Shown here piece after piece: positions 1 through 64,000 of a DNA stretch of 64,000 nt. The DNA lies in the NCBI RefSeq assembly GCF_003721565.1, contig NZ_RJJE01000007.1, positions 1-64,000 on the forward strand, in the 5' to 3' direction. Position 1 is the stretch's first letter; each line of letters starts with the position of its first letter. Origin of the DNA: Rufibacter immobilis (lineage in GTDB: Bacteria; Bacteroidota; Bacteroidia; Cytophagales; Hymenobacteraceae). The position numbers and the translations under genes are program-made. The notes beneath the pieces were generated by a model that saw only the letters and a list, made by a program, of their open reading frames with translations, did not search any database and was not told the DNA's origin.

Positions 1-50
1 AAGGTCTAAGTGCTTTTCTGGAGCATACATCGTTTATCCACCAAAAAGGG

Positions 51-81
51 CGAGGCTCACCTAAATAGCAGGTGAGCCTCG
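51..81 (-). terminator. Rho-independent terminator of the phosphoribosyltransferase gene
   Basis: A perfect 12-bp stem (51-62 with 70-81) and a 7-nt loop lie 30 bp beyond the stop of the minus-strand gene. Read on the minus strand the stem is followed by a short T run (complement of the A's at 43-47). Confidence 0.75.
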
Positions 82-110
82 ACCTTTTATTACCAGGGTA
101 GAATAGCAAA

Positions 111-620
111 TTAAATTAGATAGGCATTCCATTCACTTTCTGCTAATACTACTCTGATGTGTTCTCTAAGAGTAGTAGCTAAAGAGTAGCCTGTGTAGGT
201 AGATGAGATGGGGTATAGAGTATGATGCCTATTAATGAGTGTGGCAATCTCAAGCTTTTTACATTCTTTTTCTAGAAAAGATCGCAATGTGTAAGCAAGA
301 GTTTTACCTGTGTTCAATACATCATCTACCAATACAACAGTTGTATCCGCTAAGGTATCTAAGGCTGGTTCAATAAGAAAATCATGAGCCAGAGGATCAG
401 TTTTATGTAAAGTCACTTTTAGTAGCTTTACTTCTATGGCTGAGATTTGCTTAAGTTCCTGCTGAAGTAACTGTGCTAGGAGATAGCCGTTCTCATGAAT
501 ACCTGCTAAGACCATCTTATTTTCCTCAAAATTATTTTCAAAAATCTCAAATGCCATGCGTTTGATTTTCTGAAGAATTTGGTGGTGGTCCAGAATGCGG
601 TTTTCTTGGGTCAAGATCAT
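111..620 (-). CDS. Phosphoribosyltransferase family protein (PyrR-like type I fold)
   Basis: A 169-aa soluble protein with the type I phosphoribosyltransferase PRPP-binding loop at about residues 96-107 (VLVDDVLNTGKT), preceded by the expected hydrophobic strand. Enzymes of this fold transfer phosphoribosyl from PRPP to a base or carry a regulatory version of the site; length and loop fit the PyrR/hypoxanthine PRTase size class. Neither the substrate nor pyrimidine attenuation can be read from the sequence. It is divergent from the L31 gene and ends at a good terminator. Base composition is more AT-rich than the genes downstream. Confidence 0.8.
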   Translation of the reverse strand: MILTQENRILDHHQILQKIKRMAFEIFENNFEENKMVLAGIHENGYLLAQLLQQELKQISAIEVKLLKVTLHKTDPLAHDFLIEPALDTLADTTVVLVDDVLNTGKTLAYTLRSFLEKECKKLEIATLINRHHTLYPISSTYTGYSLATTLREHIRVVLAESEWNAYLI

Positions 621-714
621 GTAACTAGAATGCTGTTTGCGGCTAATTTACCAAAATTATTTTAGAGCATTCTTTGCTAACCAAAACCAGAATTGAAATT
701 TTTCTTTTCAAAGG

Positions 715-745
715 TTTTAATTTTATCGCAAATGTTTTATTTTTG
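715..745 (+). promoter_or_regulatory. Candidate Bacteroidota promoter of rpmE2
   Basis: TATTTTTG at 738-745 matches the TAnnTTTG -7 box of Bacteroidota sigma-A promoters. A T-rich -33 box (TTTT, 715-718) lies 19 bp upstream. The rpmE2 start is 40 bp downstream. Assignment is by motif and spacing only. Confidence 0.5.
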
Positions 746-785
746 CAGTCCTATTCGAGGAATCCGAAGTTAAAAATATAGAATA

Positions 786-1028
786 ATGAAAAAGGACATC
801 CATCCTGAATACAGAGAAGTAGTTTTCCAAGACACTTCCAGCGATTTTAAATTCATCACCCGTTCTACCATGAACTCAAGCGAGTCTATCACTATGGAAG
901 ACGGTAAGACTTATCCAGTAATTAAGGTGGAGGTATCTTCTGCTTCGCATCCATTCTACACCGGTAAGAACATTTATGTGGATACTGCCGGACGTATTGA
1001 TAAGTTCAAGCAGCGTTATAAGAAATAA
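786..1028 (+). CDS. rpmE2: Ribosomal protein L31, type B
   Basis: An 80-aa protein with the typical opening [10 protein letters not shown] and the L31 features [10 protein letters not shown] and a basic C-terminus (KFKQRYKK). The zinc-binding cysteines of type A L31 are absent, so this is the zinc-independent type B form, a component of the 50S subunit near the intersubunit bridge. Single-gene unit with a promoter-like box upstream and a strong terminator downstream. Confidence 0.95.
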
Positions 1029-1053
1029 GCGAATTTATTGATTCATCGTATAG

Positions 1054-1087
1054 AAGTCTTCCTGAGTAAATTGGGAAGACTTTTTTA
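1054..1087 (+). terminator. Rho-independent terminator of rpmE2
   Basis: Stem AAGTCTTCC (1054-1062) pairs with GGAAGACTT (1074-1082) and is followed by a T run. It lies 26 bp after the rpmE2 stop and ends 10 bp before the next start. Confidence 0.85.
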
Positions 1088-1096
1088 TTTTGTCCT

Positions 1097-2305
1097 ATGA
1101 ACATTATTCTCTTCGATGATCCGGAACTGCGGACTAATCTGCTGCCGTTAACCTATACCCGGCCAGTGTCAGAAATCCGCATTGGTATTATGACCATCAC
1201 TGAAAAATGGAGACATTTTTCAAAGGGGCAGGTTTCATTTCTGGCGGAACCGTATCTGCAGGAAAAGTTCAAGCAGCAGGTAGACAACGAAGCGAACATC
1301 TATGTCAATGGGGCTGTCTGCCCAACTGCTGAACTCTTAGAACAGATAAGGCGAATGCCGCTTGGAGCAGCGCTTTATAACGGAGATCTTTTAGTGGCCT
1401 TACATGCGGGTGAGTCTTCTTTTAAATCAGGTAAAGAAGTCTACAATTACAAGAGCCATACCCAAACCTCCATTACTCTGTCAGCGCATGGAGTAGTAAC
1501 GCAACTGTGGGATATTTTCCGGTTTAACGGTCCCCAGATCAGAGATGATTTCAAAGTGTTGACCGAAGGTAGAGTGAGTCAGCCAATTTCTGATCCGCAT
1601 ACGGTAGCTTACAATGTGCAAGATATCTTCATTGAGGAAGGCGTGCAGTTTAAGGCGGCCATCTTGAATGCGGAGAATGGACCCATCTATATTGGCAGGA
1701 ACGCACAGGTGCAGGAAGGTACGGTGCTAAGAGGTCCGTTTGCCTTGGGTGAGGAAAGCATCATTAACATGGGAGGCAAAATGCGCGGCGATGTGACCAT
1801 TGGCCCTTACTGTAAAGTGGGAGGTGAGATCAGTAACTGCGTCTTTTTTGGTTACTCCAATAAAGGGCATGATGGCTTCATGGGCAATTCTGTGGTGGGA
1901 GAGTGGTGTAACTTTGGGGCCGACACCAATACATCCAATCTGAAGAACAACTATGCTAACGTGAAGCTCTGGAGCCACGCGCAACAAAAGATGGTAGATA
2001 CCGGCTTGCAGTTCTGCGGCCTCATTATGGCTGACCATGGCAAGAGCGGCATCAATACCATGTTTAATACCGGAACGGTGGTAGGCGTGGGAGCCAATGT
2101 GTTCGGGAGTGGTTATCCGCCTAACTTCATCCCGTCTTTTACCTGGGGAGCGGTGAATGAGTCACAGACGTTTAAGCTGCCGAAATTCTATGAAGTGGCC
2201 GAGGCAGTGTTAAGCCGAAGGGGGCAGAGCGTCACGCCTACGGAACGGGCTATCTATGACCATATTTTTGAGGAGACCAAAACCAGCCGTAGCTGGGAGC
2301 AGTAA
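1097..2305 (+). CDS. GlmU-like putative sugar nucleotidyltransferase with left-handed beta-helix
   Basis: A 402-aa protein. The N-terminus (MNIILFDDPE, then RTNLLPLTYTRP) has the nucleotidyltransferase-like strand of the Bacteroidota GlmU-related family (NTP_transf_4 type). Residues of about 180-350 show hexapeptide-type repeats (GPIYIGRNAQVQEGT, GPYCKVGG, GVGANVFG) expected of a left-handed beta-helix acetyltransferase domain. By family it would make or modify a nucleotide sugar for cell envelope synthesis. The classical GlmU signature LAAGxGTRM is absent, so the catalytic role of the N-domain is uncertain. Starts 10 bp after the rpmE2 terminator. Confidence 0.8.
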   Translation: MNIILFDDPELRTNLLPLTYTRPVSEIRIGIMTITEKWRHFSKGQVSFLAEPYLQEKFKQQVDNEANIYVNGAVCPTAELLEQIRRMPLGAALYNGDLLVALHAGESSFKSGKEVYNYKSHTQTSITLSAHGVVTQLWDIFRFNGPQIRDDFKVLTEGRVSQPISDPHTVAYNVQDIFIEEGVQFKAAILNAENGPIYIGRNAQVQEGTVLRGPFALGEESIINMGGKMRGDVTIGPYCKVGGEISNCVFFGYSNKGHDGFMGNSVVGEWCNFGADTNTSNLKNNYANVKLWSHAQQKMVDTGLQFCGLIMADHGKSGINTMFNTGTVVGVGANVFGSGYPPNFIPSFTWGAVNESQTFKLPKFYEVAEAVLSRRGQSVTPTERAIYDHIFEETKTSRSWEQ

Positions 2306-2346
2306 GCGTAGAGCAGCTTTCATAAATAACTTATTCCGGCGGCGTA

Positions 2347-2386
2347 CCGTTTAGCGGCTATTTTTCTGAAAATAGAGCAAAAACGG
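2347..2386 (+). repeat. 40-bp palindromic intergenic repeat (copy 1)
   Basis: Left arm CCGTTTAGCGGCTATTTTT, right half degenerate and ending AAAACGG. It lies between the GlmU-like gene and holB, 41 bp after the stop. Confidence 0.8.
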
Positions 2387-2466
2387 TGTGCCGCCGTTAT
2401 CTTTACAGATGCAAACGGAAAGCTATTTCCGGGCGCATGTATTTCTATTTCAAATTTTAACCATCT

Positions 2467-3588
2467 GTGCAGTTCTCCCAGATTTACGGCCATCAGGAAA
2501 CCAAGCAACTGTTGCTGAACTCCGTCACGTCACAGCACGTTGCGCATGCGCAATTGTTTTTAGGGGCTGAGGGAAGCGCAAACCTCGCTTTGGCCTTGGC
2601 GTATGCCCAGTACCTTAACTGTGAAGATCCGCAGCCCCAGGACTCCTGCGGCGTTTGTGCCAGCTGTGCCAAAATAAGCAAACGCATTCATCCAGACTTG
2701 AATTTTGTGATGCCCGTCACCAAAGTGAAGGACCAGGATGCGTTGAGCAAGAACTTTGTCACGCAGTGGAGAGCTTTTCTCAACGACAGCCCGTACCAGA
2801 CGCTCAATGACTGGATGCAGTTCATTGGCGCCGAAAACAAGCAAGGCTCTATTCCGGTAGGCGAGAGCCGGGAACTGGTGCGCATGACTTCGCTCAAAGC
2901 CTTCGAGGCCAAATATAAGGTCATTGTGATCTGGTTGCCGGAACTGATGAATGCCAGCGCCGCCAACGCCCTGCTGAAGTTGCTGGAGGAACCGCCCGCC
3001 GCCACCGTTTTTCTGTTGGTGAGCAATGCCTCAGACAAGATTATGCCCACCATTCTCTCCCGTACCCAGCTGGTGAAAGTGCGTTCGTTCACAGATGCTG
3101 AAGTGATTCAATATCTGCAGGAGCAGCATGGGGTGGAAGAGGAGCGGGCATACCAGGTGGCGCAACTGGCCGAGGGCAACCTCCAGGCCGCCCGGGTGCT
3201 GAGCCAGGAAATGACCTCAGATTACTTCACGTTTTTCCTGAGCTGGATGCGCCTGTGCTACAACCATAAATTTGACGGTGTGCTGGAGCAGAGCGAAGAC
3301 TTCCAGAAACTGGGCCGCGAGAACCAGAAAAATTTCCTGCAGTTCGCGCTGGGGTTGCTCCGTAAGGTGTTGCTGTATGGCGTAGACCAGCAGTTGATCA
3401 CGTTTCTGCCCGCGCCGGAGCTGGACTTCGTGCAGAAATTCGCGAAGTTGATTCACCAGGGCAACGGGGCGCAGCTCACGCAGGAACTCAATGACGCGCA
3501 TTACCACATTGAACGGAACGCGCACCCTAAAATCACGTTCTTACATACCTCTATTCAGATAGCGCAACTCATTCGGCCGGTCGCATAA
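2467..3588 (+). CDS. holB: DNA polymerase III subunit delta' (clamp loader)
   Basis: A 373-aa protein starting at GTG 2467 (MQFSQIYGHQETKQLL). It carries the DnaX/delta' zinc module (Cys at about 52, 61, 64, 67), the region NALLKLLEEPP and the SRTQ variant of the SRC motif. The P-loop position (LGAEGSANLA, about 32-41) lacks the lysine, as expected for delta', which does not hydrolyse ATP. It would form part of the clamp loader that places the beta clamp on DNA. It heads a close cluster with hemC (9-bp gap). In many Bacteroidota holB sits next to ricT; here ricT is 16 kb away. Confidence 0.92.
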   Translation: MQFSQIYGHQETKQLLLNSVTSQHVAHAQLFLGAEGSANLALALAYAQYLNCEDPQPQDSCGVCASCAKISKRIHPDLNFVMPVTKVKDQDALSKNFVTQWRAFLNDSPYQTLNDWMQFIGAENKQGSIPVGESRELVRMTSLKAFEAKYKVIVIWLPELMNASAANALLKLLEEPPAATVFLLVSNASDKIMPTILSRTQLVKVRSFTDAEVIQYLQEQHGVEEERAYQVAQLAEGNLQAARVLSQEMTSDYFTFFLSWMRLCYNHKFDGVLEQSEDFQKLGRENQKNFLQFALGLLRKVLLYGVDQQLITFLPAPELDFVQKFAKLIHQGNGAQLTQELNDAHYHIERNAHPKITFLHTSIQIAQLIRPVA

Positions 3589-3597
3589 CTTTATACC

Positions 3598-4542
3598 ATG
3601 GAAACAACTTCAACCACGTCTCCCATTCGCATAGGAACCCGCGGCAGCCGTCTGGCCCTCTGGCAGGCGCACCACGTGGCAGACACTTTACGGGCCAGCG
3701 GCATGGAGGTGGAAATCATCACCATCACCACCAAAGGAGACCTCGTCTTGGACCGGTCACTGGACAAAATAGGAGCCAAAGGTGTGTTCACCGAGGAGCT
3801 GGAAGAAAGCCTGCGCACCGGGGCCATTGACATTGCCGTGCACAGCGCCAAAGACGTACAATCTACCATTCCGGATGATCTGGAACTGCTGGCGTTCATG
3901 GAGCGCGAGCAGGTACATGATGTAGTAATCTCCTTTGACCCGCTCTTTAAACTAGGCGAGGGGCAGCAGGTCATTGGCACATCCTCTACGCGCCGCCGGT
4001 CTATGCTCAAAAGGTTTTACCCCAACGTAATCACCGCTGAGTGCCGCGGCAACCTGCAGACCCGCATCCAGAAACTGAAAGACGGGCAGTATGATGCCAT
4101 TCTGTTGGCGTATGCCGGGGTGGCCCGTATGCAGTATGACCACATGATTGCGCAGCATCTTCCGCTGGAAACCTTTATTCCGGCCGCCGGACAAGGAAGT
4201 GTGGCCATTGAGTGCGCCAAAACCCTGCCGCTGGAGCGGAAGCTGGACTTGAAGGTGGCCTTAGACCATAAACCCACGCACCTTTGCCTCTTAGCCGAAC
4301 GCGCTTACCTGCGTACCATGGAAGGCGGTTGCAGCATTCCTTCTTTCGCCCTGGCTACCTTACAGGATGAACAGTTAACCTTGAGGGCCGGAATCATCAG
4401 CCTGGACGGCGAGGAACTGATTGTGGAGGAAATGAGCGGCCCTTCTGAACAGGCCGAAGCGATGGGAGAGGAGCTGGCACACGTGGTTCTGAACAAAGGC
4501 GGCGCCCAGATTCTGGCCTCCATCAAAGAGGCGAAAGCGTAG
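3598..4542 (+). CDS. hemC: Hydroxymethylbilane synthase (porphobilinogen deaminase)
   Basis: A 314-aa cytosolic enzyme that condenses four porphobilinogen molecules to hydroxymethylbilane in haem synthesis. Visible motifs are the N-terminal IRIGTRGSRLALWQA, HSAKDV at 82-87 with the catalytic Asp, GTSSTRR at about 127-133, AECRGNLQTR at 147-156, and the dipyrromethane-binding Cys at about 245 in EGGCSIPSF. Length matches the family. Follows holB by 9 bp. Confidence 0.97.
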   Translation: METTSTTSPIRIGTRGSRLALWQAHHVADTLRASGMEVEIITITTKGDLVLDRSLDKIGAKGVFTEELEESLRTGAIDIAVHSAKDVQSTIPDDLELLAFMEREQVHDVVISFDPLFKLGEGQQVIGTSSTRRRSMLKRFYPNVITAECRGNLQTRIQKLKDGQYDAILLAYAGVARMQYDHMIAQHLPLETFIPAAGQGSVAIECAKTLPLERKLDLKVALDHKPTHLCLLAERAYLRTMEGGCSIPSFALATLQDEQLTLRAGIISLDGEELIVEEMSGPSEQAEAMGEELAHVVLNKGGAQILASIKEAKA

Positions 4543-4566
4543 AGGCAAAGCTTATCTGTATATTTC

Positions 4567-4604
4567 CGTTTCGAGCCTATTTTTCCTGAAACTGCTTTAA
4601 AACG
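4567..4604 (+). repeat. Palindromic intergenic repeat (degenerate copy 2)
   Basis: CCGTTTCGAGCCTATTTTTC on the left and CTTTAAAACG on the right align with the family but with several changes. It fills most of the gap between hemC and the cyclophilin gene. Confidence 0.5.
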
Positions 4605-4614
4605 ATCAGCACGC

Positions 4615-5235
4615 ATGAAGAAAGTATTGTTCCTTTTGTTAGCCCTAGTTGGCCTCAGCGGCACGGTGTCGGCGCAGAAGAAATCAAAGAAAGACTATTT
4701 GGTCACCATTGCCACGCCGCAGGGAACCATTAGGCTGGTGTTGTTTGAAGATACGCCCAAACACCGCGAGAATTTCCTGAAACTGGTGAAAGACAAATAC
4801 TATGACGGTACCACGTTTCACCGGGTCATCAATGATTTCATGATCCAGGGCGGCGACCCTAACTCTAAAGACAGCGATCCCAGCAATGATGGCTCCGGCA
4901 GCCCCGGCTATACCATCCCCGCTGAGATCTTGCCGCACCACAAGCACGTGTATGGCGCACTGGCGGCGGCTAGATTGGGTGGGCCCGCGAATCCTAATAA
5001 AGAATCCAGTGGTTCGCAGTTTTATCTGGTGGAAAACCATGCCGGTGTTCCGTTCCTGGACAACCAGTACACCGTGTATGGGCAAGTGATTGACGGTTTG
5101 GCCGTGATTGACAAAATTGCCGAGCAGCCCAAAGATTACCGGGACCGCCCCACTACCGATGTGAAAATGACGGTGACCACCAAAAAGATGAAGAAAAAGA
5201 AGATTACCCAAACCTACGGCTACCGCTACGAATAA
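4615..5235 (+). CDS. Secreted peptidyl-prolyl cis-trans isomerase, cyclophilin type
   Basis: A 206-aa protein with a Sec signal peptide (about residues 1-20, ending VSAQ). The cyclophilin core follows: NFLKLVKDKYYDGTTFHRV with the catalytic Arg in FHRV, MIQGGDP, and SGSQFYLV. It would catalyse proline isomerisation in the periplasm during protein folding. The lysine-rich C-terminus (KKMKKKK) is unusual. It is 12 bp upstream of the next gene and probably co-transcribed. Confidence 0.93.
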   Translation: MKKVLFLLLALVGLSGTVSAQKKSKKDYLVTIATPQGTIRLVLFEDTPKHRENFLKLVKDKYYDGTTFHRVINDFMIQGGDPNSKDSDPSNDGSGSPGYTIPAEILPHHKHVYGALAAARLGGPANPNKESSGSQFYLVENHAGVPFLDNQYTVYGQVIDGLAVIDKIAEQPKDYRDRPTTDVKMTVTTKKMKKKKITQTYGYRYE

Positions 5236-5247
5236 GCTTCTCCCGCT

Positions 5248-6147
5248 ATGAAAACCATCCTCATCACCGGCTCTAATGGCCTGCTGGGCCAGAAATTGGT
5301 CAACCTGCTCCACCTGGAGCCCAACACCAAATTGATCGCTTCGTCACGGGGGCAGAACAAACTGGCCGAGATTTATCCCAATGTCGCGTTCGCGGCGATG
5401 GACGTGACCAATGCCGAACAGGTAGAACAAGTCATTTCTGAATTGCAGCCCACCCACATCATCCACACGGCGGCTATGACCAACGTGGACGACTGTGAGA
5501 GCCAGCGCGAGGAATGCTGGAAACAGAACGTAGATGCGGTGGAGAACCTGGTGAAAGCTTCGGAAAGACACGGCGTGCACCTCATCCACGTCTCCACCGA
5601 TTTCATCTTTGACGGCGAGAACGGCCCTTACGCAGAGGAGGCTGAGGGTAACCCCGTCAACTTCTACGGTGAAAGCAAACTGGCCGCTGAGGAACTGGTG
5701 AAACGCGCCGCCTGCAAATGGGCTATTCTGCGCACTGTTTTGGTGTTCGGGATTGTGCATGACTATGGCCGCTCTAACATTGTGCTGTGGGTGAAAGGCA
5801 GCCTGGAGCAAGGCAAGCAGATCAAAGTGGTGAACGACCAGCTCCGTACGCCCACGCTGGCAGAGGACTTGGCCCAAGGCTGCTGGCTGGCCGCCAAGCA
5901 TGACGCGCAAGGCATCTTCAACATCTCCGGCGAGGAACTGCTTACCCCTCACCAAATGGCCGTGCAGGTAGCTGAGTACTTCAACTTAGACCAAAGCCTG
6001 ATTGAGGAAGTAGACGGCACGCTCTTCACCCAACCCGCCAAACGCCCGCCGCGCACCGGGTTTGACATCACCAAAGCCAAAACGCAACTGGGCTACCAAC
6101 CGCACACGTTCAAAGAAAGCATCGCCATTTTGGCGGGACAGATATAA
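5248..6147 (+). CDS. SDR-family sugar nucleotide reductase, dTDP-4-dehydrorhamnose reductase-like (RfbD/RmlD)
   Basis: A 299-aa extended short-chain dehydrogenase. Features are the nucleotide-binding TGSNGLLG (7-14), HTAAMTNVDDCE (about 73-84), STDFIFDG (about 116-123) and the YxxxK pair Tyr140/Lys144 in FYGESK. This pattern is that of RmlD, which reduces dTDP-4-dehydro-L-rhamnose. No other rml genes are nearby, so the exact substrate is an inference. Confidence 0.85.
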   Translation: MKTILITGSNGLLGQKLVNLLHLEPNTKLIASSRGQNKLAEIYPNVAFAAMDVTNAEQVEQVISELQPTHIIHTAAMTNVDDCESQREECWKQNVDAVENLVKASERHGVHLIHVSTDFIFDGENGPYAEEAEGNPVNFYGESKLAAEELVKRAACKWAILRTVLVFGIVHDYGRSNIVLWVKGSLEQGKQIKVVNDQLRTPTLAEDLAQGCWLAAKHDAQGIFNISGEELLTPHQMAVQVAEYFNLDQSLIEEVDGTLFTQPAKRPPRTGFDITKAKTQLGYQPHTFKESIAILAGQI

Positions 6148-6158
6148 CGCGCAGAAAT

Positions 6159-6198
6159 CCGTTTAGGGGCTGTTTTTAGAAAAACGGCCCCTAAACGG
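6159..6198. repeat. 40-bp palindromic repeat (copy 3, near perfect)
   Basis: Both arms are complete (CCGTTTAGGGGC and GCCCCTAAACGG). It begins 12 bp after the stop of the upstream reductase gene and directly precedes the REPIN-like element. Confidence 0.95.
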
Positions 6199-6202
6199 AA
6201 CT

Positions 6203-6365
6203 GTAGCGTCGTAATACCATTACGACGAGGTGCTATGAAACAAAACAGGTTCTCTCTGTAAGAACCTTAATCGCCTCAAAAAGAATAGTCGCTTTGACCA
6301 GTCCGCTGAGATGTGCGCTGGGCATTTCTGCGGGGAACCACGTCGTACTGGTAGTACGACGCTAC
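6203..6365. mobile_element. REPIN-like element: two inverted GTAG-hairpin repeats
   Basis: GTAG at 6203 is followed by hairpin CGTCGTAAT-acc-ATTACGACG (6207-6227). At the other end hairpin CGTCGTACT-ggt-AGTACGACG (6341-6361) is followed by CTAC (6362-6365). The two ends are inverted copies of one GTAG-plus-hairpin unit that differ at the bases next to the loop. This is the architecture of REP doublets moved by RAYT (TnpA-REP) transposases. No RAYT gene is in the window. Confidence 0.7.
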
Positions 6366-6436
6366 GGATTTACCTCCTTGCGGCTATAGGTTGAAAAAGT
6401 AGCTACCAAATCTAAATTCCTCCGTAGAAGCAACTT

Positions 6437-7375
6437 ATGCTGAAACGTCTGCTCCACGGTTTGCAAGAGTATTTCTCTTTCTCCCAGCGGGAGCTGACCC
6501 AGTTCTTCATCCTGATTTTCCTGATGGCGCTGCTCATGGTTGCGCCATTTTTCTTTTTCCAGGACGATGTTCCCTATGACCCCACCGCCGACCAAAGGAT
6601 TCTGGACAGCCTGGTGGTGCAGCTAGACCAGCAAGCCGAAGAGGAAGCCGCCGCAAGAGCCAACCGTTATCGGCGCAAGCCCATCAAACTGTACCGCTTC
6701 AATCCCAACCAGCTCACTGCGGCGCAGTGGCAGGAACTGGGCCTGAACAGATACATCGCGCAGCGCATCCTGAACTATCGTGCCAAAGCCGGCGATTTCA
6801 AGAGCAAGGCGCAGCTGCAGAAAATCTACGGCCTGCCCGATTCGCTCTTCCAGCTGTGGTACCCGTACATAGACTTGCCAGACGAAAGCCCCGGCTACGC
6901 CCGCCAGCCGTTTAGCGGCTCTTTTTCTGAAAACAGGCCCAAACCAGAGTTTCCGCGCAAGCGGTGGGAGTTGCAGCCCTTTGACCTGAACACCGCAGAT
7001 ACCACCGAGCTGAAGCAAATCAGGGGCATTGGCAGCAAACTCTCCCAGCGTATTATCAATTTTAGAGACAAGATGGGTGGCTTCCATAGCGTAGACCAAG
7101 TGGCCGAGGTGTACGGGCTCCCGCCCGAAGTAGCCGACAGTGTCCGCAAATACGCGTTCATTGCCAAAGACGGAGGCGTTAAGAAAATCAACCTGAATGC
7201 CGCTACGTTTGACGAGCTTCGGCAGCACCCGTATATTGGTTACAGCCTGGCCCGCGCCATTGTGAACTATCGCACCCAGCACGGTCCGTATCCCAGCGTG
7301 GAGGAACTGCGCAAAATTAAAGTGATCAATGAGGCTCAGTTCCTGAAGATGCAGCCGTATCTGGTGGTGCAGTAA
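6437..7375 (+). CDS. Membrane-anchored ComEA-like helix-hairpin-helix protein
   Basis: A 312-aa protein with one transmembrane segment at about 21-41 and a downstream region with three helix-hairpin-helix modules: about 85-130 (AAQWQELGLNRYIAQRI), about 185-225 (LNTADTTELKQIRGIGSKL) and about 250-300 (INLNAATFDELRQHPYIG). HhH modules bind DNA backbone; the ComEA family is known for DNA uptake, but in Bacteroidota such proteins are often of unknown role. Residues of about 158-170 (PFSGSFSENRPKP) are encoded by an embedded copy of the palindromic repeat and join two modules. Confidence 0.85.
   Translation: MLKRLLHGLQEYFSFSQRELTQFFILIFLMALLMVAPFFFFQDDVPYDPTADQRILDSLVVQLDQQAEEEAAARANRYRRKPIKLYRFNPNQLTAAQWQELGLNRYIAQRILNYRAKAGDFKSKAQLQKIYGLPDSLFQLWYPYIDLPDESPGYARQPFSGSFSENRPKPEFPRKRWELQPFDLNTADTTELKQIRGIGSKLSQRIINFRDKMGGFHSVDQVAEVYGLPPEVADSVRKYAFIAKDGGVKKINLNAATFDELRQHPYIGYSLARAIVNYRTQHGPYPSVEELRKIKVINEAQFLKMQPYLVVQ
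6909..6946 (+). repeat. Palindromic repeat inside a coding region (copy 4)
   Basis: CGTTTAGCGGCTCTTTTTC and the right half CAGGCCCAAACCAG are read through in frame (CCG TTT AGC GGC) between the first and second HhH modules of the ComEA-like protein. Confidence 0.85.
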
Positions 7376-7380
7376 AATCT

Positions 7381-7418
7381 GTTTAGCGGCCGTTTTTCCA
7401 AAATCTGGCCAAAAACAT
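7381..7418 (+). repeat. Palindromic repeat (copy 5)
   Basis: GTTTAGCGGCCGTTTTTCC with a degenerate right half. It starts 5 bp after the stop of the ComEA-like gene. Confidence 0.85.
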
Positions 7419-7534
7419 AAAATCAATCATCCGTAGAGGCGTTACCATGTGATGCCGCCACAATTGGCATTTTAGAAGTGAATCCCTAATTTCCACTTCG
7501 TAAAACACGCGTCCGGCTCCACCGTTTACCCCAT

Positions 7535-10500
7535 ATGCCCAACCCCGAAACCCCGCTTCCGCACCTGCTCAAACAGTACCAGCGCCGTCTGCTCAACCTG
7601 AGCGGCTCCAATCGTTCCCTGGTGTTGTTGAAACCGTCGGCCAGTCTTCATGTAGATATCCATGCGCTGGACCACGCCCACAAAGGCCCGTCGTTTGACT
7701 ATGTGAAAGAGCTGCTGGCCGGTAAGCAGAACATCACCCTCTGCGCCGTCGCCGATGCCCGTGATGCCGCCCTGGCCCCGCTCACCAAGCAACTGAAAAC
7801 CATTCAGCGGCGGGCGCACATGATTTGGGAGGAACGCGGCGCGAAGGAGCTGTTCGTGGGCTGGCCCATGGTGGAAGGCGCGTTCCCAGATGGTACCTTG
7901 GTGCGCTGCCCGCTGCTGTTTTTCCCAGTGGAGCTGAAGGTGAACGAGAAACGGCAATGGCAACTGGTTCGGCCCGAAGACACACCCGCTTTCTTCAACA
8001 AAAGTTTCCTGCTGGCCTACGCGCACTACCTCAACCTGAAGCCCGATGAGGCGCTCATGGAAGAGGATTTCGATGAGTTCCCTACCGATGACCTCCAGTT
8101 CCGCACCAAACTCTACGAACTGCTCCGCGACAGTACTGTAGACGTCAATTTTAACCAGGAATTGCTCAAAGACACACTCCAGCCGTTCAAAGCCTACAAG
8201 CGCGAAGAACTGGAGAAAACCTGGAAGCCCGGCCAACTGAAACTGCAGCCCGAGGCGGTGCTAGGCATCTTCCCGCAGGCCGGTTCTTACCAACTGGCAG
8301 ACTATGATGATTTATTGGAGAACCCGCCCGCCGAATCTCTGGAGGAACTGCTTCTTCCGCAAGCGGAAATCAACCCAACGCAGGCCCAACTAGAGCAACA
8401 GCTGTTCACCGCCTTTGACGCCGATGCCTCGCAGGAGGCGGCGCTGCGGCAGGTGAAGGCGGGGCAAAGCGTGGTGGTGCAGGGCCCGCCGGGTACGGGA
8501 AAATCGCAGCTCATCTGTAATTTGGTTTCTGATTACCTGGCGCGGGGCAAAAGTGTATTGGTGGTCTGCCAGAAGCGGGCGGCGCTGGATGTGGTATATC
8601 AACGACTTTCCACCACTGGGTTAGACCAATTCTCTGCGCTGGTGCATGACCTGAACCTGGACCGTCCGGCGGTATTCAGCAAGATAAGGACACAGATTGA
8701 ACAGGTAGACGAATACAAACGGCAGAACGTGGCCTTGGGCAACATTCACGCCGAGCGGCAGTTTCTGGAAACCAGCCGCCGCATTAACCAGATAAGCGAA
8801 CGGCTGAACAGCCTCAAAGAAGCACTTTTTGATACCTCGGCCTGTGGCTGGTCACCCAAGGAACTGTATTTGCGCAGCAACCCGCGCGCACCGCACTTGC
8901 CCGCCGAGGCCGTCTTCCAGCACTTCACCGCCCAGACCTGGCCCGAGTGGCGGCCGCGCCTGCTGCATTACCTGCAAGACGCGGTGCTGCTGCAACACCC
9001 GGATTTCCCGTGGAACGAACGCCGTTCCTTCCACCACCACACCTGGACCGAACGCCAGAAACTGACCCAACTGCTCACTGCTATTCCCGCTTCGGCGCAA
9101 GCCGTTGCTGCTCAGGCGCAGGAACTAATGCCCCCGCAGGCCGAGCCTTGGGATGCCTTGCAAGCCTTGCTCCAGGAATTACCCACGCTGCGGGCTGTGC
9201 AAGAGACCTTGCAGGACAAAGCTATTTCGCGGCTCTTTTTCGGAAATCTGACCCAAACCAAAGACTTCAAAACAAGGGAAACGCAACTACAACAGCTACA
9301 GAAAGACACGGCAGCGGCGCAAACCAAACTATCATCAGAAGAGGCAATTCAGGTAACTCTACTACTCGCGGAGCATGACCAGGCGCAGAGCAGTTTCTTT
9401 AGTAAAATAGGCTGGGGCTTCTCTTCGGGTAAAAAGAAACTCTCGGCGTTCGCCGAAGGCAAAAAACTCACCAACCCAGACACGGCGGTAGAGCACCTGC
9501 GCACGGCCTTGAAGCAGTTGGAGGCGCTACAAACCAGTTGGAAAACCCTGCAGGAGCAAGAGCCGTCGCTGGAAATTCCGGCAGATGTGTATGGGGCCGC
9601 CGCGGCGCAGGAACTGGCACATTTGCAACAGGCGTGGGAACTGAGAAAAACGGTACACAAACTGATGGCCTACGAGGTGCTGCCGGAGGAACTGCTGCAG
9701 GTGCGCCCCGAGCGTTTCAGGGCTGTTTTTTCTGAAACGTTGCCAAAACTCCAGGCTTTGCAGGAACAACTTCGGGAGTGGGAACAATGGTTGACGTCTT
9801 CTCAAATTGAAGTGCTGGCCACCAACCCCGCCGCTGCGCAGGAAATGACACAGAGCCTCAACGAGCATTTTGATAGAATGGTGGCCTTTGATGCGCTGGT
9901 GCAGACGTTTTCGCCGGAACTGAAAAGCTGGCTGGAAGAAGTACGTGCGGCAGTGCCTGAAAGCGTGGAGGCTCAACTGTGCGCCATTGAGAACAGCGTG
10001 CAGCTGGCCTGGCTGCAACAGCTGGAAGGCCAGAACCCCGTGCTCACCATTGTGAGCACCGGCGAGCTGGAGCGGTTGGAAACCGAATTGCAGGAGAAAA
10101 TCAAACAGAAAGCCGACCTCAGCCGCCAGATCATTCTGCTCAACCTGCGCGAGCAGACCTACAAAAACATGGAATACAACCGGCTGGGCAACCCGGTCAC
10201 GTACCGTCGGCTGTTGACTCAGGTGAGTAAGAAACGCATGCTGTACCCGCTACGCAAGCTTAACGCCGAGTTTGGGGACGAGATACGGCAGCTGCTGCCG
10301 TGCTGGCTGGCCTCTCCGGAGACGGTGTCGGCGTTGTTCCCGTTGGAGCGGATTTTTGATTTGGTCATCTTTGACGAGGCGTCGCAATGCTTCGCCGAGG
10401 TGGGCGTGCCGGCTATGGTACGCGCCAAACAGGCCGTGATTGCCGGTGATGAGCAGCAGCTGGGGCCGTCAGATTTGTACCGCGTGCGGTTTGGCGCGGA

Positions 10501-11530
10501 GGAAGACGAAACCGAGGAACTGCTGGTGGAATCTCTCTTGCAGCTGAGCGCGCTGCACCTTCCGCAGACGCTTTTGTCTGAGCATTACCGCAGCCAATAT
10601 CCAGAGCTCATCCAATTCTCCAACCGGAATTTCTACCGTGACAAATTGCAACTGATTCCAAGGCTGGAGGCCATGAACACGGCAGAACCGGCGCTTCAGT
10701 ATTTGAAAGTTGACGGCGTGTGGGAAAATCAGACCAACAGGGTAGAGGCTGAGCGCGTACGGGATCTGGTGCTGGAACTCATCGCCAAAGGCGAAACCAA
10801 TATTGGCGTCATTACCTTCAACTTTCCGCAGCAACAGTTGGTGCAGGACTTGCTGGAAGAGCACGCGCTGGCGCAGAACGTGAAACTGCCCGAAGAACTC
10901 ATCATCAAAAACATTGAGAACATTCAGGGCGATGAGCGGCAGTACATCATCTTCTCCATCGGGTACGCGCCAGACGCGGGTGGCGTGGTGCGGGCTATGT
11001 TTGGCAGCCTGAACGCCGCCAAAGGCGAGAACCGCCTGAATGTGGCTATCACCCGTGCCATTAAGCGGGTGTACGTGGTGACCAGTCTATGGCCCGAGCA
11101 GTTCCCGGTGGAGAACGTGAAGCACCCCGGACCCAAGTTGCTGTGTGATTACCTGGCCTTCGCCAAAGAGGTGAGCGAGCACGGGTTTTCGCCCCAACCC
11201 TCGGCCCCGGCCGGTATACCGTCGGCCTTGCTGCTGTACCCGGCGTTGCTGGAAGAGTTCGGGCAGAATAGTACTAATCTGGAAATGTCATTGGAACTTC
11301 CCTTCGCCGACCTCACTTTCCGCAACGGCAACCGCTATGAGGCCGTACTCTTAACCGACGACGATTTGTACTATAGACGCCCTTCCGCCAAGGCTTCTCA
11401 CGCTGATGTGCCCCTGCGCCTTCAGGCCCGCGGCTGGAAATACGGCGCCGTGTACAGTCGGCAGTTCTGGAGCCAGCCCCAGCAAGTCTGGCAGAGACTA
11501 ACCGAACTGACCCAACACTATGAAAAGTAA
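7535..11530 (+). CDS. DUF4011-type superfamily 1 helicase with degenerate C-terminal nuclease-like domain
   Basis: A 1331-aa protein. The N-terminus (about 10-200) has the DUF4011 features LLNLSGSNRSLVLL and CPLLFFPVEL. A Walker A VVQGPPGTGKSQ lies near 313-325, then a long coiled or helical insertion (about 400-900), Walker B FDEASQ near 945, SEHYRS near 1015 and motif VI NVAITRAIKRVYVV near 1168, all typical of Upf1/DNA2-like helicases. The last 85 residues (YEAVLLTDDDLYY...ARGWKYGAVYSRQFW) resemble the Vsr/MTES-type endonuclease fold that ends many DUF4011 helicases, but the usual ECDG is not conserved. Some relatives are single-gene antiphage systems; that role is an inference here. Two repeat-derived segments lie at about residues 563-575 and 726-738. 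The next gene overlaps its end by 11 bp. Confidence 0.85.
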   Translation: MPNPETPLPHLLKQYQRRLLNLSGSNRSLVLLKPSASLHVDIHALDHAHKGPSFDYVKELLAGKQNITLCAVADARDAALAPLTKQLKTIQRRAHMIWEERGAKELFVGWPMVEGAFPDGTLVRCPLLFFPVELKVNEKRQWQLVRPEDTPAFFNKSFLLAYAHYLNLKPDEALMEEDFDEFPTDDLQFRTKLYELLRDSTVDVNFNQELLKDTLQPFKAYKREELEKTWKPGQLKLQPEAVLGIFPQAGSYQLADYDDLLENPPAESLEELLLPQAEINPTQAQLEQQLFTAFDADASQEAALRQVKAGQSVVVQGPPGTGKSQLICNLVSDYLARGKSVLVVCQKRAALDVVYQRLSTTGLDQFSALVHDLNLDRPAVFSKIRTQIEQVDEYKRQNVALGNIHAERQFLETSRRINQISERLNSLKEALFDTSACGWSPKELYLRSNPRAPHLPAEAVFQHFTAQTWPEWRPRLLHYLQDAVLLQHPDFPWNERRSFHHHTWTERQKLTQLLTAIPASAQAVAAQAQELMPPQAEPWDALQALLQELPTLRAVQETLQDKAISRLFFGNLTQTKDFKTRETQLQQLQKDTAAAQTKLSSEEAIQVTLLLAEHDQAQSSFFSKIGWGFSSGKKKLSAFAEGKKLTNPDTAVEHLRTALKQLEALQTSWKTLQEQEPSLEIPADVYGAAAAQELAHLQQAWELRKTVHKLMAYEVLPEELLQVRPERFRAVFSETLPKLQALQEQLREWEQWLTSSQIEVLATNPAAAQEMTQSLNEHFDRMVAFDALVQTFSPELKSWLEEVRAAVPESVEAQLCAIENSVQLAWLQQLEGQNPVLTIVSTGELERLETELQEKIKQKADLSRQIILLNLREQTYKNMEYNRLGNPVTYRRLLTQVSKKRMLYPLRKLNAEFGDEIRQLLPCWLASPETVSALFPLERIFDLVIFDEASQCFAEVGVPAMVRAKQAVIAGDEQQLGPSDLYRVRFGAEEDETEELLVESLLQLSALHLPQTLLSEHYRSQYPELIQFSNRNFYRDKLQLIPRLEAMNTAEPALQYLKVDGVWENQTNRVEAERVRDLVLELIAKGETNIGVITFNFPQQQLVQDLLEEHALAQNVKLPEELIIKNIENIQGDERQYIIFSIGYAPDAGGVVRAMFGSLNAAKGENRLNVAITRAIKRVYVVTSLWPEQFPVENVKHPGPKLLCDYLAFAKEVSEHGFSPQPSAPAGIPSALLLYPALLEEFGQNSTNLEMSLELPFADLTFRNGNRYEAVLLTDDDLYYRRPSAKASHADVPLRLQARGWKYGAVYSRQFWSQPQQVWQRLTELTQHYEK
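9222..9259 (+). repeat. Palindromic repeat inside the helicase gene (copy 6)
   Basis: TTTCGCGGCTCTTTTTCGG followed by ACCCAAACC aligns with the family. It is read as ATT TCG CGG CTC. In this frame the family consensus TTTAG would give the stop TAG; this copy has TCG. Confidence 0.65.
9712..9749 (+). repeat. Palindromic repeat inside the helicase gene (copy 7)
   Basis: GCGTTTCAGGGCTGTTTTTT then CTGAAAC and CCAAAAC. It is translated RFRAVFSETLPK, close to the peptide RLGAVFSKTAPK that intact copies encode. Confidence 0.65.
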
Positions 11531-12452
11531 ATTACTGGAACTCTCCGTGGGCTGTTGCCTACTGTTGGCCGTGGCCTGTGACAGCGGCAACGCTAAAACC
11601 GAAGACGCAACCGCCAATACTACCACTGAGCAAAAAGACGGTAAGAAGAAAAAGAAAGACAAGAACCCCGCCACCCAGGGCTTTGAAGTCAACAACAACT
11701 ATGATTTGCAGGAGGTAAGCAAGATGGGCAAGAAAACCGTGCCTGAAAGCTCCGGACTGGAAGCCTCTAGTGACGGCAATTTCTGGACCCACCCAGACGC
11801 CGGCAATGACGCGGTATTGTACAAAATCAACCAGTCTGGTGAGCTGCTGGAGACCATGAACGTGCAGGGCGGCAAAAACAATGACTGGGAAGACATCGCC
11901 CGCGGCGAAGACGGATTTCTGTACCTAGGCGACATGGGCAACAACGAGAACACCCGCAAAGACCTCCAGATTGTGAAGGTAGACGAGAAAGCCAAAAAAG
12001 TGGTGGCCACCATTCCGTTCAAGTACGCCGACCAAACCGAGTTTCCGCCGGCCAAAGACAACCTGAATTTTGACGTGGAAGGCTTCCTCATGCACGGCAA
12101 CAACTTCTACCTCTTTACCAAAAACCGCGGCAAAGGCGACTGGGTGAAGCTCTACAAAGTGGCCAACCAACCCGGTCAGCAGCAGACGGTGCAGCCATTA
12201 GACAGCGTACAAATCACCACCAAAATCACCGCGGCAGATATTTCGCCTAATGGCCGTACCATTGCCCTATTGGGAGAAGGCTGGGTGTATTTGCTGGAAG
12301 CTGATAGTCCCGAGGCTGCGTTCCAAGGCAAAAAAGAGCAGATCCCGTTAGGCAAGACCGGCCAGGCCGAAGGTTTGGTGTTTGTGAACGACACTGACAT
12401 GATGATCAGCAACGAGAAAGGCACGCTGTTCATGCTCAGCCTTAAAAAGTAG
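11520..12452 (+). CDS. SdiA-regulated-like beta-propeller lipoprotein
   Basis: A 310-aa protein with a lipoprotein signal peptide (lipobox LAVAC, Cys at residue 20) and an acidic/lysine-rich linker at about 25-55. The body has repeats such as LEASSDGNFWTHPDAGNDAVLYKI and DWEDIARGEDGFLYLGDMGNN, the pattern of the SdiA-regulated/NHL-like propeller family. Function unknown; probably on the periplasmic face of a membrane. Its ATG overlaps the end of the helicase gene by 11 bp, suggesting translational coupling, although the two proteins have no obvious link. Confidence 0.75.
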   Translation: MKSKLLELSVGCCLLLAVACDSGNAKTEDATANTTTEQKDGKKKKKDKNPATQGFEVNNNYDLQEVSKMGKKTVPESSGLEASSDGNFWTHPDAGNDAVLYKINQSGELLETMNVQGGKNNDWEDIARGEDGFLYLGDMGNNENTRKDLQIVKVDEKAKKVVATIPFKYADQTEFPPAKDNLNFDVEGFLMHGNNFYLFTKNRGKGDWVKLYKVANQPGQQQTVQPLDSVQITTKITAADISPNGRTIALLGEGWVYLLEADSPEAAFQGKKEQIPLGKTGQAEGLVFVNDTDMMISNEKGTLFMLSLKK

Positions 12453-12473
12453 GAAACCTGCCCCAGAGGCAAA

Positions 12474-12518
12474 AGGCGTTTAGCGGCTCTTTTTCCAAAA
12501 ACAGCCGCTAAACGCCTT
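12474..12518. repeat. Palindromic repeat with extended perfect arms, terminator-like (copy 8)
   Basis: AAGGCGTTTAGCGGCT pairs with AGCCGCTAAACGCCTT across CTTTTTCCAAAAAC. A T-rich run follows (12518-12526), so it reads as a terminator 21 bp after the lipoprotein gene. Confidence 0.92.
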
Positions 12519-12555
12519 TCTTTTTTGTGGGCCGATAAGAGGTGGTGCCTTTTCT

Positions 12556-12594
12556 GGTTTAGCGCCGATTTCAGAAAAAGCGCCCCGAAACGCC
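12556..12594 (+). repeat. Palindromic repeat (degenerate copy 9)
   Basis: GGTTTAGCGCCGATTTCAG with CGCCCCGAAACGCC. A second copy within 40 bp of copy 8. Confidence 0.65.
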
Positions 12595-12668
12595 CCGCAG
12601 CAAAATCCGTTCTAAGAAACGCGGGAGGTGCGCCCACGGCCGCTTCCCCTTTACTCTAAAATAGCACT

Positions 12669-13538
12669 ATGTCTTCTATCATCTTAGTTACCGGAGCTAC
12701 CGGCACCGTAGGGTCGGCTACCGTAGCAGCGCTTTCCTCCCAGGGTGCCAAAGTACGGGCGGGCGTACATTCCTTGATCAAAGGCGAAAACCTGAAACGC
12801 TTGCCGGGCGTGGAACTGGTGGAGATAGATTTTGCCCGTCCGGCCTCGCTGGCTGTGGCCTTTACGGGCGTAAGTACGGCGCTGCTCATCACCCCGTTCA
12901 CCCAAGACCAGGTAGCCATGGCCCAGCAACTCATAGATGCGGCGCAGGCAGCCGGGGTACGGCACGTGGTGCGCCTTTCGGCCAGCGGGGCAGAGGCAGA
13001 GCCGGGCATCCAGCTGGGCCAATGGCACCGGCAGGCCGAAGAGTATATCAAGACGAAGGAGCTGGCATACACGCTGCTTCGGCCTACTTCCTTTATGCAG
13101 AATTTTGTGCACCAGCAGGCCGGCAGCATCAAAGAGCAGAATGCCTTTTATCTGCCCATGGGCAACGGCCGCGTGTCTTACATAGATGCCCGCAACATAG
13201 GAGAGGTGGCCGCCGAGATTCTGCTTCGGCCCGAGGGACACGATGGTAAAGCCTACACCCTCACCGGACCGCAGGCGCTGTCTGGCAGTGAAGTGGCCCG
13301 AATCTTCTCCCAGGTCACCGGCCGAACCATTGCTTACCAAGACGTACCCGAAGAAGCCGTCCGCACCGCCATGCAGCAACAGGGCCTCCCAGACTGGATG
13401 ACCGAAAGCCTGCTGGAACTGCACGCCATTTCCCGCGCCGGTTACGCCTCTGGCCTCACCAGTGATGTGCAGGCCGTTCTGGGGCGGGAGCCGTACACGT
13501 TCCAGCAATTTGCCGAGACGTACAAAGACTGTTTCTAA
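12669..13538 (+). CDS. NmrA-like NAD(P)-binding oxidoreductase
   Basis: A 289-aa protein beginning with Rossmann motif VTGATGTVGSATVAAL (about 6-21). Other features are VELVEIDFARPASL, HVVRLSASGA, LRPTSFMQNF and YIDARNIGEVAAEILL, typical of the NmrA/atypical SDR family that includes quinone reductases and redox sensors. The active-site YxxxK is not in the classical place. The substrate cannot be told from sequence. Single-gene unit. Confidence 0.85.
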   Translation: MSSIILVTGATGTVGSATVAALSSQGAKVRAGVHSLIKGENLKRLPGVELVEIDFARPASLAVAFTGVSTALLITPFTQDQVAMAQQLIDAAQAAGVRHVVRLSASGAEAEPGIQLGQWHRQAEEYIKTKELAYTLLRPTSFMQNFVHQQAGSIKEQNAFYLPMGNGRVSYIDARNIGEVAAEILLRPEGHDGKAYTLTGPQALSGSEVARIFSQVTGRTIAYQDVPEEAVRTAMQQQGLPDWMTESLLELHAISRAGYASGLTSDVQAVLGREPYTFQQFAETYKDCF

Positions 13539-13621
13539 GACTTTGGCGCAAACACGTATTGGAGCAAGGCAACAGTTGTACAGAGTTTTTCAATCAGGAG
13601 CCCATCAAACAAGATGCTTCC

Positions 13622-13741
13622 CTCGCTCGCCTCTGGCGAGTGTGAGCTACTTGCGGACTCTGGCCGCCTGCTTGTGAATTTTATATATCCTATAGCGGCG
13701 GGACGCCGCACGTACCTCACACTCGCCAAAGGCGAGCGAGA
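13622..13741. mobile_element. MITE/REPIN-like element with ~45-bp imperfect terminal inverted repeats
   Basis: TCGCTCGCCTCTGGCGAG at the left end and its near-complement at the right (13724-13739) continue as matching inverted sequence for about 45 bp each. Each end contains its own hairpins (CTCGCC-tct-GGCGAG; GCGGCG-gga-CGCCGC at 13695-13709). No coding capacity. It lies between the convergent NmrA-like and DUF1207 genes. Confidence 0.65.
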
Positions 13742-13786
13742 GAAGGAGGCGCTGCTTTATTTAGATAGAACTGCTGACACAAGCGT

Positions 13787-13826
13787 CCGTTTTGGGGTCG
13801 TTTTTTAAAAATTAGGCCTAAAACAG
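13787..13826 (+). repeat. Palindromic repeat (copy 10)
   Basis: CCGTTTTGGGGTCGTTTTTT with right half TTAGGCCTAAAACAG, 64 bp before the DUF1207 stop. Confidence 0.75.
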
Positions 13827-13889
13827 AGGCTTCCTTAAGGAACACAAGCAGACGTTTGTACCAAAGATAAAGGCTGGACAGTTGATGGG

Positions 13890-14789
13890 TTAGTTCAGGT
13901 CAAAGTAAAGCGTGGCGCCGTACCATTGCACTTTCAGGTCCTCAAACTGGGAGTAAGGCTGGTAGCCGTAATAGTATTCACCGGCAATGCGGAGGCGGTG
14001 GGTGTTCTGCTCGGGGTTGCGGAACTCAATGCCCAGTCCGGCTTTGGTGCTGGGGAAGTAATCATATTCCTTTTCGCCTTTCACGTCTGCGCCTACCACA
14101 AATAGAACGCGCTTGGTGCTTTTGAGGAAGAATTTGTTCTCAATGCCTGCGTGGTACTGGAAACGCTCGCGGTTGTCTTCCTTGTCCTGGTGCAGCGCGG
14201 CGGCTATCCCGGCGTACAGGCGGGTTGGGCCAATGTCACGCGAGCCCAGAAACTCCACCATCTCAAAGCTCAGGTTTTTGCGTTGCTCCGGCGAAATATC
14301 GCCGTTCAGCAGAAACTCATCTCCCAGGTGCGACGACTGGTGGAAGATACGGAAACGGCCCGACCAGCCATCGTGCCGGAACGTGACCGGTATGCCCACA
14401 ATATAATCGGCGTTGAGCAGGTCCCAGGAATCAGACTCCAGATTGAACTGTGAGAAAACCCCCGCGGCAATACCAATCTGTATGCCGTTGTTCTCGCCGG
14501 GTTTGCCGGTGGCCCACTGGATAAGGCCACCCTCTACGGCAATGGAAACGGGGGTGATGGTGGTGAAATCACGGCTGTTGCCCTGGCCTTTACGCACGCG
14601 GTAGCGCACAATAGACGCCGAGTTCTGCCATTCCTTAGGATCAAACATCACGGTTTCAAAGTACCGGTTGTTGGGAAGAAATACGGTGCGTTTCACGGCA
14701 ACGGTATCTGGGGCCTGGGCTTGGGCAAAGCCCGATAACATTAAAAAGAACAAGGCAAACAACCCCAGAATGGGTATGTGTTTTTTCAT
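13890..14789 (-). CDS. Outer-membrane beta-barrel protein, DUF1207-like
   Basis: A 299-aa protein with a Sec signal peptide (about 1-24, ending AQAQA). It has amphipathic strand patterns and the family-like motif RIFHQSSHLGDEFLL at about 150-165, and ends in an aromatic outer-membrane-type strand (WYGATLYFDLN). DUF1207 proteins are outer-membrane proteins of unknown function. Transcribed alone; the long hairpin at 14997-15053 separates it from the upstream gene on the same strand. Confidence 0.75.
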   Translation of the reverse strand: MKKHIPILGLFALFFLMLSGFAQAQAPDTVAVKRTVFLPNNRYFETVMFDPKEWQNSASIVRYRVRKGQGNSRDFTTITPVSIAVEGGLIQWATGKPGENNGIQIGIAAGVFSQFNLESDSWDLLNADYIVGIPVTFRHDGWSGRFRIFHQSSHLGDEFLLNGDISPEQRKNLSFEMVEFLGSRDIGPTRLYAGIAAALHQDKEDNRERFQYHAGIENKFFLKSTKRVLFVVGADVKGEKEYDYFPSTKAGLGIEFRNPEQNTHRLRIAGEYYYGYQPYSQFEDLKVQWYGATLYFDLN

Positions 14790-14970
14790 GGTTTAGGAGG
14801 TTAAGATCAGCTACTTTTTAAATTTTTTCTTCCTACGGGAAAACTTGTAAAAAATATGCGTCATGCATAATAAAATTCTTCAAGCTGTCTGCCACCATAA
14901 AAAGAAAGGGGTTAAAAGTCAGAAGATAATAACCAAGGGGCGCTACTTAAAGGGGTAGGATTCCTGTTTA

Positions 14971-15009
14971 CGTTTAGGGGCTGCTTTTTTAAAAAAAGCC
15001 TGAAAACAG
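14971..15009 (+). repeat. Palindromic repeat fused to a terminator (copy 11)
   Basis: CGTTTAGGGGCTGCTTTTTT and right half AGCCTGAAAACAG. The right half is at the same time the first 13 bases of the stem of the 27-bp hairpin at 14997-15053. Confidence 0.85.
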
Positions 15010-15053
15010 AACTGCCTTGCTGATGGTCAGCAAGGCAGTTCTGTTTTCAGGCT
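14997..15053 (-). terminator. Very long perfect terminator hairpin of the glycine-rich gene
   Basis: A perfect 27-bp stem (14997-15023 with 15027-15053) and a 3-nt loop. Read on the minus strand it is followed by eight T's. It lies 25 bp after the stop of the minus-strand glycine-rich gene. Confidence 0.93.
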
Positions 15054-15077
15054 ACTAGTGCTCTGGTTTACCAGATT

Positions 15078-17234
15078 CTAGCGGTCTTCCTCTGAGGAAG
15101 AACCACCGCGCGACGAACGTCCGCCTCGGTTGCTTCCGCCAGAATAGTTGTCATCGTCATGGTTGGAGCGGCCGTACTGCGAACGGTTTTCGTAGCCAGA
15201 ACCGCCTCCGCCGTAGCTAGACTGACCACCTTGGCTGCCGTAGCCGCCTCTGGAGCCCATGTCTGAAGACGAAGAACCGTAACCGCTGGAAGAACCGTAG
15301 CTGCTGCCTCCTTGGCCGTAGCCGCCCATTCCGTAGTCACGGCTTTGGTCACCGTAACCGCCGCCGGTAGAGGAGCCGCCGTGTCCGCGGTCACTTCCGC
15401 CGGTACCCGAAGACTGGTAACCTCCGCGGGAGCCCATGTCATTGCCCATATTGCCATAGTTGGAACCTCCGAAGCTGCCGCCGCCATGGTTGCCGTAGTT
15501 GCCGCCCTGTGAGCCAGAACCGGAACCATAGGAAGAACCTCCGTAGTTGCCGCCCCCCTGGCCATAGCCGCCGCCCTGTGAAGAACGGGAACCGAAGTCG
15601 CCGCCCTGGGCATTGTGGGTGCTGTAGCCGCCGTGGCCGCCTTGGTTTCTACCGCCGCTCATAGAGCCGTAGCCGCTGCTATCGCCGCCTTGGTAGCCCC
15701 CGCGGGAGCTGCCTTGCCACTCCTGGTTTCCACCTTGGGAAGAACCATAGCCGCCGCGAGATCCCATGTCTGAGTTCATGTTGCTGCCGTAGCCGCCTCT
15801 GGAGCCCATGTCATGGGAGCCGTAGTGGCTGCCGCTTCGGCCGCTGCCGGAGTCACCGCCGTATTGGGTGCTGTAGCTGTTGCCGCCCTGGCTGTAACCG
15901 CCGTCAAAGTCTGAATTGCCGTCATAGCCACCTTGTGAACCTCGGCGTGAGCCATACTCTTCGCCGTAAGAACCTCCACGGGAACCCATGTTGCCGTAAG
16001 AGCTGCTGTTCTGGTTGCTGTACCCCTGGCTGTAACCGCCGTGGCTGCGGCCGTGGTCATTGCCGTGCATGCCGTAGCCGCTCTCAGTGCCATAGCCCAT
16101 CTGGTTGCCGTAGTAGCCAGAGCCACCGTAGTTAGAGTAACCGCCGCGGTCAGATTCTGAACGGCTGGAGTTGCCTGCGTAGCCGCCTTGTGAGCTCATG
16201 CCGTATGGGTTGCTGCCCATAGAGCCGCCGCTGGTTCCGCCGTAGCCGCCACGGGAGCCCATGTCATGGGAGCCGCCGTAGTTGCCGCCACCCATAGAGC
16301 CGTAGCCTCCCTGGCCGTAGTTGGAACCGCCTTGGTTGCTCATAGAACCGTAACCGCCCTGACCATAGTTAGAGCTGCCCTGGTTTCCTTGATGGCCTGA
16401 GCCACCCATGCCGTAATTAGCGCCGCTCTGGCCGCCGTAGTTGCTACCACCGTAGCTTCCGCCGCCGCCATAATTACCGCCGCGGGAATTGTGGTCGTCA
16501 TGGTTGTTCCAGGAGTTGCCGCCGCCAAAGCTGCCGCTGTTTCCTTGTGAGCCACCGTAGCCGCCCTGGCCTCCGCCGCTGGTTCCGCCGTAGCCACCAC
16601 GGGAGCCCATGTCATGGGAGCCGCCGTAGTTGCCGCCGCCTTGGTTTCTGTCATTGCCTTGGTCTCCGCCGCCGCTAATGCCGCTCATAGAGGAACTGCT
16701 CTGGTTGCCCATGTCGCCGCCCTGTGAGCCGCCGTAGCCCATGCCGCTGCCCATAGAGGCAGTTGAACCGCTGGAAGAGTTATTGTCTGTGTCTGAAGAG
16801 CCAGATTTACCACTGGATTTGCCGGACCCTGATTTTCCGCCCGAAGTTTTAGACGTGCTGGAAGAGCCAGATTTGCTGCTTGCTTTAGGCGTGGAAGAGG
16901 TAGCGCCCGAAGTTTTGCTGCCACCGTTCTTCTTGCCAGATGTGCTATCTGATAAGGAAGAGGAAGTACCTTGGTTAGAGGAAGAGGAAGCGCCGCCGCC
17001 GGAGGACATAGACGTTCCGGTAGAGCCCAGGCTTGAGCCGGAGCCGCTGCTTCCAGACGTGCTGCCCGTTGAGCCTTGCGCGCCAAGAGACCCAAGAGAG
17101 GCATCTGAACTAGAGCTGTTGCCCGCGCTGCCAGATGGAGAAGAGGAAGAAGACGCATTTGCACCTGTGTTGCTACTTGCACCAGCAGAGGAGCCCTGAT
17201 TGCTGTTTTGCTGCTCTTTTTGATTGTCTTTCAT
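15078..17234 (-). CDS. Gly/Ser-rich low-complexity protein with RGG-type repeats
   Basis: A 718-aa protein with no recognisable folded domain and no signal peptide. Residues 1-160 are Ser/Gly/Thr-rich with lysine-containing blocks (KSGSGKSSGKSG). The rest is Gly/Ser/Tyr/Asn-rich with many short repeats, including six DMGSRGGY units and numerous GGYG and NYGG motifs, ending in an acidic-basic tail (SSRGGSSSEEDR). Composition resembles intrinsically disordered RGG/FG-like proteins. The reading frame is open throughout, and an uncommon Shine-Dalgarno-like sequence precedes the start. Function unknown. The other frames here are also open, an effect of the repetitive codons. Confidence 0.75.
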   Translation of the reverse strand: MKDNQKEQQNSNQGSSAGASSNTGANASSSSSPSGSAGNSSSSDASLGSLGAQGSTGSTSGSSGSGSSLGSTGTSMSSGGGASSSSNQGTSSSLSDSTSGKKNGGSKTSGATSSTPKASSKSGSSSTSKTSGGKSGSGKSSGKSGSSDTDNNSSSGSTASMGSGMGYGGSQGGDMGNQSSSSMSGISGGGDQGNDRNQGGGNYGGSHDMGSRGGYGGTSGGGQGGYGGSQGNSGSFGGGNSWNNHDDHNSRGGNYGGGGSYGGSNYGGQSGANYGMGGSGHQGNQGSSNYGQGGYGSMSNQGGSNYGQGGYGSMGGGNYGGSHDMGSRGGYGGTSGGSMGSNPYGMSSQGGYAGNSSRSESDRGGYSNYGGSGYYGNQMGYGTESGYGMHGNDHGRSHGGYSQGYSNQNSSSYGNMGSRGGSYGEEYGSRRGSQGGYDGNSDFDGGYSQGGNSYSTQYGGDSGSGRSGSHYGSHDMGSRGGYGSNMNSDMGSRGGYGSSQGGNQEWQGSSRGGYQGGDSSGYGSMSGGRNQGGHGGYSTHNAQGGDFGSRSSQGGGYGQGGGNYGGSSYGSGSGSQGGNYGNHGGGSFGGSNYGNMGNDMGSRGGYQSSGTGGSDRGHGGSSTGGGYGDQSRDYGMGGYGQGGSSYGSSSGYGSSSSDMGSRGGYGSQGGQSSYGGGGSGYENRSQYGRSNHDDDNYSGGSNRGGRSSRGGSSSEEDR

Positions 17235-17241
17235 GGTTAAA

Positions 17242-17249
17242 TCTCCTTT
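17242..17249 (-). promoter_or_regulatory. Shine-Dalgarno-like ribosome binding site
   Basis: Read on the minus strand, AAAGGAGA stands 7 nt before the ATG of the glycine-rich gene. Bacteroidota genes rarely have such sites, and I saw no other clear one in the window. It supports the start at 17234. Confidence 0.55.
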
Positions 17250-17481
17250 AATTGTTTTTAGATGTTAGTTGGTTTCGTCTGCCTCAGAAAGTGAGATGCT
17301 CTTTTCCCTCAGCAAGTGTTTATACTATACGAACGGGTGTTTGCATGGTTAAGGCTGGTATTGTGATTATTTGTGCCGCAAAGGCCGTAGCTGAGGGGCT
17401 TGCCCCAACTAAAGGCAGCCTTGGAACGCCGTGATAGGATTTATGCTCAGTTGAACCTATCCTGACTTTATATGGCAAGAC
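17250..17481. other. Gene-free leader region of the glycine-rich gene
   Basis: No gene or clear RNA structure. It presumably holds the minus-strand promoter of the glycine-rich gene; I could not assign a convincing -7/-33 pair. Confidence 0.4.
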
Positions 17482-17555
17482 CATAAAAATATGAGCCTGC
17501 GTTTAGGGGCTGTTTTTCCAAAAACAGCCCCTAAACGCAGGCTCATATTTTTATG
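17482..17555. repeat. Palindromic repeat with 36-bp perfect stem (copy 12)
   Basis: The 40-bp core (17499-17538) is flanked by copy-specific arms CATAAAAATATGAGCCT and the exact complement. The whole gives a perfect 36-bp stem (17482-17517 with 17520-17555) around a 2-nt loop. It lies 22 bp after the stop of the minus-strand EEP gene and probably ends its transcript. Confidence 0.97.
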
Positions 17556-17577
17556 CAGACCAAAGAGTAGAAGTTAC

Positions 17578-18681
17578 TTAACTCCGCTCCTGGCTTTGGG
17601 AAGTGGGCAGAGGGGTGGCGCTGGTATCCGGTACGGTAACATCCAGTTTGTCCAGTAACTCTTCTGCGTCTTCCTGCTCTTCCGCATCGGCTATGGGAAC
17701 TTCGTGTTCATCGGCTTCCAGGGGTTCATAGTTGAGCCTGATGAAAATAGGAAAATGGTCTGACCCGAAGGCGGGCAGCCGCTTCATTCTGATCAGCCGA
17801 AAGGCCGGGTCGTAGAAAATATGGTCCAGTGAATACCGGAAGAACGGCACAAAGGCATTGTAGGTGTTAAAGAACCCGCGGCCAATGCGGGGGTCTAGCA
17901 GGCCGCTTATTTTCCGGAACAGGTTGGTGGTGTAAGACCAGGCCACATCGTTCAGATCACCGGCCACAATGCTGGCGTAGGGAGATTCTTTGGCCATTTT
18001 TGCAACCGTCAAAAGCTCGGCCTCGCGGGTGTCTGTGTCTTTGTTGAGGTGGGGCGGCTGCGGGTGCACCGTGAAAAAGTCAAATTTCTTCCCAGACGGT
18101 AGCTCAATGAGCATGTAGAAAGACGGAATGCCCTCTTCCACTAAGTAACGAACCTCGGTATGGCTCAGCTTATACTTACTGAAGAACATCATGCCATACG
18201 TATTCTCCAGCGGTTCTTTAATGCAGTAGGGGTACCGGTCGTCCAGCTCCGCCAGGGCGTCTGCCCAGCGTTGGTTGGGTTCATTGATGAGCAGCAGTTC
18301 CGGGTCTGTCTCTTTGACAATCTTCAGGAAACGGTCATAGCGGTGGTTAGACATCCGCACGTTGGAAATCATAATCCCGAAGGAGTTTTTGGGGGCCTTT
18401 ATCTTGGACCGGAGCGCCTGTACCCGCACCAGAGGCGTGAATTTGTACACGTGCACCAGTTCATTCATAATGGCCAGCACCAACAGCCCCGCAAATATCT
18501 TTTGGGTGAGCAGCTCAAAGCCTATGAACCAGCCATATAAACCCAGGACCAGAGTTCCCAAGATGGCTACCTGTACCCGCGGGAAATCTAGAATCCTTAT
18601 CCACCAGTAGGTGCTCTTGACAAGCGTGAGTAAAGAAGCTAAAATGGCAAAGCAGCCAAGCAGCTCAAGGGCTATTTTCAT
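17578..18681 (-). CDS. Membrane-anchored endonuclease/exonuclease/phosphatase family protein
   Basis: A 367-aa protein from the chosen ATG at 18681 (MKIALELLG); an ATG at 18711 would add ten residues but breaks the hydrophobic start. Three transmembrane segments fill about residues 1-75. The EEP fold follows with NEPNQRW, TVHPQPP, AGDLNDVAWS (catalytic Asp/Asn) and SDHFPIFIRL (catalytic His). Substrate unknown: EEP enzymes cut nucleic acids, phospholipids or inositol phosphates. The acidic tail (about 340-367) is of low complexity. Confidence 0.82.
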   Translation of the reverse strand: MKIALELLGCFAILASLLTLVKSTYWWIRILDFPRVQVAILGTLVLGLYGWFIGFELLTQKIFAGLLVLAIMNELVHVYKFTPLVRVQALRSKIKAPKNSFGIMISNVRMSNHRYDRFLKIVKETDPELLLINEPNQRWADALAELDDRYPYCIKEPLENTYGMMFFSKYKLSHTEVRYLVEEGIPSFYMLIELPSGKKFDFFTVHPQPPHLNKDTDTREAELLTVAKMAKESPYASIVAGDLNDVAWSYTTNLFRKISGLLDPRIGRGFFNTYNAFVPFFRYSLDHIFYDPAFRLIRMKRLPAFGSDHFPIFIRLNYEPLEADEHEVPIADAEEQEDAEELLDKLDVTVPDTSATPLPTSQSQERS

Positions 18682-18779
18682 AGGTCTGAAACAGGTTAAG
18701 TCCGTTCTCATACTGGTTTAATTCCGTAGAAGTTGCCTTGTGAGAAATACGGTTAGGCCGAAAAGGCCTGTATAGCAGA

Positions 18780-18829
18780 AAAAGCCGTTTAGAGCCCGTT
18801 TTTTTAAAATCAGGCCCTAAACGGCTTTT
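18780..18829. repeat. Palindromic repeat with matching arm extension (copy 13)
   Basis: Arms AAAAGCCGTTTAG and CTAAACGGCTTTT are perfectly complementary around a less regular centre. 20 bp after the gldH stop, in terminator position. Confidence 0.92.
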
Positions 18830-18849
18830 AGAAAGTTGATGAAATAATC

Positions 18850-19335
18850 CTATTGACCGGCGGTTTTCTCTACCCGCACTCCCACGGCCATAATGCCAGG
18901 GAGCGGGTCTTGGCGCATGTACTGGTTCAGCTTGAGGCGATAGGTGCCCACCTGCTGGAAGCGCACGTTTTTGAGCGCCCTGAACTGGTGGTCAAAAATG
19001 TCGCCGGCTCCGCTTCCTTTGGGCTCCCCGGTTTTGGGGTCCATCAGGAACATCTCGTGCAGGGCAGAACTCAGCTGTTGGCCGTCTGGGCCAGTGAGGT
19101 AATGCCGCAGGTACAGGTTGTAGAACGGGTAATGCAGTGCGTTGCGCACATTGAAGTACACATTATACGCCTGCGTAGTGTCTGTGATCTCAAACGTAAA
19201 CACCGGTGCCAGTTTCACGGGCCACTGGTTATTGGGGATGTCTTGGTTTTCCTCAAACACCCGGTTGCCGTCGCAGCTGGTTAAAAGTGCGCCCAGGCAG
19301 AACAGGCAAAAGAAGAAATGGAGTCTTTTTCTCAT
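18850..19335 (-). CDS. gldH: Gliding motility lipoprotein GldH
   Basis: A 161-aa lipoprotein (signal ending LLTSC, Cys at about 21) with the GldH pattern: N-terminal FEENQDIPNNQWP, FEITDTTQAYNVYFNVRN, and YPFYNLYLRHYLTGPDG. GldH is needed for gliding or associated secretion in Flavobacterium; many Bacteroidota that do not glide keep it. Its start overlaps the ricT stop (TAATG), the usual gene order in this phylum. Confidence 0.93.
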   Translation of the reverse strand: MRKRLHFFFCLFCLGALLTSCDGNRVFEENQDIPNNQWPVKLAPVFTFEITDTTQAYNVYFNVRNALHYPFYNLYLRHYLTGPDGQQLSSALHEMFLMDPKTGEPKGSGAGDIFDHQFRALKNVRFQQVGTYRLKLNQYMRQDPLPGIMAVGVRVEKTAGQ

Positions 19336-21026
19336 TAGGCGTCTGTCTTAGGGCTAGGGGCTGAGTTTTCTGAATTGCCGCCCGGTTTACGGTTCCGGTG
19401 ATTCCGGTTGCGGCTCCGTCTGGAACGCTGCTCTCCTTCGGCCCGCGGGGTCCGGTCACCTTGAGTAGGCGCTGCCACTGCGGCCGGGGTACCAACGGCT
19501 TCGGCCATGGGCTGCGGTCTGTTCTGCGGTGGCCGCTGACCCTGCTGTCTTTCCTGGCGGGGCGGACGGTTGCCCTGGTTGTTCTCGCGGTTCTGGTTGT
19601 TGTTGTCCCGGTCTCTGGGAGGTCGGTTCTGTTCCCGTTCCGGCCGGGGCTTGCCTTGCGGCTGCTGGCCTTTGGGTTGCCCCTGGGGCTGTGCTTCACG
19701 CTCTGGCCTTGGCTTGTTTTCATTGCCGCCGTTAGGTCTGCCACCGCCGCGCTCCGGACGTGGTCTGGGCTCCCCGGCTCCGTTGGAACGGCCAGACGCA
19801 CGGTCGCGCCTAACTTCTGGGGTAGGCGCTGCCTGGGCCAGAACTTCGGGAGCTGTGGCGGCGGCGTTATTGCCTTTGTTCTTTTTCTTGTTGCGCTTTT
19901 TCTTGCTCTTGCTGTACTGGTCGTCCAAGCGGTCCAGGTTGCCTTCCAGCGACTCCACAAAGTCTACAACCTCGGCCTGCTGCTGTTTTTTCACTTCCTC
20001 GGCTAGGTTTTCCGGCATTTCGCCGGCGGCGTTCATTTTAAGCACCTCGTGCACGCGTTCTACCGTTACCGGGAACCAGTTGCTGTCGCCGCGGTACCCG
20101 AACCACATGATGCGCCGGAAAATATCCGTCTTTTGAAGGAAGGCGTCGCCGGCTTGGGTCTGCAAGGGGCGGTTCACGTTAGGAATGTCCTTGAGGGCAT
20201 CCATGTACGTTTCCAGTTCATAGTTGAGGCAGCACTTGAGGCGGCCGCACTGCCCAGAAAGCTTGCTGGGGTTCAGGGACAGGTTCTGGTAACGCGCCGC
20301 CGTGGTGGAAACGCTTCTGAAATCTGTGAGCCAAGTGGAGCAGCACAGCTCGCGGCCGCAGGATCCAATGCCGCCCAGTCTGCCGGCTTCGTGCCGAAGG
20401 CTGATCTGGCGCATCTCAATGCGTACCTTGAACTCCTCGGCCAGTTTCTTGATGAGTTCCCGGAAGTCTACGCGGTCATCTGCGGAGTAGAAGAAGGTGG
20501 CTTTGGTTTTGTCTGCCTGGTACTCTACGTCTGAAAGCTTCATCTTGAGCTTGAGCTCCTGCACAATAGCGCGGGCGCGGTACATGGTAGAAGGTTCCTG
20601 CTCGCGCGCGAGGTTGAACTTCTCCAGGTCTTTCTCCGTGGCTACCCGGTAAATGGTCCTGATCTCGTCATTGTTCAGAACCTTCTTCTTGTTCATCTGC
20701 AGGCGCACCAATTCGCCTTTGAGAGACACATGGCCAATGTGGTGCCCGTTGGGCACGTCTACCACCACGGCATCGCCGGTAATGAGGGGCAACCGGTTTA
20801 CGTTCCGGAAAAACTCTTTGCGTCCGCCCTTGAAACGGACTTCCACTATATCAAACTCTTTGAACGACACGGGTATTTCCATGTCTGAGAGCCAGTCAAA
20901 TACATTTAACCGGTTACAGCCTCCCGTGCTGCAACCGCCGTTGCTTTTGCAGCCAGCCACCACGCTGCCGTCGGCAGAGGGGGTCTTGGAGCCGCAGCCG
21001 CCACTAGAACATGAACTACATCCCAC
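19335..21026 (-). CDS. ricT: PSP1-domain protein RicT (YaaT) with long Arg/Pro/Asn-rich tail
   Basis: A 563-aa protein. It opens with a Cys/Gly-rich stretch (CSSCSSGGCGS), then the PSP1 core at about 60-300 with ISLRHEAGRLGGIGSCGRELCCSTWL and LSGQCGRLKCCLNYE, whose cysteines match those that bind Fe-S clusters in the B. subtilis Ric (Y) complex controlling RNA processing. Residues of about 360-563 are a low-complexity tail rich in Arg, Pro, Gln, Asn and Gly, longer than in typical RicT. Directly upstream of gldH. Role in Bacteroidota not established. Confidence 0.88.
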   Translation of the reverse strand: MGCSSCSSGGCGSKTPSADGSVVAGCKSNGGCSTGGCNRLNVFDWLSDMEIPVSFKEFDIVEVRFKGGRKEFFRNVNRLPLITGDAVVVDVPNGHHIGHVSLKGELVRLQMNKKKVLNNDEIRTIYRVATEKDLEKFNLAREQEPSTMYRARAIVQELKLKMKLSDVEYQADKTKATFFYSADDRVDFRELIKKLAEEFKVRIEMRQISLRHEAGRLGGIGSCGRELCCSTWLTDFRSVSTTAARYQNLSLNPSKLSGQCGRLKCCLNYELETYMDALKDIPNVNRPLQTQAGDAFLQKTDIFRRIMWFGYRGDSNWFPVTVERVHEVLKMNAAGEMPENLAEEVKKQQQAEVVDFVESLEGNLDRLDDQYSKSKKKRNKKKNKGNNAAATAPEVLAQAAPTPEVRRDRASGRSNGAGEPRPRPERGGGRPNGGNENKPRPEREAQPQGQPKGQQPQGKPRPEREQNRPPRDRDNNNQNRENNQGNRPPRQERQQGQRPPQNRPQPMAEAVGTPAAVAAPTQGDRTPRAEGEQRSRRSRNRNHRNRKPGGNSENSAPSPKTDA

Positions 21027-21267
21027 AGGTAAAATCCTTTATATAGATAATTCTTGTTTTCAAAAAAAGTACGTCTGTCTGCCAGAAAAGCTACCCGCAA
21101 TACCATTAAAAAGAGGTAATGTACTCCCTTGAGCATAAACAGATGACAGGGGAGATGAAGTGGGCTGACACGTGTAGTCGTGCTTTTCTACGGCAAATAC
21201 TGAGACCGTAATTAACAAATATAATAACTAAATCTGAATAGGCAGACACGTTTGCCTAAGTTATCAA
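21027..21267. other. Gene-free region upstream of ricT
   Basis: AT-rich leader of the minus-strand ricT gene. No convincing promoter pair or RNA structure found. Short spurious frames only. Confidence 0.4.
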
Positions 21268-21315
21268 CAGGGCGTTTAGGGGCTGATTTTGGAAAAACCG
21301 CCCCTAAACGCCCTG
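21268..21315. repeat. Palindromic repeat with matching arm extension (copy 14)
   Basis: CAGGGCGTTTAGGGGC pairs with GCCCCTAAACGCCCTG (16-bp perfect outer stem). The outer CAGG/CCTG is specific to this copy. Confidence 0.96.
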
Positions 21316-21328
21316 GGACAGAAACAAA

Positions 21329-21352
21329 AAAGGAACGGTTGCCCGTTCCTTT
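21329..21352 (-). terminator. Terminator of the first zinc dehydrogenase gene
   Basis: A 10-bp stem (21329-21338 with 21343-21352), with a T run when read on the minus strand, 22 bp after the stop. Confidence 0.85.
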
Positions 21353-21374
21353 CGTTTCCTTTTACTTGTTAAAG

Positions 21375-22532
21375 CTACGGTTTTAATACCACTTTCACGC
21401 AGTTATCTTCTTTTTTCTTGAAGATGTCATACCCGTGCGCGGCGTCTGCCAGCGGTAGGGTGTGGGTAATGATGTCATCTAGCCGTACTTTGCCGTCTAC
21501 CACCAGTTGCATGAGGTGGTCAATGTAATATTGCACCGGGGCCTGGGTGCCCATGAGGGTTACGCCTTTGTCAAACCAACGGTGCACCGGGAAATTATCA
21601 AACGGAGAGCCGTACACGCCCACCACGCTCACCACGCCCGCCCTGCGCACCGCGCGCAGACAGGTCTCCAGTACTTTAGGGGTGCCTTTCTCCAGGTTAA
21701 TCACGGCTTTGGCTTTCTCCAGAAAGTTGCGGTCGGCTTCCATGCCCACGGCGTCAATGCAGACATCGGCCCCACGGCCCTGGGTAATGCTCCTGATGTA
21801 TTCCACCACCTGGTCTTCGCTTTCCCACAGCAGGGTCTCTGAATTGGCCGACTGCCGGGCCATGTCCAGGCGGTACTGCTGAATGTCTATGTTGATGACT
21901 CTTGCCGCGCCCATGAGCCAAGCCGATTTGGCCGCCATGATGCCCACCGGACCAGCCCCAAAGATAGCCACGGTCTCACCACCCCTGATGCGGCCCCAGT
22001 CAGCGGCAGCCCAGCCGGTAGGGAAGATATCAGTTAGGAAAAGCACTTGCTCATCGGTTAGGCCTTCGGGCACTTTCCGCGGCCCGAAATCTGAGTACGG
22101 CACCCGCACATATTCGGCTTGGCCGCCGTTCACCCCGCCGTACAGGTCTGTGTAGCCAAAGAGGGCCGCGGCTTTCTCAGACATGAGCCCGCCGTCTGGG
22201 CCGTATTTGGGGTTGGAGTTCTCGCACTGGGTAGGCCAGCTGTTGTTGCAGAAAAAGCAGTGTCCGCAGGCAATAGGGAAGGGGACCACCACGCGGTCGC
22301 CTTTCTTGAGGTTAGTCACGCCAGAACCCACCTCTTCCACAATGCCCATGAACTCGTGGCCCAGCACCATGTCCTGCATCTGGGGCACGAAGCCATCCAG
22401 AATGTGCAGGTCTGAGCCGCAGATAGCCGTGGAAGTCACCTTGATGATGGCATCGCGGGGCTCTTCAATGATAGGGTCTGGAACATTGTCAACGCTTACG
22501 TCATTGATTTTGTGAAAAACGAGTGCTTTCAT
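21375..22532 (-). CDS. Zinc-dependent alcohol dehydrogenase, formaldehyde-dehydrogenase-like
   Basis: A 385-aa MDR enzyme starting at MKALVFHKIND (ATG 22532); an upstream in-frame ATG at 22562 would add MLSPTSNYKT, which does not look like family sequence. Catalytic zinc ligands are in CGSDLHILDG and GHEFMG, structural zinc cysteines in CGHCFFCNN...C, and the NAD site is GAGPVGIMAA. Closest in pattern to glutathione-independent formaldehyde dehydrogenases and related threonine or sorbitol dehydrogenases. Forms a same-strand group with the next two genes. Confidence 0.88.
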   Translation of the reverse strand: MKALVFHKINDVSVDNVPDPIIEEPRDAIIKVTSTAICGSDLHILDGFVPQMQDMVLGHEFMGIVEEVGSGVTNLKKGDRVVVPFPIACGHCFFCNNSWPTQCENSNPKYGPDGGLMSEKAAALFGYTDLYGGVNGGQAEYVRVPYSDFGPRKVPEGLTDEQVLFLTDIFPTGWAAADWGRIRGGETVAIFGAGPVGIMAAKSAWLMGAARVINIDIQQYRLDMARQSANSETLLWESEDQVVEYIRSITQGRGADVCIDAVGMEADRNFLEKAKAVINLEKGTPKVLETCLRAVRRAGVVSVVGVYGSPFDNFPVHRWFDKGVTLMGTQAPVQYYIDHLMQLVVDGKVRLDDIITHTLPLADAAHGYDIFKKKEDNCVKVVLKP

Positions 22533-22702
22533 AGTCTTGTAGTTAGATGTGGGTGACAGCACTTTTCTAAGTGCCGATGTTACTTTAAAGCTTAACGGTT
22601 TCTGTATGCGATGGTTACGGAGCGCGCAGGAGAAAGCTGGCCCGCACCGGGTAACTCTGGCGTATCAGGTGCCGCGTACGCAAGCCGCAGAAGTGCCCAG
22701 CG

Positions 22703-22740
22703 GCGTTTAGGGGCTCTTTTTTCAAAAACAGCCCCTAAAC
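22703..22740. repeat. Palindromic repeat (copy 15, near perfect)
   Basis: GCGTTTAGGGGCTC...CAGCCCCTAAAC, between the first dehydrogenase gene and the hypothetical gene. Confidence 0.93.
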
Positions 22741-22792
22741 ATACATTTGCCGTGGCAGCGGCCGCTAAGGTTTTCAGGTGGGAAAGGTTGTA

Positions 22793-22837
22793 AAAAGAAA
22801 GGCCGGCACGTGGGGTTCACGTGCCGGCCTTTCTTTT
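22793..22837. terminator. 20-bp perfect terminator hairpin
   Basis: AAAAGAAAGGCCGGCACGTG (22793-22812) pairs with 22818-22837; flanking A and T runs would let it work on either strand. It lies 20 bp after the stop of the minus-strand hypothetical gene. Confidence 0.92.
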
Positions 22838-22856
22838 CAGGCTCGGGGAAAAGAGA

Positions 22857-23348
22857 TTAGTCCCGGCTTTTCTTGCCCATGTTCCAGGCTACTACCGCGG
22901 CTACCAGAAAGGCCGCCACGGCCGCTTTTTTCATGACCCCGGAACGGTTGTGCTGCCAGTCTGCCTTCATGCCCTTCTCCGCGATGATGTTAGGCACTTT
23001 GCCCGTCTTGAAATCTTCAATGATGCCTTCCACCACGTTGATGCGGTCAGCGAGCAGCATGGGCAGCCAGCGGCCGTACTGGTTCTCTGGGTGCTTGAAG
23101 GCGTAGCGGCGTAACATACCGCTCAGGCCGCTGGGCGGAACCGAGGTGCCAAACACGGCGCTCACGTTGGGCCGTTCCGTGGAGTGATGCACCTCTATGT
23201 CAATGGGCTGTTGGGTAGGCCGCTGCCAGTCATAGCTTTTGGTGTCTTCCCCGGCCCGGTTGCGCATGGGGTACGTAGGGTCGTTTTTAGGGTCGGCGTC
23301 AATGCCCCACCCTTTTATGTGGCTGTAGTTATTTGCTAAAGTTTCCAT
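22857..23348 (-). CDS. Conserved-looking hypothetical protein with C-terminal membrane anchor
   Basis: A 163-aa protein not recognised as a named family. The N-terminal half is polar with WGIDADPKNDPTYPMRN at about 14-30, and a single hydrophobic segment at about 140-157 (AAVAAFLVAAVVAW) is followed by MGKKSRD. It suggests a tail-anchored inner-membrane protein with most of the chain in the cytoplasm. Sandwiched between two related zinc dehydrogenases, 14 bp after the second one's start, so a shared role is likely but unknown. Confidence 0.75.
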   Translation of the reverse strand: METLANNYSHIKGWGIDADPKNDPTYPMRNRAGEDTKSYDWQRPTQQPIDIEVHHSTERPNVSAVFGTSVPPSGLSGMLRRYAFKHPENQYGRWLPMLLADRINVVEGIIEDFKTGKVPNIIAEKGMKADWQHNRSGVMKKAAVAAFLVAAVVAWNMGKKSRD

Positions 23349-23362
23349 AATGCTTCTTCTGG

Positions 23363-24517
23363 TTAGATTCTAGCGGATGGTGGAATGAGAACCGGCTTAA
23401 TGCAGTTGTCCAGTTTCTCTGAGAAAATACGGTAGGCATCTGAGATGTCTTCCAGCGGAACCCGGTGGGTGATGAGGCCTTTGGGGTTCAGGATACCGTT
23501 CTGCACGTGCTCAATCAGGCGTGGCAACAGGCGCTTCACAGAGGCTTGGTTGGCCCTGATGGTAATTCCTTTGTTCACCACGTTGCCAATGGGTACCAGA
23601 TTGTCTGTAGGACCGTATATCCCCACAATAGAGACAATGCCGCCTTTCTTCACGGCGTTGATGGCCCAGTGCAAAGCCGTGGCCGAGCCGGCCTGCAGGA
23701 ACAGTTTACGGCCAGTAATGGTTTGCATGGCGTTGCCGGCGGCCTCGGCGCCCACGGCGTCAATGCAGACATCGGCACCTAGCCAATCCGTGGTTTCTTT
23801 CACAAACTGCACCACATCATCCATCTCCCTGAAGTTGTAGGCCTCGCACTGCGCGTAGTTCTTGGCAAACTCCAGGCGGTACTCCACTTCGTCAATGATG
23901 ATCACGCGGCCCGCCCCAAAGAGCCAGGCACAACGCGCCGCCATAATGCCCACAGGACCAGCCCCAAACACTACTACGGTGTCACCTTTTTGAATACCGC
24001 CCATCTCGGCGGCCTGGTAGCCGGTGGGTACCACGTCCGTCAATAACACGGCATCGTCGGGGTCCATGCCCTCTGGGATAACGGTAGGGCCTACGTTGGC
24101 GTAAGGCACGCGGGCGTATTCGGCCTGGCCGCCGTTGTAGCCCCCGGCAGTGTGCGAGTACCCGAAGATACCTCCCACGGCCGTGGCCTGCGGGTTAGAC
24201 TCATGGCAGTTGCCGTACAGTTCCTGCTTGCAGAACACGCACTGGCCACAGGCAATGTTGAACGGCACCAGCACGTGGTCGCCCACTTTGATCTTGGTCA
24301 CCTCTGAGCCCACTTCCTCCACAATGCCGGTGAACTCGTGCCCGAAGGTCATGCCCACACGGGTGTCTGGCATAGAGCCGTTGTACAAGTGTAAGTCTGA
24401 GCCGCAAATGCAGGAACGGGTTACCCGCACAATGGCATCTTGCGGATGCTCAATTTTGGGCATTGGTTTTTCATCTATCCGGACCCGTAAGGGCCCGCGG
24501 TAATTCATAGCTAGCAT
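23363..24517 (-). CDS. Zinc-dependent alcohol dehydrogenase (second copy)
   Basis: A 384-aa MDR enzyme with zinc motifs CGSDLHLYNG, GHEFTG, CGQCVFCKQ...C and NAD site GAGPVGIMAARCAWLFGAGRV. The same architecture as the enzyme at 21375-22532, clearly homologous yet diverged, so an old duplication or two substrate specificities. Likely first gene of a three-gene unit with the tail-anchored protein and the other dehydrogenase, although a strong hairpin at 22793 may cut the transcript before the last gene. Confidence 0.88.
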   Translation of the reverse strand: MLAMNYRGPLRVRIDEKPMPKIEHPQDAIVRVTRSCICGSDLHLYNGSMPDTRVGMTFGHEFTGIVEEVGSEVTKIKVGDHVLVPFNIACGQCVFCKQELYGNCHESNPQATAVGGIFGYSHTAGGYNGGQAEYARVPYANVGPTVIPEGMDPDDAVLLTDVVPTGYQAAEMGGIQKGDTVVVFGAGPVGIMAARCAWLFGAGRVIIIDEVEYRLEFAKNYAQCEAYNFREMDDVVQFVKETTDWLGADVCIDAVGAEAAGNAMQTITGRKLFLQAGSATALHWAINAVKKGGIVSIVGIYGPTDNLVPIGNVVNKGITIRANQASVKRLLPRLIEHVQNGILNPKGLITHRVPLEDISDAYRIFSEKLDNCIKPVLIPPSARI

Positions 24518-24922
24518 AAGTGTTTCAAGTTGGGGTTAAGATGAGACATCAGTTACAGGTAAACATGATTCAGGAATACTTACCCTGTCCCGTTGCCGGA
24601 ACCATCTTTTCAAATACTTATCTGCTTCATATTAAGTTACAGAAGGAGTTAGACCCCAGGCACGGCGCAGGGCCGGAACGGGAGGCCAAGGCACCGTTAG
24701 AACCAGGCTCTTTTTCCGTTTAGGGGCTTTTTTTCTAAAAATAGGCCTAAACCAGAAACTACCGTCAAAAGCCTTTGAAGTCATGGCGGGCGTTTTATCT
24801 TTGAGGTACAACATCAGCGTCCCGTCCGCAGCAATCACTGTAACCGCACCGCAGCTATAGCCAACATCCTCAGAGCAATTGAAGAAAAAGACAATCGGCC
24901 GCTGGCCGAACTCATCCGGGAG
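24518..24922. other. Divergent intergenic region with one palindromic repeat
   Basis: Between divergent dehydrogenase and acetyltransferase genes. It holds repeat copy 16 and, from about 24857, in-frame codons that look like the missing N-terminus of the acetyltransferase. No promoter assigned. Confidence 0.5.
24716..24755 (+). repeat. Palindromic repeat (copy 16)
   Basis: CCGTTTAGGGGCTTTTTTTC with right half TAGGCCTAAACCAG. One of the few copies upstream of both flanking genes, so not in terminator position. Confidence 0.88.
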
Positions 24923-25342
24923 GTGTTCAGGGAATTCAAGATTGACCGGCCCGGCACCGTCTACACAGACCCCACCACCGATGCTTTGTACCAACTGTTC
25001 CAGACGCCGGGCAGCGCCTATCTGGTAGCCGAAGAGAACGGAGAAATCATGGGCGGCTGCGGGGTGTATCCTACCCAGGGTTTACCGGCTGGCTGCGCCG
25101 AACTGGTGAAATTCTACTTGTCAAGCGCGAGCAGGGGCAAGGGCGTAGGGTACAAACTGTTGCAGGAAAGCTTGGTTCTGGCCCGGCAACTGGGTTACGC
25201 CCAGCTGTACCTGGAGTCTTTCCCCGAGCTGGCCAAAGCGGTGAGCATGTATGAGAAAGCCGGGTTCAGGCCGCTGCCCCACGCGCTGGGAAACTCCGGC
25301 CACTACGCCTGTACCATCTGGATGGTGAAGGACCTGGGTTGA
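24923..25342 (+). CDS. GNAT-family N-acetyltransferase
   Basis: 139 aa from GTG 24923. The acetyl-CoA-binding motif A is present as ELVKFYLSSASRGKGVGYKLLQ at about 55-76, and IMGGCGVYP is the preceding strand. In the same frame, upstream codons from about 24857 read ANILRAIEEKDNRPLAELIREVF, which looks like the first strand and helix of the fold. The real start is therefore probably a non-ATG codon (ATA, ATC or ATT) near 24857-24878, and the GTG start would give a truncated fold. Substrate unknown. Confidence 0.75.
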   Translation: MFREFKIDRPGTVYTDPTTDALYQLFQTPGSAYLVAEENGEIMGGCGVYPTQGLPAGCAELVKFYLSSASRGKGVGYKLLQESLVLARQLGYAQLYLESFPELAKAVSMYEKAGFRPLPHALGNSGHYACTIWMVKDLG

Positions 25343-25346
25343 GCGG

Positions 25347-25386
25347 CCGTTTAGGGGCTCTTTTTTGGAAAACAGCCTCTAAACGG
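25347..25386. repeat. Palindromic repeat (copy 17)
   Basis: CCGTTTAGGGGCTC...AGCCTCTAAACGG, 4 bp after the acetyltransferase stop. Confidence 0.94.
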
Positions 25387-25452
25387 AACAGCCCCAAGGG
25401 TTCAGCTTTGAAAGCGGAATCTGTTATCTTAAGCACGTAAAAGCAGCCAAAT

Positions 25453-25863
25453 ATGAAATCTACCAATTATTACAATACCTTCATTGAAGTAGCCGAAGAT
25501 TGTCCTGTCGCTTCGGCTGAAGTACCGCCTCTCAAAGGCAATGACAAGACGGTGGCCAACCTGCAGTTTGAAATGGTCCAGAACCGCCCGTACCACTACA
25601 CCTCAGATGAGGTACTGTTTGGTGTGTATGCCGCCAAGAACAACCTCCCGGCCGAGGAACTAGCCACCGAACGGGAAAAATTCTTCTCCAAAGGACAGGC
25701 TTGTTTGCGGGCCTCGCCGCTCACCAAGCGCTATGGCTGGGGCGTACACGCCAATGAGGAAGGGAAAATAGCCCTGTTTGCGCTAGAGTCTGCTGAGTAT
25801 GAAAAATTATCGGAAGACAAAGCTTTGAAGGTAGTGAAAGCGATGCGGAGCAAGCGGGGCTGA
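25453..25863 (+). CDS. DUF6157-like small protein
   Basis: A 136-aa soluble protein (MKSTNYYNTFIEVAEDCPV). It has no signal peptide and no obvious catalytic motif; conserved-looking parts are FEMVQNRPYHYTSDEVLF and KGQACLRASPLTKRYGWGVHAN. I match it to the DUF6157 family from memory of this pattern. Function unknown. Confidence 0.75.
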   Translation: MKSTNYYNTFIEVAEDCPVASAEVPPLKGNDKTVANLQFEMVQNRPYHYTSDEVLFGVYAAKNNLPAEELATEREKFFSKGQACLRASPLTKRYGWGVHANEEGKIALFALESAEYEKLSEDKALKVVKAMRSKRG

Positions 25864-25904
25864 ACCTCATGTCTGCCTGAACGCAGCCTCAGCTTACTGT
25901 CTTT

Positions 25905-25944
25905 CTATTTAGCGGCTGTTTCTGGAAAAAGAGCCCCTAAACGG
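25905..25944 (-). repeat. Palindromic repeat, reverse orientation (copy 18)
   Basis: Read on the minus strand: CCGTTTAGGGGCTCTTTTTC then a degenerate half ending CTAAATAG. It lies between convergent genes, 7 bp after the stop of the response regulator gene. Confidence 0.88.
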
Positions 25945-25951
25945 AAAAACG

Positions 25952-26731
25952 TTATTTCCCCAGCCACTCTTTAAAAGCGTGCGCCCGCTCATTGCTGATG
26001 ATGATCTCTTTGTCTGTGCTGGGTTTCACATACACTTTCAGGCGGCCCTTGAGGTACGGGTGAATCTCATCTATGGAGTGGATGTGGGCAATGAACTGGC
26101 GGTTGAGGCGGCTGAACTGCTCCGGGTCCAGAAGTTCCTGCAGGGTATCCAGGGTGTAGTCTGTGATGAAGCGCTGCCCCGCGGTGGTGATTAGGAAAAC
26201 GATTTTGTCCTCGGCGTAGAAATAGGCAATCTCATCCGTAGACACAGACCGTATTTTCTGGCCACTTTTCACCAAAAAACGGTTCTTGTAGTGCGGGGTG
26301 CCGGCGGGGGCGGAACCCCGATTGAGCAGCGCCATGATCTGCTGCATGTCCAGCGCGGGTTGGGGCGGCTGACTCTGGCGCAAGGCCTTGAATTTATCCA
26401 TGGCCCCGGCCAGGTCCTCATTGCTGATGGGCTTGAGCAGGTAATCAATGCTGTTGACTTTGAACGCCTTCACCGCATACTCATCATAGGCGGTAGTGAA
26501 AATGATGGGACACTTCACCTCCACCTTCTGGAAGATCTCAAAACTGTTGCCGTCTGACAAGTGGATGTCCAGAAAAGCCAGGTCTGGGGTAGGGTTGGTC
26601 TCAAACCACTTCACCGCGTTTCGGATAGAGTCTATGGTGGCCACAATCCTGATGGAAGGGTCGTAGCGCAGCAGCTGGGCCTCTAGCTTTTCAGAAGCCA
26701 GGTATTCGTCTTCAATCAGGAGGATGTTCAT
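25952..26731 (-). CDS. LytTR-family DNA-binding response regulator
   Basis: A 259-aa protein. The receiver domain (1-120) has the acidic pair in LLIEDE, the phosphoacceptor Asp55 in LAFLDIHLSD and the conserved Lys in LLKPIS near 107. The LytTR DNA-binding domain covers about 155-259 (FLVKSGQKIRSVSTDEIAYF, LEELLDPEQFSRLNRQFIAH). The start overlaps the stop of the kinase gene, so the two form a two-component pair. Target genes unknown. Confidence 0.95.
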   Translation of the reverse strand: MNILLIEDEYLASEKLEAQLLRYDPSIRIVATIDSIRNAVKWFETNPTPDLAFLDIHLSDGNSFEIFQKVEVKCPIIFTTAYDEYAVKAFKVNSIDYLLKPISNEDLAGAMDKFKALRQSQPPQPALDMQQIMALLNRGSAPAGTPHYKNRFLVKSGQKIRSVSTDEIAYFYAEDKIVFLITTAGQRFITDYTLDTLQELLDPEQFSRLNRQFIAHIHSIDEIHPYLKGRLKVYVKPSTDKEIIISNERAHAFKEWLGK

Positions 26732-27843
26732 TAGGCGGCGTTGTTTAGGAGCGGTAATTTAGCAATGAAATTCTCTGAGGTCACCTCTACGCCCACTTTT
26801 TTGTCGGTGATGAATTTGTAGCGGTTGATGATGTTTTTGAGGCCCACCCCGGTAGACTCTTCGCGGCTTTCGCGCAGCTGCAGGTTGTTCTTGATAATGA
26901 TGTAATCGCCCTCCACAAACACGTCAATGTACAAAGGCTCGTCGCGGCTCACAATGTTGTGTTTGATGGCGTTCTCCATGAGCAGCTGCATGGTGAGCGG
27001 GGCCACCTGGTGGTTCTGGAGCTCTTCGGGCACGTTGATGTCTACCCGCAGGTTTTCCCGGAACCTGATCTTGAGCAGGAACAGATAGGAGTAGATGAAG
27101 TCCAGCTCGGTGTGCAGCGAGACCAGTTCCTTGTCTTTGTTCTCCAGCACGTAGCGGTACACCTTGGAAAGCTGCTCCACAAACTTAGCGGCCATGTCCT
27201 GGTCTTTGTAGATGAGCGTTGACAGAGCATTGAGGCTGTTAAAGAGGAAGTGCGGGTTCACCTGCTGTTTCAGGGACTCAAACTGCACCTTGATGGTTTC
27301 CTTCTTCAGCTTCTCAGACTGCATGAGGTAACGGTGCCACTGGTTGTAGAAGTAAATGCCCGACCGGATGAAGTGCACAAACAGGAGAATGATAGAGCCA
27401 AACACAAAGACCTCCTTTACATCGCGGAGCGCCTCTGGGTCCTGGAAGTTATAGGCCATCTGGCCCAGGAACAGGCGCGGCGTGATCTCAAAGAGCACCA
27501 TGACCAGCAGGATGTAGATCTGCACGGCCACCCACTCATACACAAAGCGCCGTAGCCCGTACTCGCGCCAGTCATACTTTTTGCTCAGGCGTTTGGCTAT
27601 GCGGCGGGTTCCTTCCAGCACCACATTGACCATAAGGGCGTTGTAGAGCAACCGGAACACATCTGCGGCTTCAAAATCCTGCAGGCCCGTGCGGTTAATG
27701 AAGAAGAAGGTCCAGAAGATCAGGAACGCAATGCCGGTGTTAGCCAGGTAACGCAACAGCTTTTTTTGCTTGAATTTAAACTTTTTCTTCATAAACGGAG
27801 ACTGCACAAACAGCCGGTCCAAATACTCGGTGGAGAGAAGCAT
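26731..27843 (-). CDS. LytS-type sensor histidine kinase
   Basis: A 370-aa inner-membrane protein with four predicted transmembrane segments in the first 165 residues, then the His_kinase (PF06580) motif LKQQVNPHFLFNSLN with phosphoacceptor His198 and an ATPase domain (MENAIKHNI, GVGLKNIINRY). No periplasmic sensor domain is apparent. It may start at MKKKFKFK (27792) instead of 27843. Partner of the LytTR regulator downstream. Confidence 0.92.
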   Translation of the reverse strand: MLLSTEYLDRLFVQSPFMKKKFKFKQKKLLRYLANTGIAFLIFWTFFFINRTGLQDFEAADVFRLLYNALMVNVVLEGTRRIAKRLSKKYDWREYGLRRFVYEWVAVQIYILLVMVLFEITPRLFLGQMAYNFQDPEALRDVKEVFVFGSIILLFVHFIRSGIYFYNQWHRYLMQSEKLKKETIKVQFESLKQQVNPHFLFNSLNALSTLIYKDQDMAAKFVEQLSKVYRYVLENKDKELVSLHTELDFIYSYLFLLKIRFRENLRVDINVPEELQNHQVAPLTMQLLMENAIKHNIVSRDEPLYIDVFVEGDYIIIKNNLQLRESREESTGVGLKNIINRYKFITDKKVGVEVTSENFIAKLPLLNNAA

Positions 27844-28203
27844 AATAAATAAAGCAAACCCGGAATACCCCGCCCAAAAGCGCCGGCAGGTGTGTTTGCT
27901 TAAGTATTTTGTTTTAGGTTGGAATTCTGTTTTACGCGTAATTTAGGAAAAACAGGCGCTAAACGCACTTAGTTCAGGCTTGTTCAGAAGAAGGACACAT
28001 TTAGATTTCTGTGAACGGGAACAACCGCAACCATGCGAAATCCTATAAGTTTGCAGCCGCGCCCTCAAGGGCACGTTCGCAAATAATACGTTTACCCACA
28101 GACAGGCAAGCACTTTCCGATAAAAACGGATATACCCAGACTGAAGCAACTGGAACGCTGCCTTGAAAAAACGTATTTACTTTTACCACCAACGTTGAAC
28201 GCT
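27844..28203. other. Divergent intergenic region between the kinase and the exporter
   Basis: It holds repeat copy 19. The rest (28000-28190) has a small GCCC-tcaa-GGGC hairpin and no recognised riboswitch. Confidence 0.4.
27927..27966 (-). repeat. Palindromic repeat, reverse orientation (copy 19)
   Basis: On the minus strand: GCGTTTAGCGCCTGTTTTTC then a degenerate half ending AAAACAG. Lies upstream of two divergent genes. Confidence 0.8.
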
Positions 28204-28530
28204 ATGAATACTGCTTGGATCTACCTGATCATTGCCGGCTTGTGTGAGATAGGCTGGGCCATTGGCCTGAAATATACCGAGGGGTTCACCAGACTCTGGC
28301 CCACGGTCATTACCGTTGTTATCATGATTCTGAGCTTTTTCCTACTGGCGCAGGCCATGCGCACGCTGCCCGTGGGCACCGCCTACGCCTCCTGGACCGG
28401 TATTGGCGCCGTGGGAACGGCCATTCTGGGCATGATTCTGTTCAATGAGCCCCGCGATGTGCTTCGCCTGGTCTGCATTGGGTTGATCATTGCCGGTGTG
28501 CTGGGGCTCAAGTTTTTGGCGAAGGAATAG
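28204..28530 (+). CDS. gdx: SMR-family exporter, Gdx (SugE) type, probable guanidinium exporter
   Basis: A 108-aa protein with four transmembrane helices. The start ATG 28204 ([13 protein letters not shown]) is preferred over TTG 28195. The essential Glu15 is in [13 protein letters not shown], and [18 protein letters not shown] matches SugE/Gdx rather than the EmrE subtype. Gdx dimers exchange guanidinium ions for protons; substrate assignment rests on this motif similarity. No guanidine riboswitch could be recognised upstream. Confidence 0.88.
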
Positions 28531-28802
28531 AGAAGGGCTGTACTTGTTGGAATTGGCTGATGCCTTGGGCTTGTCTGCTTCTCTAGGGCTTTATGAGCTT
28601 AGTTGTTTCATCTCTTCCGGTAAGCGCTCACGGCCGCGGGGCCCCGTCTTCCCCTCTCGCACTGCCCTTGCGGCCAGGTAGTGCAGTTAACTCTTAGTTT
28701 CTTTCTTACTTGGCCACAAGCGAGGCACTCTAGGGAAAGACTGGAAACGGTGCGTTTAGCTGAGGCTGTTGTTGGTTGGTGGCAGAAGCTCTTTTAGTGT
28801 AA

Positions 28803-28967
28803 ACCCACCCCTACCCCTCCCAGGAGGGGAGTTCCGGTTCTTTGCGGATGATGCGGCAATGATGGGAAGTGGTATAGGCGGCAGAAGATTTACTGCTTGA
28901 ACGTACCTTCTAAGCGACTTTCTCACTCTAGCAGATAATTCCCCTCCTGGGAGGGGTAGGGGTGGGT
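28803..28967. mobile_element. MITE/REPIN-like element with 28-bp perfect terminal inverted repeats
   Basis: ACCCACCCCTACCCCTCCCA and the following 8 bases (28803-28830) are perfectly complementary to 28940-28967. Each repeat itself folds (CCCCTCC-ca-GGAGGGG). The 109-bp interior has no coding capacity. C/G-rich motifs of this type recur in many bacterial genomes. Confidence 0.7.
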
Positions 28968-29108
28968 GCAATACGCCGGCCGCCGCGTTACCGTCTACTC
29001 AAAAGACCTCGCAGTGTCCGGAGGACCTGCGCGCGTCTGCGCCAACTCCCGTTCCGGGCCTCTTCTTCTCTCCCAAACTCAGGACTCAAGACTCAGAACT
29101 CAGGACTT

Positions 29109-29148
29109 CCCTTTAGCGGCTCTTTTTTCAGAATTAGCCTAAAACCAG
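29109..29148 (+). repeat. Palindromic repeat (copy 20)
   Basis: CCTTTAGCGGCTCTTTTTTC with right half TTAGCCTAAAACCAG. Confidence 0.82.
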
Positions 29149-29196
29149 AATTTCCGGCTACCTCTTGGTGAGAGCCGGAAATCGGGAATGGAGTTC

Positions 29197-29236
29197 GCGT
29201 TTAGGGGCTGTCTTTGGAAAAAGAGCCCCTAAACGC
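29197..29236. repeat. Palindromic repeat (copy 21)
   Basis: GCGTTTAGGGGCTG...GAGCCCCTAAACGC; it ends one base before the stop codon of the minus-strand gene at 29238. Confidence 0.95.
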
Positions 29237-29237
29237 A

Positions 29238-30095
29238 TTAGCGCCATCTGTACGCGAACAGGGTATCTGCCGTGAGCAGGTAAAGGTATTTATCGCCCAC
29301 CAGCACCTGGCGGTAGGCTTGGGGCTGCTCCGGTAAAGTGAGGGTCCGGGTCTGGAGGGTGTAGAGGTGCTGGAAGTGCAGTTGGTTTCCGGCAAGGTAA
29401 TAGAGCTCATCTCCGGCGAAACCCACGTAGGTAAGGTTAGGCAGCGACAGTTTCTTCTGGTAATTGCCCATGTTGTCAAACACGTAGATACCCGAAAGCC
29501 GGTCTACCATGTACAGCTTGCTCTGGTACTCCCGCAGAAACGTGATGTCGTGTTGCCGGCGGTCCAGCAACAGTTCCAGCGGGTTCTCAAATACAGCCTG
29601 GTTGACGCGGGTGTCAATCTTGAGGAGCCGAAAAGTGGTTTCGTCAAAAAGCCAGAGCCGGTCATCGGCGGCCAGGGTGGCGGCCCTGATGGTGCCATCG
29701 GTATACTCCCGCAGATCGGCCAGGCCCAGCGGGGTAAGAAAGCGGTCCAGGAGCTGCACGCGTTGGCGGTCATCGTAGAACACCATGATCTTGGCCGGGC
29801 TCCAGGCTTCGGCCATGGCCACGCGCCCCTGCACGGGCGGAGAAAAAGTGTTGACTGCCTTGCCCAGCGTGTCTAGCTGGATGATGTTCTGGCGGAGGTC
29901 TGACAGATAAGCCCTGTCAAAGCGGTCTATAGACAAAAGTTGATTGCCTTTAGCGGGTAACTGAAAAGCCACAGACCACGTGGGTGCCTGCGCCTGGCCT
30001 ATAAGCGGAGCCAGCAGCAACCAAAGCAAGAGCGGCAGGCAGAGGTTAGTCCGGCTGGTTTTCAAAATACGTGAGCGTGAGTTCCTGACCATCAT
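29238..30095 (-). CDS. Secreted propeller-like protein of unknown function
   Basis: A 285-aa protein with a signal peptide (about 15-36, LCLPLLLWLLLAPLIGQAQA). The rest shows repeated strand motifs (DRFDRAYLSDL, DDRLWLFDETTFRLLKID, SKLYMVDRLSGIYVFDN, GDKYLYLLTADTLFAY), suggesting a six-bladed propeller. No family name recognised. The start chosen overlaps lpxH by 50 bp, which also supplies the long n-region before the signal; a later start is possible. Confidence 0.75.
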   Translation of the reverse strand: MMVRNSRSRILKTSRTNLCLPLLLWLLLAPLIGQAQAPTWSVAFQLPAKGNQLLSIDRFDRAYLSDLRQNIIQLDTLGKAVNTFSPPVQGRVAMAEAWSPAKIMVFYDDRQRVQLLDRFLTPLGLADLREYTDGTIRAATLAADDRLWLFDETTFRLLKIDTRVNQAVFENPLELLLDRRQHDITFLREYQSKLYMVDRLSGIYVFDNMGNYQKKLSLPNLTYVGFAGDELYYLAGNQLHFQHLYTLQTRTLTLPEQPQAYRQVLVGDKYLYLLTADTLFAYRWR

Positions 30096-30825
30096 ATACA
30101 GCGTAAGAGCAATAATTGACCCATTCTCCCAGGTTCAGGTAACGGCTGCGTTCCCCAATAGGTAAATCCAGAGGCAAATGCCGGTGCCCGAACACGTAAA
30201 AGTCATGGTGTTGCCGTCCTTCCACGCGCTGGCAGTAATGCACCAGCCACTCATCGTCGCCATGGAAAACCTCGTCCTGCTTGGTGTTCTGGATCCGGCT
30301 GCGGCGCGACCAGAAATTTGCCAGGCCAATGCCCAGGTTAGGGTGAATACGGGCGAACAGCCACTGGCTCATAGGGTTCGCAAACACCTTTTTCAGGACT
30401 TTGTAGGTGTAGTCTTTGGGGCCCAAGCCATCGCCGTGGCCAATGTAAAACGTGTGCTTTCCTATCTGGGTGGAGACTGGCTTCCTGATAATGGGGATGT
30501 TGAGCTCTTTTGGGAAGTAGTCAAACATCCACATGTCATGGTTCCCCGTGAAAAGGTAAATGGGAATACCGCTGTCGGCAATCTCGGCCAGTTTGCCCTG
30601 GAGCCTGATGAAGCCCCGGGGAATGGCGTGGCGGTACTCAAACCAGAAGTCGAAAATATCGCCCAGCAGGTAAATAGCCTGCGCGTCTTCCTTTACCTGA
30701 TCTAACCACCGCACTATCTTTTTCTCCCGCGCCAGACTTTTCTCAGGTGTGGGTACCCCCAAATGGAAATCTGATGCGAAGTAGACTTTTTTACCCGGCG
30801 GCAGGTGGTTAATCGGAGTGATCAT
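30046..30825 (-). CDS. lpxH: UDP-2,3-diacylglucosamine diphosphatase (LpxH-type metallophosphoesterase)
   Basis: 259 aa from ATG 30825 (MITPINHLPPG). The longer frame to 30873 only adds sequence that overlaps the upstream gene. Calcineurin-like motifs are DFHLG, LLGDIFDFWFEY, TGNHDMWMFDY and GHGDGLG, and HRHLP near the C-terminus. It would cleave UDP-2,3-diacylglucosamine to lipid X on the inner membrane in lipid A synthesis. Overlaps the LUD gene by 17 bp. Confidence 0.92.
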   Translation of the reverse strand: MITPINHLPPGKKVYFASDFHLGVPTPEKSLAREKKIVRWLDQVKEDAQAIYLLGDIFDFWFEYRHAIPRGFIRLQGKLAEIADSGIPIYLFTGNHDMWMFDYFPKELNIPIIRKPVSTQIGKHTFYIGHGDGLGPKDYTYKVLKKVFANPMSQWLFARIHPNLGIGLANFWSRRSRIQNTKQDEVFHGDDEWLVHYCQRVEGRQHHDFYVFGHRHLPLDLPIGERSRYLNLGEWVNYCSYAVYDGQELTLTYFENQPD

Positions 30826-31459
30826 CAATGAGGAAAAGGATAAGTTCTTTGGGGCCGTGGGCACCCATGACAAGGGTTTTCTCTATGTCGGCGGTACGGC
30901 TGGGGCCGCTTACCAAAGACAGCATGGAAGGCAGCTTCTTCCCATACTTTCCCTGAACGTATTCCAGGGCCTGTTTAATATCCGGTACCAGCTGCGAAAG
31001 TTTAGCCACCACCAGGTGCATGGCCGGGTACACAGAAAGCCTTCTGCCGCTGGCATTGGCCGAGGATACCAAGATGCTGCCGGTGCGGGCCACCAAAGCT
31101 TCACAGGTAGTGAGAGAGGCCTGCGCATTGGCCAGAAAATCTTCTTCAGAACCGTTGAAATTGATGCCGCCCGCGTGCAGGATTTTCTTGAGGATGGGTT
31201 CCCACACGTACATATTGTCTATGCCCCGTTCTTTCTTGAACTCAAACAGCTGGTCAAAAAAGTCTTCCTCGTTCTCGCAGTACACAAAGGTGCCGCTGTT
31301 CCGGATAAACGTCTCGGCGAACTGCACCGAAAGATCTTCCAGCAGCGGGCCGTAGACAGAGGTGGAGAAGTCTGGGGTAGGAGGCAGAAAAGGCGCTGAC
31401 TTTGCCAGCGCCTCTCTTACCTTTCGGAGCACAATCTCTTTCGATTTGGCTTCGTACAT
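30809..31459 (-). CDS. LUD-domain (LutC/YkgG-like) protein
   Basis: A 216-aa protein with the LUD pattern: TCEALVARTGSILVSS in the middle and the C-terminal GPSRTADIEKTLVMGAHGPKEL motif. In other bacteria LutC works with LutA and LutB in lactate oxidation, but no partners are present. In Bacteroidota a single LUD gene commonly follows ftsH, as here. Role unknown. Confidence 0.9.
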   Translation of the reverse strand: MYEAKSKEIVLRKVREALAKSAPFLPPTPDFSTSVYGPLLEDLSVQFAETFIRNSGTFVYCENEEDFFDQLFEFKKERGIDNMYVWEPILKKILHAGGINFNGSEEDFLANAQASLTTCEALVARTGSILVSSANASGRRLSVYPAMHLVVAKLSQLVPDIKQALEYVQGKYGKKLPSMLSLVSGPSRTADIEKTLVMGAHGPKELILFLIDDHSD

Positions 31460-31490
31460 GTAGTTTTTATTTTAAAGCTGTTTTGGAACG

Positions 31491-33599
31491 CTACTGATTG
31501 AACGTAGTGCCTTCGCCGCTGGAAGTTGGTGTCCCGCTTGGTTCAGCGGCGGGCGGTGTATCTTCCAGGTTAGACTGTGCTCCCGTAGGCGAGGTGATGT
31601 GCGTTTCGGCGGCCAATTCGCTTTGGGTTTTGCTGCGGTCTGTTCCGGCGGTGTGGGCCTGGTAGTTGGTTAGTCCTTCAAAAGGTCTTGGGCCAACCAA
31701 ACGCTCCAAGTCATGCTGGAATAGGATTTCCTTCTCCAACAGTTCCTGCGCCACCAATTCCAGTTCGTTCCGTCTGTCAGATAATAACTGCAGTGTGCGG
31801 TTATACGCGTCTCCTACCAACAGGCGTACCTCTGCGTCAATGGTTTCAGCGGTAGTTTCTGAGTAAGGCTTAGTGAACGTGTTGTCTGGCTGTTTGGAAT
31901 CATAGAAAGACAGGTTCCCTATGCGCTCATTCATTCCGTACATAGTCACAATGCTGTAGGCCATTTTGGTGATGCGCTCTAAGTCACTTAAGGCACCGGT
32001 AGAAATTTTTCCAAACACAATCTGTTCAGCTGCCCGACCACCTAAAGCCATACACATCTCATCTACCAATTGCTCTGTGTTATAGAGGAACTGCTCTTTT
32101 GGCAAGTATTGCGCATAACCCAATGCGGCTACGCCACGGGGTACAATACTCACTTTCACCAACGGATCACAATGCTCCAGGAACCATCCGGCAATGGCAT
32201 GACCGGCTTCATGGTAGGCCACAATTTTCTTTTCCTGCGGAGAAATGATTTTATTTTTCTTCTCCAGGCCGCCAATGACACGGTCAATGGCATCATTGAA
32301 GTCCTGCATCTCTATGGCTTTCTTGTTCCGGCGGGCGGCAATCAAGGCAGCTTCATTACACACGTTGGCAATCTCGGCACCGGCAAATCCAGGAGTCTGC
32401 GCCGCTAATTTCTTAGCGTCTACGTCACCAGCCAAGGTTAATGGGCCTAAGTGCACGCCAAAGATGTGGGTACGGCCGTTGATGTCTGGTTTGTCAATGC
32501 TGATCTGGCGGTCAAAACGGCCGGGACGCAGCAAGGCAGAGTCCAGAATGTCTGGGCGGTTAGTGGCTGCCAGAATGATCACCCCAGAATCTGTGGCAAA
32601 ACCGTCCATCTCTACCAGCAGGGAGTTCAGGGTGTTCTCGCGCTCATCGTTTCCGCCGGGCATTTGTCCACGGCTACGGCTACGGCCAATGGCATCAATC
32701 TCGTCAATGAAGATGATACACGGCGCTTTGGCTTTGGCTTGTTTGAACAAGTCGCGCACCCGGGCGGCACCCACTCCCACAAACATCTCCACGAAGTCTG
32801 AGCCAGACAGGGAGAAGAAGGGAACGTCTGCCTCGCCGGCTACGGCTTTAGCCAATAAGGTTTTACCGGTACCCGGAGGACCTACCAACAAAGCACCTTT
32901 CGGGATTTTACCTCCCAAGATGGTGAACTTGGTAGGGTTCTTCAGGAACTCCACAATCTCCTGGATTTCCTCTTTGGCTTCTTCCAGACCGGCTACGTCT
33001 TTGAACGTGATTTTTACCTTGTTCTCAGCGTCAAACAGGGCCGCACGGGATTTGCCTATGTTGAAGATCTGTCCGCCGGCACCCCCAGTGGCCATACGGC
33101 GCATGAGGAACCAGAAGCCCACCATGAGTAGAATGAAGAACGGCCAGCCCATCAGGATTTCCAGTAGACCTGTACGTTTCTCAATTTCCAGCGGAATGCG
33201 CTGCTCACGCGGCACTTCGGCCTGCAGTTTGTCTAAATCCTCTTTGAAGCTCTCAGCGGTAATGATAGGAAAGTGGTACTGGGCACCCTGGTTGCTCATG
33301 CTGAAACCTCCGCGGCCTTCCAGTTCTGCCCGGTATTTTTCGTTTTTGAGGGCTTCCTCTTTCAAGGTGACCTCTACCACGTTGTTGTTCACCACGGCCA
33401 CTTTTTTCACATCCTGGGCCATCAGCATTTCCTCAAACCGGGGCTGGCGGATTTCTACCGTGGCGTTAAGATTGTTGTAATACGTGATGCCGAAAATAAA
33501 CAGCACGAGTGCAGCCAGTACCCAGATTTGCATGGTAGGGCGGGGCGGCGTAGTGGGAATTATTTTCCGTTTTTTCTTATTCTCTGGTTTTTCTGTCAT
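31491..33599 (-). CDS. ftsH: ATP-dependent zinc metalloprotease FtsH
   Basis: 702 aa from ATG 33599 ([10 protein letters not shown]); an in-frame ATG at 33704 would add 35 residues of non-family sequence. Two transmembrane helices (about 22-40 and 140-160) flank a periplasmic domain. Then comes the AAA module with [25 protein letters not shown] and the [15 protein letters not shown], and the protease site HEAGH. Membrane-bound hexamer that degrades misfolded and regulatory proteins. The acidic, Thr/Ser-rich tail is variable. Downstream of rsfS. Confidence 0.97.
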
Positions 33600-33648
33600 G
33601 GATTGTTCTCTTCTCAATAAAAAGTAAACCTCCGGGCCGGAGCTTTGT

Positions 33649-34047
33649 TTATACTGCGGCCGAAGCAGAGCCTTCAGCAGGCTCCACGTGGGTAATTTCA
33701 GCATCTCCCCAGAGTTCTTCCAGGGCGTAGAAATTACGTTTTTCCTTAAGGAAGATATGAACTACTACGTCTACGTAGTCCAGTACCACCCATTCACGGT
33801 TGGTACGGCCTTCACTCTGCCAAGGATGCTCTTTGGTTAATTTAAAAACTTCTTCCTCAATAGACGAAGCAATGGCATCCAGTTGGGTGTCTGAGCTTGC
33901 GGAGCTAATGATGAAGTAGTCTGATACAGCGTTCTTCAAGGATTTCAGGTTGAGAACCACGATATCGGCAGCTTTCTTTTCCTGCATGCCTTTTACCACT
34001 AGTTCTGCCAATATGTCGGAATTGTCCTGAATCGTGTTGTGTTTCAT
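33649..34047 (-). CDS. rsfS: Ribosomal silencing factor RsfS
   Basis: 132 aa from ATG 34047 ([11 protein letters not shown]); the open frame extends much further upstream but overlaps birA and does not resemble the family. Motifs are [30 protein letters not shown], and [15 protein letters not shown]. RsfS binds L14 on the 50S subunit and blocks subunit joining under starvation. The rsfS-ftsH order is typical for the phylum. Confidence 0.95.
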
Positions 34048-34065
34048 CTGGGAAATATAAATTTG
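34036..34065 (+). promoter_or_regulatory. Candidate birA promoter
   Basis: GTTG (34036-34039) and TAAATTTG (34058-34065) are spaced 18 bp apart and match the Bacteroidota -33/-7 pattern. A TATTTTTG box facing the other way (complement of 34071-34078) may serve rsfS, so the two promoters would overlap. Confidence 0.5.
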
Positions 34066-34087
34066 ATCTTCAAAAATACTAAAGTCT

Positions 34088-34852
34088 TTGCAAAAAATTT
34101 CGCCCCGAAGCCTTTTTATAGGCCAGCAGCTGGTTTTTATGCCAGAGTGCGCCTCTACCAATACAGAGGCACATGAGCTTGTTAACAATAATTGCGCCAC
34201 GGATGGTTGTGTCATAGTGGCGGGCGCCCAAACCGGCGGGCGCGGCCAACGTGGCAATACCTGGGACGTGGAGCCTGACAAAAACATTACGTTGTCTGTC
34301 ATTCTAAAGCCTACCTTCTTAGAGGCGCAGCACCAGTTCTCCCTGAACATTGCCGTGTCCCTGGCCGTGCTGGATCTGATGCAGGCGTATGTGCCGGCTG
34401 GCGTACGGCTAAAATGGCCCAACGACCTGTACTGCCATGATCAGAAAGCCGGTGGTATTCTCATTGAGAACTCCGTGAGCGGAAGATTTCTGCAACACAG
34501 CGTCATTGGCATTGGCCTTAACGTGAACCAGGTAACGTTTGCGCAGCCAAGGGCTACCTCGCTGGCCTTGCTCACCGGCAGGCAATTTACCCTGTCTGCT
34601 CTGGTAGAGGAAATGCTGGAGAACCTGGAGCGCCGGTACCTGGCCTTACGGTGCGGCGGCGCGGCGGCGCAAAAACAGGAATACCTGGGGCATCTATACC
34701 GTTACCAGGAGTGGCATGCTTTTGAGGTGCAGGGGCAAGTGGTGCAGGGGCAGATTACCGGAATAGACGCGGCGGGCCGGCTGGCAGTGCTCATAGAACA
34801 GAAATTGCAGTTCTTCCAGTTCCAGGAAATTAAGTTTGTGATAGGGGAGTGA
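34088..34852 (+). CDS. birA: Biotin-[acetyl-CoA-carboxylase] ligase
   Basis: A 254-aa group I (no N-terminal helix-turn-helix) biotin protein ligase. The biotin/ATP motif GGRGQRGNTW lies at about 51-60 and KWPNDLYC at about 116-123. The start is read as TTG 34088: there is a stop in frame at 34064 and no ATG before residue 18. It attaches biotin to carboxylase carrier domains. Divergent from rsfS. Confidence 0.93.
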   Translation: MQKISPRSLFIGQQLVFMPECASTNTEAHELVNNNCATDGCVIVAGAQTGGRGQRGNTWDVEPDKNITLSVILKPTFLEAQHQFSLNIAVSLAVLDLMQAYVPAGVRLKWPNDLYCHDQKAGGILIENSVSGRFLQHSVIGIGLNVNQVTFAQPRATSLALLTGRQFTLSALVEEMLENLERRYLALRCGGAAAQKQEYLGHLYRYQEWHAFEVQGQVVQGQITGIDAAGRLAVLIEQKLQFFQFQEIKFVIGE

Positions 34853-34892
34853 GCGTTTTTGGCCTGATTTTTGAAAATGAGCCCCTAAACGG
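34853..34892 (-). repeat. Palindromic repeat, reverse orientation (copy 22)
   Basis: On the minus strand: CCGTTTAGGGGCTCATTTTC then TCAGGCCAAAAACGC. It begins at the base after the birA stop codon. Confidence 0.9.
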
Positions 34893-34958
34893 CTTGTATT
34901 TCTGAAAGTGAGGATTGATCTTTTTATAGAAATCTACTGTTAAAATTCTGAGCAGATG

Positions 34959-34989
34959 CTTGTAATTTAAGGATAGGTTCTTATATTTG
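34959..34989 (+). promoter_or_regulatory. Candidate promoter of the T9SS cargo gene
   Basis: CTTG (34959-34962), a 19-bp spacer and TATATTTG (34982-34989): a good match to the Bacteroidota pattern TTTG-N19-TAnnTTTG, 45 bp before the ATG. Confidence 0.6.
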
Positions 34990-35033
34990 AACAATTCTGA
35001 ATAGTTGAAACCAGCTTCTTTGCTATATATGGT

Positions 35034-35669
35034 ATGAAAATTTTTACTCGTGTTTTCCTGGGGATTTTAGCCTTGGGCTTGGTGGTAGGCAGTAAAGCAG
35101 CCTCTTTAGGGGTTGTACCAGGTGGGTTGCCCGTAAATGCCCGAGTGGCGGATACGTCCAAATCTGACACTGTTTTCCTGAACTGGCGTTCCGCGTCTGG
35201 GTTAACCGTTACGGATCTAGGAATTTTGCCAGCGCTGAATTTTCCTTCTTATAACCCTAACGCCAAAAAGTACTCGCCTTTTCTGTATCTTACTAAAAAG
35301 GGAAACAGTGCATTGGCTGTGAAGCCCGGGGTGCGGAATGTGACGCCTTCTTACACTGCCGTAACCCGGCAGTTGAGCTCTACCCAGGGCATCAAAGAAT
35401 CCAAATTGATTCCTTCGCTCAATGCGTATCCAAACCCGTCTAGAGGGGTGACCAAGATTTCCCTGAGTTCCCTGGGAGATGACCACTACAAAATCAGGAT
35501 CTCCAATGCCATTGGCAAGGTGTACAAAGAGATTCCCGTAATGCAGCCTTCGGCCACAGAAACTATTGTGGTGGACCTTTCTCCGCTGCCCGCCGGTATT
35601 TATTTCTACAGTCTTTTGGTGAACGAGAAGATGGTGGAAACCAAACGACTTATTCTGCAGCCGCAATAA
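35034..35669 (+). CDS. Small secreted protein with type IX secretion sorting domain
   Basis: A 211-aa protein with a Sec signal peptide (about 1-23) and a C-terminal type A sorting domain at about 125-211: LNAYPNPSRGVTKISL, then YKIRISNAIGKVYKE, VDLSPLPAGIYFYSLLVNEKMVETKRLIL. The sorting tail targets it to the T9SS for export or surface attachment. The cargo part is only about 100 residues with no known domain. Candidate promoter and a strong terminator show a single-gene unit. Confidence 0.88.
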   Translation: MKIFTRVFLGILALGLVVGSKAASLGVVPGGLPVNARVADTSKSDTVFLNWRSASGLTVTDLGILPALNFPSYNPNAKKYSPFLYLTKKGNSALAVKPGVRNVTPSYTAVTRQLSSTQGIKESKLIPSLNAYPNPSRGVTKISLSSLGDDHYKIRISNAIGKVYKEIPVMQPSATETIVVDLSPLPAGIYFYSLLVNEKMVETKRLILQPQ

Positions 35670-35691
35670 TTCTTGCCTGCTTCCAGTTATG

Positions 35692-35720
35692 AAAGAGCCA
35701 GCCTACGCTGGCTCTTTTTT
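35692..35720 (+). terminator. Terminator of the T9SS cargo gene
   Basis: AAAGAGCCAGC-ctac-GCTGGCTCTTT followed by a T run, 22 bp after the stop. Confidence 0.92.
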
Positions 35721-35792
35721 TATTTATTGGGCTGCCAAGAGGCGATACGTTCAGAAAATTGCTAATTTCGAGAGTTCAATCATAATCATATC

Positions 35793-38700
35793 ATGTTGCA
35801 ATACAATCGGATCAACAATCTGGTGGGTTGGCTGGTATTTGCGGTGGCTACCATCGTTTATGTACTTACCCTGGAGCCAACGGCCAGTTTCTGGGACAGC
35901 GGAGAATTTATTGCCTGCTCTTACAAACTGTTAGTACCACACCCGCCCGGGGCTCCTTTCTATCTGCTGCTGGGCCGTGTTTTCTCTATGTTTGCGGGTG
36001 ATCCTTCGCAAGTGGCCTGGTGGGTGAACTTACTTTCTGCGCTTTCCAGCTCCTTCACGGTACTGTTCCTTTTCTGGACTATCACCATACTGGCCCGTAA
36101 ATTATTGGTGCCAACTCCTAAAACTCCAGCAGGACTATCTTCTGCGGCAACCCCTGTTACAGAAACGTTGGTGGAGCCAACCTTGGGGCAGACCATTGCC
36201 ATTATGGGGGCGGCTACTGTTGGGGCTTTAGCCTTCACGTTCTCAGATTCCTTCTGGTTTTCGGCGGTAGAGGCAGAGGTATACGCGCTTTCTTCCTTCT
36301 TCACTGCCTTTGTGGTATGGGCCATGCTGCGGTGGGAAAGCCGCGCCCATGATGCCGTTTCTGATAAATGGCTTATCCTGATCGCCTACATGGTGGGCCT
36401 TTCCATTGGGGTGCACTTGTTGAACCTGGTGGCTATTCCAGCTCTGGCGTTCATTTTCTTCTTCCGCCTTAGAAAATATTCTAATAAAGGGGCCATCATC
36501 ACCTTGGTGGTAAGTGCCCTCATCTTGGGCGTGGTGCTGGTAGGGATCATCCCTGGTCTGCCTTCTATTGCCGGAAGCTTTGAGGTGATGTTTGTGAACA
36601 GCTTCGGGTTGCCGTTTGGGGCAGGGGTGATTTTCTTCGTGGCGCTGTTCATTGGGATTATTGTCTGGGCGGTGCGTTACGCCATCAGAACCGGCAACCG
36701 TGCCCTGCATACGGCTTTGCTGAGCTTCATCTTCGTGCTGATTGGCTATTCTTCTTACCTCATCATCCCTATCCGGTCGGGCTATGACCCAACCATTGAC
36801 GAGAATGACCCAGAGAACATTGTGAGCTTTGTGTCTTACCTTAAGCGGGAGCAGTACGGTGACCGTCCGTTGCTGTTCGGGCCTCAGTTCAACGCAGAGC
36901 CGGTAGACCAGGAAGAAGGTGCCGCGCAATACATCAAAGGCGAAGACAAGTATATAGAGGTAGGCCGCAAAATTGAGCCGGTTTATGATTCCAAAGACAA
37001 AACGCTGCTGCCGCGTCTGTACAGCAACCAGCCGGGGCACATTGCCCAGTACAAAAAATGGGTGAATATTCAGGAAGGCCAGAAACCTACCATGGGCCAG
37101 AACTTTGACTTCCTGTTCAGCTACCAGATGGGGCACATGTTCTGGCGGTACTTCGGCTGGAACTTCGTGGGTCGCGAGGGAGATATTCAGCAGTCCGGTG
37201 TGCTGTGGCCGTGGGAAGGGAATGATGGTTTACCGTCGCGCGTAGCCGAAAGCAAAGCCCGGAACAATTTCTACATGCTGCCGTTCGCGTTGGGGATCAT
37301 CGGCCTTGTTTTCCAACTCAGAAGAAAGCAGCGCGATGCCTTCGTGGTAGGACTATTGTTCTTCTTTACCGGTATCGCCATTGTCATTTACCTGAACCAG
37401 CCGCCTATTGAGCCGCGGGAGCGGGATTACACCTTTGCCGGTGCGTTCTATGCTTATTCCATCTGGATTGGTTTAGGCGTGTTGGCCATCGCCGATTTCC
37501 TGCGCCGCACCCTTAAGTCTGATGTGTTGGCTGGTGTGGTGGCTACCGTGGTAGGGTTACTGATTCCGGGTGTGATGGCGGCCCAGGGCTGGGACGACCA
37601 TGATCGCTCAGACCGTTACCATTCCGTAGATTCAGCCAAGAACCTACTGAACTCTGTGGCGCCTAATGCTATCCTGTTCACCAACGGCGACAATGACACG
37701 TTCCCGCTGTGGTACGCGCAGGAAGTGGAAGGTTTCAGGACCGATGTGCGCGTGGCCGTGCTCAGTTACATGAACACAGACTGGTACCTAGACCAGATGA
37801 AACGCCAGGCCTACAAGTCTGAGCCGTTCCCTATGAGTCTGGAGAATGAGAACTACCGCCAGGGAATAAACGACTATCTGCCGTACGTAGAGCGTCCGGA
37901 AGTAGCCGGTGGCATAGACCTGAAGCAGTACATCCAACTGGTGAAACAAAACCACCAGGCCCTGCAGATTGGTGACCGTGCCGGCCGTACCTACCTGTCT
38001 TTCCCTACCAAGAACTTCTTCCTGAACGTAGACAAACAGGCGGTGCTGGCAGCCAATGCGGTGGCACCCGGTTATCAAGATTCAGTGGTGAGCCAAATGC
38101 GCTGGACCATCAACAAGGGCGGCCTGGAGAAAAAGCACCTGGCCATTCTGGATCTTCTGGCCAACAACAACTGGAAGCGCCCTGTGTATTTCTCCACCAC
38201 GGCAGACAATTCAGACTTTATGGGGCTTGACAATTACCTGCAGCTGGAAGGCCTGGCGTACCGCGTGGTGCCGGTCCTGAACAAGAACCCAGAGCAGACG
38301 GGCTACATTGCCAAAGACATCATGTACAACAACATGATGACCAAGTTCTCCTGGAGAAACCTTGACCGCGAAGACATTTTCTATGACGAGAACTACCTGC
38401 GCTTCCCGGCCAACGCCCGTGACAAATATTACCAGTTAACGCTGGAGTACCTGAAAGCCGGTGATAAAGCCACGGCCAAAAAGGTGATGGACTACTGCTT
38501 CACGCAACTGCCAGACAAATCCATCCCGTATGACTATTACGTGCCGCCGTTTGTGGTGCCGTTATACGAGGTGGGAGACCAGAAGCGGGCGCAGGAGATT
38601 GTGAACGTCATGTCTGACAGAGCAGACAAAGCGCTGCGGTATTACTTCACCCAAAACTCTATGTTTGAGACTGAGATCAGAATTAACCTGTTCATCATGC

Positions 38701-38798
38701 AGCAGCTCATTCAGGTGTCGCGGCAGGTGGGCATGACGCAGAAGGCCACAGAGATAGAACAGAAATTCATGCAGCATTACAGCCAGATGAGCAGATAA
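35793..38798 (+). CDS. DUF2723 multi-spanning membrane protein
   Basis: A 1001-aa inner-membrane protein. About 10-12 transmembrane helices cover residues 10-560, and the N-terminus has FWDSGEFIACSYKLLVPHPPGAPFYLLLGR, the hallmark of DUF2723. The last 400 residues are mostly soluble (TNGDNDTFPLWYAQEVEG, VYFSTTADNSDFM). DUF2723 proteins share the fold of C-type glycosyltransferases; eukaryotic TMEM260 is an O-mannosyltransferase. A role in protein or envelope glycosylation is an inference. The length is typical for Bacteroidota. Confidence 0.9.
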   Translation: MLQYNRINNLVGWLVFAVATIVYVLTLEPTASFWDSGEFIACSYKLLVPHPPGAPFYLLLGRVFSMFAGDPSQVAWWVNLLSALSSSFTVLFLFWTITILARKLLVPTPKTPAGLSSAATPVTETLVEPTLGQTIAIMGAATVGALAFTFSDSFWFSAVEAEVYALSSFFTAFVVWAMLRWESRAHDAVSDKWLILIAYMVGLSIGVHLLNLVAIPALAFIFFFRLRKYSNKGAIITLVVSALILGVVLVGIIPGLPSIAGSFEVMFVNSFGLPFGAGVIFFVALFIGIIVWAVRYAIRTGNRALHTALLSFIFVLIGYSSYLIIPIRSGYDPTIDENDPENIVSFVSYLKREQYGDRPLLFGPQFNAEPVDQEEGAAQYIKGEDKYIEVGRKIEPVYDSKDKTLLPRLYSNQPGHIAQYKKWVNIQEGQKPTMGQNFDFLFSYQMGHMFWRYFGWNFVGREGDIQQSGVLWPWEGNDGLPSRVAESKARNNFYMLPFALGIIGLVFQLRRKQRDAFVVGLLFFFTGIAIVIYLNQPPIEPRERDYTFAGAFYAYSIWIGLGVLAIADFLRRTLKSDVLAGVVATVVGLLIPGVMAAQGWDDHDRSDRYHSVDSAKNLLNSVAPNAILFTNGDNDTFPLWYAQEVEGFRTDVRVAVLSYMNTDWYLDQMKRQAYKSEPFPMSLENENYRQGINDYLPYVERPEVAGGIDLKQYIQLVKQNHQALQIGDRAGRTYLSFPTKNFFLNVDKQAVLAANAVAPGYQDSVVSQMRWTINKGGLEKKHLAILDLLANNNWKRPVYFSTTADNSDFMGLDNYLQLEGLAYRVVPVLNKNPEQTGYIAKDIMYNNMMTKFSWRNLDREDIFYDENYLRFPANARDKYYQLTLEYLKAGDKATAKKVMDYCFTQLPDKSIPYDYYVPPFVVPLYEVGDQKRAQEIVNVMSDRADKALRYYFTQNSMFETEIRINLFIMQQLIQVSRQVGMTQKATEIEQKFMQHYSQMSR

Positions 38799-38804
38799 TT
38801 TCTG

Positions 38805-38856
38805 CCCAAGCAAAAAGAAAGGCCGGTTCTTCAACCGGCCTTTCTTTTTGCTTGGG
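38805..38856 (+). terminator. 24-bp perfect terminator hairpin after the DUF2723 gene
   Basis: Stem 38805-38828 pairs with 38833-38856 around loop CTTC, 6 bp after the stop. It directly abuts repeat copy 23. Confidence 0.93.
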
Positions 38857-38907
38857 GGTTTGCGTTTAGGGGCTGTTTTTCCAAAAACGGCCCCTAAACG
38901 CAAACCC
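38856..38907. repeat. Palindromic repeat with extended arms (copy 23)
   Basis: GGGTTTGCGTTTAGGGGC and GCCCCTAAACGCAAACCC are perfect complements; the outer GGGTTT/AAACCC is specific to this copy. Confidence 0.97.
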
Positions 38908-38999
38908 ATAGTTTGGCCAAATCATAAAGAGATTGTGGGCTTGTCTCGCTTCCTCAACTCCACCGAAACCAGACTGACGATTTTCTGCGGAAATACGGT

Positions 39000-39007
39000 T
39001 ACCTTTG
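39000..39007 (+). promoter_or_regulatory. Candidate -7 box of rlmB
   Basis: TACCTTTG matches TAnnTTTG, 54 bp before the ATG. No good -33 box at the expected distance. Confidence 0.35.
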
Positions 39008-39061
39008 TCCTTCATTCAGAAGGGCAACGTAAGACTGGTTGCCAAGCAACGCATTACATTC

Positions 39062-39874
39062 ATGGAGAATAGAAATTACAGAGATAGAGATGGCGGCGGA
39101 AAGCCCAGGTACTACAGCCAGCCCAAAGCCGATAAAATGGAAATGATCTTCGGACTGCGCCCTATTTTGGAGGCGCTGCACGCCGGTAAAACCATGGAGA
39201 AGATCTATCTGCTAAAAGGAGCCAAGCACAGCATCAGTCAAGAGATCACGGAGCTGGCCCGCGAGGCGCAGATTCCTATTTCTCTGGTGCCTAATGAGAA
39301 ACTGGACCAGCTCACCCGCAAGAATCACCAGGGTGCGGTGGCGTACCTGTCCGCGATCTCTTATTCTCCTTTAGACGAAATTGTGGCTTCGCTCTTTGAG
39401 AAAGGCAAAGACCCCTTGTTGCTGGTGCTGGACCGCGTAACCGATGTGCGGAATTTTGGGGCCATTGCCCGTAACGCCGAATGCATGGGCGTAGACGCCA
39501 TTGTGATCCCGAGCCGCGGGGCCGCGCAGATCAACGCCGATGCCCTTAAAACTTCGGCGGGTGCCCTTAACCTGATTCCGGTTTGCCGCGAAGCCAACTT
39601 AAAAGAAACCCTGCACTTCCTGAAACAGTCTGGCATACGGGTGGTGGCCTGTACCGAGAAAGCCGAAGATGATCTCACAGATGCAGGCGTAGACCTTACC
39701 GGTCCGGTAGCCGTGCTCATGGGCAGTGAGGAAGACGGTATTTCACCGGAGTACCTGAAGCGGGCAGACCTGCGCGTGAAAATCCCGATGCTGGGGCAGG
39801 TGCAGTCTTTGAACGTGTCAGTGGCCAGCGGTATTATTCTGTACGAAGCACTTCGGCAAAGGAAAGAAGCCTAA
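39062..39874 (+). CDS. rlmB: 23S rRNA (guanosine-2'-O-)-methyltransferase RlmB-like, TrmH family
   Basis: 270 aa from ATG 39062 (MENRNYRDRDGGG); the frame can extend 19 codons upstream to TTG 39005. The substrate-binding domain begins with IFGLRPILEAL. The SPOUT motifs are NFGAIARNAE, MGSEEDGIS and IPMLGQVQSLNVSVA. It would methylate G2251 of 23S rRNA or a related RNA site. The basic Arg/Asp/Gly-rich N-terminal 20 residues are lineage-specific. Confidence 0.9.
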   Translation: MENRNYRDRDGGGKPRYYSQPKADKMEMIFGLRPILEALHAGKTMEKIYLLKGAKHSISQEITELAREAQIPISLVPNEKLDQLTRKNHQGAVAYLSAISYSPLDEIVASLFEKGKDPLLLVLDRVTDVRNFGAIARNAECMGVDAIVIPSRGAAQINADALKTSAGALNLIPVCREANLKETLHFLKQSGIRVVACTEKAEDDLTDAGVDLTGPVAVLMGSEEDGISPEYLKRADLRVKIPMLGQVQSLNVSVASGIILYEALRQRKEA

Positions 39875-39894
39875 GTATTTTCTATAAGTCAAAA

Positions 39895-39931
39895 AAAGAG
39901 CCGGTGCGTTCTCTGAACGCACCGGCTCTTT
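39895..39931 (+). terminator. Terminator of rlmB
   Basis: 17-bp perfect stem 39895-39911 with 39915-39931 and a 3-nt loop, 20 bp after the stop. Its last bases are shared with the outer arm of repeat copy 24. Confidence 0.9.
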
Positions 39932-39976
39932 GCGTTTAGGGGCCGTTTTTTCAAAAACGGCCCCTAAACGCAAAAG
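39928..39976. repeat. Palindromic repeat with extended arms (copy 24)
   Basis: TTTGCGTTTAGGGGCCG and CGGCCCCTAAACGCAAA are complementary. It lies between two terminators of convergent genes. Confidence 0.97.
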
Positions 39977-39978
39977 GC

Positions 39979-40023
39979 AAAAAAGGAGAGGCCCACTAAT
40001 TTGTTGCGGGCCTCTCCTTTTTT
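39979..40023 (-). terminator. Terminator of the manC-kdsD transcript
   Basis: A 16-bp perfect stem (39979-39994 with 40008-40023), with a T run on the minus strand, 15 bp after the manC stop. Confidence 0.9.
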
Positions 40024-40038
40024 TCGGCAGAACGTTCC

Positions 40039-41115
40039 TTAGATGAAGTTCTGTCCTTTTATGGCTTTGGCATCTGCCATAAAGTCTTTCACCTTCTGTT
40101 CATCTTCGCGGCGGCAGACCATGAAAATATTATCATGGGCGGCCACAATGTAATCCTGAAGCCCTTGCACCACCACCAGGTGGTCCTGCGGAGTTTTCAC
40201 AATGCAGTTGTTGACATCATACAGGAGCACGTTGCCGTCAATCACGTTGCCTTCGGTGGTTTTCTCAGACAGGCTGTAGAGGGAGTTCCAGGTGCCCAGG
40301 TCAGACCAGCCAAAGTCGCCCAAGATCACGAACACGTTGTCAGCTTTCTCCATGAGGCCGTAGTCAATGGAGATGTTGCGGCAATGGGAGTACGCTCTGC
40401 TGATAAACGCTTCCTCATCCTGAGTGTCAAACACGGAGATGCCTTCCTCAAAGGTCTCGGCCATGTCACTGAGGTGCTGCCGGAAGGCCTTGAGAATGGT
40501 CTGGGCGTTCCAGATAAAGATACCGGCGTTCCAAACAAACTCGCCGCTGTCCAAGAACATCTGGGCAATTTCCAGCGAAGGCTTCTCAGTGAAGGTCTTT
40601 ACCTTCTTAAGCGCGTTGTGCTGGTCATCAATGAACTGGATGTAGCCGTAGCCGGTATCTGGGCGGGTGGGCTTGATGCCCAAAGTGACCAGAATGTCGT
40701 CTTTGGCGGTAGCCTCCAATCCTTCCTTCACACAGCTGATGAACGCTTCTTCGCGCAGGATCACGTGGTCTGCGGGAGCCACCACAATGTTGGCACCGGG
40801 GTTCTTCTTCGCGATCTTATAGCAGGCGTAGGCAATGCAGGGGGCGGTATTGCGGCCAATGGGCTCCTGCAGAATCTGGCTTTCGGGCAGTTCCGGCAAG
40901 TGTTCCTGCACTAAGTTGATGTAGTCACGGTGGGTTACTACGTAAATATTCTCTGGGGGGCAGACACCGTTAAACCGTTTATAGGTAGTCTGGATCATGC
41001 TTTCGCCAATACCCAACACATCATGGAACTGCTTAGGATGGTTTACCCGGCTAAACGGCCAGAACCGGCTCCCAATGCCGCCCGCCATGATCACTACATA
41101 AGTATTTTGGTTCAT
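40039..41115 (-). CDS. manC: Mannose-1-phosphate guanylyltransferase
   Basis: A 358-aa enzyme that makes GDP-mannose from mannose-1-phosphate and GTP. The nucleotide-binding motif is VIMAGGIGSRFWPFS (8-22), and VVAPADHVI and FTEKP follow. Length equals the single-domain form (no isomerase domain). One base after kdsD on the same strand, forming a two-gene sugar-nucleotide unit for surface polysaccharides. Confidence 0.93.
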   Translation of the reverse strand: MNQNTYVVIMAGGIGSRFWPFSRVNHPKQFHDVLGIGESMIQTTYKRFNGVCPPENIYVVTHRDYINLVQEHLPELPESQILQEPIGRNTAPCIAYACYKIAKKNPGANIVVAPADHVILREEAFISCVKEGLEATAKDDILVTLGIKPTRPDTGYGYIQFIDDQHNALKKVKTFTEKPSLEIAQMFLDSGEFVWNAGIFIWNAQTILKAFRQHLSDMAETFEEGISVFDTQDEEAFISRAYSHCRNISIDYGLMEKADNVFVILGDFGWSDLGTWNSLYSLSEKTTEGNVIDGNVLLYDVNNCIVKTPQDHLVVVQGLQDYIVAAHDNIFMVCRREDEQKVKDFMADAKAIKGQNFI

Positions 41116-41116
41116 G

Positions 41117-42085
41117 TTATACTAGTCCTTCTTTCAATAGGTCATGCAGGTGCACAAATCCTGCGAAGGTGCCGCCTTTGGTTACTATCAGCTGGGTGAT
41201 GTTCTTCTTCTGCATCATGGCCAAGGCTTCCACGGCGTACTCATCACTGTCAATGGTAAGCGGAGCAGGAGTCATGATATCAGACGCGGTGATGCCGGAA
41301 AGGTTGTCAAAGTTGGAGAGCATGCGGCGCAGGTCCCCGTCTGTGATGATACCGGTTAAGTTATCAGAATTATCCAAAACCGCAGTGGCTCCCAAACGCT
41401 TGGAAGAGATTTCAATGATGATCTCCTTGAGGGTAGCCTCTTCTTTCACCTGCGGGGCGGCATTGAGTGCGTAAAGGTCAGACACCTTAAGGTAGAGTCT
41501 CTTGCCCAGGGAGCCGCCCGGGTGTAAAGCGCCAAAGTCTTCACTGCTGAAATTGCGGGACTCCAGGAGGCAAACGGCCAGGGCATCGCCCAAGGCTAGG
41601 TGGGCGGTGGTGCTGGTGGTAGGGGCCAGGTTGTTGGGGCAAGCTTCACGCTCAATGGTGGCATCCAGAACAAAATCGGCCTGCTGGGCCAGGTAGGAAT
41701 CTGTGTTGGAAACCAAGGCCGCCAAAGGAGTTCCTTTGCGCTTAAGGAGCGGAACCAGCACTTTTATCTCTGGTGTGTTGCCGCTTTTGGAGAGGCAGAT
41801 CACGAAATCCTCGGCCTGGATCATACCCAGGTCCCCGTGAATGGCATCGGCGGCGTGCATGAACAGCGCAGGGGTGCCGGTAGAGTTGAGGGTGGCCACC
41901 ATTTTGGCGGCAATATTGGCGCTTTTGCCAATGCCCGTCACCACTACCCGGCCCTTGATGGCGAGAATGGCTTCCACGCAAGCCTCAAAGTCACTATTAA
42001 TATAGTCGGCGAGTTGAAGAATCGCGGCTGCTTCCTCCTGCAACACTTTTTTTGCGATGCTTTTGATATTTTTCGTGATATTCAA
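41117..42085 (-). CDS. kdsD: D-arabinose-5-phosphate isomerase (KpsF/GutQ family)
   Basis: A 322-aa protein: SIS domain at about 35-175 (VVTGIGKSANIAAKM, HAADAIHGDLGMI, CLSKSGNTPE) and two CBS domains at about 205-322 (ATAVLDNSDNLTGIITDGDLRR). It converts ribulose-5-phosphate to arabinose-5-phosphate for Kdo in lipopolysaccharide. Forms an operon with manC, divergent from recQ. Confidence 0.93.
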   Translation of the reverse strand: MNITKNIKSIAKKVLQEEAAAILQLADYINSDFEACVEAILAIKGRVVVTGIGKSANIAAKMVATLNSTGTPALFMHAADAIHGDLGMIQAEDFVICLSKSGNTPEIKVLVPLLKRKGTPLAALVSNTDSYLAQQADFVLDATIEREACPNNLAPTTSTTAHLALGDALAVCLLESRNFSSEDFGALHPGGSLGKRLYLKVSDLYALNAAPQVKEEATLKEIIIEISSKRLGATAVLDNSDNLTGIITDGDLRRMLSNFDNLSGITASDIMTPAPLTIDSDEYAVEALAMMQKKNITQLIVTKGGTFAGFVHLHDLLKEGLV

Positions 42086-42095
42086 GTTAGATTTG
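42062..42095 (+). promoter_or_regulatory. Candidate recQ promoter
   Basis: TTTG (42062-42065) and TAGATTTG (42088-42095) with a 22-bp spacer, 60 bp before the recQ ATG. It overlaps the 5' end of the divergent kdsD gene. Confidence 0.45.
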
Positions 42096-42154
42096 TATTA
42101 GACAAGACAACAACAGATAGTACAAACACTTGTTTCTCACAACAAGCATATTAC

Positions 42155-44332
42155 ATGTTAGTAAAACAAGCATCATTAAAGAACAAATTAAAGGAAGTTT
42201 TCGGCTATAGTCAATTCAGGGGCAACCAGGAGGCGATTATAGAGAACATCATGGCCGGTAAAAACACCTTTGTGATCATGCCCACGGGGGCTGGTAAGTC
42301 GCTTTGCTACCAGTTGCCCGCGTTGGCCATGGAAGGTACCGCCATTGTGATTTCGCCGCTTATCGCGCTCATGAAGAACCAGGTAGACCAGTTGAACGCC
42401 TTTGGGGTAAACGCCCAGTTCCTGAACTCTACGCTGTCTAAGGCAGAGATGAACAAGGTGAAGAAGGAAACCGTGAGCGGCGAGGTGAAATTATTGTACG
42501 TAGCCCCAGAATCTCTGACCAAGGAAGACACCCTGGATTTCCTTAAGCAGGCCACCATCTCCTTCGTGGCCATTGACGAGGCCCACTGTATTTCTGAGTG
42601 GGGCCATGACTTCAGGCCTGAGTACCGCAAGATCAGAGGCATTATAGACAACATAGGCAATCTGCCCATCATTGCGCTCACGGCCACGGCCACGCCCAAG
42701 GTGCAGCTAGACATCCAGAAAAACCTGCAGATGGATGATGCCTCTGTGTTCAAGTCTTCTTTTAACCGTACCAACCTGTATTATGAGGTGCGGCCCAAGC
42801 ACAACACCAAGAAGCAGCTCATTCAGTACATTAAGAAGCACAAAGGCAAAAGCGGGATCATCTACTGCCTCAGCCGCAAGAAAGTAGAGGAGATTGCTGA
42901 GCTGCTGCAGGTGAATGACATCAAGGCACTGCCGTACCACGCCGGGCTGGACTCCCACGTGCGCATGGCCAATCAAGATGCGTTCCTGAACGAGGACGTA
43001 GACGTGATTGTGGCCACCATCGCTTTCGGAATGGGGATTGACAAGCCCGATGTCCGTTTCGTGATCCACTATGATACGCCTAAATCCATTGAGGGCTACT
43101 ACCAGGAAACCGGCCGCGGCGGCCGCGACGGACTGGAAGGCAACTGCCTCATGTTCTACAGCTACGATGATATTGTAAAGCTGGAGAAGTTCAGCAAAGA
43201 CAAGCCTGTTACCGAGCGCGACAACTCCAAACTGCTGTTGCAGGAAATGTCGGCGTACGCAGACTCAGCCGTGTGCCGCCGCCGTCAGTTGCTGCATTAT
43301 TTTGGCGAACAGTACGATAAAGACTGCGGTTTCTGCGACAATTGCGTACACCCTAAAGAGAAGTTTGAGGCGGAGCAGGAGCTCACCTACGCGCTTAAGG
43401 CCGTAGTGCAGACGAACCAACGCTTCGCCATAGATCATTTAGTGCACGTGCTCATCGGCCTCAAAGACCAGTACGTGGAGAGCTACGGCCATGACCAACT
43501 GGAGGTATTTGGAGTAGGGAAAGAGAAGGAGCCACAGTTCTGGAACTCTATTCTTCGCCAAGCCTTGTTATTTGACTATCTGGAGAAAGATATTGAGAAC
43601 TTCGGGACGCTGAAGATCACCCAGAAGGGAGAGAAGTTCATTCAGAGCCCGCACGCTATCAAGTTTGCCAAGGACCATAACTTTGACGAAGAGGTGCAAC
43701 AGGAAGAAGAAAAAGAAGAAACCCAGGCCGCGGCCGGGCATGACGCTGTTCTCTTTGACATGCTCAAAGCCCTGCGCAAGAAACTGGCCAAGGAAATGAA
43801 CCTGCCGCCGTACGTGCTCTTCCAGGACCCATCCATCAAGGAAATGGCTACCACGTACCCCACCACCAAAGAAGACCTGGCGCACATTGCCGGCGTGGGC
43901 ATGGGCAAGGTGCAGAAGTTTGGGAAGCCGTTCCTGGAACTCATCTCTAAGTACGTAGAGGAAAATGACATTGTCACAGCCGCCGACGTAGTGGTGAAAA
44001 CCACGGTGAATAAGTCTAAGCTCAAAATCTACGTAATCCAGCAGATAGACAAGAAAATGGACCTGGAGGAAATTGCCAGCTCCAAAGGTCTTACCATGCC
44101 TGAGTTGATTGAGGAAATAGAGCACATCTGCTACTCCGGTACCAAGCTCAACCTGGACTACTACATCAACGGGGTACTGGACGAGGACCGTCAGCAGGAG
44201 GTGATTGACTATTTCATGCACGCTACCACAGACAACATGGCCGAGGCCATTAAGGAACTCGGCACCGACGATTATACCGAGGACGACCTGCGCCTCATGC
44301 GCATCAAGTTCCTCTCTAAGTATGCAAATTAA
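42155..44332 (+). CDS. recQ: ATP-dependent DNA helicase RecQ
   Basis: 725 aa from ATG 42155 (MLVKQASLKNKLKEVFG); the same frame is open for 555 bp upstream, but that part is antisense to kdsD. Motifs are MPTGAGKSLCYQLPAL, DEAHCISEWGHDFRPEY, GIDKPDVRFVIHYD and QETGRGGRDG. The zinc module has Cys residues in CRRRQLLHYFG and CGFCDNC, followed by RQC and HRDC-like regions and a C-terminal helical extension. A 3'-5' helicase in recombination and fork repair. Confidence 0.96.
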   Translation: MLVKQASLKNKLKEVFGYSQFRGNQEAIIENIMAGKNTFVIMPTGAGKSLCYQLPALAMEGTAIVISPLIALMKNQVDQLNAFGVNAQFLNSTLSKAEMNKVKKETVSGEVKLLYVAPESLTKEDTLDFLKQATISFVAIDEAHCISEWGHDFRPEYRKIRGIIDNIGNLPIIALTATATPKVQLDIQKNLQMDDASVFKSSFNRTNLYYEVRPKHNTKKQLIQYIKKHKGKSGIIYCLSRKKVEEIAELLQVNDIKALPYHAGLDSHVRMANQDAFLNEDVDVIVATIAFGMGIDKPDVRFVIHYDTPKSIEGYYQETGRGGRDGLEGNCLMFYSYDDIVKLEKFSKDKPVTERDNSKLLLQEMSAYADSAVCRRRQLLHYFGEQYDKDCGFCDNCVHPKEKFEAEQELTYALKAVVQTNQRFAIDHLVHVLIGLKDQYVESYGHDQLEVFGVGKEKEPQFWNSILRQALLFDYLEKDIENFGTLKITQKGEKFIQSPHAIKFAKDHNFDEEVQQEEEKEETQAAAGHDAVLFDMLKALRKKLAKEMNLPPYVLFQDPSIKEMATTYPTTKEDLAHIAGVGMGKVQKFGKPFLELISKYVEENDIVTAADVVVKTTVNKSKLKIYVIQQIDKKMDLEEIASSKGLTMPELIEEIEHICYSGTKLNLDYYINGVLDEDRQQEVIDYFMHATTDNMAEAIKELGTDDYTEDDLRLMRIKFLSKYAN

Positions 44333-44347
44333 TTCTTAGCCGAAATT

Positions 44348-44377
44348 AAAAAAGCAGGTGGCAACACCTGCTTTTTT
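44348..44377 (+). terminator. Terminator of recQ
   Basis: AAAAAAGCAGGTG-gcaa-CACCTGCTTTTTT, 15 bp after the stop. Confidence 0.93.
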
Positions 44378-44392
44378 ATTTCCTTTGCAGCG

Positions 44393-44436
44393 GGCTGTTT
44401 AGGGGCCGTTTTTCTCAAATCTTGCCCAAAACAGCC
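44393..44436 (+). repeat. Palindromic repeat (copy 25)
   Basis: GGCTGTTTAGGGGCCG and a right half ending CCCAAAACAGCC. The outer GGCTG/CAGCC pairs exactly although the inner right half is degenerate. Confidence 0.85.
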
Positions 44437-44493
44437 GCAGCCACACATTAGTAAAACCTGCTTGAGCCTCGCTTGAGCGCAAACCATGCCTGT

Positions 44494-45798
44494 ATGAACG
44501 TACTGATAATAGGAGCGGGTGGCCGAGAGCACGCCCTAGCCTGGAAAATTAGCCAAAGCCCTTACTGTGAGCAGATCTTTGTAGCGCCCGGGAACGCCGG
44601 TACCGCCCAAATCGCCACCAACGTAGATATTGCCATCACCAACTTTGAGGAACTGGCGAAATTCGCGACTGACTTCAACATCATGATGATGGTAGTAGGG
44701 CAGGAAGCCGCCCTGGTGGAAGGCATCGCCGATTATTTCGCCGAGAACGAATACCTCAAGCACATTTTGGTGGTAGGTCCGCGCAAAGCCGGTGCCCAAT
44801 TGGAAGGCAGCAAAGATTTCTCCAAGCAGTTCCTGCTCAAGTACGGCATTCCTACGGCCCAGTACCAGACGTTCACACCAGAGACCTTTGACCAGGGGTT
44901 GGCTTATCTGCAAAACCATGCCTACCCGGTGGTGCTCAAAGCCGATGGCCTAGCCGCCGGAAAAGGAGTGGTGATTGCGCAAAATCAGGAAGAAGCCGCG
45001 CTTGCCCTTACAGACATGCTCAAGAACAACAAGTTTGGCAGTGCCGGCAGCAAAGTGGTCATTGAGGAATTCCTGCAAGGCATAGAACTCTCGGCCTTCA
45101 TCCTGACCGATGGCAAAGAGTACGTGCTGCTGCCGGAGGCCAAAGACTACAAACGCATTGGCGAAGGAGACCAAGGATTGAACACCGGCGGCATGGGGGC
45201 CATTTCTCCCGTTCCGTTCGCAGATGATGCGTTCATGGCCAAAGTGCGGGAGCGCGTGATTGAGCCTACCCTGCGCGGGTTGCAGCAGGAGGGAATCCCG
45301 TACTCGGGGTTCCTGTTCATCGGGCTCATGAATTCCGGCGGCGATCCGTACGTGATTGAGTACAACGTGCGCCTAGGCGACCCTGAGACGGAGGCTATTC
45401 TGCCGCGCATTCAGTCAGATTTGTTTGAGCTGTTCAAAGCCTTGCATGACCATGAGTTGGGGCAGTTCCAGTTGAGCGTAGATCCGCGTTCGGCTACCAC
45501 TATTTTCCTGGTTTCGGGCGGGTACCCCGAGGACTATGCCAAAGGCCACCCTATTCAGGGACTGGACCAGGTGATGCCGCAGGATTCTTTCTGTTTCCAT
45601 GCCGGTACCAAAAAAGCCGCAGACGGACAGATTGTGACAGACGGAGGCCGGGTGATTGCCGTGACCGCCCTGGGCCAGGACATGGAAGATGCGCTGGAGA
45701 AAGCCAACGCCGCCGCCGCCAATATCCAGTGGCAAGACCGTTACTTCCGCCAGGACATTGGGTTTGACCTGAAACAATACCTCACCCAGAAACTCTAA
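44494..45798 (+). CDS. purD: Phosphoribosylamine-glycine ligase (GARS)
   Basis: 434 aa from ATG 44494 (MNVLIIGAGGREHALAWK); TTG 44473 would add seven residues. ATP-grasp enzyme of purine synthesis: VVGQEAALVEGIADYF, VLKADGLAAGKGVVIA, NTGGMGAISPVPF, and YNVRLGDPETEAILPR. It joins glycine to phosphoribosylamine. Full length. Confidence 0.96.
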   Translation: MNVLIIGAGGREHALAWKISQSPYCEQIFVAPGNAGTAQIATNVDIAITNFEELAKFATDFNIMMMVVGQEAALVEGIADYFAENEYLKHILVVGPRKAGAQLEGSKDFSKQFLLKYGIPTAQYQTFTPETFDQGLAYLQNHAYPVVLKADGLAAGKGVVIAQNQEEAALALTDMLKNNKFGSAGSKVVIEEFLQGIELSAFILTDGKEYVLLPEAKDYKRIGEGDQGLNTGGMGAISPVPFADDAFMAKVRERVIEPTLRGLQQEGIPYSGFLFIGLMNSGGDPYVIEYNVRLGDPETEAILPRIQSDLFELFKALHDHELGQFQLSVDPRSATTIFLVSGGYPEDYAKGHPIQGLDQVMPQDSFCFHAGTKKAADGQIVTDGGRVIAVTALGQDMEDALEKANAAAANIQWQDRYFRQDIGFDLKQYLTQKL

Positions 45799-45826
45799 GC
45801 ATCTTTTGATCTATAGATGAGAGATT

Positions 45827-45864
45827 GCGTTTAGCGCCTGTTTTTCCAAAAAGGGCATAAAATG
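45827..45864 (+). repeat. Palindromic repeat fused to a terminator (copy 26)
   Basis: GCGTTTAGCGCCTGTTTTTC with a right half ending GGGCATAAAATG. The last bases (AAAATG) are the first of the purD terminator stem. Confidence 0.85.
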
Positions 45865-45900
45865 ACAAAGGCCAGCTCCCATGCTGGCCTTTGTCATTTT
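45859..45900 (+). terminator. 18-bp perfect terminator of purD
   Basis: Stem 45859-45876 with 45883-45900, loop TCCCAT, 60 bp after the stop. Confidence 0.9.
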
Positions 45901-45970
45901 TGGGAAGGTGGGAAAGGAAAATCTTTGCGGCAGATTTTCGTAGAAAGCATTTCAACCATTCAGATAACAG

Positions 45971-47254
45971 ATGTCTCTTCAACCTGACTATACCACCCCT
46001 GAGGAAGCCGTTAAACTCATCAAGTCCGGTGACCGGGTATTTGTGCACGGTGCCGCCATGACGCCGCTGCGCTTAGTGAATGCCATCTCTGCCCGCGGTC
46101 CCGAGCTGCGCGAGGTGGAGTTTATTCACATGCACACCGAAGGCCCCGCCCCCTACACTTACCCAGAGCACACCGGCAGTTTCAAGACCAACGCCTGTTT
46201 TGTGGGCGGTAACATCCGGCAGGCCCTGAACGAAGGCACGGCAGATTACATCCCCATTTTCCTGAGCGAGATTTCGCTGTTGTTCCGGCGCAATATTCTG
46301 CCGCTGGATGTGGCTATGGTACAGGTAACACCGCCAGATGCGCATGGTTTCTGTAGCCTGGGCGCGTCTGTAGACGTGGCTCTGTCTGCGGTAGAGACCG
46401 CTAAAATCCTGATTGCGGAAGTGAACCCCAGGGTGCCCCGTTCGCACGGCGATGGGGTGGTGCACATCAGCAAGTTCCATGCGAAGGTATGGGTAGACGA
46501 GCCGTTGCCGGAGCACACGAACAAACCTGCCGGCGAGGTGGAAACCCAGATTGGCCAGCTGGTGGCCTCTTTGGTGGAAGACGGTGCCACTTTGCAGATG
46601 GGCATTGGCGGCATCCCAGACGCGGTGCTGGCGCAGCTCACCAACCATAAGGACTTGGGCATCCATACTGAGATGTTCTCAGACGGCATCATTCCGCTGG
46701 TGGAAAAAGGCATTATCACCGGCGCCCGCAAGAAAGTGCTCAAGCACAAAATTGTGTCCTGCTTTGTGAACGGCTCGCAGCGGGTTTTTGATTTTCTTCA
46801 TGACAATCCGGCGGTGGTCATGAAGGAGACAGTATTTACCAATGACACGTCCATCATCAGGCAAAACCCTAAAACCACGGCCATCAACAGCGCCATTGAA
46901 GTAGACCTCACCGGCCAGGTCTGCGCCGACAGTATTGGAACGTACCAATTCTCCGGGGTGGGCGGTCAAATGGACTTTATGCGTGGCGCGGCCCTGTCTG
47001 AAGGCGGCAAGCCTATCATCGCCCTGCCGTCCATCACCAACAAAGGCGAATCTAAGATTGTGAACATGCTCAAGCCTGGGGCCAGCGTGACCACCACCCG
47101 GGCCCACGTACGCTATATTGTCACAGAATTCGGGATTGCGGATTTGTACGGCAAGAACCTGCGCCAGCGCGCGAAAGAGCTCATCAGGATTGCGCACCCC
47201 TCGCACCAGGCAGAACTGGAGCGGCTGGCTTTTGAGCGCTTTAAGGTGCTGTAA
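45971..47254 (+). CDS. Acetyl-CoA hydrolase/CoA-transferase family protein (4-hydroxybutyrate CoA-transferase-like)
   Basis: A 427-aa family I CoA-transferase: GDRVFVHGAAMTPLRLVNA near the start, MGIGGIPDAVLAQL in the middle, then AINSAIEVDLTGQVCADSIG with the probable catalytic Glu, and SGVGGQMDFMRGAALSEGG. Moves CoA between acetate and other acyl groups or hydrolyses acetyl-CoA; the exact acyl partner is not readable. A weak promoter-like pair (TTTG at 45899, AATCTTTG at 45920) overlaps the purD terminator. Confidence 0.9.
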   Translation: MSLQPDYTTPEEAVKLIKSGDRVFVHGAAMTPLRLVNAISARGPELREVEFIHMHTEGPAPYTYPEHTGSFKTNACFVGGNIRQALNEGTADYIPIFLSEISLLFRRNILPLDVAMVQVTPPDAHGFCSLGASVDVALSAVETAKILIAEVNPRVPRSHGDGVVHISKFHAKVWVDEPLPEHTNKPAGEVETQIGQLVASLVEDGATLQMGIGGIPDAVLAQLTNHKDLGIHTEMFSDGIIPLVEKGIITGARKKVLKHKIVSCFVNGSQRVFDFLHDNPAVVMKETVFTNDTSIIRQNPKTTAINSAIEVDLTGQVCADSIGTYQFSGVGGQMDFMRGAALSEGGKPIIALPSITNKGESKIVNMLKPGASVTTTRAHVRYIVTEFGIADLYGKNLRQRAKELIRIAHPSHQAELERLAFERFKVL

Positions 47255-47261
47255 GCGGAAA

Positions 47262-47302
47262 GGCGTTTAGCGGCTCTTTTTTGAAAAACAGCCCTAAAAC
47301 AG
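47262..47302 (+). repeat. Palindromic repeat fused to a terminator (copy 27)
   Basis: GGCGTTTAGCGGCTCTTTTT and right half CAGCCCTAAAACAG. It starts 8 bp after the stop; its last five bases (AACAG) open the next hairpin. Confidence 0.92.
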
Positions 47303-47338
47303 TGAGGCCTGACTTATAGAAAGTCAGGCCTCACTGTT
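47298..47338. terminator. 17-bp perfect terminator between convergent genes
   Basis: Stem 47298-47314 with 47322-47338, loop of 7 nt. It can serve the CoA-transferase gene and the bacilliredoxin gene. Confidence 0.88.
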
Positions 47339-47360
47339 CAAATAATAAGGGGACTACAAA

Positions 47361-47783
47361 CTAGCAGTACTCCTCAAAAGCGCCTTGCAGGTTGTCTACA
47401 ATGCGGGTAAGGTCGTTGCCTTCAATGTGGTGGCGCTCAATCATGTGCACCAGTTCACCGTCTTTGAAAAGCGCGATAGACGGCGAAGACGGCGGGTAAG
47501 GCAGCATGAACTCGCGGGCTTTGGCAACGGCTTCGGTTTCCATACCGGCGAACACGGTTACCAGTTTGGCGGGCTTCTGGTCAGAGCTGGCCACGGCCAT
47601 TTTCAGGGCCGGACGGGCTTTGGCGGCGGCACAGCCACACACAGAGTTTACGGCCACCAGCACGGTGCCTTCTTTCTGGTTCAATACATTCTCTACTTCT
47701 TCGGGCGTCATGAGCTGCTCAAAGCCGACGGAGGTCAGGTCTTCCCGGATAGGGGCGACCATATATTCAGGATACATTGCCAT
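47361..47783 (-). CDS. BrxA/BrxB-family bacilliredoxin
   Basis: A 140-aa thioredoxin-fold protein of the YphP/YqiW family with the CGC active site in NSVCGCAAAKARPAL (about residue 50). Known members remove bacillithiol from proteins in Firmicutes. Bacteroidota carry this family too and it is usually annotated by homology. Cytosolic, single gene. Confidence 0.92.
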   Translation of the reverse strand: MAMYPEYMVAPIREDLTSVGFEQLMTPEEVENVLNQKEGTVLVAVNSVCGCAAAKARPALKMAVASSDQKPAKLVTVFAGMETEAVAKAREFMLPYPPSSPSIALFKDGELVHMIERHHIEGNDLTRIVDNLQGAFEEYC

Positions 47784-48069
47784 GGTGATGGTGAATTTTA
47801 GGTGAAATTCTGTTTTCTGGGGTAAAATTACGAAATCAAGCGTAAAACACCGCGGCCATAGTTCTGGTTTCCAAAAGGGTACTGATTCTTACCCCGGAAA
47901 CTGGGGTGTTCTGAGCGGTTTTGGCCAAGCTGCCCAAAAACTTTTGGCCTAAAAGGGGACAGGGTTTGGCAGAAATGTTACCTTTGCAACGCAAAACAGC
48001 CCAAGCTGCCTGTTATGTCTCCTGAAGCAATTTAAGAGCGGTAAGCTGATTAAATTTTGAAGCGGTTGC
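47784..48069. other. Gene-free region upstream of rpsT
   Basis: No gene. TACCTTTG at 47979-47986 is a -7-like box without a partner; it may be a second, distal promoter for rpsT. Confidence 0.35.
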
Positions 48070-48100
48070 TTGGAAATTAATCTTTGATGGTGTAGTTTTG
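48070..48100 (+). promoter_or_regulatory. Candidate rpsT promoter
   Basis: TTG (48070-48072), a 20-bp spacer and TAGTTTTG (48093-48100), 49 bp before the ATG. Confidence 0.55.
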
Positions 48101-48149
48101 CAAACTCATTTAGAATCAGAGTCAAAAGCATTTATCTATATTCACAACC

Positions 48150-48407
48150 ATGGCTAACCATAAGTCAGCATTAAAGAGAATCAGATCCAACAACGCGAAA
48201 CGCTTGCTGAACCGCTATCAGGCGAAAACTACCCGTACCTTTGTAAAGCGTTTGAGAAACACAACTGACAAAGCCGAGGCGCAAGAACTGTTCAAGACGG
48301 TATCTGGTATGCTGGACAAATTGGCTAAGAAGAATGTGATTCACAAAAACAAAGCTGCTAACAACAAGTCTAAACTGGCTCGTTTCGTTAATAACTTAGC
48401 TGCCTAG
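48150..48407 (+). CDS. rpsT: 30S ribosomal protein S20
   Basis: An 85-aa, highly basic protein ([22 protein letters not shown]) typical of S20, which binds 16S rRNA early in 30S assembly. C-terminal part [19 protein letters not shown] fits the family. Monocistronic with promoter and terminator. Confidence 0.97.
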
Positions 48408-48441
48408 TTTCTTTAGGTAGTATTTGTTTCTTGGGAATTTT

Positions 48442-48474
48442 ACAAGAAGCCTTGCTCTATGCAAGGCTTCTTGT
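48442..48474 (+). terminator. Terminator of rpsT
   Basis: ACAAGAAGCCTTGC-tctat-GCAAGGCTTCTTGT, 34 bp after the stop. Confidence 0.85.
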
Positions 48475-48552
48475 GTTGTATAGTCTTTTGTTGCCATTCC
48501 TTTGGGAGGTTGTAGTAGTTTCCCTTGTTGAAGAAGCCGCCGGGCTTCTTTT

Positions 48553-48592
48553 GCGTTTAGGGGCTCTTTTTCAGAAAACAGCCTTAAAACAG
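48553..48592 (+). repeat. Palindromic repeat (copy 28)
   Basis: GCGTTTAGGGGCTCTTTTTC with right half CAGCCTTAAAACAG. Confidence 0.92.
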
Positions 48593-48696
48593 AACCTTCA
48601 GATTTGTCTGAAGAGACATTGTATTCTGCTGTTTTTCTCCATTCCTGCTAAATAAAGCCTATTCGTACTGCGCCACTATCTGTCTGTGGTGGAAAT

Positions 48697-48735
48697 GCGT
48701 TTAGCGGCCGATTTTCCGGAATTTGCCCTAAACGG
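48697..48735 (+). repeat. Palindromic repeat (copy 29)
   Basis: GCGTTTAGCGGCCGATTTTC with right half TTGCCCTAAACGG; second copy in the 458-bp gene-free gap between rpsT and pyk, which otherwise holds only the two terminators. Confidence 0.87.
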
Positions 48736-48798
48736 TGATTCGCTGTCTGGTTAACTAGAACAGGGGAGGAGGTTGTTGATTTAAATCAAAAGAAGCTA

Positions 48799-48844
48799 AA
48801 AAAGCGGAAGGCGGTCTCTACCTAGAGGCCGCCTTCCGCTTTTT
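48799..48844 (-). terminator. Terminator of the pyk transcript
   Basis: AAAAAGCGGAAGGCGG pairs with CCGCCTTCCGCTTTTT, extended inward by four more pairs past one G-T; 21 bp after the pyk stop. Confidence 0.9.
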
Positions 48845-48865
48845 CATGTGAGACTAAATCTGGGC

Positions 48866-50296
48866 CTAGTGCACTACGCTCAGTTTAATCATGTTGGCGC
48901 GTTTTTTCTCCATGACCGGTATAGAGCCAATGTTGATGAATACGTCGCCTTGGGTCAGGTGCCCGGCTTTCAGGAGGATTTCTTTCAGGTCAGCAATGGT
49001 TTCATCAGTAGAGACAAAACGATCATAGTAAAACCCTCTGATGCCCCACACCAGGTTAAGGGTGTTGAGTAACGCGCGGTTGTCTGTGAAGATGAAGATG
49101 TGTGCCTTAGGACGGTGCTTGGCCAGTTGGAAAGCGGTATAACCAGACTTGGTCAAGCCAATGAGGGCACGGGCATCAGTGTCGCGGGCCAGGCTAACGG
49201 CGTTGGCGACCACGGTGTCATTGAAGAAGGTTTCTGACTGCGGGTTGAACACGAAGTTGCGGTAGAACAGCTCGGCCTGAGACTCCACGGAGGCAATGGT
49301 GCGCACCATGCTCCGGATGGTTTCAATAGGGTAGGCGCCGGCGGCGGTCTCGGCGCTCAGCATCAGGGTGTCGGCACCGTCCATTACGGCGTTGGCAATG
49401 TCATTGGTCTCCGCACGGGTAGGGCGCGGATTGGTGATCATGCTTTCCATCATCTGGGTAGCAATAATCACAGGTTTGCCAATGGCCTGGCACTTCTCCA
49501 CAATCATTTTCTGGAGCATGGGCACTTCTTCCATACCCACTTCAACGCCCAAGTCACCACGGGCCACCATTACGGCGTCTGTGGCTTCAATGATGGAGTC
49601 AATGTTACGGATGGCCTCCGGTTTCTCAATCTTAGCCACCACTTTGGTGTCTTTGCCGCGCTCGGCAATGATGCGCTTGATCTCATGGATGTCTTCTACC
49701 TTTCTCACGAAAGAGAGGGCCACCCATTCCACGTCATTGTCCAGCCCGAAGTGCAGGTCCTGGATATCTTTCTCCGTAAGCGAAGGAGCCGTTACCACGG
49801 TGTCTGGCAGGTTAATGCCTTTGCGGGGTTTCACCACGCCGCCGTATACTACTTCGGTCAAAACTTCTTTGTCGCCGTCTGTGCTGATCACCGTCAGCTC
49901 CAGTTTACCATCGTCAATCAGGATGGCGTCACCGGGGCGCACGTCATGGGCAAGACGAAGATAGCTGGTAGACAGACGCTGTGACGTGCCTACAGATTTG
50001 TCGCATACAATGGTTACTTGCTGGCCGGCCACAATCTCCACTGCTCCGTTCTCTATATCATTGAGACGGATCTTAGGACCTTGCAAGTCCTGAAGTAAAC
50101 AGATGTTATAGCCTTCCTCGGCGTTGATGGCACGTACGGCCTCAATCACCTTCAGGTGCTCTGGGTGGGCACCGTGCGAAAAGTTAAGACGGAATACATC
50201 TACCCCCTCCTGGATAAGGGCGCGAAGCCTCTCTGGAGTGTTACTGGCGGGGCCAATTGTTGCGATAATCTTGGTTTTGTTGAAATGGATAGCCAT
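48866..50296 (-). CDS. pyk: Pyruvate kinase
   Basis: A 476-aa glycolytic enzyme: TKIIATIGPAS near the start, RLNFSHGAHPEH, the catalytic KIEKPEAIRNI, MVARGDLGVEVGMEEVP, and MMESMITNPRPTRAETNDIANAVMDGADTLMLSAETAAG. Converts phosphoenolpyruvate and ADP to pyruvate and ATP. Four bp after the IPExxxVDY gene, a conserved pairing in Bacteroidota. Confidence 0.97.
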   Translation of the reverse strand: MAIHFNKTKIIATIGPASNTPERLRALIQEGVDVFRLNFSHGAHPEHLKVIEAVRAINAEEGYNICLLQDLQGPKIRLNDIENGAVEIVAGQQVTIVCDKSVGTSQRLSTSYLRLAHDVRPGDAILIDDGKLELTVISTDGDKEVLTEVVYGGVVKPRKGINLPDTVVTAPSLTEKDIQDLHFGLDNDVEWVALSFVRKVEDIHEIKRIIAERGKDTKVVAKIEKPEAIRNIDSIIEATDAVMVARGDLGVEVGMEEVPMLQKMIVEKCQAIGKPVIIATQMMESMITNPRPTRAETNDIANAVMDGADTLMLSAETAAGAYPIETIRSMVRTIASVESQAELFYRNFVFNPQSETFFNDTVVANAVSLARDTDARALIGLTKSGYTAFQLAKHRPKAHIFIFTDNRALLNTLNLVWGIRGFYYDRFVSTDETIADLKEILLKAGHLTQGDVFINIGSIPVMEKKRANMIKLSVVH

Positions 50297-50299
50297 GCG

Positions 50300-50725
50300 C
50301 TAAAAAAGCAGGTTTTCTTTATAACGTAAACATTGCGGGTCAAAAGAACGCACGTACTGGACCAGTGGTACGGCGTTAAGTGTCTGTAGAAGCTCTTGCT
50401 GAAGGTGGCTGAGCCCGCCAGATACTTGTATTACATAATCGTATTCTTTTATATCTGGCACTAAGAAAGGAGTAGCCAGGGTGCTGGTGCCCACAGAGCG
50501 GTTGCGGAACAAGCGCAGGGAACCGTGCTCGGCGCGGTGCAGGTAGTTGGAGATCACCAGCCGCCCCTTGTGGAGGAAGTCAATGCAGAGGTCAGTCTGT
50601 TTTACCAGCCTAATGCGGAAGTACTTGTTCAGGGCCCAAGCTAACGTATGTTCTTTACTGGAGGACACCACGCCGTATAAGTCGAAGTCGTAATCATATT
50701 CTACGTCTAGTCGAAAAGATTTCAT
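50300..50725 (-). CDS. IPExxxVDY family protein
   Basis: A 141-aa cytosolic protein of the Bacteroidota-specific family named after its motif; here the motif region reads LVPDIKEYDYVIQVSG at about residues 86-101, diverged from the name motif. Function unknown; it commonly lies upstream of pyk and near acpP-fabF-rnc as here. Confidence 0.85.
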   Translation of the reverse strand: MKSFRLDVEYDYDFDLYGVVSSSKEHTLAWALNKYFRIRLVKQTDLCIDFLHKGRLVISNYLHRAEHGSLRLFRNRSVGTSTLATPFLVPDIKEYDYVIQVSGGLSHLQQELLQTLNAVPLVQYVRSFDPQCLRYKENLLF

Positions 50726-50842
50726 GGGTGGGGTACTCTGGGTAAGGGTAATAGTAGTTGGGCAGGCAATTTAAAGAAGGTAATTGGAAACACAAGAAAC
50801 CTTTTTCAGAAAAGTGCCTGAAAAACTATTGCGCGCATTTTG

Positions 50843-50874
50843 TTTGACATTGTGTTGCCAAATCTATTTCTTTG
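50843..50874 (+). promoter_or_regulatory. Candidate acpP promoter
   Basis: TTTG (50843-50846), an 18-bp spacer and TATTTCTTTG (50865-50874), two bases longer than the usual -7 box; 28 bp before the ATG. Confidence 0.45.
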
Positions 50875-50902
50875 CACTGTGTTTTAAAAAACTTATAAAA
50901 AA

Positions 50903-51139
50903 ATGTCAGAAATCGCAGAAAAAGTAAGAGCTATTATCATTGATAAATTAGGCGTTGAGGAATCTGAGGTAACGCCTGAGGCTAGCTTTACAAACGACCT
51001 GGGTGCCGACTCTCTTGATACAGTAGAATTGATCATGGAATTTGAGAAAGAATTCAATGTGTCTATTCCAGATGATCAAGCTGAGAACATTGCAACGGTA
51101 GGCCAAGCGATCAGCTACCTGGAAGAGCACGCGAAGTAA
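50903..51139 (+). CDS. acpP: Acyl carrier protein
   Basis: A 78-aa acidic protein with the phosphopantetheine site [10 protein letters not shown] (Ser at about 38). Carries growing acyl chains in fatty-acid synthesis. First gene of acpP-fabF-rnc. Confidence 0.98.
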
Positions 51140-51217
51140 TTTCCTTCCTTCCCCTTTATTTTCTATCGATCCAATTTTACCTAATCAATACAGGTTCTTT
51201 TCCTCTACTAGCAGCGT

Positions 51218-52471
51218 ATGGAGCTTAAGAGAGTTGTAGTAACTGGCCTTGGTGCGCTTACCCCTCTGGGGAATACCGTCTCTGAATACTGGAACGGCCT
51301 CGTGAACGGGGTGAGTGGGGCAGCGCCCATCACTCGCTTTGATGCCTCAAAATTTAAGACCCAATTTGCCTGCGAAGTAAAGGGGTATGATCCTGAGCAC
51401 TACTTTGAGCGTAAAGAGGCCCGCAAAATGGACCTCTTTACGCAATTTGCCGTTATCGTTGCCGACCAGGCAGTGAAAGACGCCAATCTGGAAGATGAGT
51501 CTTTGGACAAAGACCGTATTGGCGTGATCTGGGGCTCTGGTATTGGCGGCTTGCGTACCTTCCAGGAAGAGTGCGTGAACTTTGCCAACGGAGACGGCAC
51601 CCCAAGATTTAATCCTTTCTTCATTCCCAAAATGATCGCCGACATCAGCGCTGGTCATATCTCTATCAAGTACGGGTTCAGAGGTCCTAACTTTGTGACC
51701 GTATCTGCCTGTGCTTCTGCCACCAACGCTCTAATTGACTCCTTTAACTATATCCGTTTGGGTATGGTGGATGTGGTGGTGAGCGGTGGTTCTGAGGCCG
51801 CCGTGACCGAAGCAGGTGTGGGTGGATTCAACGCCCTGAAAGCCCTTTCAGAACGCAACGATTCTCCAGAAACTGCCTCCCGCCCGTTTGACAAAGACCG
51901 CGATGGGTTTGTGTTAGGCGAAGGTGCCGCCGCCATTGTGCTGGAAGAATACGAGCACGCCAAAGCCCGCGGCGCTAAAATCTACGCTGAAATCATTGGG
52001 GGCGGTATGTCTGCTGATGCCTACCACATTACAGCTCCACACCCAGACGGATTGGGAGCCCGCAATGTAATGCAGAACGCGTTGCGTGATGCCGGTATCA
52101 AACCTGAGCAGGTAGACTATATCAATGTGCACGGTACTTCTACTCCGCTAGGAGATGTGGGAGAGGCCAAAGCTATTGAATACGTGTTCGGTGACCACGC
52201 CTACAACCTGAACATCAGCTCAACCAAATCCATGACGGGCCACCTATTAGGGGCGGCCGGCGCCATTGAAGCGGTTGCGTCTATTCTGGCTATCCAGAAT
52301 GGTATAGTTCCGCCTACCATCAACCACTTTACGGATGATGAGCAGTTTAATCCAAAGCTGAACTTTACTTTTAACAAGGCTCAAGAGCGCGAAGTGAACA
52401 TTGCCCTAAGCAATACCTTCGGATTTGGTGGACATAATACCTCTGTGATTTTCAAGAAATTCAGTGAGTAG
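51218..52471 (+). CDS. fabF: Beta-ketoacyl-ACP synthase II
   Basis: A 417-aa condensing enzyme with catalytic Cys in VSACASATNA, His in NVHGTSTPLGD and His in KSMTGHLLGAAG. It elongates acyl-ACP with malonyl-ACP. Its TAG stop overlaps the GTG start of rnc by one base. Confidence 0.97.
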   Translation: MELKRVVVTGLGALTPLGNTVSEYWNGLVNGVSGAAPITRFDASKFKTQFACEVKGYDPEHYFERKEARKMDLFTQFAVIVADQAVKDANLEDESLDKDRIGVIWGSGIGGLRTFQEECVNFANGDGTPRFNPFFIPKMIADISAGHISIKYGFRGPNFVTVSACASATNALIDSFNYIRLGMVDVVVSGGSEAAVTEAGVGGFNALKALSERNDSPETASRPFDKDRDGFVLGEGAAAIVLEEYEHAKARGAKIYAEIIGGGMSADAYHITAPHPDGLGARNVMQNALRDAGIKPEQVDYINVHGTSTPLGDVGEAKAIEYVFGDHAYNLNISSTKSMTGHLLGAAGAIEAVASILAIQNGIVPPTINHFTDDEQFNPKLNFTFNKAQEREVNIALSNTFGFGGHNTSVIFKKFSE

Positions 52472-53226
52472 TGTTGAGCCCGATTAGACCGGTCTTTAGA
52501 GCAATCCATAAATTCTTTTACAAAGACAAAGCTTTTGTAAATGCCATTACCCATATCACGGGCATGGCACCAGACAACCTGCACCTGTACCAATTGGCGT
52601 TTACGCACACGTCTTACGTGCGTCAAAACCTCAAGGGAAACCAGGAAACCAACGAGCGTCTGGAGTTTTTAGGGGATGCCATTTTGGGAGCGGTCATTGC
52701 GGAGTATCTCTTCAAGAAATACCCTTATAAAGACGAAGGTTTCTTAACGGAGATCCGGTCACGCATGGTGAACCGTGAATCTTTGAACAGCCTGGCGGTG
52801 AAAGTTGGGCTGCACTCGCTTATTAAGGTAGACAATATCTCTGGGGTAACCCGCCATAAATTCATCAATGGCAACGCTTTAGAGGCATTGGTAGGGGCCG
52901 TGTACCTAGACAAAGGCTACAAAGACACCAAAGACTTCATCCTGAAGAAACTGGTGAAACCGCACTTTGATCTGCACCAACTCACTACCACCACCAGTAA
53001 CTTCAAGAGCAAACTAATTGAGTGGGCACAGGGGCAGAACCGCAGCATCCGGTTCGAGATTGTGGGGCAGAAACAGAGTGGCTCCACTACTGAGTTTACG
53101 GCCGCCGTGGTGGTAGACAATGACATCATTGCAAGCGGCAGCGGTCTTTCCAAGAAAAAAGCTGAGCAGGCGGCTGCGGAGAAAAGCATGGAGGTCCTTA
53201 AATCTACCGGCGCGATTCTTCCTTAG
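52471..53226 (+). CDS. rnc: Ribonuclease III
   Basis: A 251-aa protein starting at GTG 52471 (MLSPIRPVFRAI). The RNase III signature is ERLEFLGDAILG, further acidic residues lie in ALEALVGAVYLDKGY, and a double-stranded RNA-binding domain covers about 175-245 (GLSKKKAEQAAAEKSMEVL). Cleaves rRNA precursors and structured mRNAs. Coupled to fabF by the TAGTG overlap. Confidence 0.95.
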   Translation: MLSPIRPVFRAIHKFFYKDKAFVNAITHITGMAPDNLHLYQLAFTHTSYVRQNLKGNQETNERLEFLGDAILGAVIAEYLFKKYPYKDEGFLTEIRSRMVNRESLNSLAVKVGLHSLIKVDNISGVTRHKFINGNALEALVGAVYLDKGYKDTKDFILKKLVKPHFDLHQLTTTTSNFKSKLIEWAQGQNRSIRFEIVGQKQSGSTTEFTAAVVVDNDIIASGSGLSKKKAEQAAAEKSMEVLKSTGAILP

Positions 53227-53230
53227 AACC

Positions 53231-53269
53231 TGTTTAGCGGCCGTTTTTCCAAAATCAGGCACAAAACGC
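53231..53269 (+). repeat. Palindromic repeat (copy 30)
   Basis: TGTTTAGCGGCCGTTTTTCC with right half TCAGGCACAAAACGC, 4 bp after the rnc stop. Confidence 0.87.
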
Positions 53270-53354
53270 AATCCTCTTCTCTCAACTTTCTTTACCAAAT
53301 TTCCTTACATCAATCTGCTGGGTAGATAGGTCTTCCTGTCGTTTTTGGGCTGTT

Positions 53355-53383
53355 CAGTTTAGGGCTCTTTTCTTGGTTCTAGC
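53355..53383 (+). repeat. Possible left half of a palindromic repeat
   Basis: CAGTTTAGGGCTCTTTTC matches the left arm with one base missing; no right arm follows. Confidence 0.35.
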
Positions 53384-53500
53384 AGCAAGCTTATTAGTTT
53401 TGTAATTACTCGGGTGAAGTGCGCCTCATCTGCACAAACTCCGTGTATTTTAACTTGCAAGGCTGTTCTTGCGTTAAAAAGGCCAAAACAGAACCTACCT

Positions 53501-55357
53501 ATGAAACTTGCCGGCGCCGCCCTCAACCAAACTCCCCTGGATTGGGAAAATAACCTCCGCAACATCAAAACCGCCATTGAACAGGCCAAAGCAGAGAACG
53601 TGGACATCCTGTGCCTCCCCGAAATGAGTATTCCGGGGTACGGGTGCGAGGATCTGTTCCTGAGCGAGTGGGTGTCTGTAGAGTGCTTTGAGCGCCTGCT
53701 GGAGATAAAAGAGTGGTGCGAAGGTGTCATTGTGTGCGTGGGAATTCCTATTCGGTTGAACAACACTACCTATAACTGCGCCTGCGTCATCAGAGACAAA
53801 GAGATTCTGGGTTTTACCGCCAAACAGTTTCTAGCCAATGACGGCGTACACTACGAGCCGCGCTGGTTCAGTTCCTGGGTGCCGGATACCGTGGAGCAGT
53901 TTGAGGCCATGGGTCAGACGTACCAGATTGGGGACATTATTTATGAGCACCAAGGAGTGAAATTCGCTTTTGAGATCTGCGAAGATGCCTGGCGCAACGA
54001 GAACCGGCCCGCCTACCGGCACAAGCCCAAAGGCGTGCAGCTCATCATCAACCCCAGCGCCAGCCACTTTGCCATGAGCAAAACCGATGTGCGCTACCAT
54101 TTGGTGGTAGATGCCTCGCGGCAATTTGAGTGCACGTATCTGTACGTGAACCTGCTGGGCAACGAAGCCGGCAAAATGATCTATGACGGCGAAATCATCA
54201 TCGCGCAGAACGGGAATCTGCTGCTGCGCAATCAACTGCTTTCGTTCAAGAGCGTCGATTTTGAGTGTGCCGAAGTCTCTTTTGAAACCCCGCTGCCGCC
54301 GGTGGAAATGGATCTGTTGCCGGTTGACGAGAACATGGAGTTCATCTCGGCCATTTCGCTGGCCCTTTTTGATTACCTGCGCAAAAGCCGGAGCCGGGGC
54401 TTTGTCCTCTCATTAAGCGGCGGGGCCGATTCTTCTTTGTGTGCCGTGGCCGTGGCCGAGATGGTGCGCCGGGCCGTGGAGGAAATCGGGCTGGAAGAAT
54501 TCGCCCAGAAAACCAACAGCCTCACGCCCGAGGAGATCGAACAATACAATCAACTAGCAAACACCGAAGTCAGGAACATACTGGTGGGTAAATTACTGGT
54601 CACCGCATACCAGGGCACTGTCAACTCCTCAGATGACACCTATCGCTCCGCGGAGGAGCTGGCCAAATCCATTGGCGCGGTTTTCTATAACTGGACCATT
54701 GACGAGGAGGTGAAAAGCTACCGGGGCAAGATTGAGCACGTCATCGGCCGCGAGCTTACCTGGGAGCAGGACGACCTCGCGTTGCAGAACATTCAGGCCC
54801 GCGTGCGCGCCCCCGGCATCTGGATGCTGGCCAACCTCCGTAACTCGCTCCTGCTGGCCACTTCTAACCGCTCAGAGGCCAGCGTGGGCTACGCCACCAT
54901 GGACGGCGACACCGCCGGGAGCATTTCGCCCATCGCGGGCGTAGACAAAGCCTTCATCCGGCAGTGGCTGGTGTGGGCGCAGTTGCAGCTGGGCTATGAA
55001 GGGCTGCAGTACGTGAACAACCTACAGCCTTCGGCGGAACTGCGGCCCCTGGAGAACACCCAAACCGATGAGGAAGACCTGATGCCGTACCCGCTCCTGA
55101 ACCAGATTGAGCGGCTGGCGTTCTACAACCGCCTCTCGCCGCAGCAGGTGTTTCAGGAGCTGAAAGGCACTTATCCAGATGAACAATTACGCCAGTTCAT
55201 CCAGCGTTTTTACTCGCTCTGGAGCCGCAACCAATGGAAACGCGAACGCTACGCCCCCGCCTTCCACCTGGACGACTACAATGTAGACCCGCGCAGCTGG
55301 CTTCGGTTCCCAATCCTCAGCGGCGGTTTCCGGCAGGAACTGAGCGAACTGGGTTGA
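53501..55357 (+). CDS. nadE: Glutamine-dependent NAD+ synthase
   Basis: 618 aa from ATG 53501 (MKLAGAALNQTPLDW). The nitrilase-like glutaminase domain (about 1-270) has catalytic Glu in LCLPEMSIPG, a Lys in GFTAKQFLANDG and Cys in FEICEDAW. The NAD synthase domain (about 300-600) has P-loop LSLSGGADSSLCAVAV and ATSNRSEASVGYATMDGD. Makes NAD from deamido-NAD using glutamine. Confidence 0.95.
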   Translation: MKLAGAALNQTPLDWENNLRNIKTAIEQAKAENVDILCLPEMSIPGYGCEDLFLSEWVSVECFERLLEIKEWCEGVIVCVGIPIRLNNTTYNCACVIRDKEILGFTAKQFLANDGVHYEPRWFSSWVPDTVEQFEAMGQTYQIGDIIYEHQGVKFAFEICEDAWRNENRPAYRHKPKGVQLIINPSASHFAMSKTDVRYHLVVDASRQFECTYLYVNLLGNEAGKMIYDGEIIIAQNGNLLLRNQLLSFKSVDFECAEVSFETPLPPVEMDLLPVDENMEFISAISLALFDYLRKSRSRGFVLSLSGGADSSLCAVAVAEMVRRAVEEIGLEEFAQKTNSLTPEEIEQYNQLANTEVRNILVGKLLVTAYQGTVNSSDDTYRSAEELAKSIGAVFYNWTIDEEVKSYRGKIEHVIGRELTWEQDDLALQNIQARVRAPGIWMLANLRNSLLLATSNRSEASVGYATMDGDTAGSISPIAGVDKAFIRQWLVWAQLQLGYEGLQYVNNLQPSAELRPLENTQTDEEDLMPYPLLNQIERLAFYNRLSPQQVFQELKGTYPDEQLRQFIQRFYSLWSRNQWKRERYAPAFHLDDYNVDPRSWLRFPILSGGFRQELSELG

Positions 55358-55415
55358 TTTGGAGATGTGCTAATGTGCTGATTAGAAGATGTGCTGATTA
55401 GGACTTTGGTAACGC

Positions 55416-55459
55416 TTCTGTTTTGGGGCTGTTTTCTGAAAAGCAGACCTTAAACAGAA
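55416..55459 (+). repeat. Palindromic repeat (copy 31)
   Basis: TTCTGTTTTGGGGCTG and a right half ending CCTTAAACAGAA; the outer TTCTGTTT/AAACAGAA is perfectly complementary. Confidence 0.85.
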
Positions 55460-55536
55460 ATTCTTGTCAACAGAATGAGCTACTATGGTGCGGAAGATAC
55501 TTCCGTGCCTTGCTAAACAGTATCTGTAGGTGCCGG

Positions 55537-55578
55537 GGCGTTTAGGGGCTGTTTTTGAAAAAACGGCCCCTAAACGCC
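55537..55578. repeat. Palindromic repeat (copy 32, near perfect)
   Basis: GGCGTTTAGGGGCTG...CGGCCCCTAAACGCC. In the frame of the next gene it would be translated RLGAVFEKTAPKR, which explains a false upstream extension of that gene. Confidence 0.96.
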
Positions 55579-55613
55579 TTAGTGTTATCAGACAATTTTT
55601 TTGTGCAGGCTTT

Positions 55614-56240
55614 ATGGAAAATCTGGCATGTCCGCCTTCCTTTAATACGCTGGAGCGCAAGGCGTGGGAATTTGCTGTGGCCGCCCATGGCGAGCAGCGG
55701 CGCAAATACCATAATGAGCCGTACGTGAAGCACCTGGAGCGGGTGGCCCAAACGGTAATGGTCTATGGCGGAACCACCGGCATGGTGATGGCCGCGCTGC
55801 TGCATGATGTACTGGAAGACACGCCTGTGACCGAATCCGAAATGCTGGTGTTTCTGGAGGAAGCCTGCGCCGGTTCTATTGTGAAACCCGCTGAGGTGCT
55901 GGAGATGGTGGAAGAACTCACCGACCAGTTCACCAAACAGCAGGCTCCCGGTTATAACCGGAAACGGCGCAAACAGATGGAAGTGGAACGGCAGGCCCAT
56001 ATTTCGGCCCGGGCCCAGACCATCAAGCTCGCCGACATCATTGACAACACCCGAGACATTTTGGAACACGATTTCAGCTTCGCGAAGGTATACATCCCGG
56101 AGATTGTGGCGCTGCTGGAAGTACTGAAGAAAGCCGAGCCGTTCAAGCTGTACCTGTTGGCCTGCTATGAGGTGCAGAAAGCGTTGTTGGCCCTGGAGGA
56201 GCGACGGGAGCGGCCTTCCTGGGAAGCGCCAGAAGCATAA
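55614..56240 (+). CDS. HD-domain hydrolase, MESH1/SpoT-HD-like
   Basis: 208 aa from ATG 55614 (MENLACPPSF); the frame is open from 55530, but that part is the repeat element. The HD pattern is ERKAWEFAVAAHGEQRRKY, a His in YVKHLERV, AALLHDVLEDT with the metal-binding His-Asp, and IKLADIIDNTRDI. This resembles the small (p)ppGpp hydrolases and the HD half of RelA/SpoT; no synthetase domain. Hydrolysis of (p)ppGpp is an inference. The stop codon overlaps the outer arm of repeat copy 33. Confidence 0.85.
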   Translation: MENLACPPSFNTLERKAWEFAVAAHGEQRRKYHNEPYVKHLERVAQTVMVYGGTTGMVMAALLHDVLEDTPVTESEMLVFLEEACAGSIVKPAEVLEMVEELTDQFTKQQAPGYNRKRRKQMEVERQAHISARAQTIKLADIIDNTRDILEHDFSFAKVYIPEIVALLEVLKKAEPFKLYLLACYEVQKALLALEERRERPSWEAPEA

Positions 56241-56286
56241 TTGCGTTTAGAGGCTGTTTTCCCAAAAACAGTCCCTAAACGCAATT
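56239..56286. repeat. Palindromic repeat with extended arms (copy 33)
   Basis: AATTGCGTTTAG and CTAAACGCAATT are complementary. Lies between convergent genes and includes two bases of the HD gene stop codon. Confidence 0.95.
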
Positions 56287-56311
56287 TGCAGGGAAAGATA
56301 AATGAACAGCG

Positions 56312-57610
56312 TTAAGGTTTTGTCCTGAACCTTATCTCATACGAGTCCAGAGGTTTGCCATCGGTGGCCCTGAAACCACTTATCTTGAAACTGTAAGAAC
56401 GGCCCGGTTTAAGGTCCACTTTATACCCATAGGATTTCATGTCTGGAGAGAAACCCACGCGGCCTACCACGGGGAACGACGCTTCTCCGCCAGAGCCGTA
56501 ATCCGCTGCCTGAAAGCGCAGCATCTGGGAAGAGAATTCTAGACGTATCTCCTGCACGGTAGCGTCCAGCACACTGTCTGCCCCCGCAAAAGGAATGATG
56601 CGCGTAATAACTGGTTTTTGCGCCGCATAGGCCTTGCGCAGCTGGGCTTTGTTGAGGGGCTCCTGGTAAAATTTAGATTGGGTCAGGAAAGCTTCTACCG
56701 CGGCGTCATCGTCATACTGTAGTTCAATGATTTCTTTGATAGCCTGCTGTTTGTTTTTGGCCTGGGCATAATACGCTTTACAGATGGCATAGCCCATGAA
56801 GTAGCCGAGGTCAGGATGTGGATCGTTCCGGTTGTAGAACCAGTTGCCATCCCAGGTCTCAAACATCTCTGCCTTGAATTTCTCCTTCAGCTCAGGCAGG
56901 TGCGCCGGGCCATATTCCATGTAGGGGAGCGGCATGGTTTTGCCGGTCACCAGTTCCGTCATGAAGTCGCAGGCACCTTCCATAAGAGCAGTGCCCAACA
57001 GCATATTGCCCAAGCTTTTCTGCTGGGTGTGCACATACTCATGCACGTTCAGCGGAATCATGTTCTGGAATGGATTAGTGGAGTAGTATTGGCGCAAAAA
57101 GGTCTGTAGATTCTGGGGCAGTTCTGAGACGTCTACAGAGGAATTGCCGGTGACCAGTTCGGCCCCCACCAGCACCAGGCTGTCCTTGTATGTTCCGCTG
57201 GTCCGGAAAACCCCGATGGCGAAGTAGATGTTCGCGGGTTTGAGCGGCGGGTAGAGCTGTCGGAGTTTCTTCAGGTGCGGCTCCAGCCCGTCGGCCCCGG
57301 ATTTGGCCAGTTGGGTACGGGGCCTGAGGGAGTTCCAGAATTTCGGGTATTTTCTGATGGCGTTTACCCATTCCTCGGGCTTGTAATTCCTTACCTCCCT
57401 CATGGCTTTTAGGCCGGGCGTGCCTTTATCCAGGTACAGCGTTTGCAAGTAATGCAGCTGCTTTACGCTGTCCTGAGTGGTGCGCATGCTGTCATAGGCC
57501 ACCCAGAAATTGTCAACGTCGGTGGTAACAACGCGCTGCGCTTTTTTCTGCGCGAAGCCCACCGCAAGGGCGAAGAGGCTGAGGGCCAGGGTGGCGAAAT
57601 ATTTTTTCAT
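56312..57610 (-). CDS. Predicted secreted gluzincin metalloprotease with Ig-like tail
   Basis: A 432-aa protein with a signal peptide (about 1-20, ending VGFAQ). The zinc-protease motif HEYVH lies near 191-195 (LNVHEYVHTQQ), followed by a second acidic motif ALMEGACDFMTELVTG about 20 residues later, as in DUF2268-type Zn proteases. The C-terminal 95 residues (about 335-432) look like a Big_5-type Ig-like fold. Substrate unknown; probably periplasmic. Confidence 0.75.
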   Translation of the reverse strand: MKKYFATLALSLFALAVGFAQKKAQRVVTTDVDNFWVAYDSMRTTQDSVKQLHYLQTLYLDKGTPGLKAMREVRNYKPEEWVNAIRKYPKFWNSLRPRTQLAKSGADGLEPHLKKLRQLYPPLKPANIYFAIGVFRTSGTYKDSLVLVGAELVTGNSSVDVSELPQNLQTFLRQYYSTNPFQNMIPLNVHEYVHTQQKSLGNMLLGTALMEGACDFMTELVTGKTMPLPYMEYGPAHLPELKEKFKAEMFETWDGNWFYNRNDPHPDLGYFMGYAICKAYYAQAKNKQQAIKEIIELQYDDDAAVEAFLTQSKFYQEPLNKAQLRKAYAAQKPVITRIIPFAGADSVLDATVQEIRLEFSSQMLRFQAADYGSGGEASFPVVGRVGFSPDMKSYGYKVDLKPGRSYSFKISGFRATDGKPLDSYEIRFRTKP

Positions 57611-57661
57611 GGAGGAGGTAGATAAGAGATAATAAGATCGGGATTAGGACTTAGAAAGCAA

Positions 57662-57707
57662 AATGCGTTTAGGGGCCGTTTTTCCAAAAACAGCCCCTAA
57701 ACGCATT
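57662..57707. repeat. Palindromic repeat with extended arms (copy 34)
   Basis: AATGCGTTTAGGGGC and GCCCCTAAACGCATT are complementary; 23 bp after the stop of the minus-strand receptor gene. Confidence 0.97.
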
Positions 57708-57730
57708 CTCAGGGAAGATTCAGTGCATAC

Positions 57731-60160
57731 TTATTTTCCGCCGCCGGCGGCGTCATCGTTCTGGATGGATTTCTTCTGCCGATTGCTGGCCTGCATCTTG
57801 CCAAAGTTCCAGTCAAAGCTGATGCGCACGGTGCGGTTATAGTTGTAGTTGCGGGTAGTCTGGGTGTAGTCTCTGGTTTTAACCGTGTAGCTGTTCTCAA
57901 TGGTCTGGCTGAACGGATTGGTAACCCCAAAGCTGATACTGCCCTTGTCTTTCAGGATTTTCTTGCGCACTGAGAAATTGGTGTAATAGCTGGCCCCCCA
58001 TTCGCCCTGCAGCACTTTGCCACCGGAGAAGTAGCCGGCGTACACCTGACCACTCCAGCCTTTGCTGAATTCATAGCTGGTGTTCAGGTTGGCGCTGTAC
58101 TGCAGGCCTTCGTTAGAGAGTGAATCTGTCTTGAGCATCTGGTAAGACAAGTTGAAACTGGGGCTGATGGTCCAGGCGGGCACCGGTTTGGTGGAGCCGG
58201 ATAAACTCAGGCCGTAGGCGCGGTTCTTGGCAACGTTGTCATGCGTGATCACCAGCACATTGCGCTCCACGCCGTCAATGACCATGAGCTCGGGCCGGGC
58301 CACATTCTGGATGGCGTTGTCAGTCTGGCGCATAAACACAGAGGCATTGATAGAGGTAGTTTTAAAGTACGTGCTGTAGCCAACCTCATAGGAGTGGGTG
58401 AGCTCAGCGTCTAGGGTTGGATTGCCGCGGTAGGCGTTGTTGAAGTCCTCTAATTGCAGGAAGGGGTTCAGAATCCAGATCTGCGGCCGCTGAATGCGCT
58501 GCGTGTAACTCACCCGCACCGTATGGATAGAGTCCAGCGTACGCGACACAGACAAACTGGGAATCACGTTCTGGTACTGGTCTTTGAAGGAGCTGCGCTG
58601 CAGTTTAGCCAACTGGGTAACCGGGTCTTTCTGGGTGTTCAGGAATTGCCCTTTGGTGGCCGTGTGTTCATAGCGCGTACCCAAGTGGAAGTTGTACTTC
58701 TTCTGTAGGCTGAAGGCATAGGTGAAATATGCCGCCACCACATCCTGGTCATAGTCAAAGTTGTTGATGGCCAAAGAGTCTGCCTTGCCCGCGAAAGAGT
58801 ACTGGTAGGTGTTATTGCTGATGGCATCCCGCAGAATGGTTTTAGCGCCTAACTCCAGTTTGCTGTCGTTTTTGAAGGAGCGGTTGTAGTCCAGTTGGAA
58901 GGTTTTCTCGTCGCTGGGGGCGTCATTGTCATTCAGTTGACCTTCTATAAACGCGTTCTCTGCGTTGTACAGCTGGTTGTCATACACGTCATGCGAGTTG
59001 TTGTGGTTCCACTGGGCCAGCACCGAAAGTTCATGCTGGGGCTTGAAGGTGTGGGTATAGCCGAAGTTTAGGTCAAAGCCCGAGCCGTTCCAGAGGTTCT
59101 CCAGATCAGAGTAGCGCACGGTGGGACCGGCATACGTGGTCTGCTTACCACGGCCGGTAAAGTAGTTACGGCGCATGGAACCGTTGAGGTTAAACGCATT
59201 GAGCGTGTCTGGGTCAAAAGTGACTTCGGCTTGGCCGTAGTACCCGTGGTTCAGTTGGCGTAATCCTGCCTCCTGCCTGAAAAACTCCCCGGTACGGTCG
59301 GTGGTAGTGGTGCGGCGGTTGTTGTTGTCATAGAAGCTGAGCCGTGAACTGAACCCAAACTTGCCGGTGCGGGCATTCAGGTTGCCGTTGGCGTTGTTGT
59401 AACGGCTGCCCAGAGTGCCGCCTATCTTGCCGCTCACGCCTTGCATGCTGTTCTTCTTGGTGATGATGTTGATGATGCCCGCGGTGCCTTCGGCGTCATA
59501 CTTAGCCGAGGGACTGGTGATCACCTCCACGTTTTTGATGATATCGGCGGGAATTTGCTTGAGGGCCTCGGCCAGATTGTTGGCCAGTATGCTGGAAGGT
59601 TTCCCATCCATCAACACCCTAAAGTTGGCGCTGCCCCGCAGCTGCACGTTGCCCTCGGCGTCTACGGTCACGGAAGGTACTTTCTTGAGCACGTCTGAGG
59701 CGGTGGTCCCTATGTTGCTGATGTCCTGCTCGGCGTTGTACACCAGTTTGTCGCCTTTGTCTTCTACCAGCGGCTTCTGGCCCACCACCGTTACTTCCTG
59801 CAGCTTGGTGGTGTTGGAGCGCAGTTTTATGCCAGGGAATGACCACTCCCGCTGCTGGCCAGACACGCTAAAGGAAGGTAAAGTAGTAGTGGCGTAGCCC
59901 AGGTAGCTGATGGCAAGGGAATAGCTTCCGTCTGCTACTTTAGAGAAACTGAACTGCCCCTTTTCATTGGTCACAGTTCCGTCTACGGGCTTGCCGGTAG
60001 CCGTACTTAGCAGGCTTACCGTGGCAAACTCAACGGGTTTGCCGGTGGTAGAGTCTTGCACCATGCCCGTTATTTTGCCGGGCGTTTGGGCATGCGTGTG
60101 CAGCGCAAAGAAACAGATAAGACAAAGGGAAAGCAGCGCGTAAAGGGGAGACCGTCGCAT
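57731..60160 (-). CDS. TonB-dependent receptor family outer-membrane protein
   Basis: An 809-aa protein: signal peptide (about 1-24), CarboxypepD_reg-like domain at about 27-110 (GKITGMVQDSTTGKPVEFATVSL), plug domain at about 130-235 (QDISNIGTTASDVLKKVPSV, SPSAKYDAEGTAGIINIITKKN) and a C-terminal 14-stranded outer membrane beta-barrel (OMP_b-brl_3 type). No SusD partner next to it. Substrate unknown. Paralog of the receptor at 60594-63113. The last residues are a polar NDDAAGGGK tail. Confidence 0.92.
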   Translation of the reverse strand: MRRSPLYALLSLCLICFFALHTHAQTPGKITGMVQDSTTGKPVEFATVSLLSTATGKPVDGTVTNEKGQFSFSKVADGSYSLAISYLGYATTTLPSFSVSGQQREWSFPGIKLRSNTTKLQEVTVVGQKPLVEDKGDKLVYNAEQDISNIGTTASDVLKKVPSVTVDAEGNVQLRGSANFRVLMDGKPSSILANNLAEALKQIPADIIKNVEVITSPSAKYDAEGTAGIINIITKKNSMQGVSGKIGGTLGSRYNNANGNLNARTGKFGFSSRLSFYDNNNRRTTTTDRTGEFFRQEAGLRQLNHGYYGQAEVTFDPDTLNAFNLNGSMRRNYFTGRGKQTTYAGPTVRYSDLENLWNGSGFDLNFGYTHTFKPQHELSVLAQWNHNNSHDVYDNQLYNAENAFIEGQLNDNDAPSDEKTFQLDYNRSFKNDSKLELGAKTILRDAISNNTYQYSFAGKADSLAINNFDYDQDVVAAYFTYAFSLQKKYNFHLGTRYEHTATKGQFLNTQKDPVTQLAKLQRSSFKDQYQNVIPSLSVSRTLDSIHTVRVSYTQRIQRPQIWILNPFLQLEDFNNAYRGNPTLDAELTHSYEVGYSTYFKTTSINASVFMRQTDNAIQNVARPELMVIDGVERNVLVITHDNVAKNRAYGLSLSGSTKPVPAWTISPSFNLSYQMLKTDSLSNEGLQYSANLNTSYEFSKGWSGQVYAGYFSGGKVLQGEWGASYYTNFSVRKKILKDKGSISFGVTNPFSQTIENSYTVKTRDYTQTTRNYNYNRTVRISFDWNFGKMQASNRQKKSIQNDDAAGGGK

Positions 60161-60543
60161 ATTGGATTTCTTAAGGGTAGAGGTACAGATTACAGTAAGG
60201 ACTCATGGATGCCGTTAGGGGACACTCTTCCTGGGGTACCACAGGAACAGTCAAGGCAAAGGCATAAAGCAGACAGAACGGGTAATGCGCGCATGTACTT
60301 AATAGATGAAGAACAGCTCAAAGCGGTTGCCTCCCTATTCAATTATTTTCTGTTTTTATGCTATTTCCGGAAAAAGAGGCTCTAAACGCCCGTGCCTCCC
60401 GGTAAAGGAAGCCATAGCGTAGCCGGAAGATTAGCATAAGCGGGTAAATGGGCCGTTGAAGGTAGGCCGGTACTAATGGGCTAAAGACAAGGGATTTTCC
60501 CAGGGGTTGCACCTGAACGGAAGTTTATTTCACGCTCCCAAAC
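60161..60543. other. Gene-free region between the two receptor genes
   Basis: It holds one degenerate repeat copy (60350-60389). No promoter assigned for the minus-strand receptor gene that starts at 60160. Confidence 0.4.
60350..60389 (-). repeat. Palindromic repeat, reverse orientation, degenerate (copy 35)
   Basis: On the minus strand: GCGTTTAGAGCCTCTTTTTC then a degenerate half ending AAAAACAG. Confidence 0.7.
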
Positions 60544-60578
60544 AAAAAAGGAGCACCCGTGGCAGGCGCTCCTTTTTT
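60544..60578 (-). terminator. Terminator of the second receptor gene
   Basis: AAAAAAGGAGC pairs with GCTCCTTTTTT around a 13-nt loop, 15 bp after the stop. Confidence 0.85.
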
Positions 60579-60593
60579 ATTTGGGAATAGTGA

Positions 60594-63113
60594 TTAGTTA
60601 GATTCGCCGCCCTTGGCGTCATCGTTCCGGATGGAGCGTTTGCTGCGGGGCTGCTGTTTCATGTCCATTTTCCCGAAACGGTACGAGAAACTCATCCGCA
60701 CGCCGCGGTTGTAGTTCAGGTTCTCGGTGTACTGCGTAAAATTGTCGTTCTTCAGGTCTGAGGTGAACTTGATGCCTTTGGAGAACGGGTTGTCTACGCC
60801 CAGGGTCAGGCTGCCTTTTTTCTCCCAGAGCTCCTTGCGTACGCTGAAGCTGGAGAAGTAATAGCCCGAGAACTTACCCTGCACGCTAGGCCGCGGCGAA
60901 CTGTACGACCCGAATGCCTGTACCGCCAAGCCTTTGCCAAAGTCATAGCCCGAGTTCAGGTTAAAGCTGTACTGCATGCCCGAGTTGTTCTGTAACGTGC
61001 TCCGCAGCGTGATGTAATTAAGGTTCATGCTGCCGCCCACGTTCCATTTGGGCACCGGCTTGGTGTTCCCCGAAAGGCTCACACCGTACGTCGCGTTTTT
61101 CCCGATGTTCTGATACGTGGTGTACGCCACATCCTCCTGCTGCCAGGTTCCGGCCACAATGGGGAGGTTACCATCCCGGCCCACAATCCGGCGGATGGAT
61201 TCAATGGCGTTGTTGGTCTGGCGCAAATACAGCGAGAGGTTGATAGAGCTGGTCTTGAAATAATTGCTGTAACCCAGCTCATACGCGTGGGCCAGCTCCG
61301 GCTCCAGCTCCGGATTCCCGAACGACACGTTCTTGGCGTCAATGATATTCACGTAAGGGTTCAGGTACCAGATCTGTGGGCGCTGGATGCGCTGCGTATA
61401 ACCCACCCTGAACGTCTGGCTTTTGATGGTTCTGGATACCAGAATGTTGGGGATGAAGTTGGCGTAACTGTCGGTGAAAGGGTCTTGGGCGGGCCGTATG
61501 TACTGGCCATCAATGTTGGTGTACTCAAAGCGGGCCCCGGTTTTCACGTTGTAGTTCTTGAGCTTGAAGCCGTAGGAAGCGTAGGTGGAGTATACGTCCT
61601 GGTCATAGGTGAACTCGTTGGGGTCCAGTTCCTCGGTGCCGGTGGAGTACCGGATGCGGCGGTAAAGCGCGTCACTTTCGGCGCGGCGCAGAATGCCTTT
61701 GGTGCCAATCTCCAGCTGGGTTTTGTTCTGGAACGGGTGCACGTAATCTATCTGGAACGTGGCCTCGCGGTTGGTGCCTTCGTTGTTGTTGCGCAGCAGC
61801 GTATCCAGCACCGTTTCCTGGTTTAGGAAAATGTCCTGGTTGTTGATTCTGGTGTTGTTCCCTTTGTTCCACTGGGCCAGAACGGAGAGTTCCTGCTGCG
61901 GTTTGAAGATATGGGTGTAACCCATGTTCAGATCCACAGACTGGTTTTTGTTTCGGCCCCAGCCGAAGTTGTCAATCTGCTGCGCCAAATCAGGTGCGTT
62001 CTGGAAGGACTGCTGGATTCCTCGGTTATGATAACTGCCCTGGTAGAGGCTTACGCCGGCCGTCACGTTGTTGGTGGAGTCAATGTCCAAGTCAAAACCG
62101 GCCTGCCCGTACACCCCGCCGCCCCGGCTTCTCGATTCTCCGTTCTGAGTAAGGTTGCTTTGGTAAGCCTCCGCACCGGTGCCGTACGTGACGGTCCGTT
62201 CCAGCAGGCTCTCATTGCGGTTGTTGAACTGCTGGTGCGTGCCCATGCTGGCGTTGAACCCCACTTTGCCCCGCCGCACGTTCACGTTGCCGTTGCCGTT
62301 AGCGGTCCGGTTACCTACTGAGATAGTTGTGCTCCCGTTCACGCCGTATAGGGTGTTCTTCTTGGTGATGATGTTGATGATGCCGGCGGTGCCTTCGGCG
62401 TCATATTTGGCCGAGGGGCTGGTGATGACCTCCACCGTTTTGATCATGTCTGAGGGAATCTGGCGCAGGGCATCGGCCACGCTGTTGGCCATGATACTGG
62501 ACGGTTTGTTGTTGATGAGCACCCGCACGTTAGAGGAGCCGCGCAACTGCACGTTCCCGTCCAGGTCTACGCTCAGAGACGGTACTTTCTTGAGCACGTC
62601 TGAGGCGTTACCGCCAATGTTGGTGATGTCCTGCTCGGCGTTGTAGACCATGCGGTCCACTTTGTCTTCCACCAGTGGTTTTTCGCCCACTACCGTCACT
62701 TCCTGTAGTTTGTTCTGGATGGGTTTCAGGATGATGCGGCCTAGCTCAATCTCCGGGTCTTTCTCTGAAACTATGATGCCAGTACGGGTAAAACTCTCAT
62801 AGCCAATAAAACTCACCGACACAGAGTAACTCCCGAAGGCCACGCGCGACAACGTGAAACGGCCCCGGTCATCGGTGACGGTGCCGTCTACGGGTTTGCC
62901 AGTGGCAGAATTAATCAAGGAGATGGTGGCAAATTCTACGGCCTTGTTGGTGGAGGAATCGGTGACTACGCCGCTAATTTTGCCGGTAGCCCGCTGAACA
63001 CCTCCGCCCGGAGCTGTGGCCGTAGAGGGAGTAGGGGCATGGGAAGGCGCCTGAGCATGTACAGAAGACACTGCCGCCCAACACAGGAAAGCAATCAGGA
63101 AAGAATGACGCAT
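60594..63113 (-). CDS. TonB-dependent receptor family outer-membrane protein (paralog)
   Basis: An 839-aa protein: signal peptide (about 1-20), Pro/Thr/Ala linker, CarboxypepD_reg-like domain at about 43-130 (GKISGVVTDSSTNKAVEFATISL), plug with SDVLKKVPSLSVDLDGNVQLR, and a beta-barrel. The plug matches the neighbour at 57731-60160 almost motif for motif (both SPSAKYDAEGTAGIINIITKKN), while barrel loops differ. The tail is polar (NDDAKGGESN). Likely an ancient tandem duplication with different ligands. Confidence 0.92.
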   Translation of the reverse strand: MRHSFLIAFLCWAAVSSVHAQAPSHAPTPSTATAPGGGVQRATGKISGVVTDSSTNKAVEFATISLINSATGKPVDGTVTDDRGRFTLSRVAFGSYSVSVSFIGYESFTRTGIIVSEKDPEIELGRIILKPIQNKLQEVTVVGEKPLVEDKVDRMVYNAEQDITNIGGNASDVLKKVPSLSVDLDGNVQLRGSSNVRVLINNKPSSIMANSVADALRQIPSDMIKTVEVITSPSAKYDAEGTAGIINIITKKNTLYGVNGSTTISVGNRTANGNGNVNVRRGKVGFNASMGTHQQFNNRNESLLERTVTYGTGAEAYQSNLTQNGESRSRGGGVYGQAGFDLDIDSTNNVTAGVSLYQGSYHNRGIQQSFQNAPDLAQQIDNFGWGRNKNQSVDLNMGYTHIFKPQQELSVLAQWNKGNNTRINNQDIFLNQETVLDTLLRNNNEGTNREATFQIDYVHPFQNKTQLEIGTKGILRRAESDALYRRIRYSTGTEELDPNEFTYDQDVYSTYASYGFKLKNYNVKTGARFEYTNIDGQYIRPAQDPFTDSYANFIPNILVSRTIKSQTFRVGYTQRIQRPQIWYLNPYVNIIDAKNVSFGNPELEPELAHAYELGYSNYFKTSSINLSLYLRQTNNAIESIRRIVGRDGNLPIVAGTWQQEDVAYTTYQNIGKNATYGVSLSGNTKPVPKWNVGGSMNLNYITLRSTLQNNSGMQYSFNLNSGYDFGKGLAVQAFGSYSSPRPSVQGKFSGYYFSSFSVRKELWEKKGSLTLGVDNPFSKGIKFTSDLKNDNFTQYTENLNYNRGVRMSFSYRFGKMDMKQQPRSKRSIRNDDAKGGESN

Positions 63114-63413
63114 GAAGAGGGTTTGTAGAGAGATTAAAGTATAAGTAGGGGTAAGATATTATAAACCGAATAGTAATTTTTTATACTGGAAAGAGCTGCT
63201 GTTACGCAGTTCTAGAAAAGTGAGGAAGAAGGATAAAAGCGAGGCGGAAAGAAGGCACTGTCTATAATTGATAAAATTCTTTTGATTGAATAAGCGTTTT
63301 CTGGCAAAAGACAGCGCAAAAAGGAAAAGGTTGCTTCTGTTTATTTGGCCATTCTGTTTTGAAGGTATTTTCCGAAAAGTAGCTTAAATATAAACTATTT
63401 TTTTAGTTATAGC
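63114..63413. other. Gene-free region with a possible degenerate repeat
   Basis: AT-rich. TTCTGTTTTGAAGGTATTTT near 63352 resembles a decayed repeat. No gene seen. Confidence 0.3.
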
Positions 63414-64000
63414 TTAATTTTCTTGCTGCACCTCTACGTTCATGCCCATGCCCACGGCAGACCATTTATCCCATTTCGCCTGGCTGGCATCTTTGTAGAA
63501 ACTGGTATGAAAGCCAGGCATGGAGGCGGCAATAGTGAGGCTGTTGTTCTGGGTTCTGGGCGCGCAGTCAATCCATTCCAGAGCTATCGCGAAATCCTGG
63601 TCTACATACATGCCATAGGGCTCCAGGTCAACTTGCAGCCAGCCTTTTTTCTGGTTTTTAACCGTATAAAGAATATTGGTGGGAGTGATGTTTTGGGCCG
63701 GTTTTCCGTCTTTAAGCATGTAAATCTTCACCCTAAGTTTTACCTGATCATATTTGTTGGAGGTGAGACAGAAATTGAGTTTGCTTAGGAAAGAAGGCTT
63801 AGGGCCGTTGTTGATCAGAATGCCCAGCTCGCGGCCCAGGTTTTCCTCAATAGGGCGCTGGAAAACCCCGAAGTTATGGTGGAAGAAGGTGATGGGCCCG
63901 GCATGGCCGCCTAGTGTTTTATTCTTCCATTTCCTGGTGCCCACTTTTACCTCGGCTAGCTGCACCGGGGCCGGAGTCAGGGTAATGGTGAGCGCATTTT
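63414..64000 (-). CDS. C-terminal part of a carboxypeptidase-regulatory-like surface protein (truncated by window edge)
   Basis: The frame stays open to the window end; codons upstream of GTG 63965 read NALTITLTPAPVQLAEVKVG, typical of the last strand of a CarboxypepD_reg-like domain. The remaining 180 residues (TLGGHAGPITFFHHN, LGILINNGPKPSFLSKLNFCL, FAIALEWIDCA) match a tail found on such domains in Hymenobacteraceae. Envelope location and unknown function are inferred. The 5' end is outside the window. Confidence 0.7.
   Translation of the reverse strand, partial: NALTITLTPAPVQLAEVKVGTRKWKNKTLGGHAGPITFFHHNFGVFQRPIEENLGRELGILINNGPKPSFLSKLNFCLTSNKYDQVKLRVKIYMLKDGKPAQNITPTNILYTVKNQKKGWLQVDLEPYGMYVDQDFAIALEWIDCAPRTQNNSLTIAASMPGFHTSFYKDASQAKWDKWSAVGMGMNVEVQQEN

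Follow-up and report, generated by a model that had tools for sequence, protein, structure and literature searches.

REP sequences of the GTAG and CGTC superfamilies are described, in the part of the source drawn on here, as short palindromes of high copy number that lie mostly downstream of genes, in convergent or same-strand spacers (PMC3733652). According to the same part of that account, the residues of their stems vary in a paired manner, and G·T pairing is read as a sign of transcription (PMC3733652). Template switching during replication has been published for RNA genes, and the footprints expected of it, as far as the portion used here goes, are stem extension and inverted loops (PMC8794818).

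REP-like repeats have mostly been treated as mobile DNA. The hairpin family described here from Rufibacter immobilis apparently belongs to the RNA 3'-end machinery, with compensated site-specific stems. Its members are probably 3'-end RNA hairpins that carry a repeated tip on a site-specific stem, the latter preserved by compensatory evolution, with a role at the RNA level.

The window is the whole stretch of DNA analyzed, positions 1 to 64,000 of contig NZ_RJJE01000007.1 of the 4.77-Mb R. immobilis genome. Together with positions 1 to 1,200,000 of contig C10 it forms an own-genome sample of 1.264 Mb, about 26% of the genome. Comparisons were made with 15 sister genomes (16 with R. immobilis), including Rufibacter sediminis, R. 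hautae, R. latericius, R. psychrotolerans, R. glacialis, and Sabulibacter ruber. Convergent, tandem, divergent, and in-gene contexts were assigned with a home-made open reading frame scorer.

Hairpin copies in the window

The longest copy is built as CATAAAAATATGAGCCT + core + AGGCTCATATTTTTATG, and the inverted-repeat scan of the window shows its arm positions to be paired throughout (36/36). The 36-nt core (GTTTAG..CTAAAC) is flanked by 19 paired positions per side, 17 of them past the common GC. This hairpin lies 22 nt 3' of an Exo_endo_phos gene (17578-18711, minus strand; Pfam), and its minus-strand RNA folds with −64.3 kcal/mol (z of −14.4). The preliminary description had reported this 36-bp perfect stem together with copy-specific, self-complementary flanks at further copies; the stem is real, and all of the other flanks were located. 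The copies are as follows.

17482-17555, minus strand: longest copy, with a 36-bp perfect stem and a 2-nt loop (inverted-repeat scan and RNA fold)
18780-18829, minus strand: hairpin on the 3' side of the gene for the GldH lipoprotein (18850-19335, minus strand; Pfam), flank AAAAG (15-species ortholog)
6158-6199, no strand assigned: copy with TCCG/CGGA (inverted-repeat scan and ortholog in genome G005)
12472-12519, no strand assigned: copy with private flank AAAGGC/GCCTTT (inverted-repeat scan)
21268-21315, no strand assigned: copy with private flank CAGGGC/GCCCTG (inverted-repeat scan)
38856-38907, no strand assigned: copy with private flank GGGTTTGC/GCAAACCC (GGGTTT/AAACCC) (sequence)
39929-39974, no strand assigned: copy with flank TTTGC/GCAAA and convergent genes on both sides (inverted-repeat scan)
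55416-55459, no strand assigned: imperfect copy with TTCTG/CAGAA ends (sequence and R. sediminis block)
55537-55578, no strand assigned: copy with GGC/GCC ends (inverted-repeat scan and R. sediminis block)
56239-56286, no strand assigned: copy with AATTGC/GCAATT (inverted-repeat scan and R. sediminis block)
57662-57707, no strand assigned: copy with AATGC/GCATT (inverted-repeat scan and sister genomes)

The copy at 18780 has 24-bp arms with three mismatches in the inverted-repeat scan, and its neighbors, by Pfam, are the genes for GldH and for an endonuclease-like protein. Two copies adjoin terminator-like hairpins: the one at 38856-38907 immediately follows an ordinary hairpin of this kind (38805-38856), and the one at 39929-39974 is next to another (39979-40023). 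Element-like sequences at 9219-9260 and 9707-9752 lie within a 1,331-amino-acid reading frame and have counterparts in 11 to 13 sisters; unlike those of most spacer copies, their cores are closer to the orthologs than to other copies of the same genome.

Copy number and distribution of the family

A profile built from the window copies matched 487 copies in the 1.264-Mb sample, which scales to approximately 1,840 per genome; on reversed sequence neither this profile nor a genus profile gave a match. By context, 152 copies are convergent, 255 are tandem (same-strand), 52 are divergent, and 28 are in predicted genes, in a sample whose spacers of at least 60 nt number 145 convergent, 413 same-strand, and 162 divergent. 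The element is present in 104 of the 133 convergent spacers of 60 to 600 nt and in 183 of the 361 same-strand spacers in that length range. In three classes of strict copies, stop codon and core are separated by a median of 25.5 to 36 nt.

The genus profile finds 12 to 37 copies per 64 kb in each of the 16 genomes. The strict core, searched genome-wide, occurs 436 times here, 1 to 15 times in 9 of the 15 sisters, and 0 times in the remaining 6. It had no match in 184 genomes from other genera of the family, and five stretches of 74 to 80 kb from such genera gave one match to the own profile at an E value of ≤0.05 and none to the genus profile. Because it alone of the 16 carries hundreds of near-identical cores, R. 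immobilis is a natural test of stepwise paired change versus template switching and of repeat homogenization. Its species core is CGTTTAGGGGCtgTTTTTccAAAAAcaGCCCCTAAACG, and the genus consensus is CGTTTT.GG..CTGTTTTTC..GAAAACAG..CC.AAAAC. Of the 16 genomes, the sister G012 has the highest within-genome core identity (0.79), and its consensus has a paired core shift, with CTCATTT/AAATGAG replacing CTGTTTT/AAAACAG. Four hairpins of G017, which belongs to a different genus of the family, have similar outer arms (CTATATA.../...TATATAG) and private inner stems, a layout that is the reverse of the Rufibacter arrangement.

Rfam returned no match above the gathering score on the window, and at 17300-18900 it gave subthreshold matches only, mostly to microRNA models. 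At title level, no paper among the matches listed describes this hairpin family.

Private flank pairing at gene 3' ends

The strict pattern GTTTAGsGGC..GCCsCTAAAC occurs in 150 copies in the 1.264-Mb sample. As a control, the right flanks were exchanged among these copies and the pairing beyond the core was recounted. Runs of at least 6 private pairs are found in 72 of the 150 copies, compared with 2.6 expected from swapped flanks, so that the flanks exceed chance. Complementarity at the fifth position outward is 0.65, versus 0.29 after swapping, and background is reached by about position 15. The earlier remark remains valid that matching private flanks would not come with a simple inserted element.

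Context counts used the 469 of 487 copies that are near full length, with 18 partial or end-of-sequence copies left out. Private runs of at least 5 were counted in 48/146 convergent and 68/248 tandem copies, together 116/394 at 3' contexts, and in 4/50 divergent and 0/25 in-gene copies, together 4/75 (p = 2 × 10−6). For copies of at least 35 bits the corresponding values are 108/276 and 3/39. Private pairing occurs almost only at gene 3' ends and is a minority feature of the family, as approximately 70% of the 3'-end copies have no long private stem. In extended copies the private flank has 7 mismatches in 908 positions, a density resembling that in the outer stems of ordinary hairpins (20/1,998).

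Covariation among orthologous hairpins

The covariation test proposed in the preliminary description was positive at the one site counted, the 18780 hairpin, which occupies the same place in 15 species (R. immobilis included) in an almost ungapped alignment. Base pairs changed on both sides number 14 of 22, against 5.7 after shuffling, and 39 cells changed on both sides, against a shuffled mean of 8.5; 87.2% of the cells are paired (74.5% shuffled), there are 31 further pair types (18.3 shuffled), and the covariation score is 0.382 (0.128 shuffled), with each value reached in 0 of 500 shuffles and kinship inflating some of them, least the counts of pairs and types. Slid registers give at most 7 pairs. 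Toward the outside the pairing is less constant, positions 7 and 8 being paired in 7/15 and 3/15 species, respectively, and 8/15 species leave the interior pair 19-42 open while the outer arms covary. In the transcript sense a U tract, which is an A tract on the plus strand, follows the hairpin in most of the 15 species.

Across the genus, 158 ungapped pairs of ortholog hairpins from 120 species pairs, which are not independent, hold 155 paired and 373 one-sided changes. The one-sided changes consist of 148 G·T, 97 A·C, and 128 other mismatches, and a further 45 two-sided changes are not Watson-Crick in both members.

Close relatives allow single copies to be followed. Two segments of the window match R. 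sediminis at 94.7% (53437-57615) and 91.7% (60543-63005) identity, versus approximately 82% over the whole aligned region, and judged from these identities they likely reflect recent exchange between species. No paired flank change was seen in the first segment. At 55416 the core is identical in the 95%-identical R. sediminis block, and the outermost pair is T-A here and T·G there; the copy at 55537 differs by one change confined to a single arm and by another in the loop; and at 56239 the flank is the same, whereas a cluster of seven differences falls in the left arm and loop, and one further difference lies in the right arm. At 57662 the flank ATGC/GCAT is retained in two sisters (G001 and G010, the latter being R. 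sediminis), and in G010 the core carries a paired change from GGGGC/GCCCC to GAGGC/GCCTC. The G005 ortholog of the copy at 6158 has a longer paired extension that is absent from the R. immobilis copy.

The preliminary description had attributed the matching flanks either to selection for hairpin function or to copying through a hairpin, and had counted free divergence of one arm against both. Selection is supported by the covariation at 18780, by the restriction to 3' ends, and by a sense G·T bias in strong hairpins (see below); copying through the hairpin was not demonstrated. Divergence of one arm alone does occur, in the copy at 6158, in the outer part of the 18780 hairpin, and in the outermost base pair at 55416, and among ortholog hairpins overall one-sided changes outnumber paired ones.

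RNA or DNA as the selected form

Selection on the RNA predicts tolerance of G·U, but not of A·C, in the transcript sense. Transcript-sense mismatches were counted in hairpins with a score of at least 11. Same-strand spacers, pooled, show a G·T:A·C ratio of 119:56 (p = 2 × 10−6), in which the sister counts are not independent because hairpins are shared. Convergent spacers show 56:59, a difference from the same-strand class with a p value of 0.001, and divergent spacers of R. immobilis show 4:10. Among same-strand elements the ratio is 37:17 in R. immobilis (p = 0.009) and 18:8 in the sisters (p = 0.08), and among same-strand ordinary hairpins it is 20:11 (p = 0.15) and 44:20 (p = 0.004), respectively. 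With degraded copies included (all same-strand profile copies, core), the bias is gone (156:139, p = 0.35), and the flanks of same-strand profile copies, at 4:2, hold too few mismatches for testing. The orientation of the element relative to transcription shows no significant bias (sense:antisense of 127:105, 114:88, and 67:84) and so does not explain the excess of G·T over A·C. This excess gives moderate support to selection at the RNA level, and from it we infer that RNA rather than DNA is the selected form.

Proposed role at transcript 3' ends

The copies would be transcribed as stem-loops at gene 3' ends, each with the core as a repeated tip that in a minority stands on a long basal stem of site-specific sequence. 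The pairing of this basal stem would be maintained through compensatory substitutions, the hairpin mattering in the RNA, and its most likely role would be the formation or protection of the transcript 3' end. The gldH site may be an ordinary intrinsic terminator, which it resembles in having a hairpin followed by a U tract. Tandem copies have no downstream U tract as a class (TTTT in 35 and AAAA in 38 of 227), and most of them are therefore unlikely to be classical intrinsic terminators; for the same reason, same-strand copies more probably block 3' exonucleases or assist factor-dependent termination. Stems of 36 bp are also longer than a terminator requires. The element and ordinary hairpins are not significantly anticorrelated within the same spacer (p = 0.10 for convergent and 0.51 for tandem), so the element is not clearly a terminator replacement. 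We infer a role at 3' ends, for example as a barrier behind Rho-dependent ends or as a terminator where a U tract occurs. Rho, SbcD, and an SbcC domain are present in 16/16 genomes; the long palindromes thus persist despite SbcCD.

Positions and cores among sister species

When same-strand spacers of the window are matched with those of the sisters, the element is present in both in 127 cases, in R. immobilis only in 32, in the sister only in 3, and in neither in 66. Shared presence holds in the two shorter spacer-length classes; the longest is uninformative, with nearly every R. immobilis spacer occupied. Core identity is 0.627 with the matching sister spacer (129 pairs), 0.61 with a random sister element, and 0.73 with other sites of R. 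immobilis. Under tighter orthology (120 pairs found and 22 not found or ambiguous) these values are 0.684, 0.605, and 0.711, respectively, in a set that includes three in-gene sites (6909, 9225, and 9713) as well as three sites from the recently shared block. The window positions appear mostly common to the sisters and the cores look species-specific. This pattern suggests concerted cores at fixed places, and turnover at saturated gene ends would also be compatible with it.

A tentative extension is that the family undergoes concerted evolution in place. A substantial share of the approximately 1,800 hairpins may occupy the same gene ends throughout the genus with their private basal stems intact, and in each species the repeated cores may be converted to one common type (strict core: 436 copies here, 0 to 15 per sister). 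The rewriting might proceed by ectopic conversion, template switching, or coevolution with an RNA- or DNA-binding factor, with no visible transposase.

Alternative origins of the paired flanks

Replication template switching, i.e., fold-back copying or hairpin-templated correction that writes one flank onto the other and leaves selection only to filter, is an unlikely main cause. Perfect interiors are more common in extended copies (33/57 for runs of at least 7 versus 15/59 for runs of at most 4, p = 6 × 10−4), and as runs lengthen, the mean number of inner pairs (of 16) climbs from 10.6 to 15.4; an excess of perfect interiors is predicted by selection and by copying alike. The seven clustered left-arm and loop differences at 56239 from its approximately 95%-identical block mate, with a loop change from CC to GG, also fit such copying. 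Ordinary terminator-like hairpins likewise pair beyond their A/T tracts, with runs of at least 4 in 38/69, a statistic that is conditional on tract length and for which the register profile is the safer comparison. The outer arms of the terminator-like hairpin at 14997-15053 match part of a neighboring element arm.

The distribution of the pairing speaks against copying. A DNA process that is blind to transcription should act in divergent spacers too, but divergent and in-gene copies are nearly without private pairing (4/75). Fold-back copying that starts at the loop passes through the core, which should then be perfect as well; in the same 95 extended copies, however, mismatches are about eight times denser in the core interior (92/1,520) than in the flank (7/908). 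In simulation the flank measure understates the true rate (a measured 0.0077 corresponds to approximately 0.01), which does not close this gap. The interior pair of 18780 that is open in 8/15 species and the lack of a paired flank change in the single close block (R. sediminis) also argue against copying. Template switching is possible as a supplier of paired mutations.

Loops of 42 copies were oriented by a C·C mismatch, giving 19 CC, 12 GG, and 11 other; this count was set aside as evidence of loop inversion within the genome, because the mismatch may not fix the ancestral orientation. Terminator-like hairpins at 14997-15053 and, on contig C10, at 790277-790336 and 1191069-1191127 carry an element-like end, AAAACAG...CTGTTTT, in both outer arms; at 14997 the left arm falls inside the neighboring element, and the match of the right arm is isolated and inverted.

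Somewhat less probable still is that a mobile element was inserted into the loop of an existing terminator hairpin, so that the private arms are the old terminator stem. Many long private arms are terminator-like, having an A tract and stem on one side and a mirroring T tract on the other (e.g., AAAAGCGCG/CGCGCTTTT), and convergent spacers hold 31 of the 57 extended copies. In the long examples, however, the arm meets the core without unpaired leftover loop bases, although a run count would miss copies with leftovers. No clean empty site was found in 120 species pairs, where 17 gapped candidates reached a flank identity of 0.55 at best and spacers are mostly too diverged to reveal one. At 18780 each of 15 species has both the arms and the element, with covariation in the arms, so that compensatory change is needed even under insertion.

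Mobilization by a RAYT transposase was rejected. A motif-matched protein is present in R. immobilis (181 amino acids, with motifs NHLH, WQ, and YIHQNP), but no enrichment of the element was found at the flanks of such genes: across 20 Y1_Tnp loci, for the 12 with a RAYT-like Y motif, the element lies within 400 bp upstream in 3, downstream in 6, and on both sides in 2, compared with 0.31, 0.56, and 0.16 for 279 sister genes as the baseline. In addition, G006 has no Y1_Tnp match at an E value of 0.001 despite 29 copies in 64 kb. The hairpin family thus shows no transposase link that could be found. The R. immobilis RAYT gene, at 1432-1977 of its stretch (C1:452724-452942), is the only Y1 transposase match of the genome, and an 11-mer common to its two flanks lies in an element copy; RAYT genes of three sisters have short sequences common to both flanks that are unlike the hairpin element.

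A chance or composition artifact of palindrome scanning, for which the individual weakness of short flanks such as AAT or CAGG would speak, is refuted by the swapped-flank test and finds no match in reversed sequence.

Comparison with known systems

The 181-amino-acid protein carries the motifs of RAYT/TnpA-REP subclass 2.6, which the part of the source used here assigns to Bacteroidetes, with atypical flanking structures (PMC6006769). The elements are not enriched beside the 12 RAYT-like genes, and G006 has copies without a Y1_Tnp match.

Intrinsic terminators share with the Rufibacter family the hairpin at the 3' end, the U tract of the gldH site, and the compensatory evolution of stems, and differ from it in that the same-strand class has no U tract, the tip is repeated, and stems reach 36 bp. 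Hairpins shaped by template switching, as far as the cited portion describes them (PMC8794818), are similar in their perfect stems, multibase paired changes, stem extension, and possible loop inversion. The Rufibacter pairing, however, follows gene 3' ends, a distribution not expected from the mutation alone.

In anatomy the family also resembles REP sequences. As in the account of these that was drawn on, the Rufibacter family is a high-copy extragenic palindrome with a 3' bias. By inspection, neither the genus consensus nor the flank composition contains an unpaired GTAG or CGTC foot. The Rufibacter core alone is approximately 36 nt, compared with REP repeats of 20 to 40 bp in the same portion of that source (PMC3733652), and the element has a private, site-specific stem outside the repeat and no RAYT link that was found. 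By its anatomy, the Rufibacter family is REP-like.
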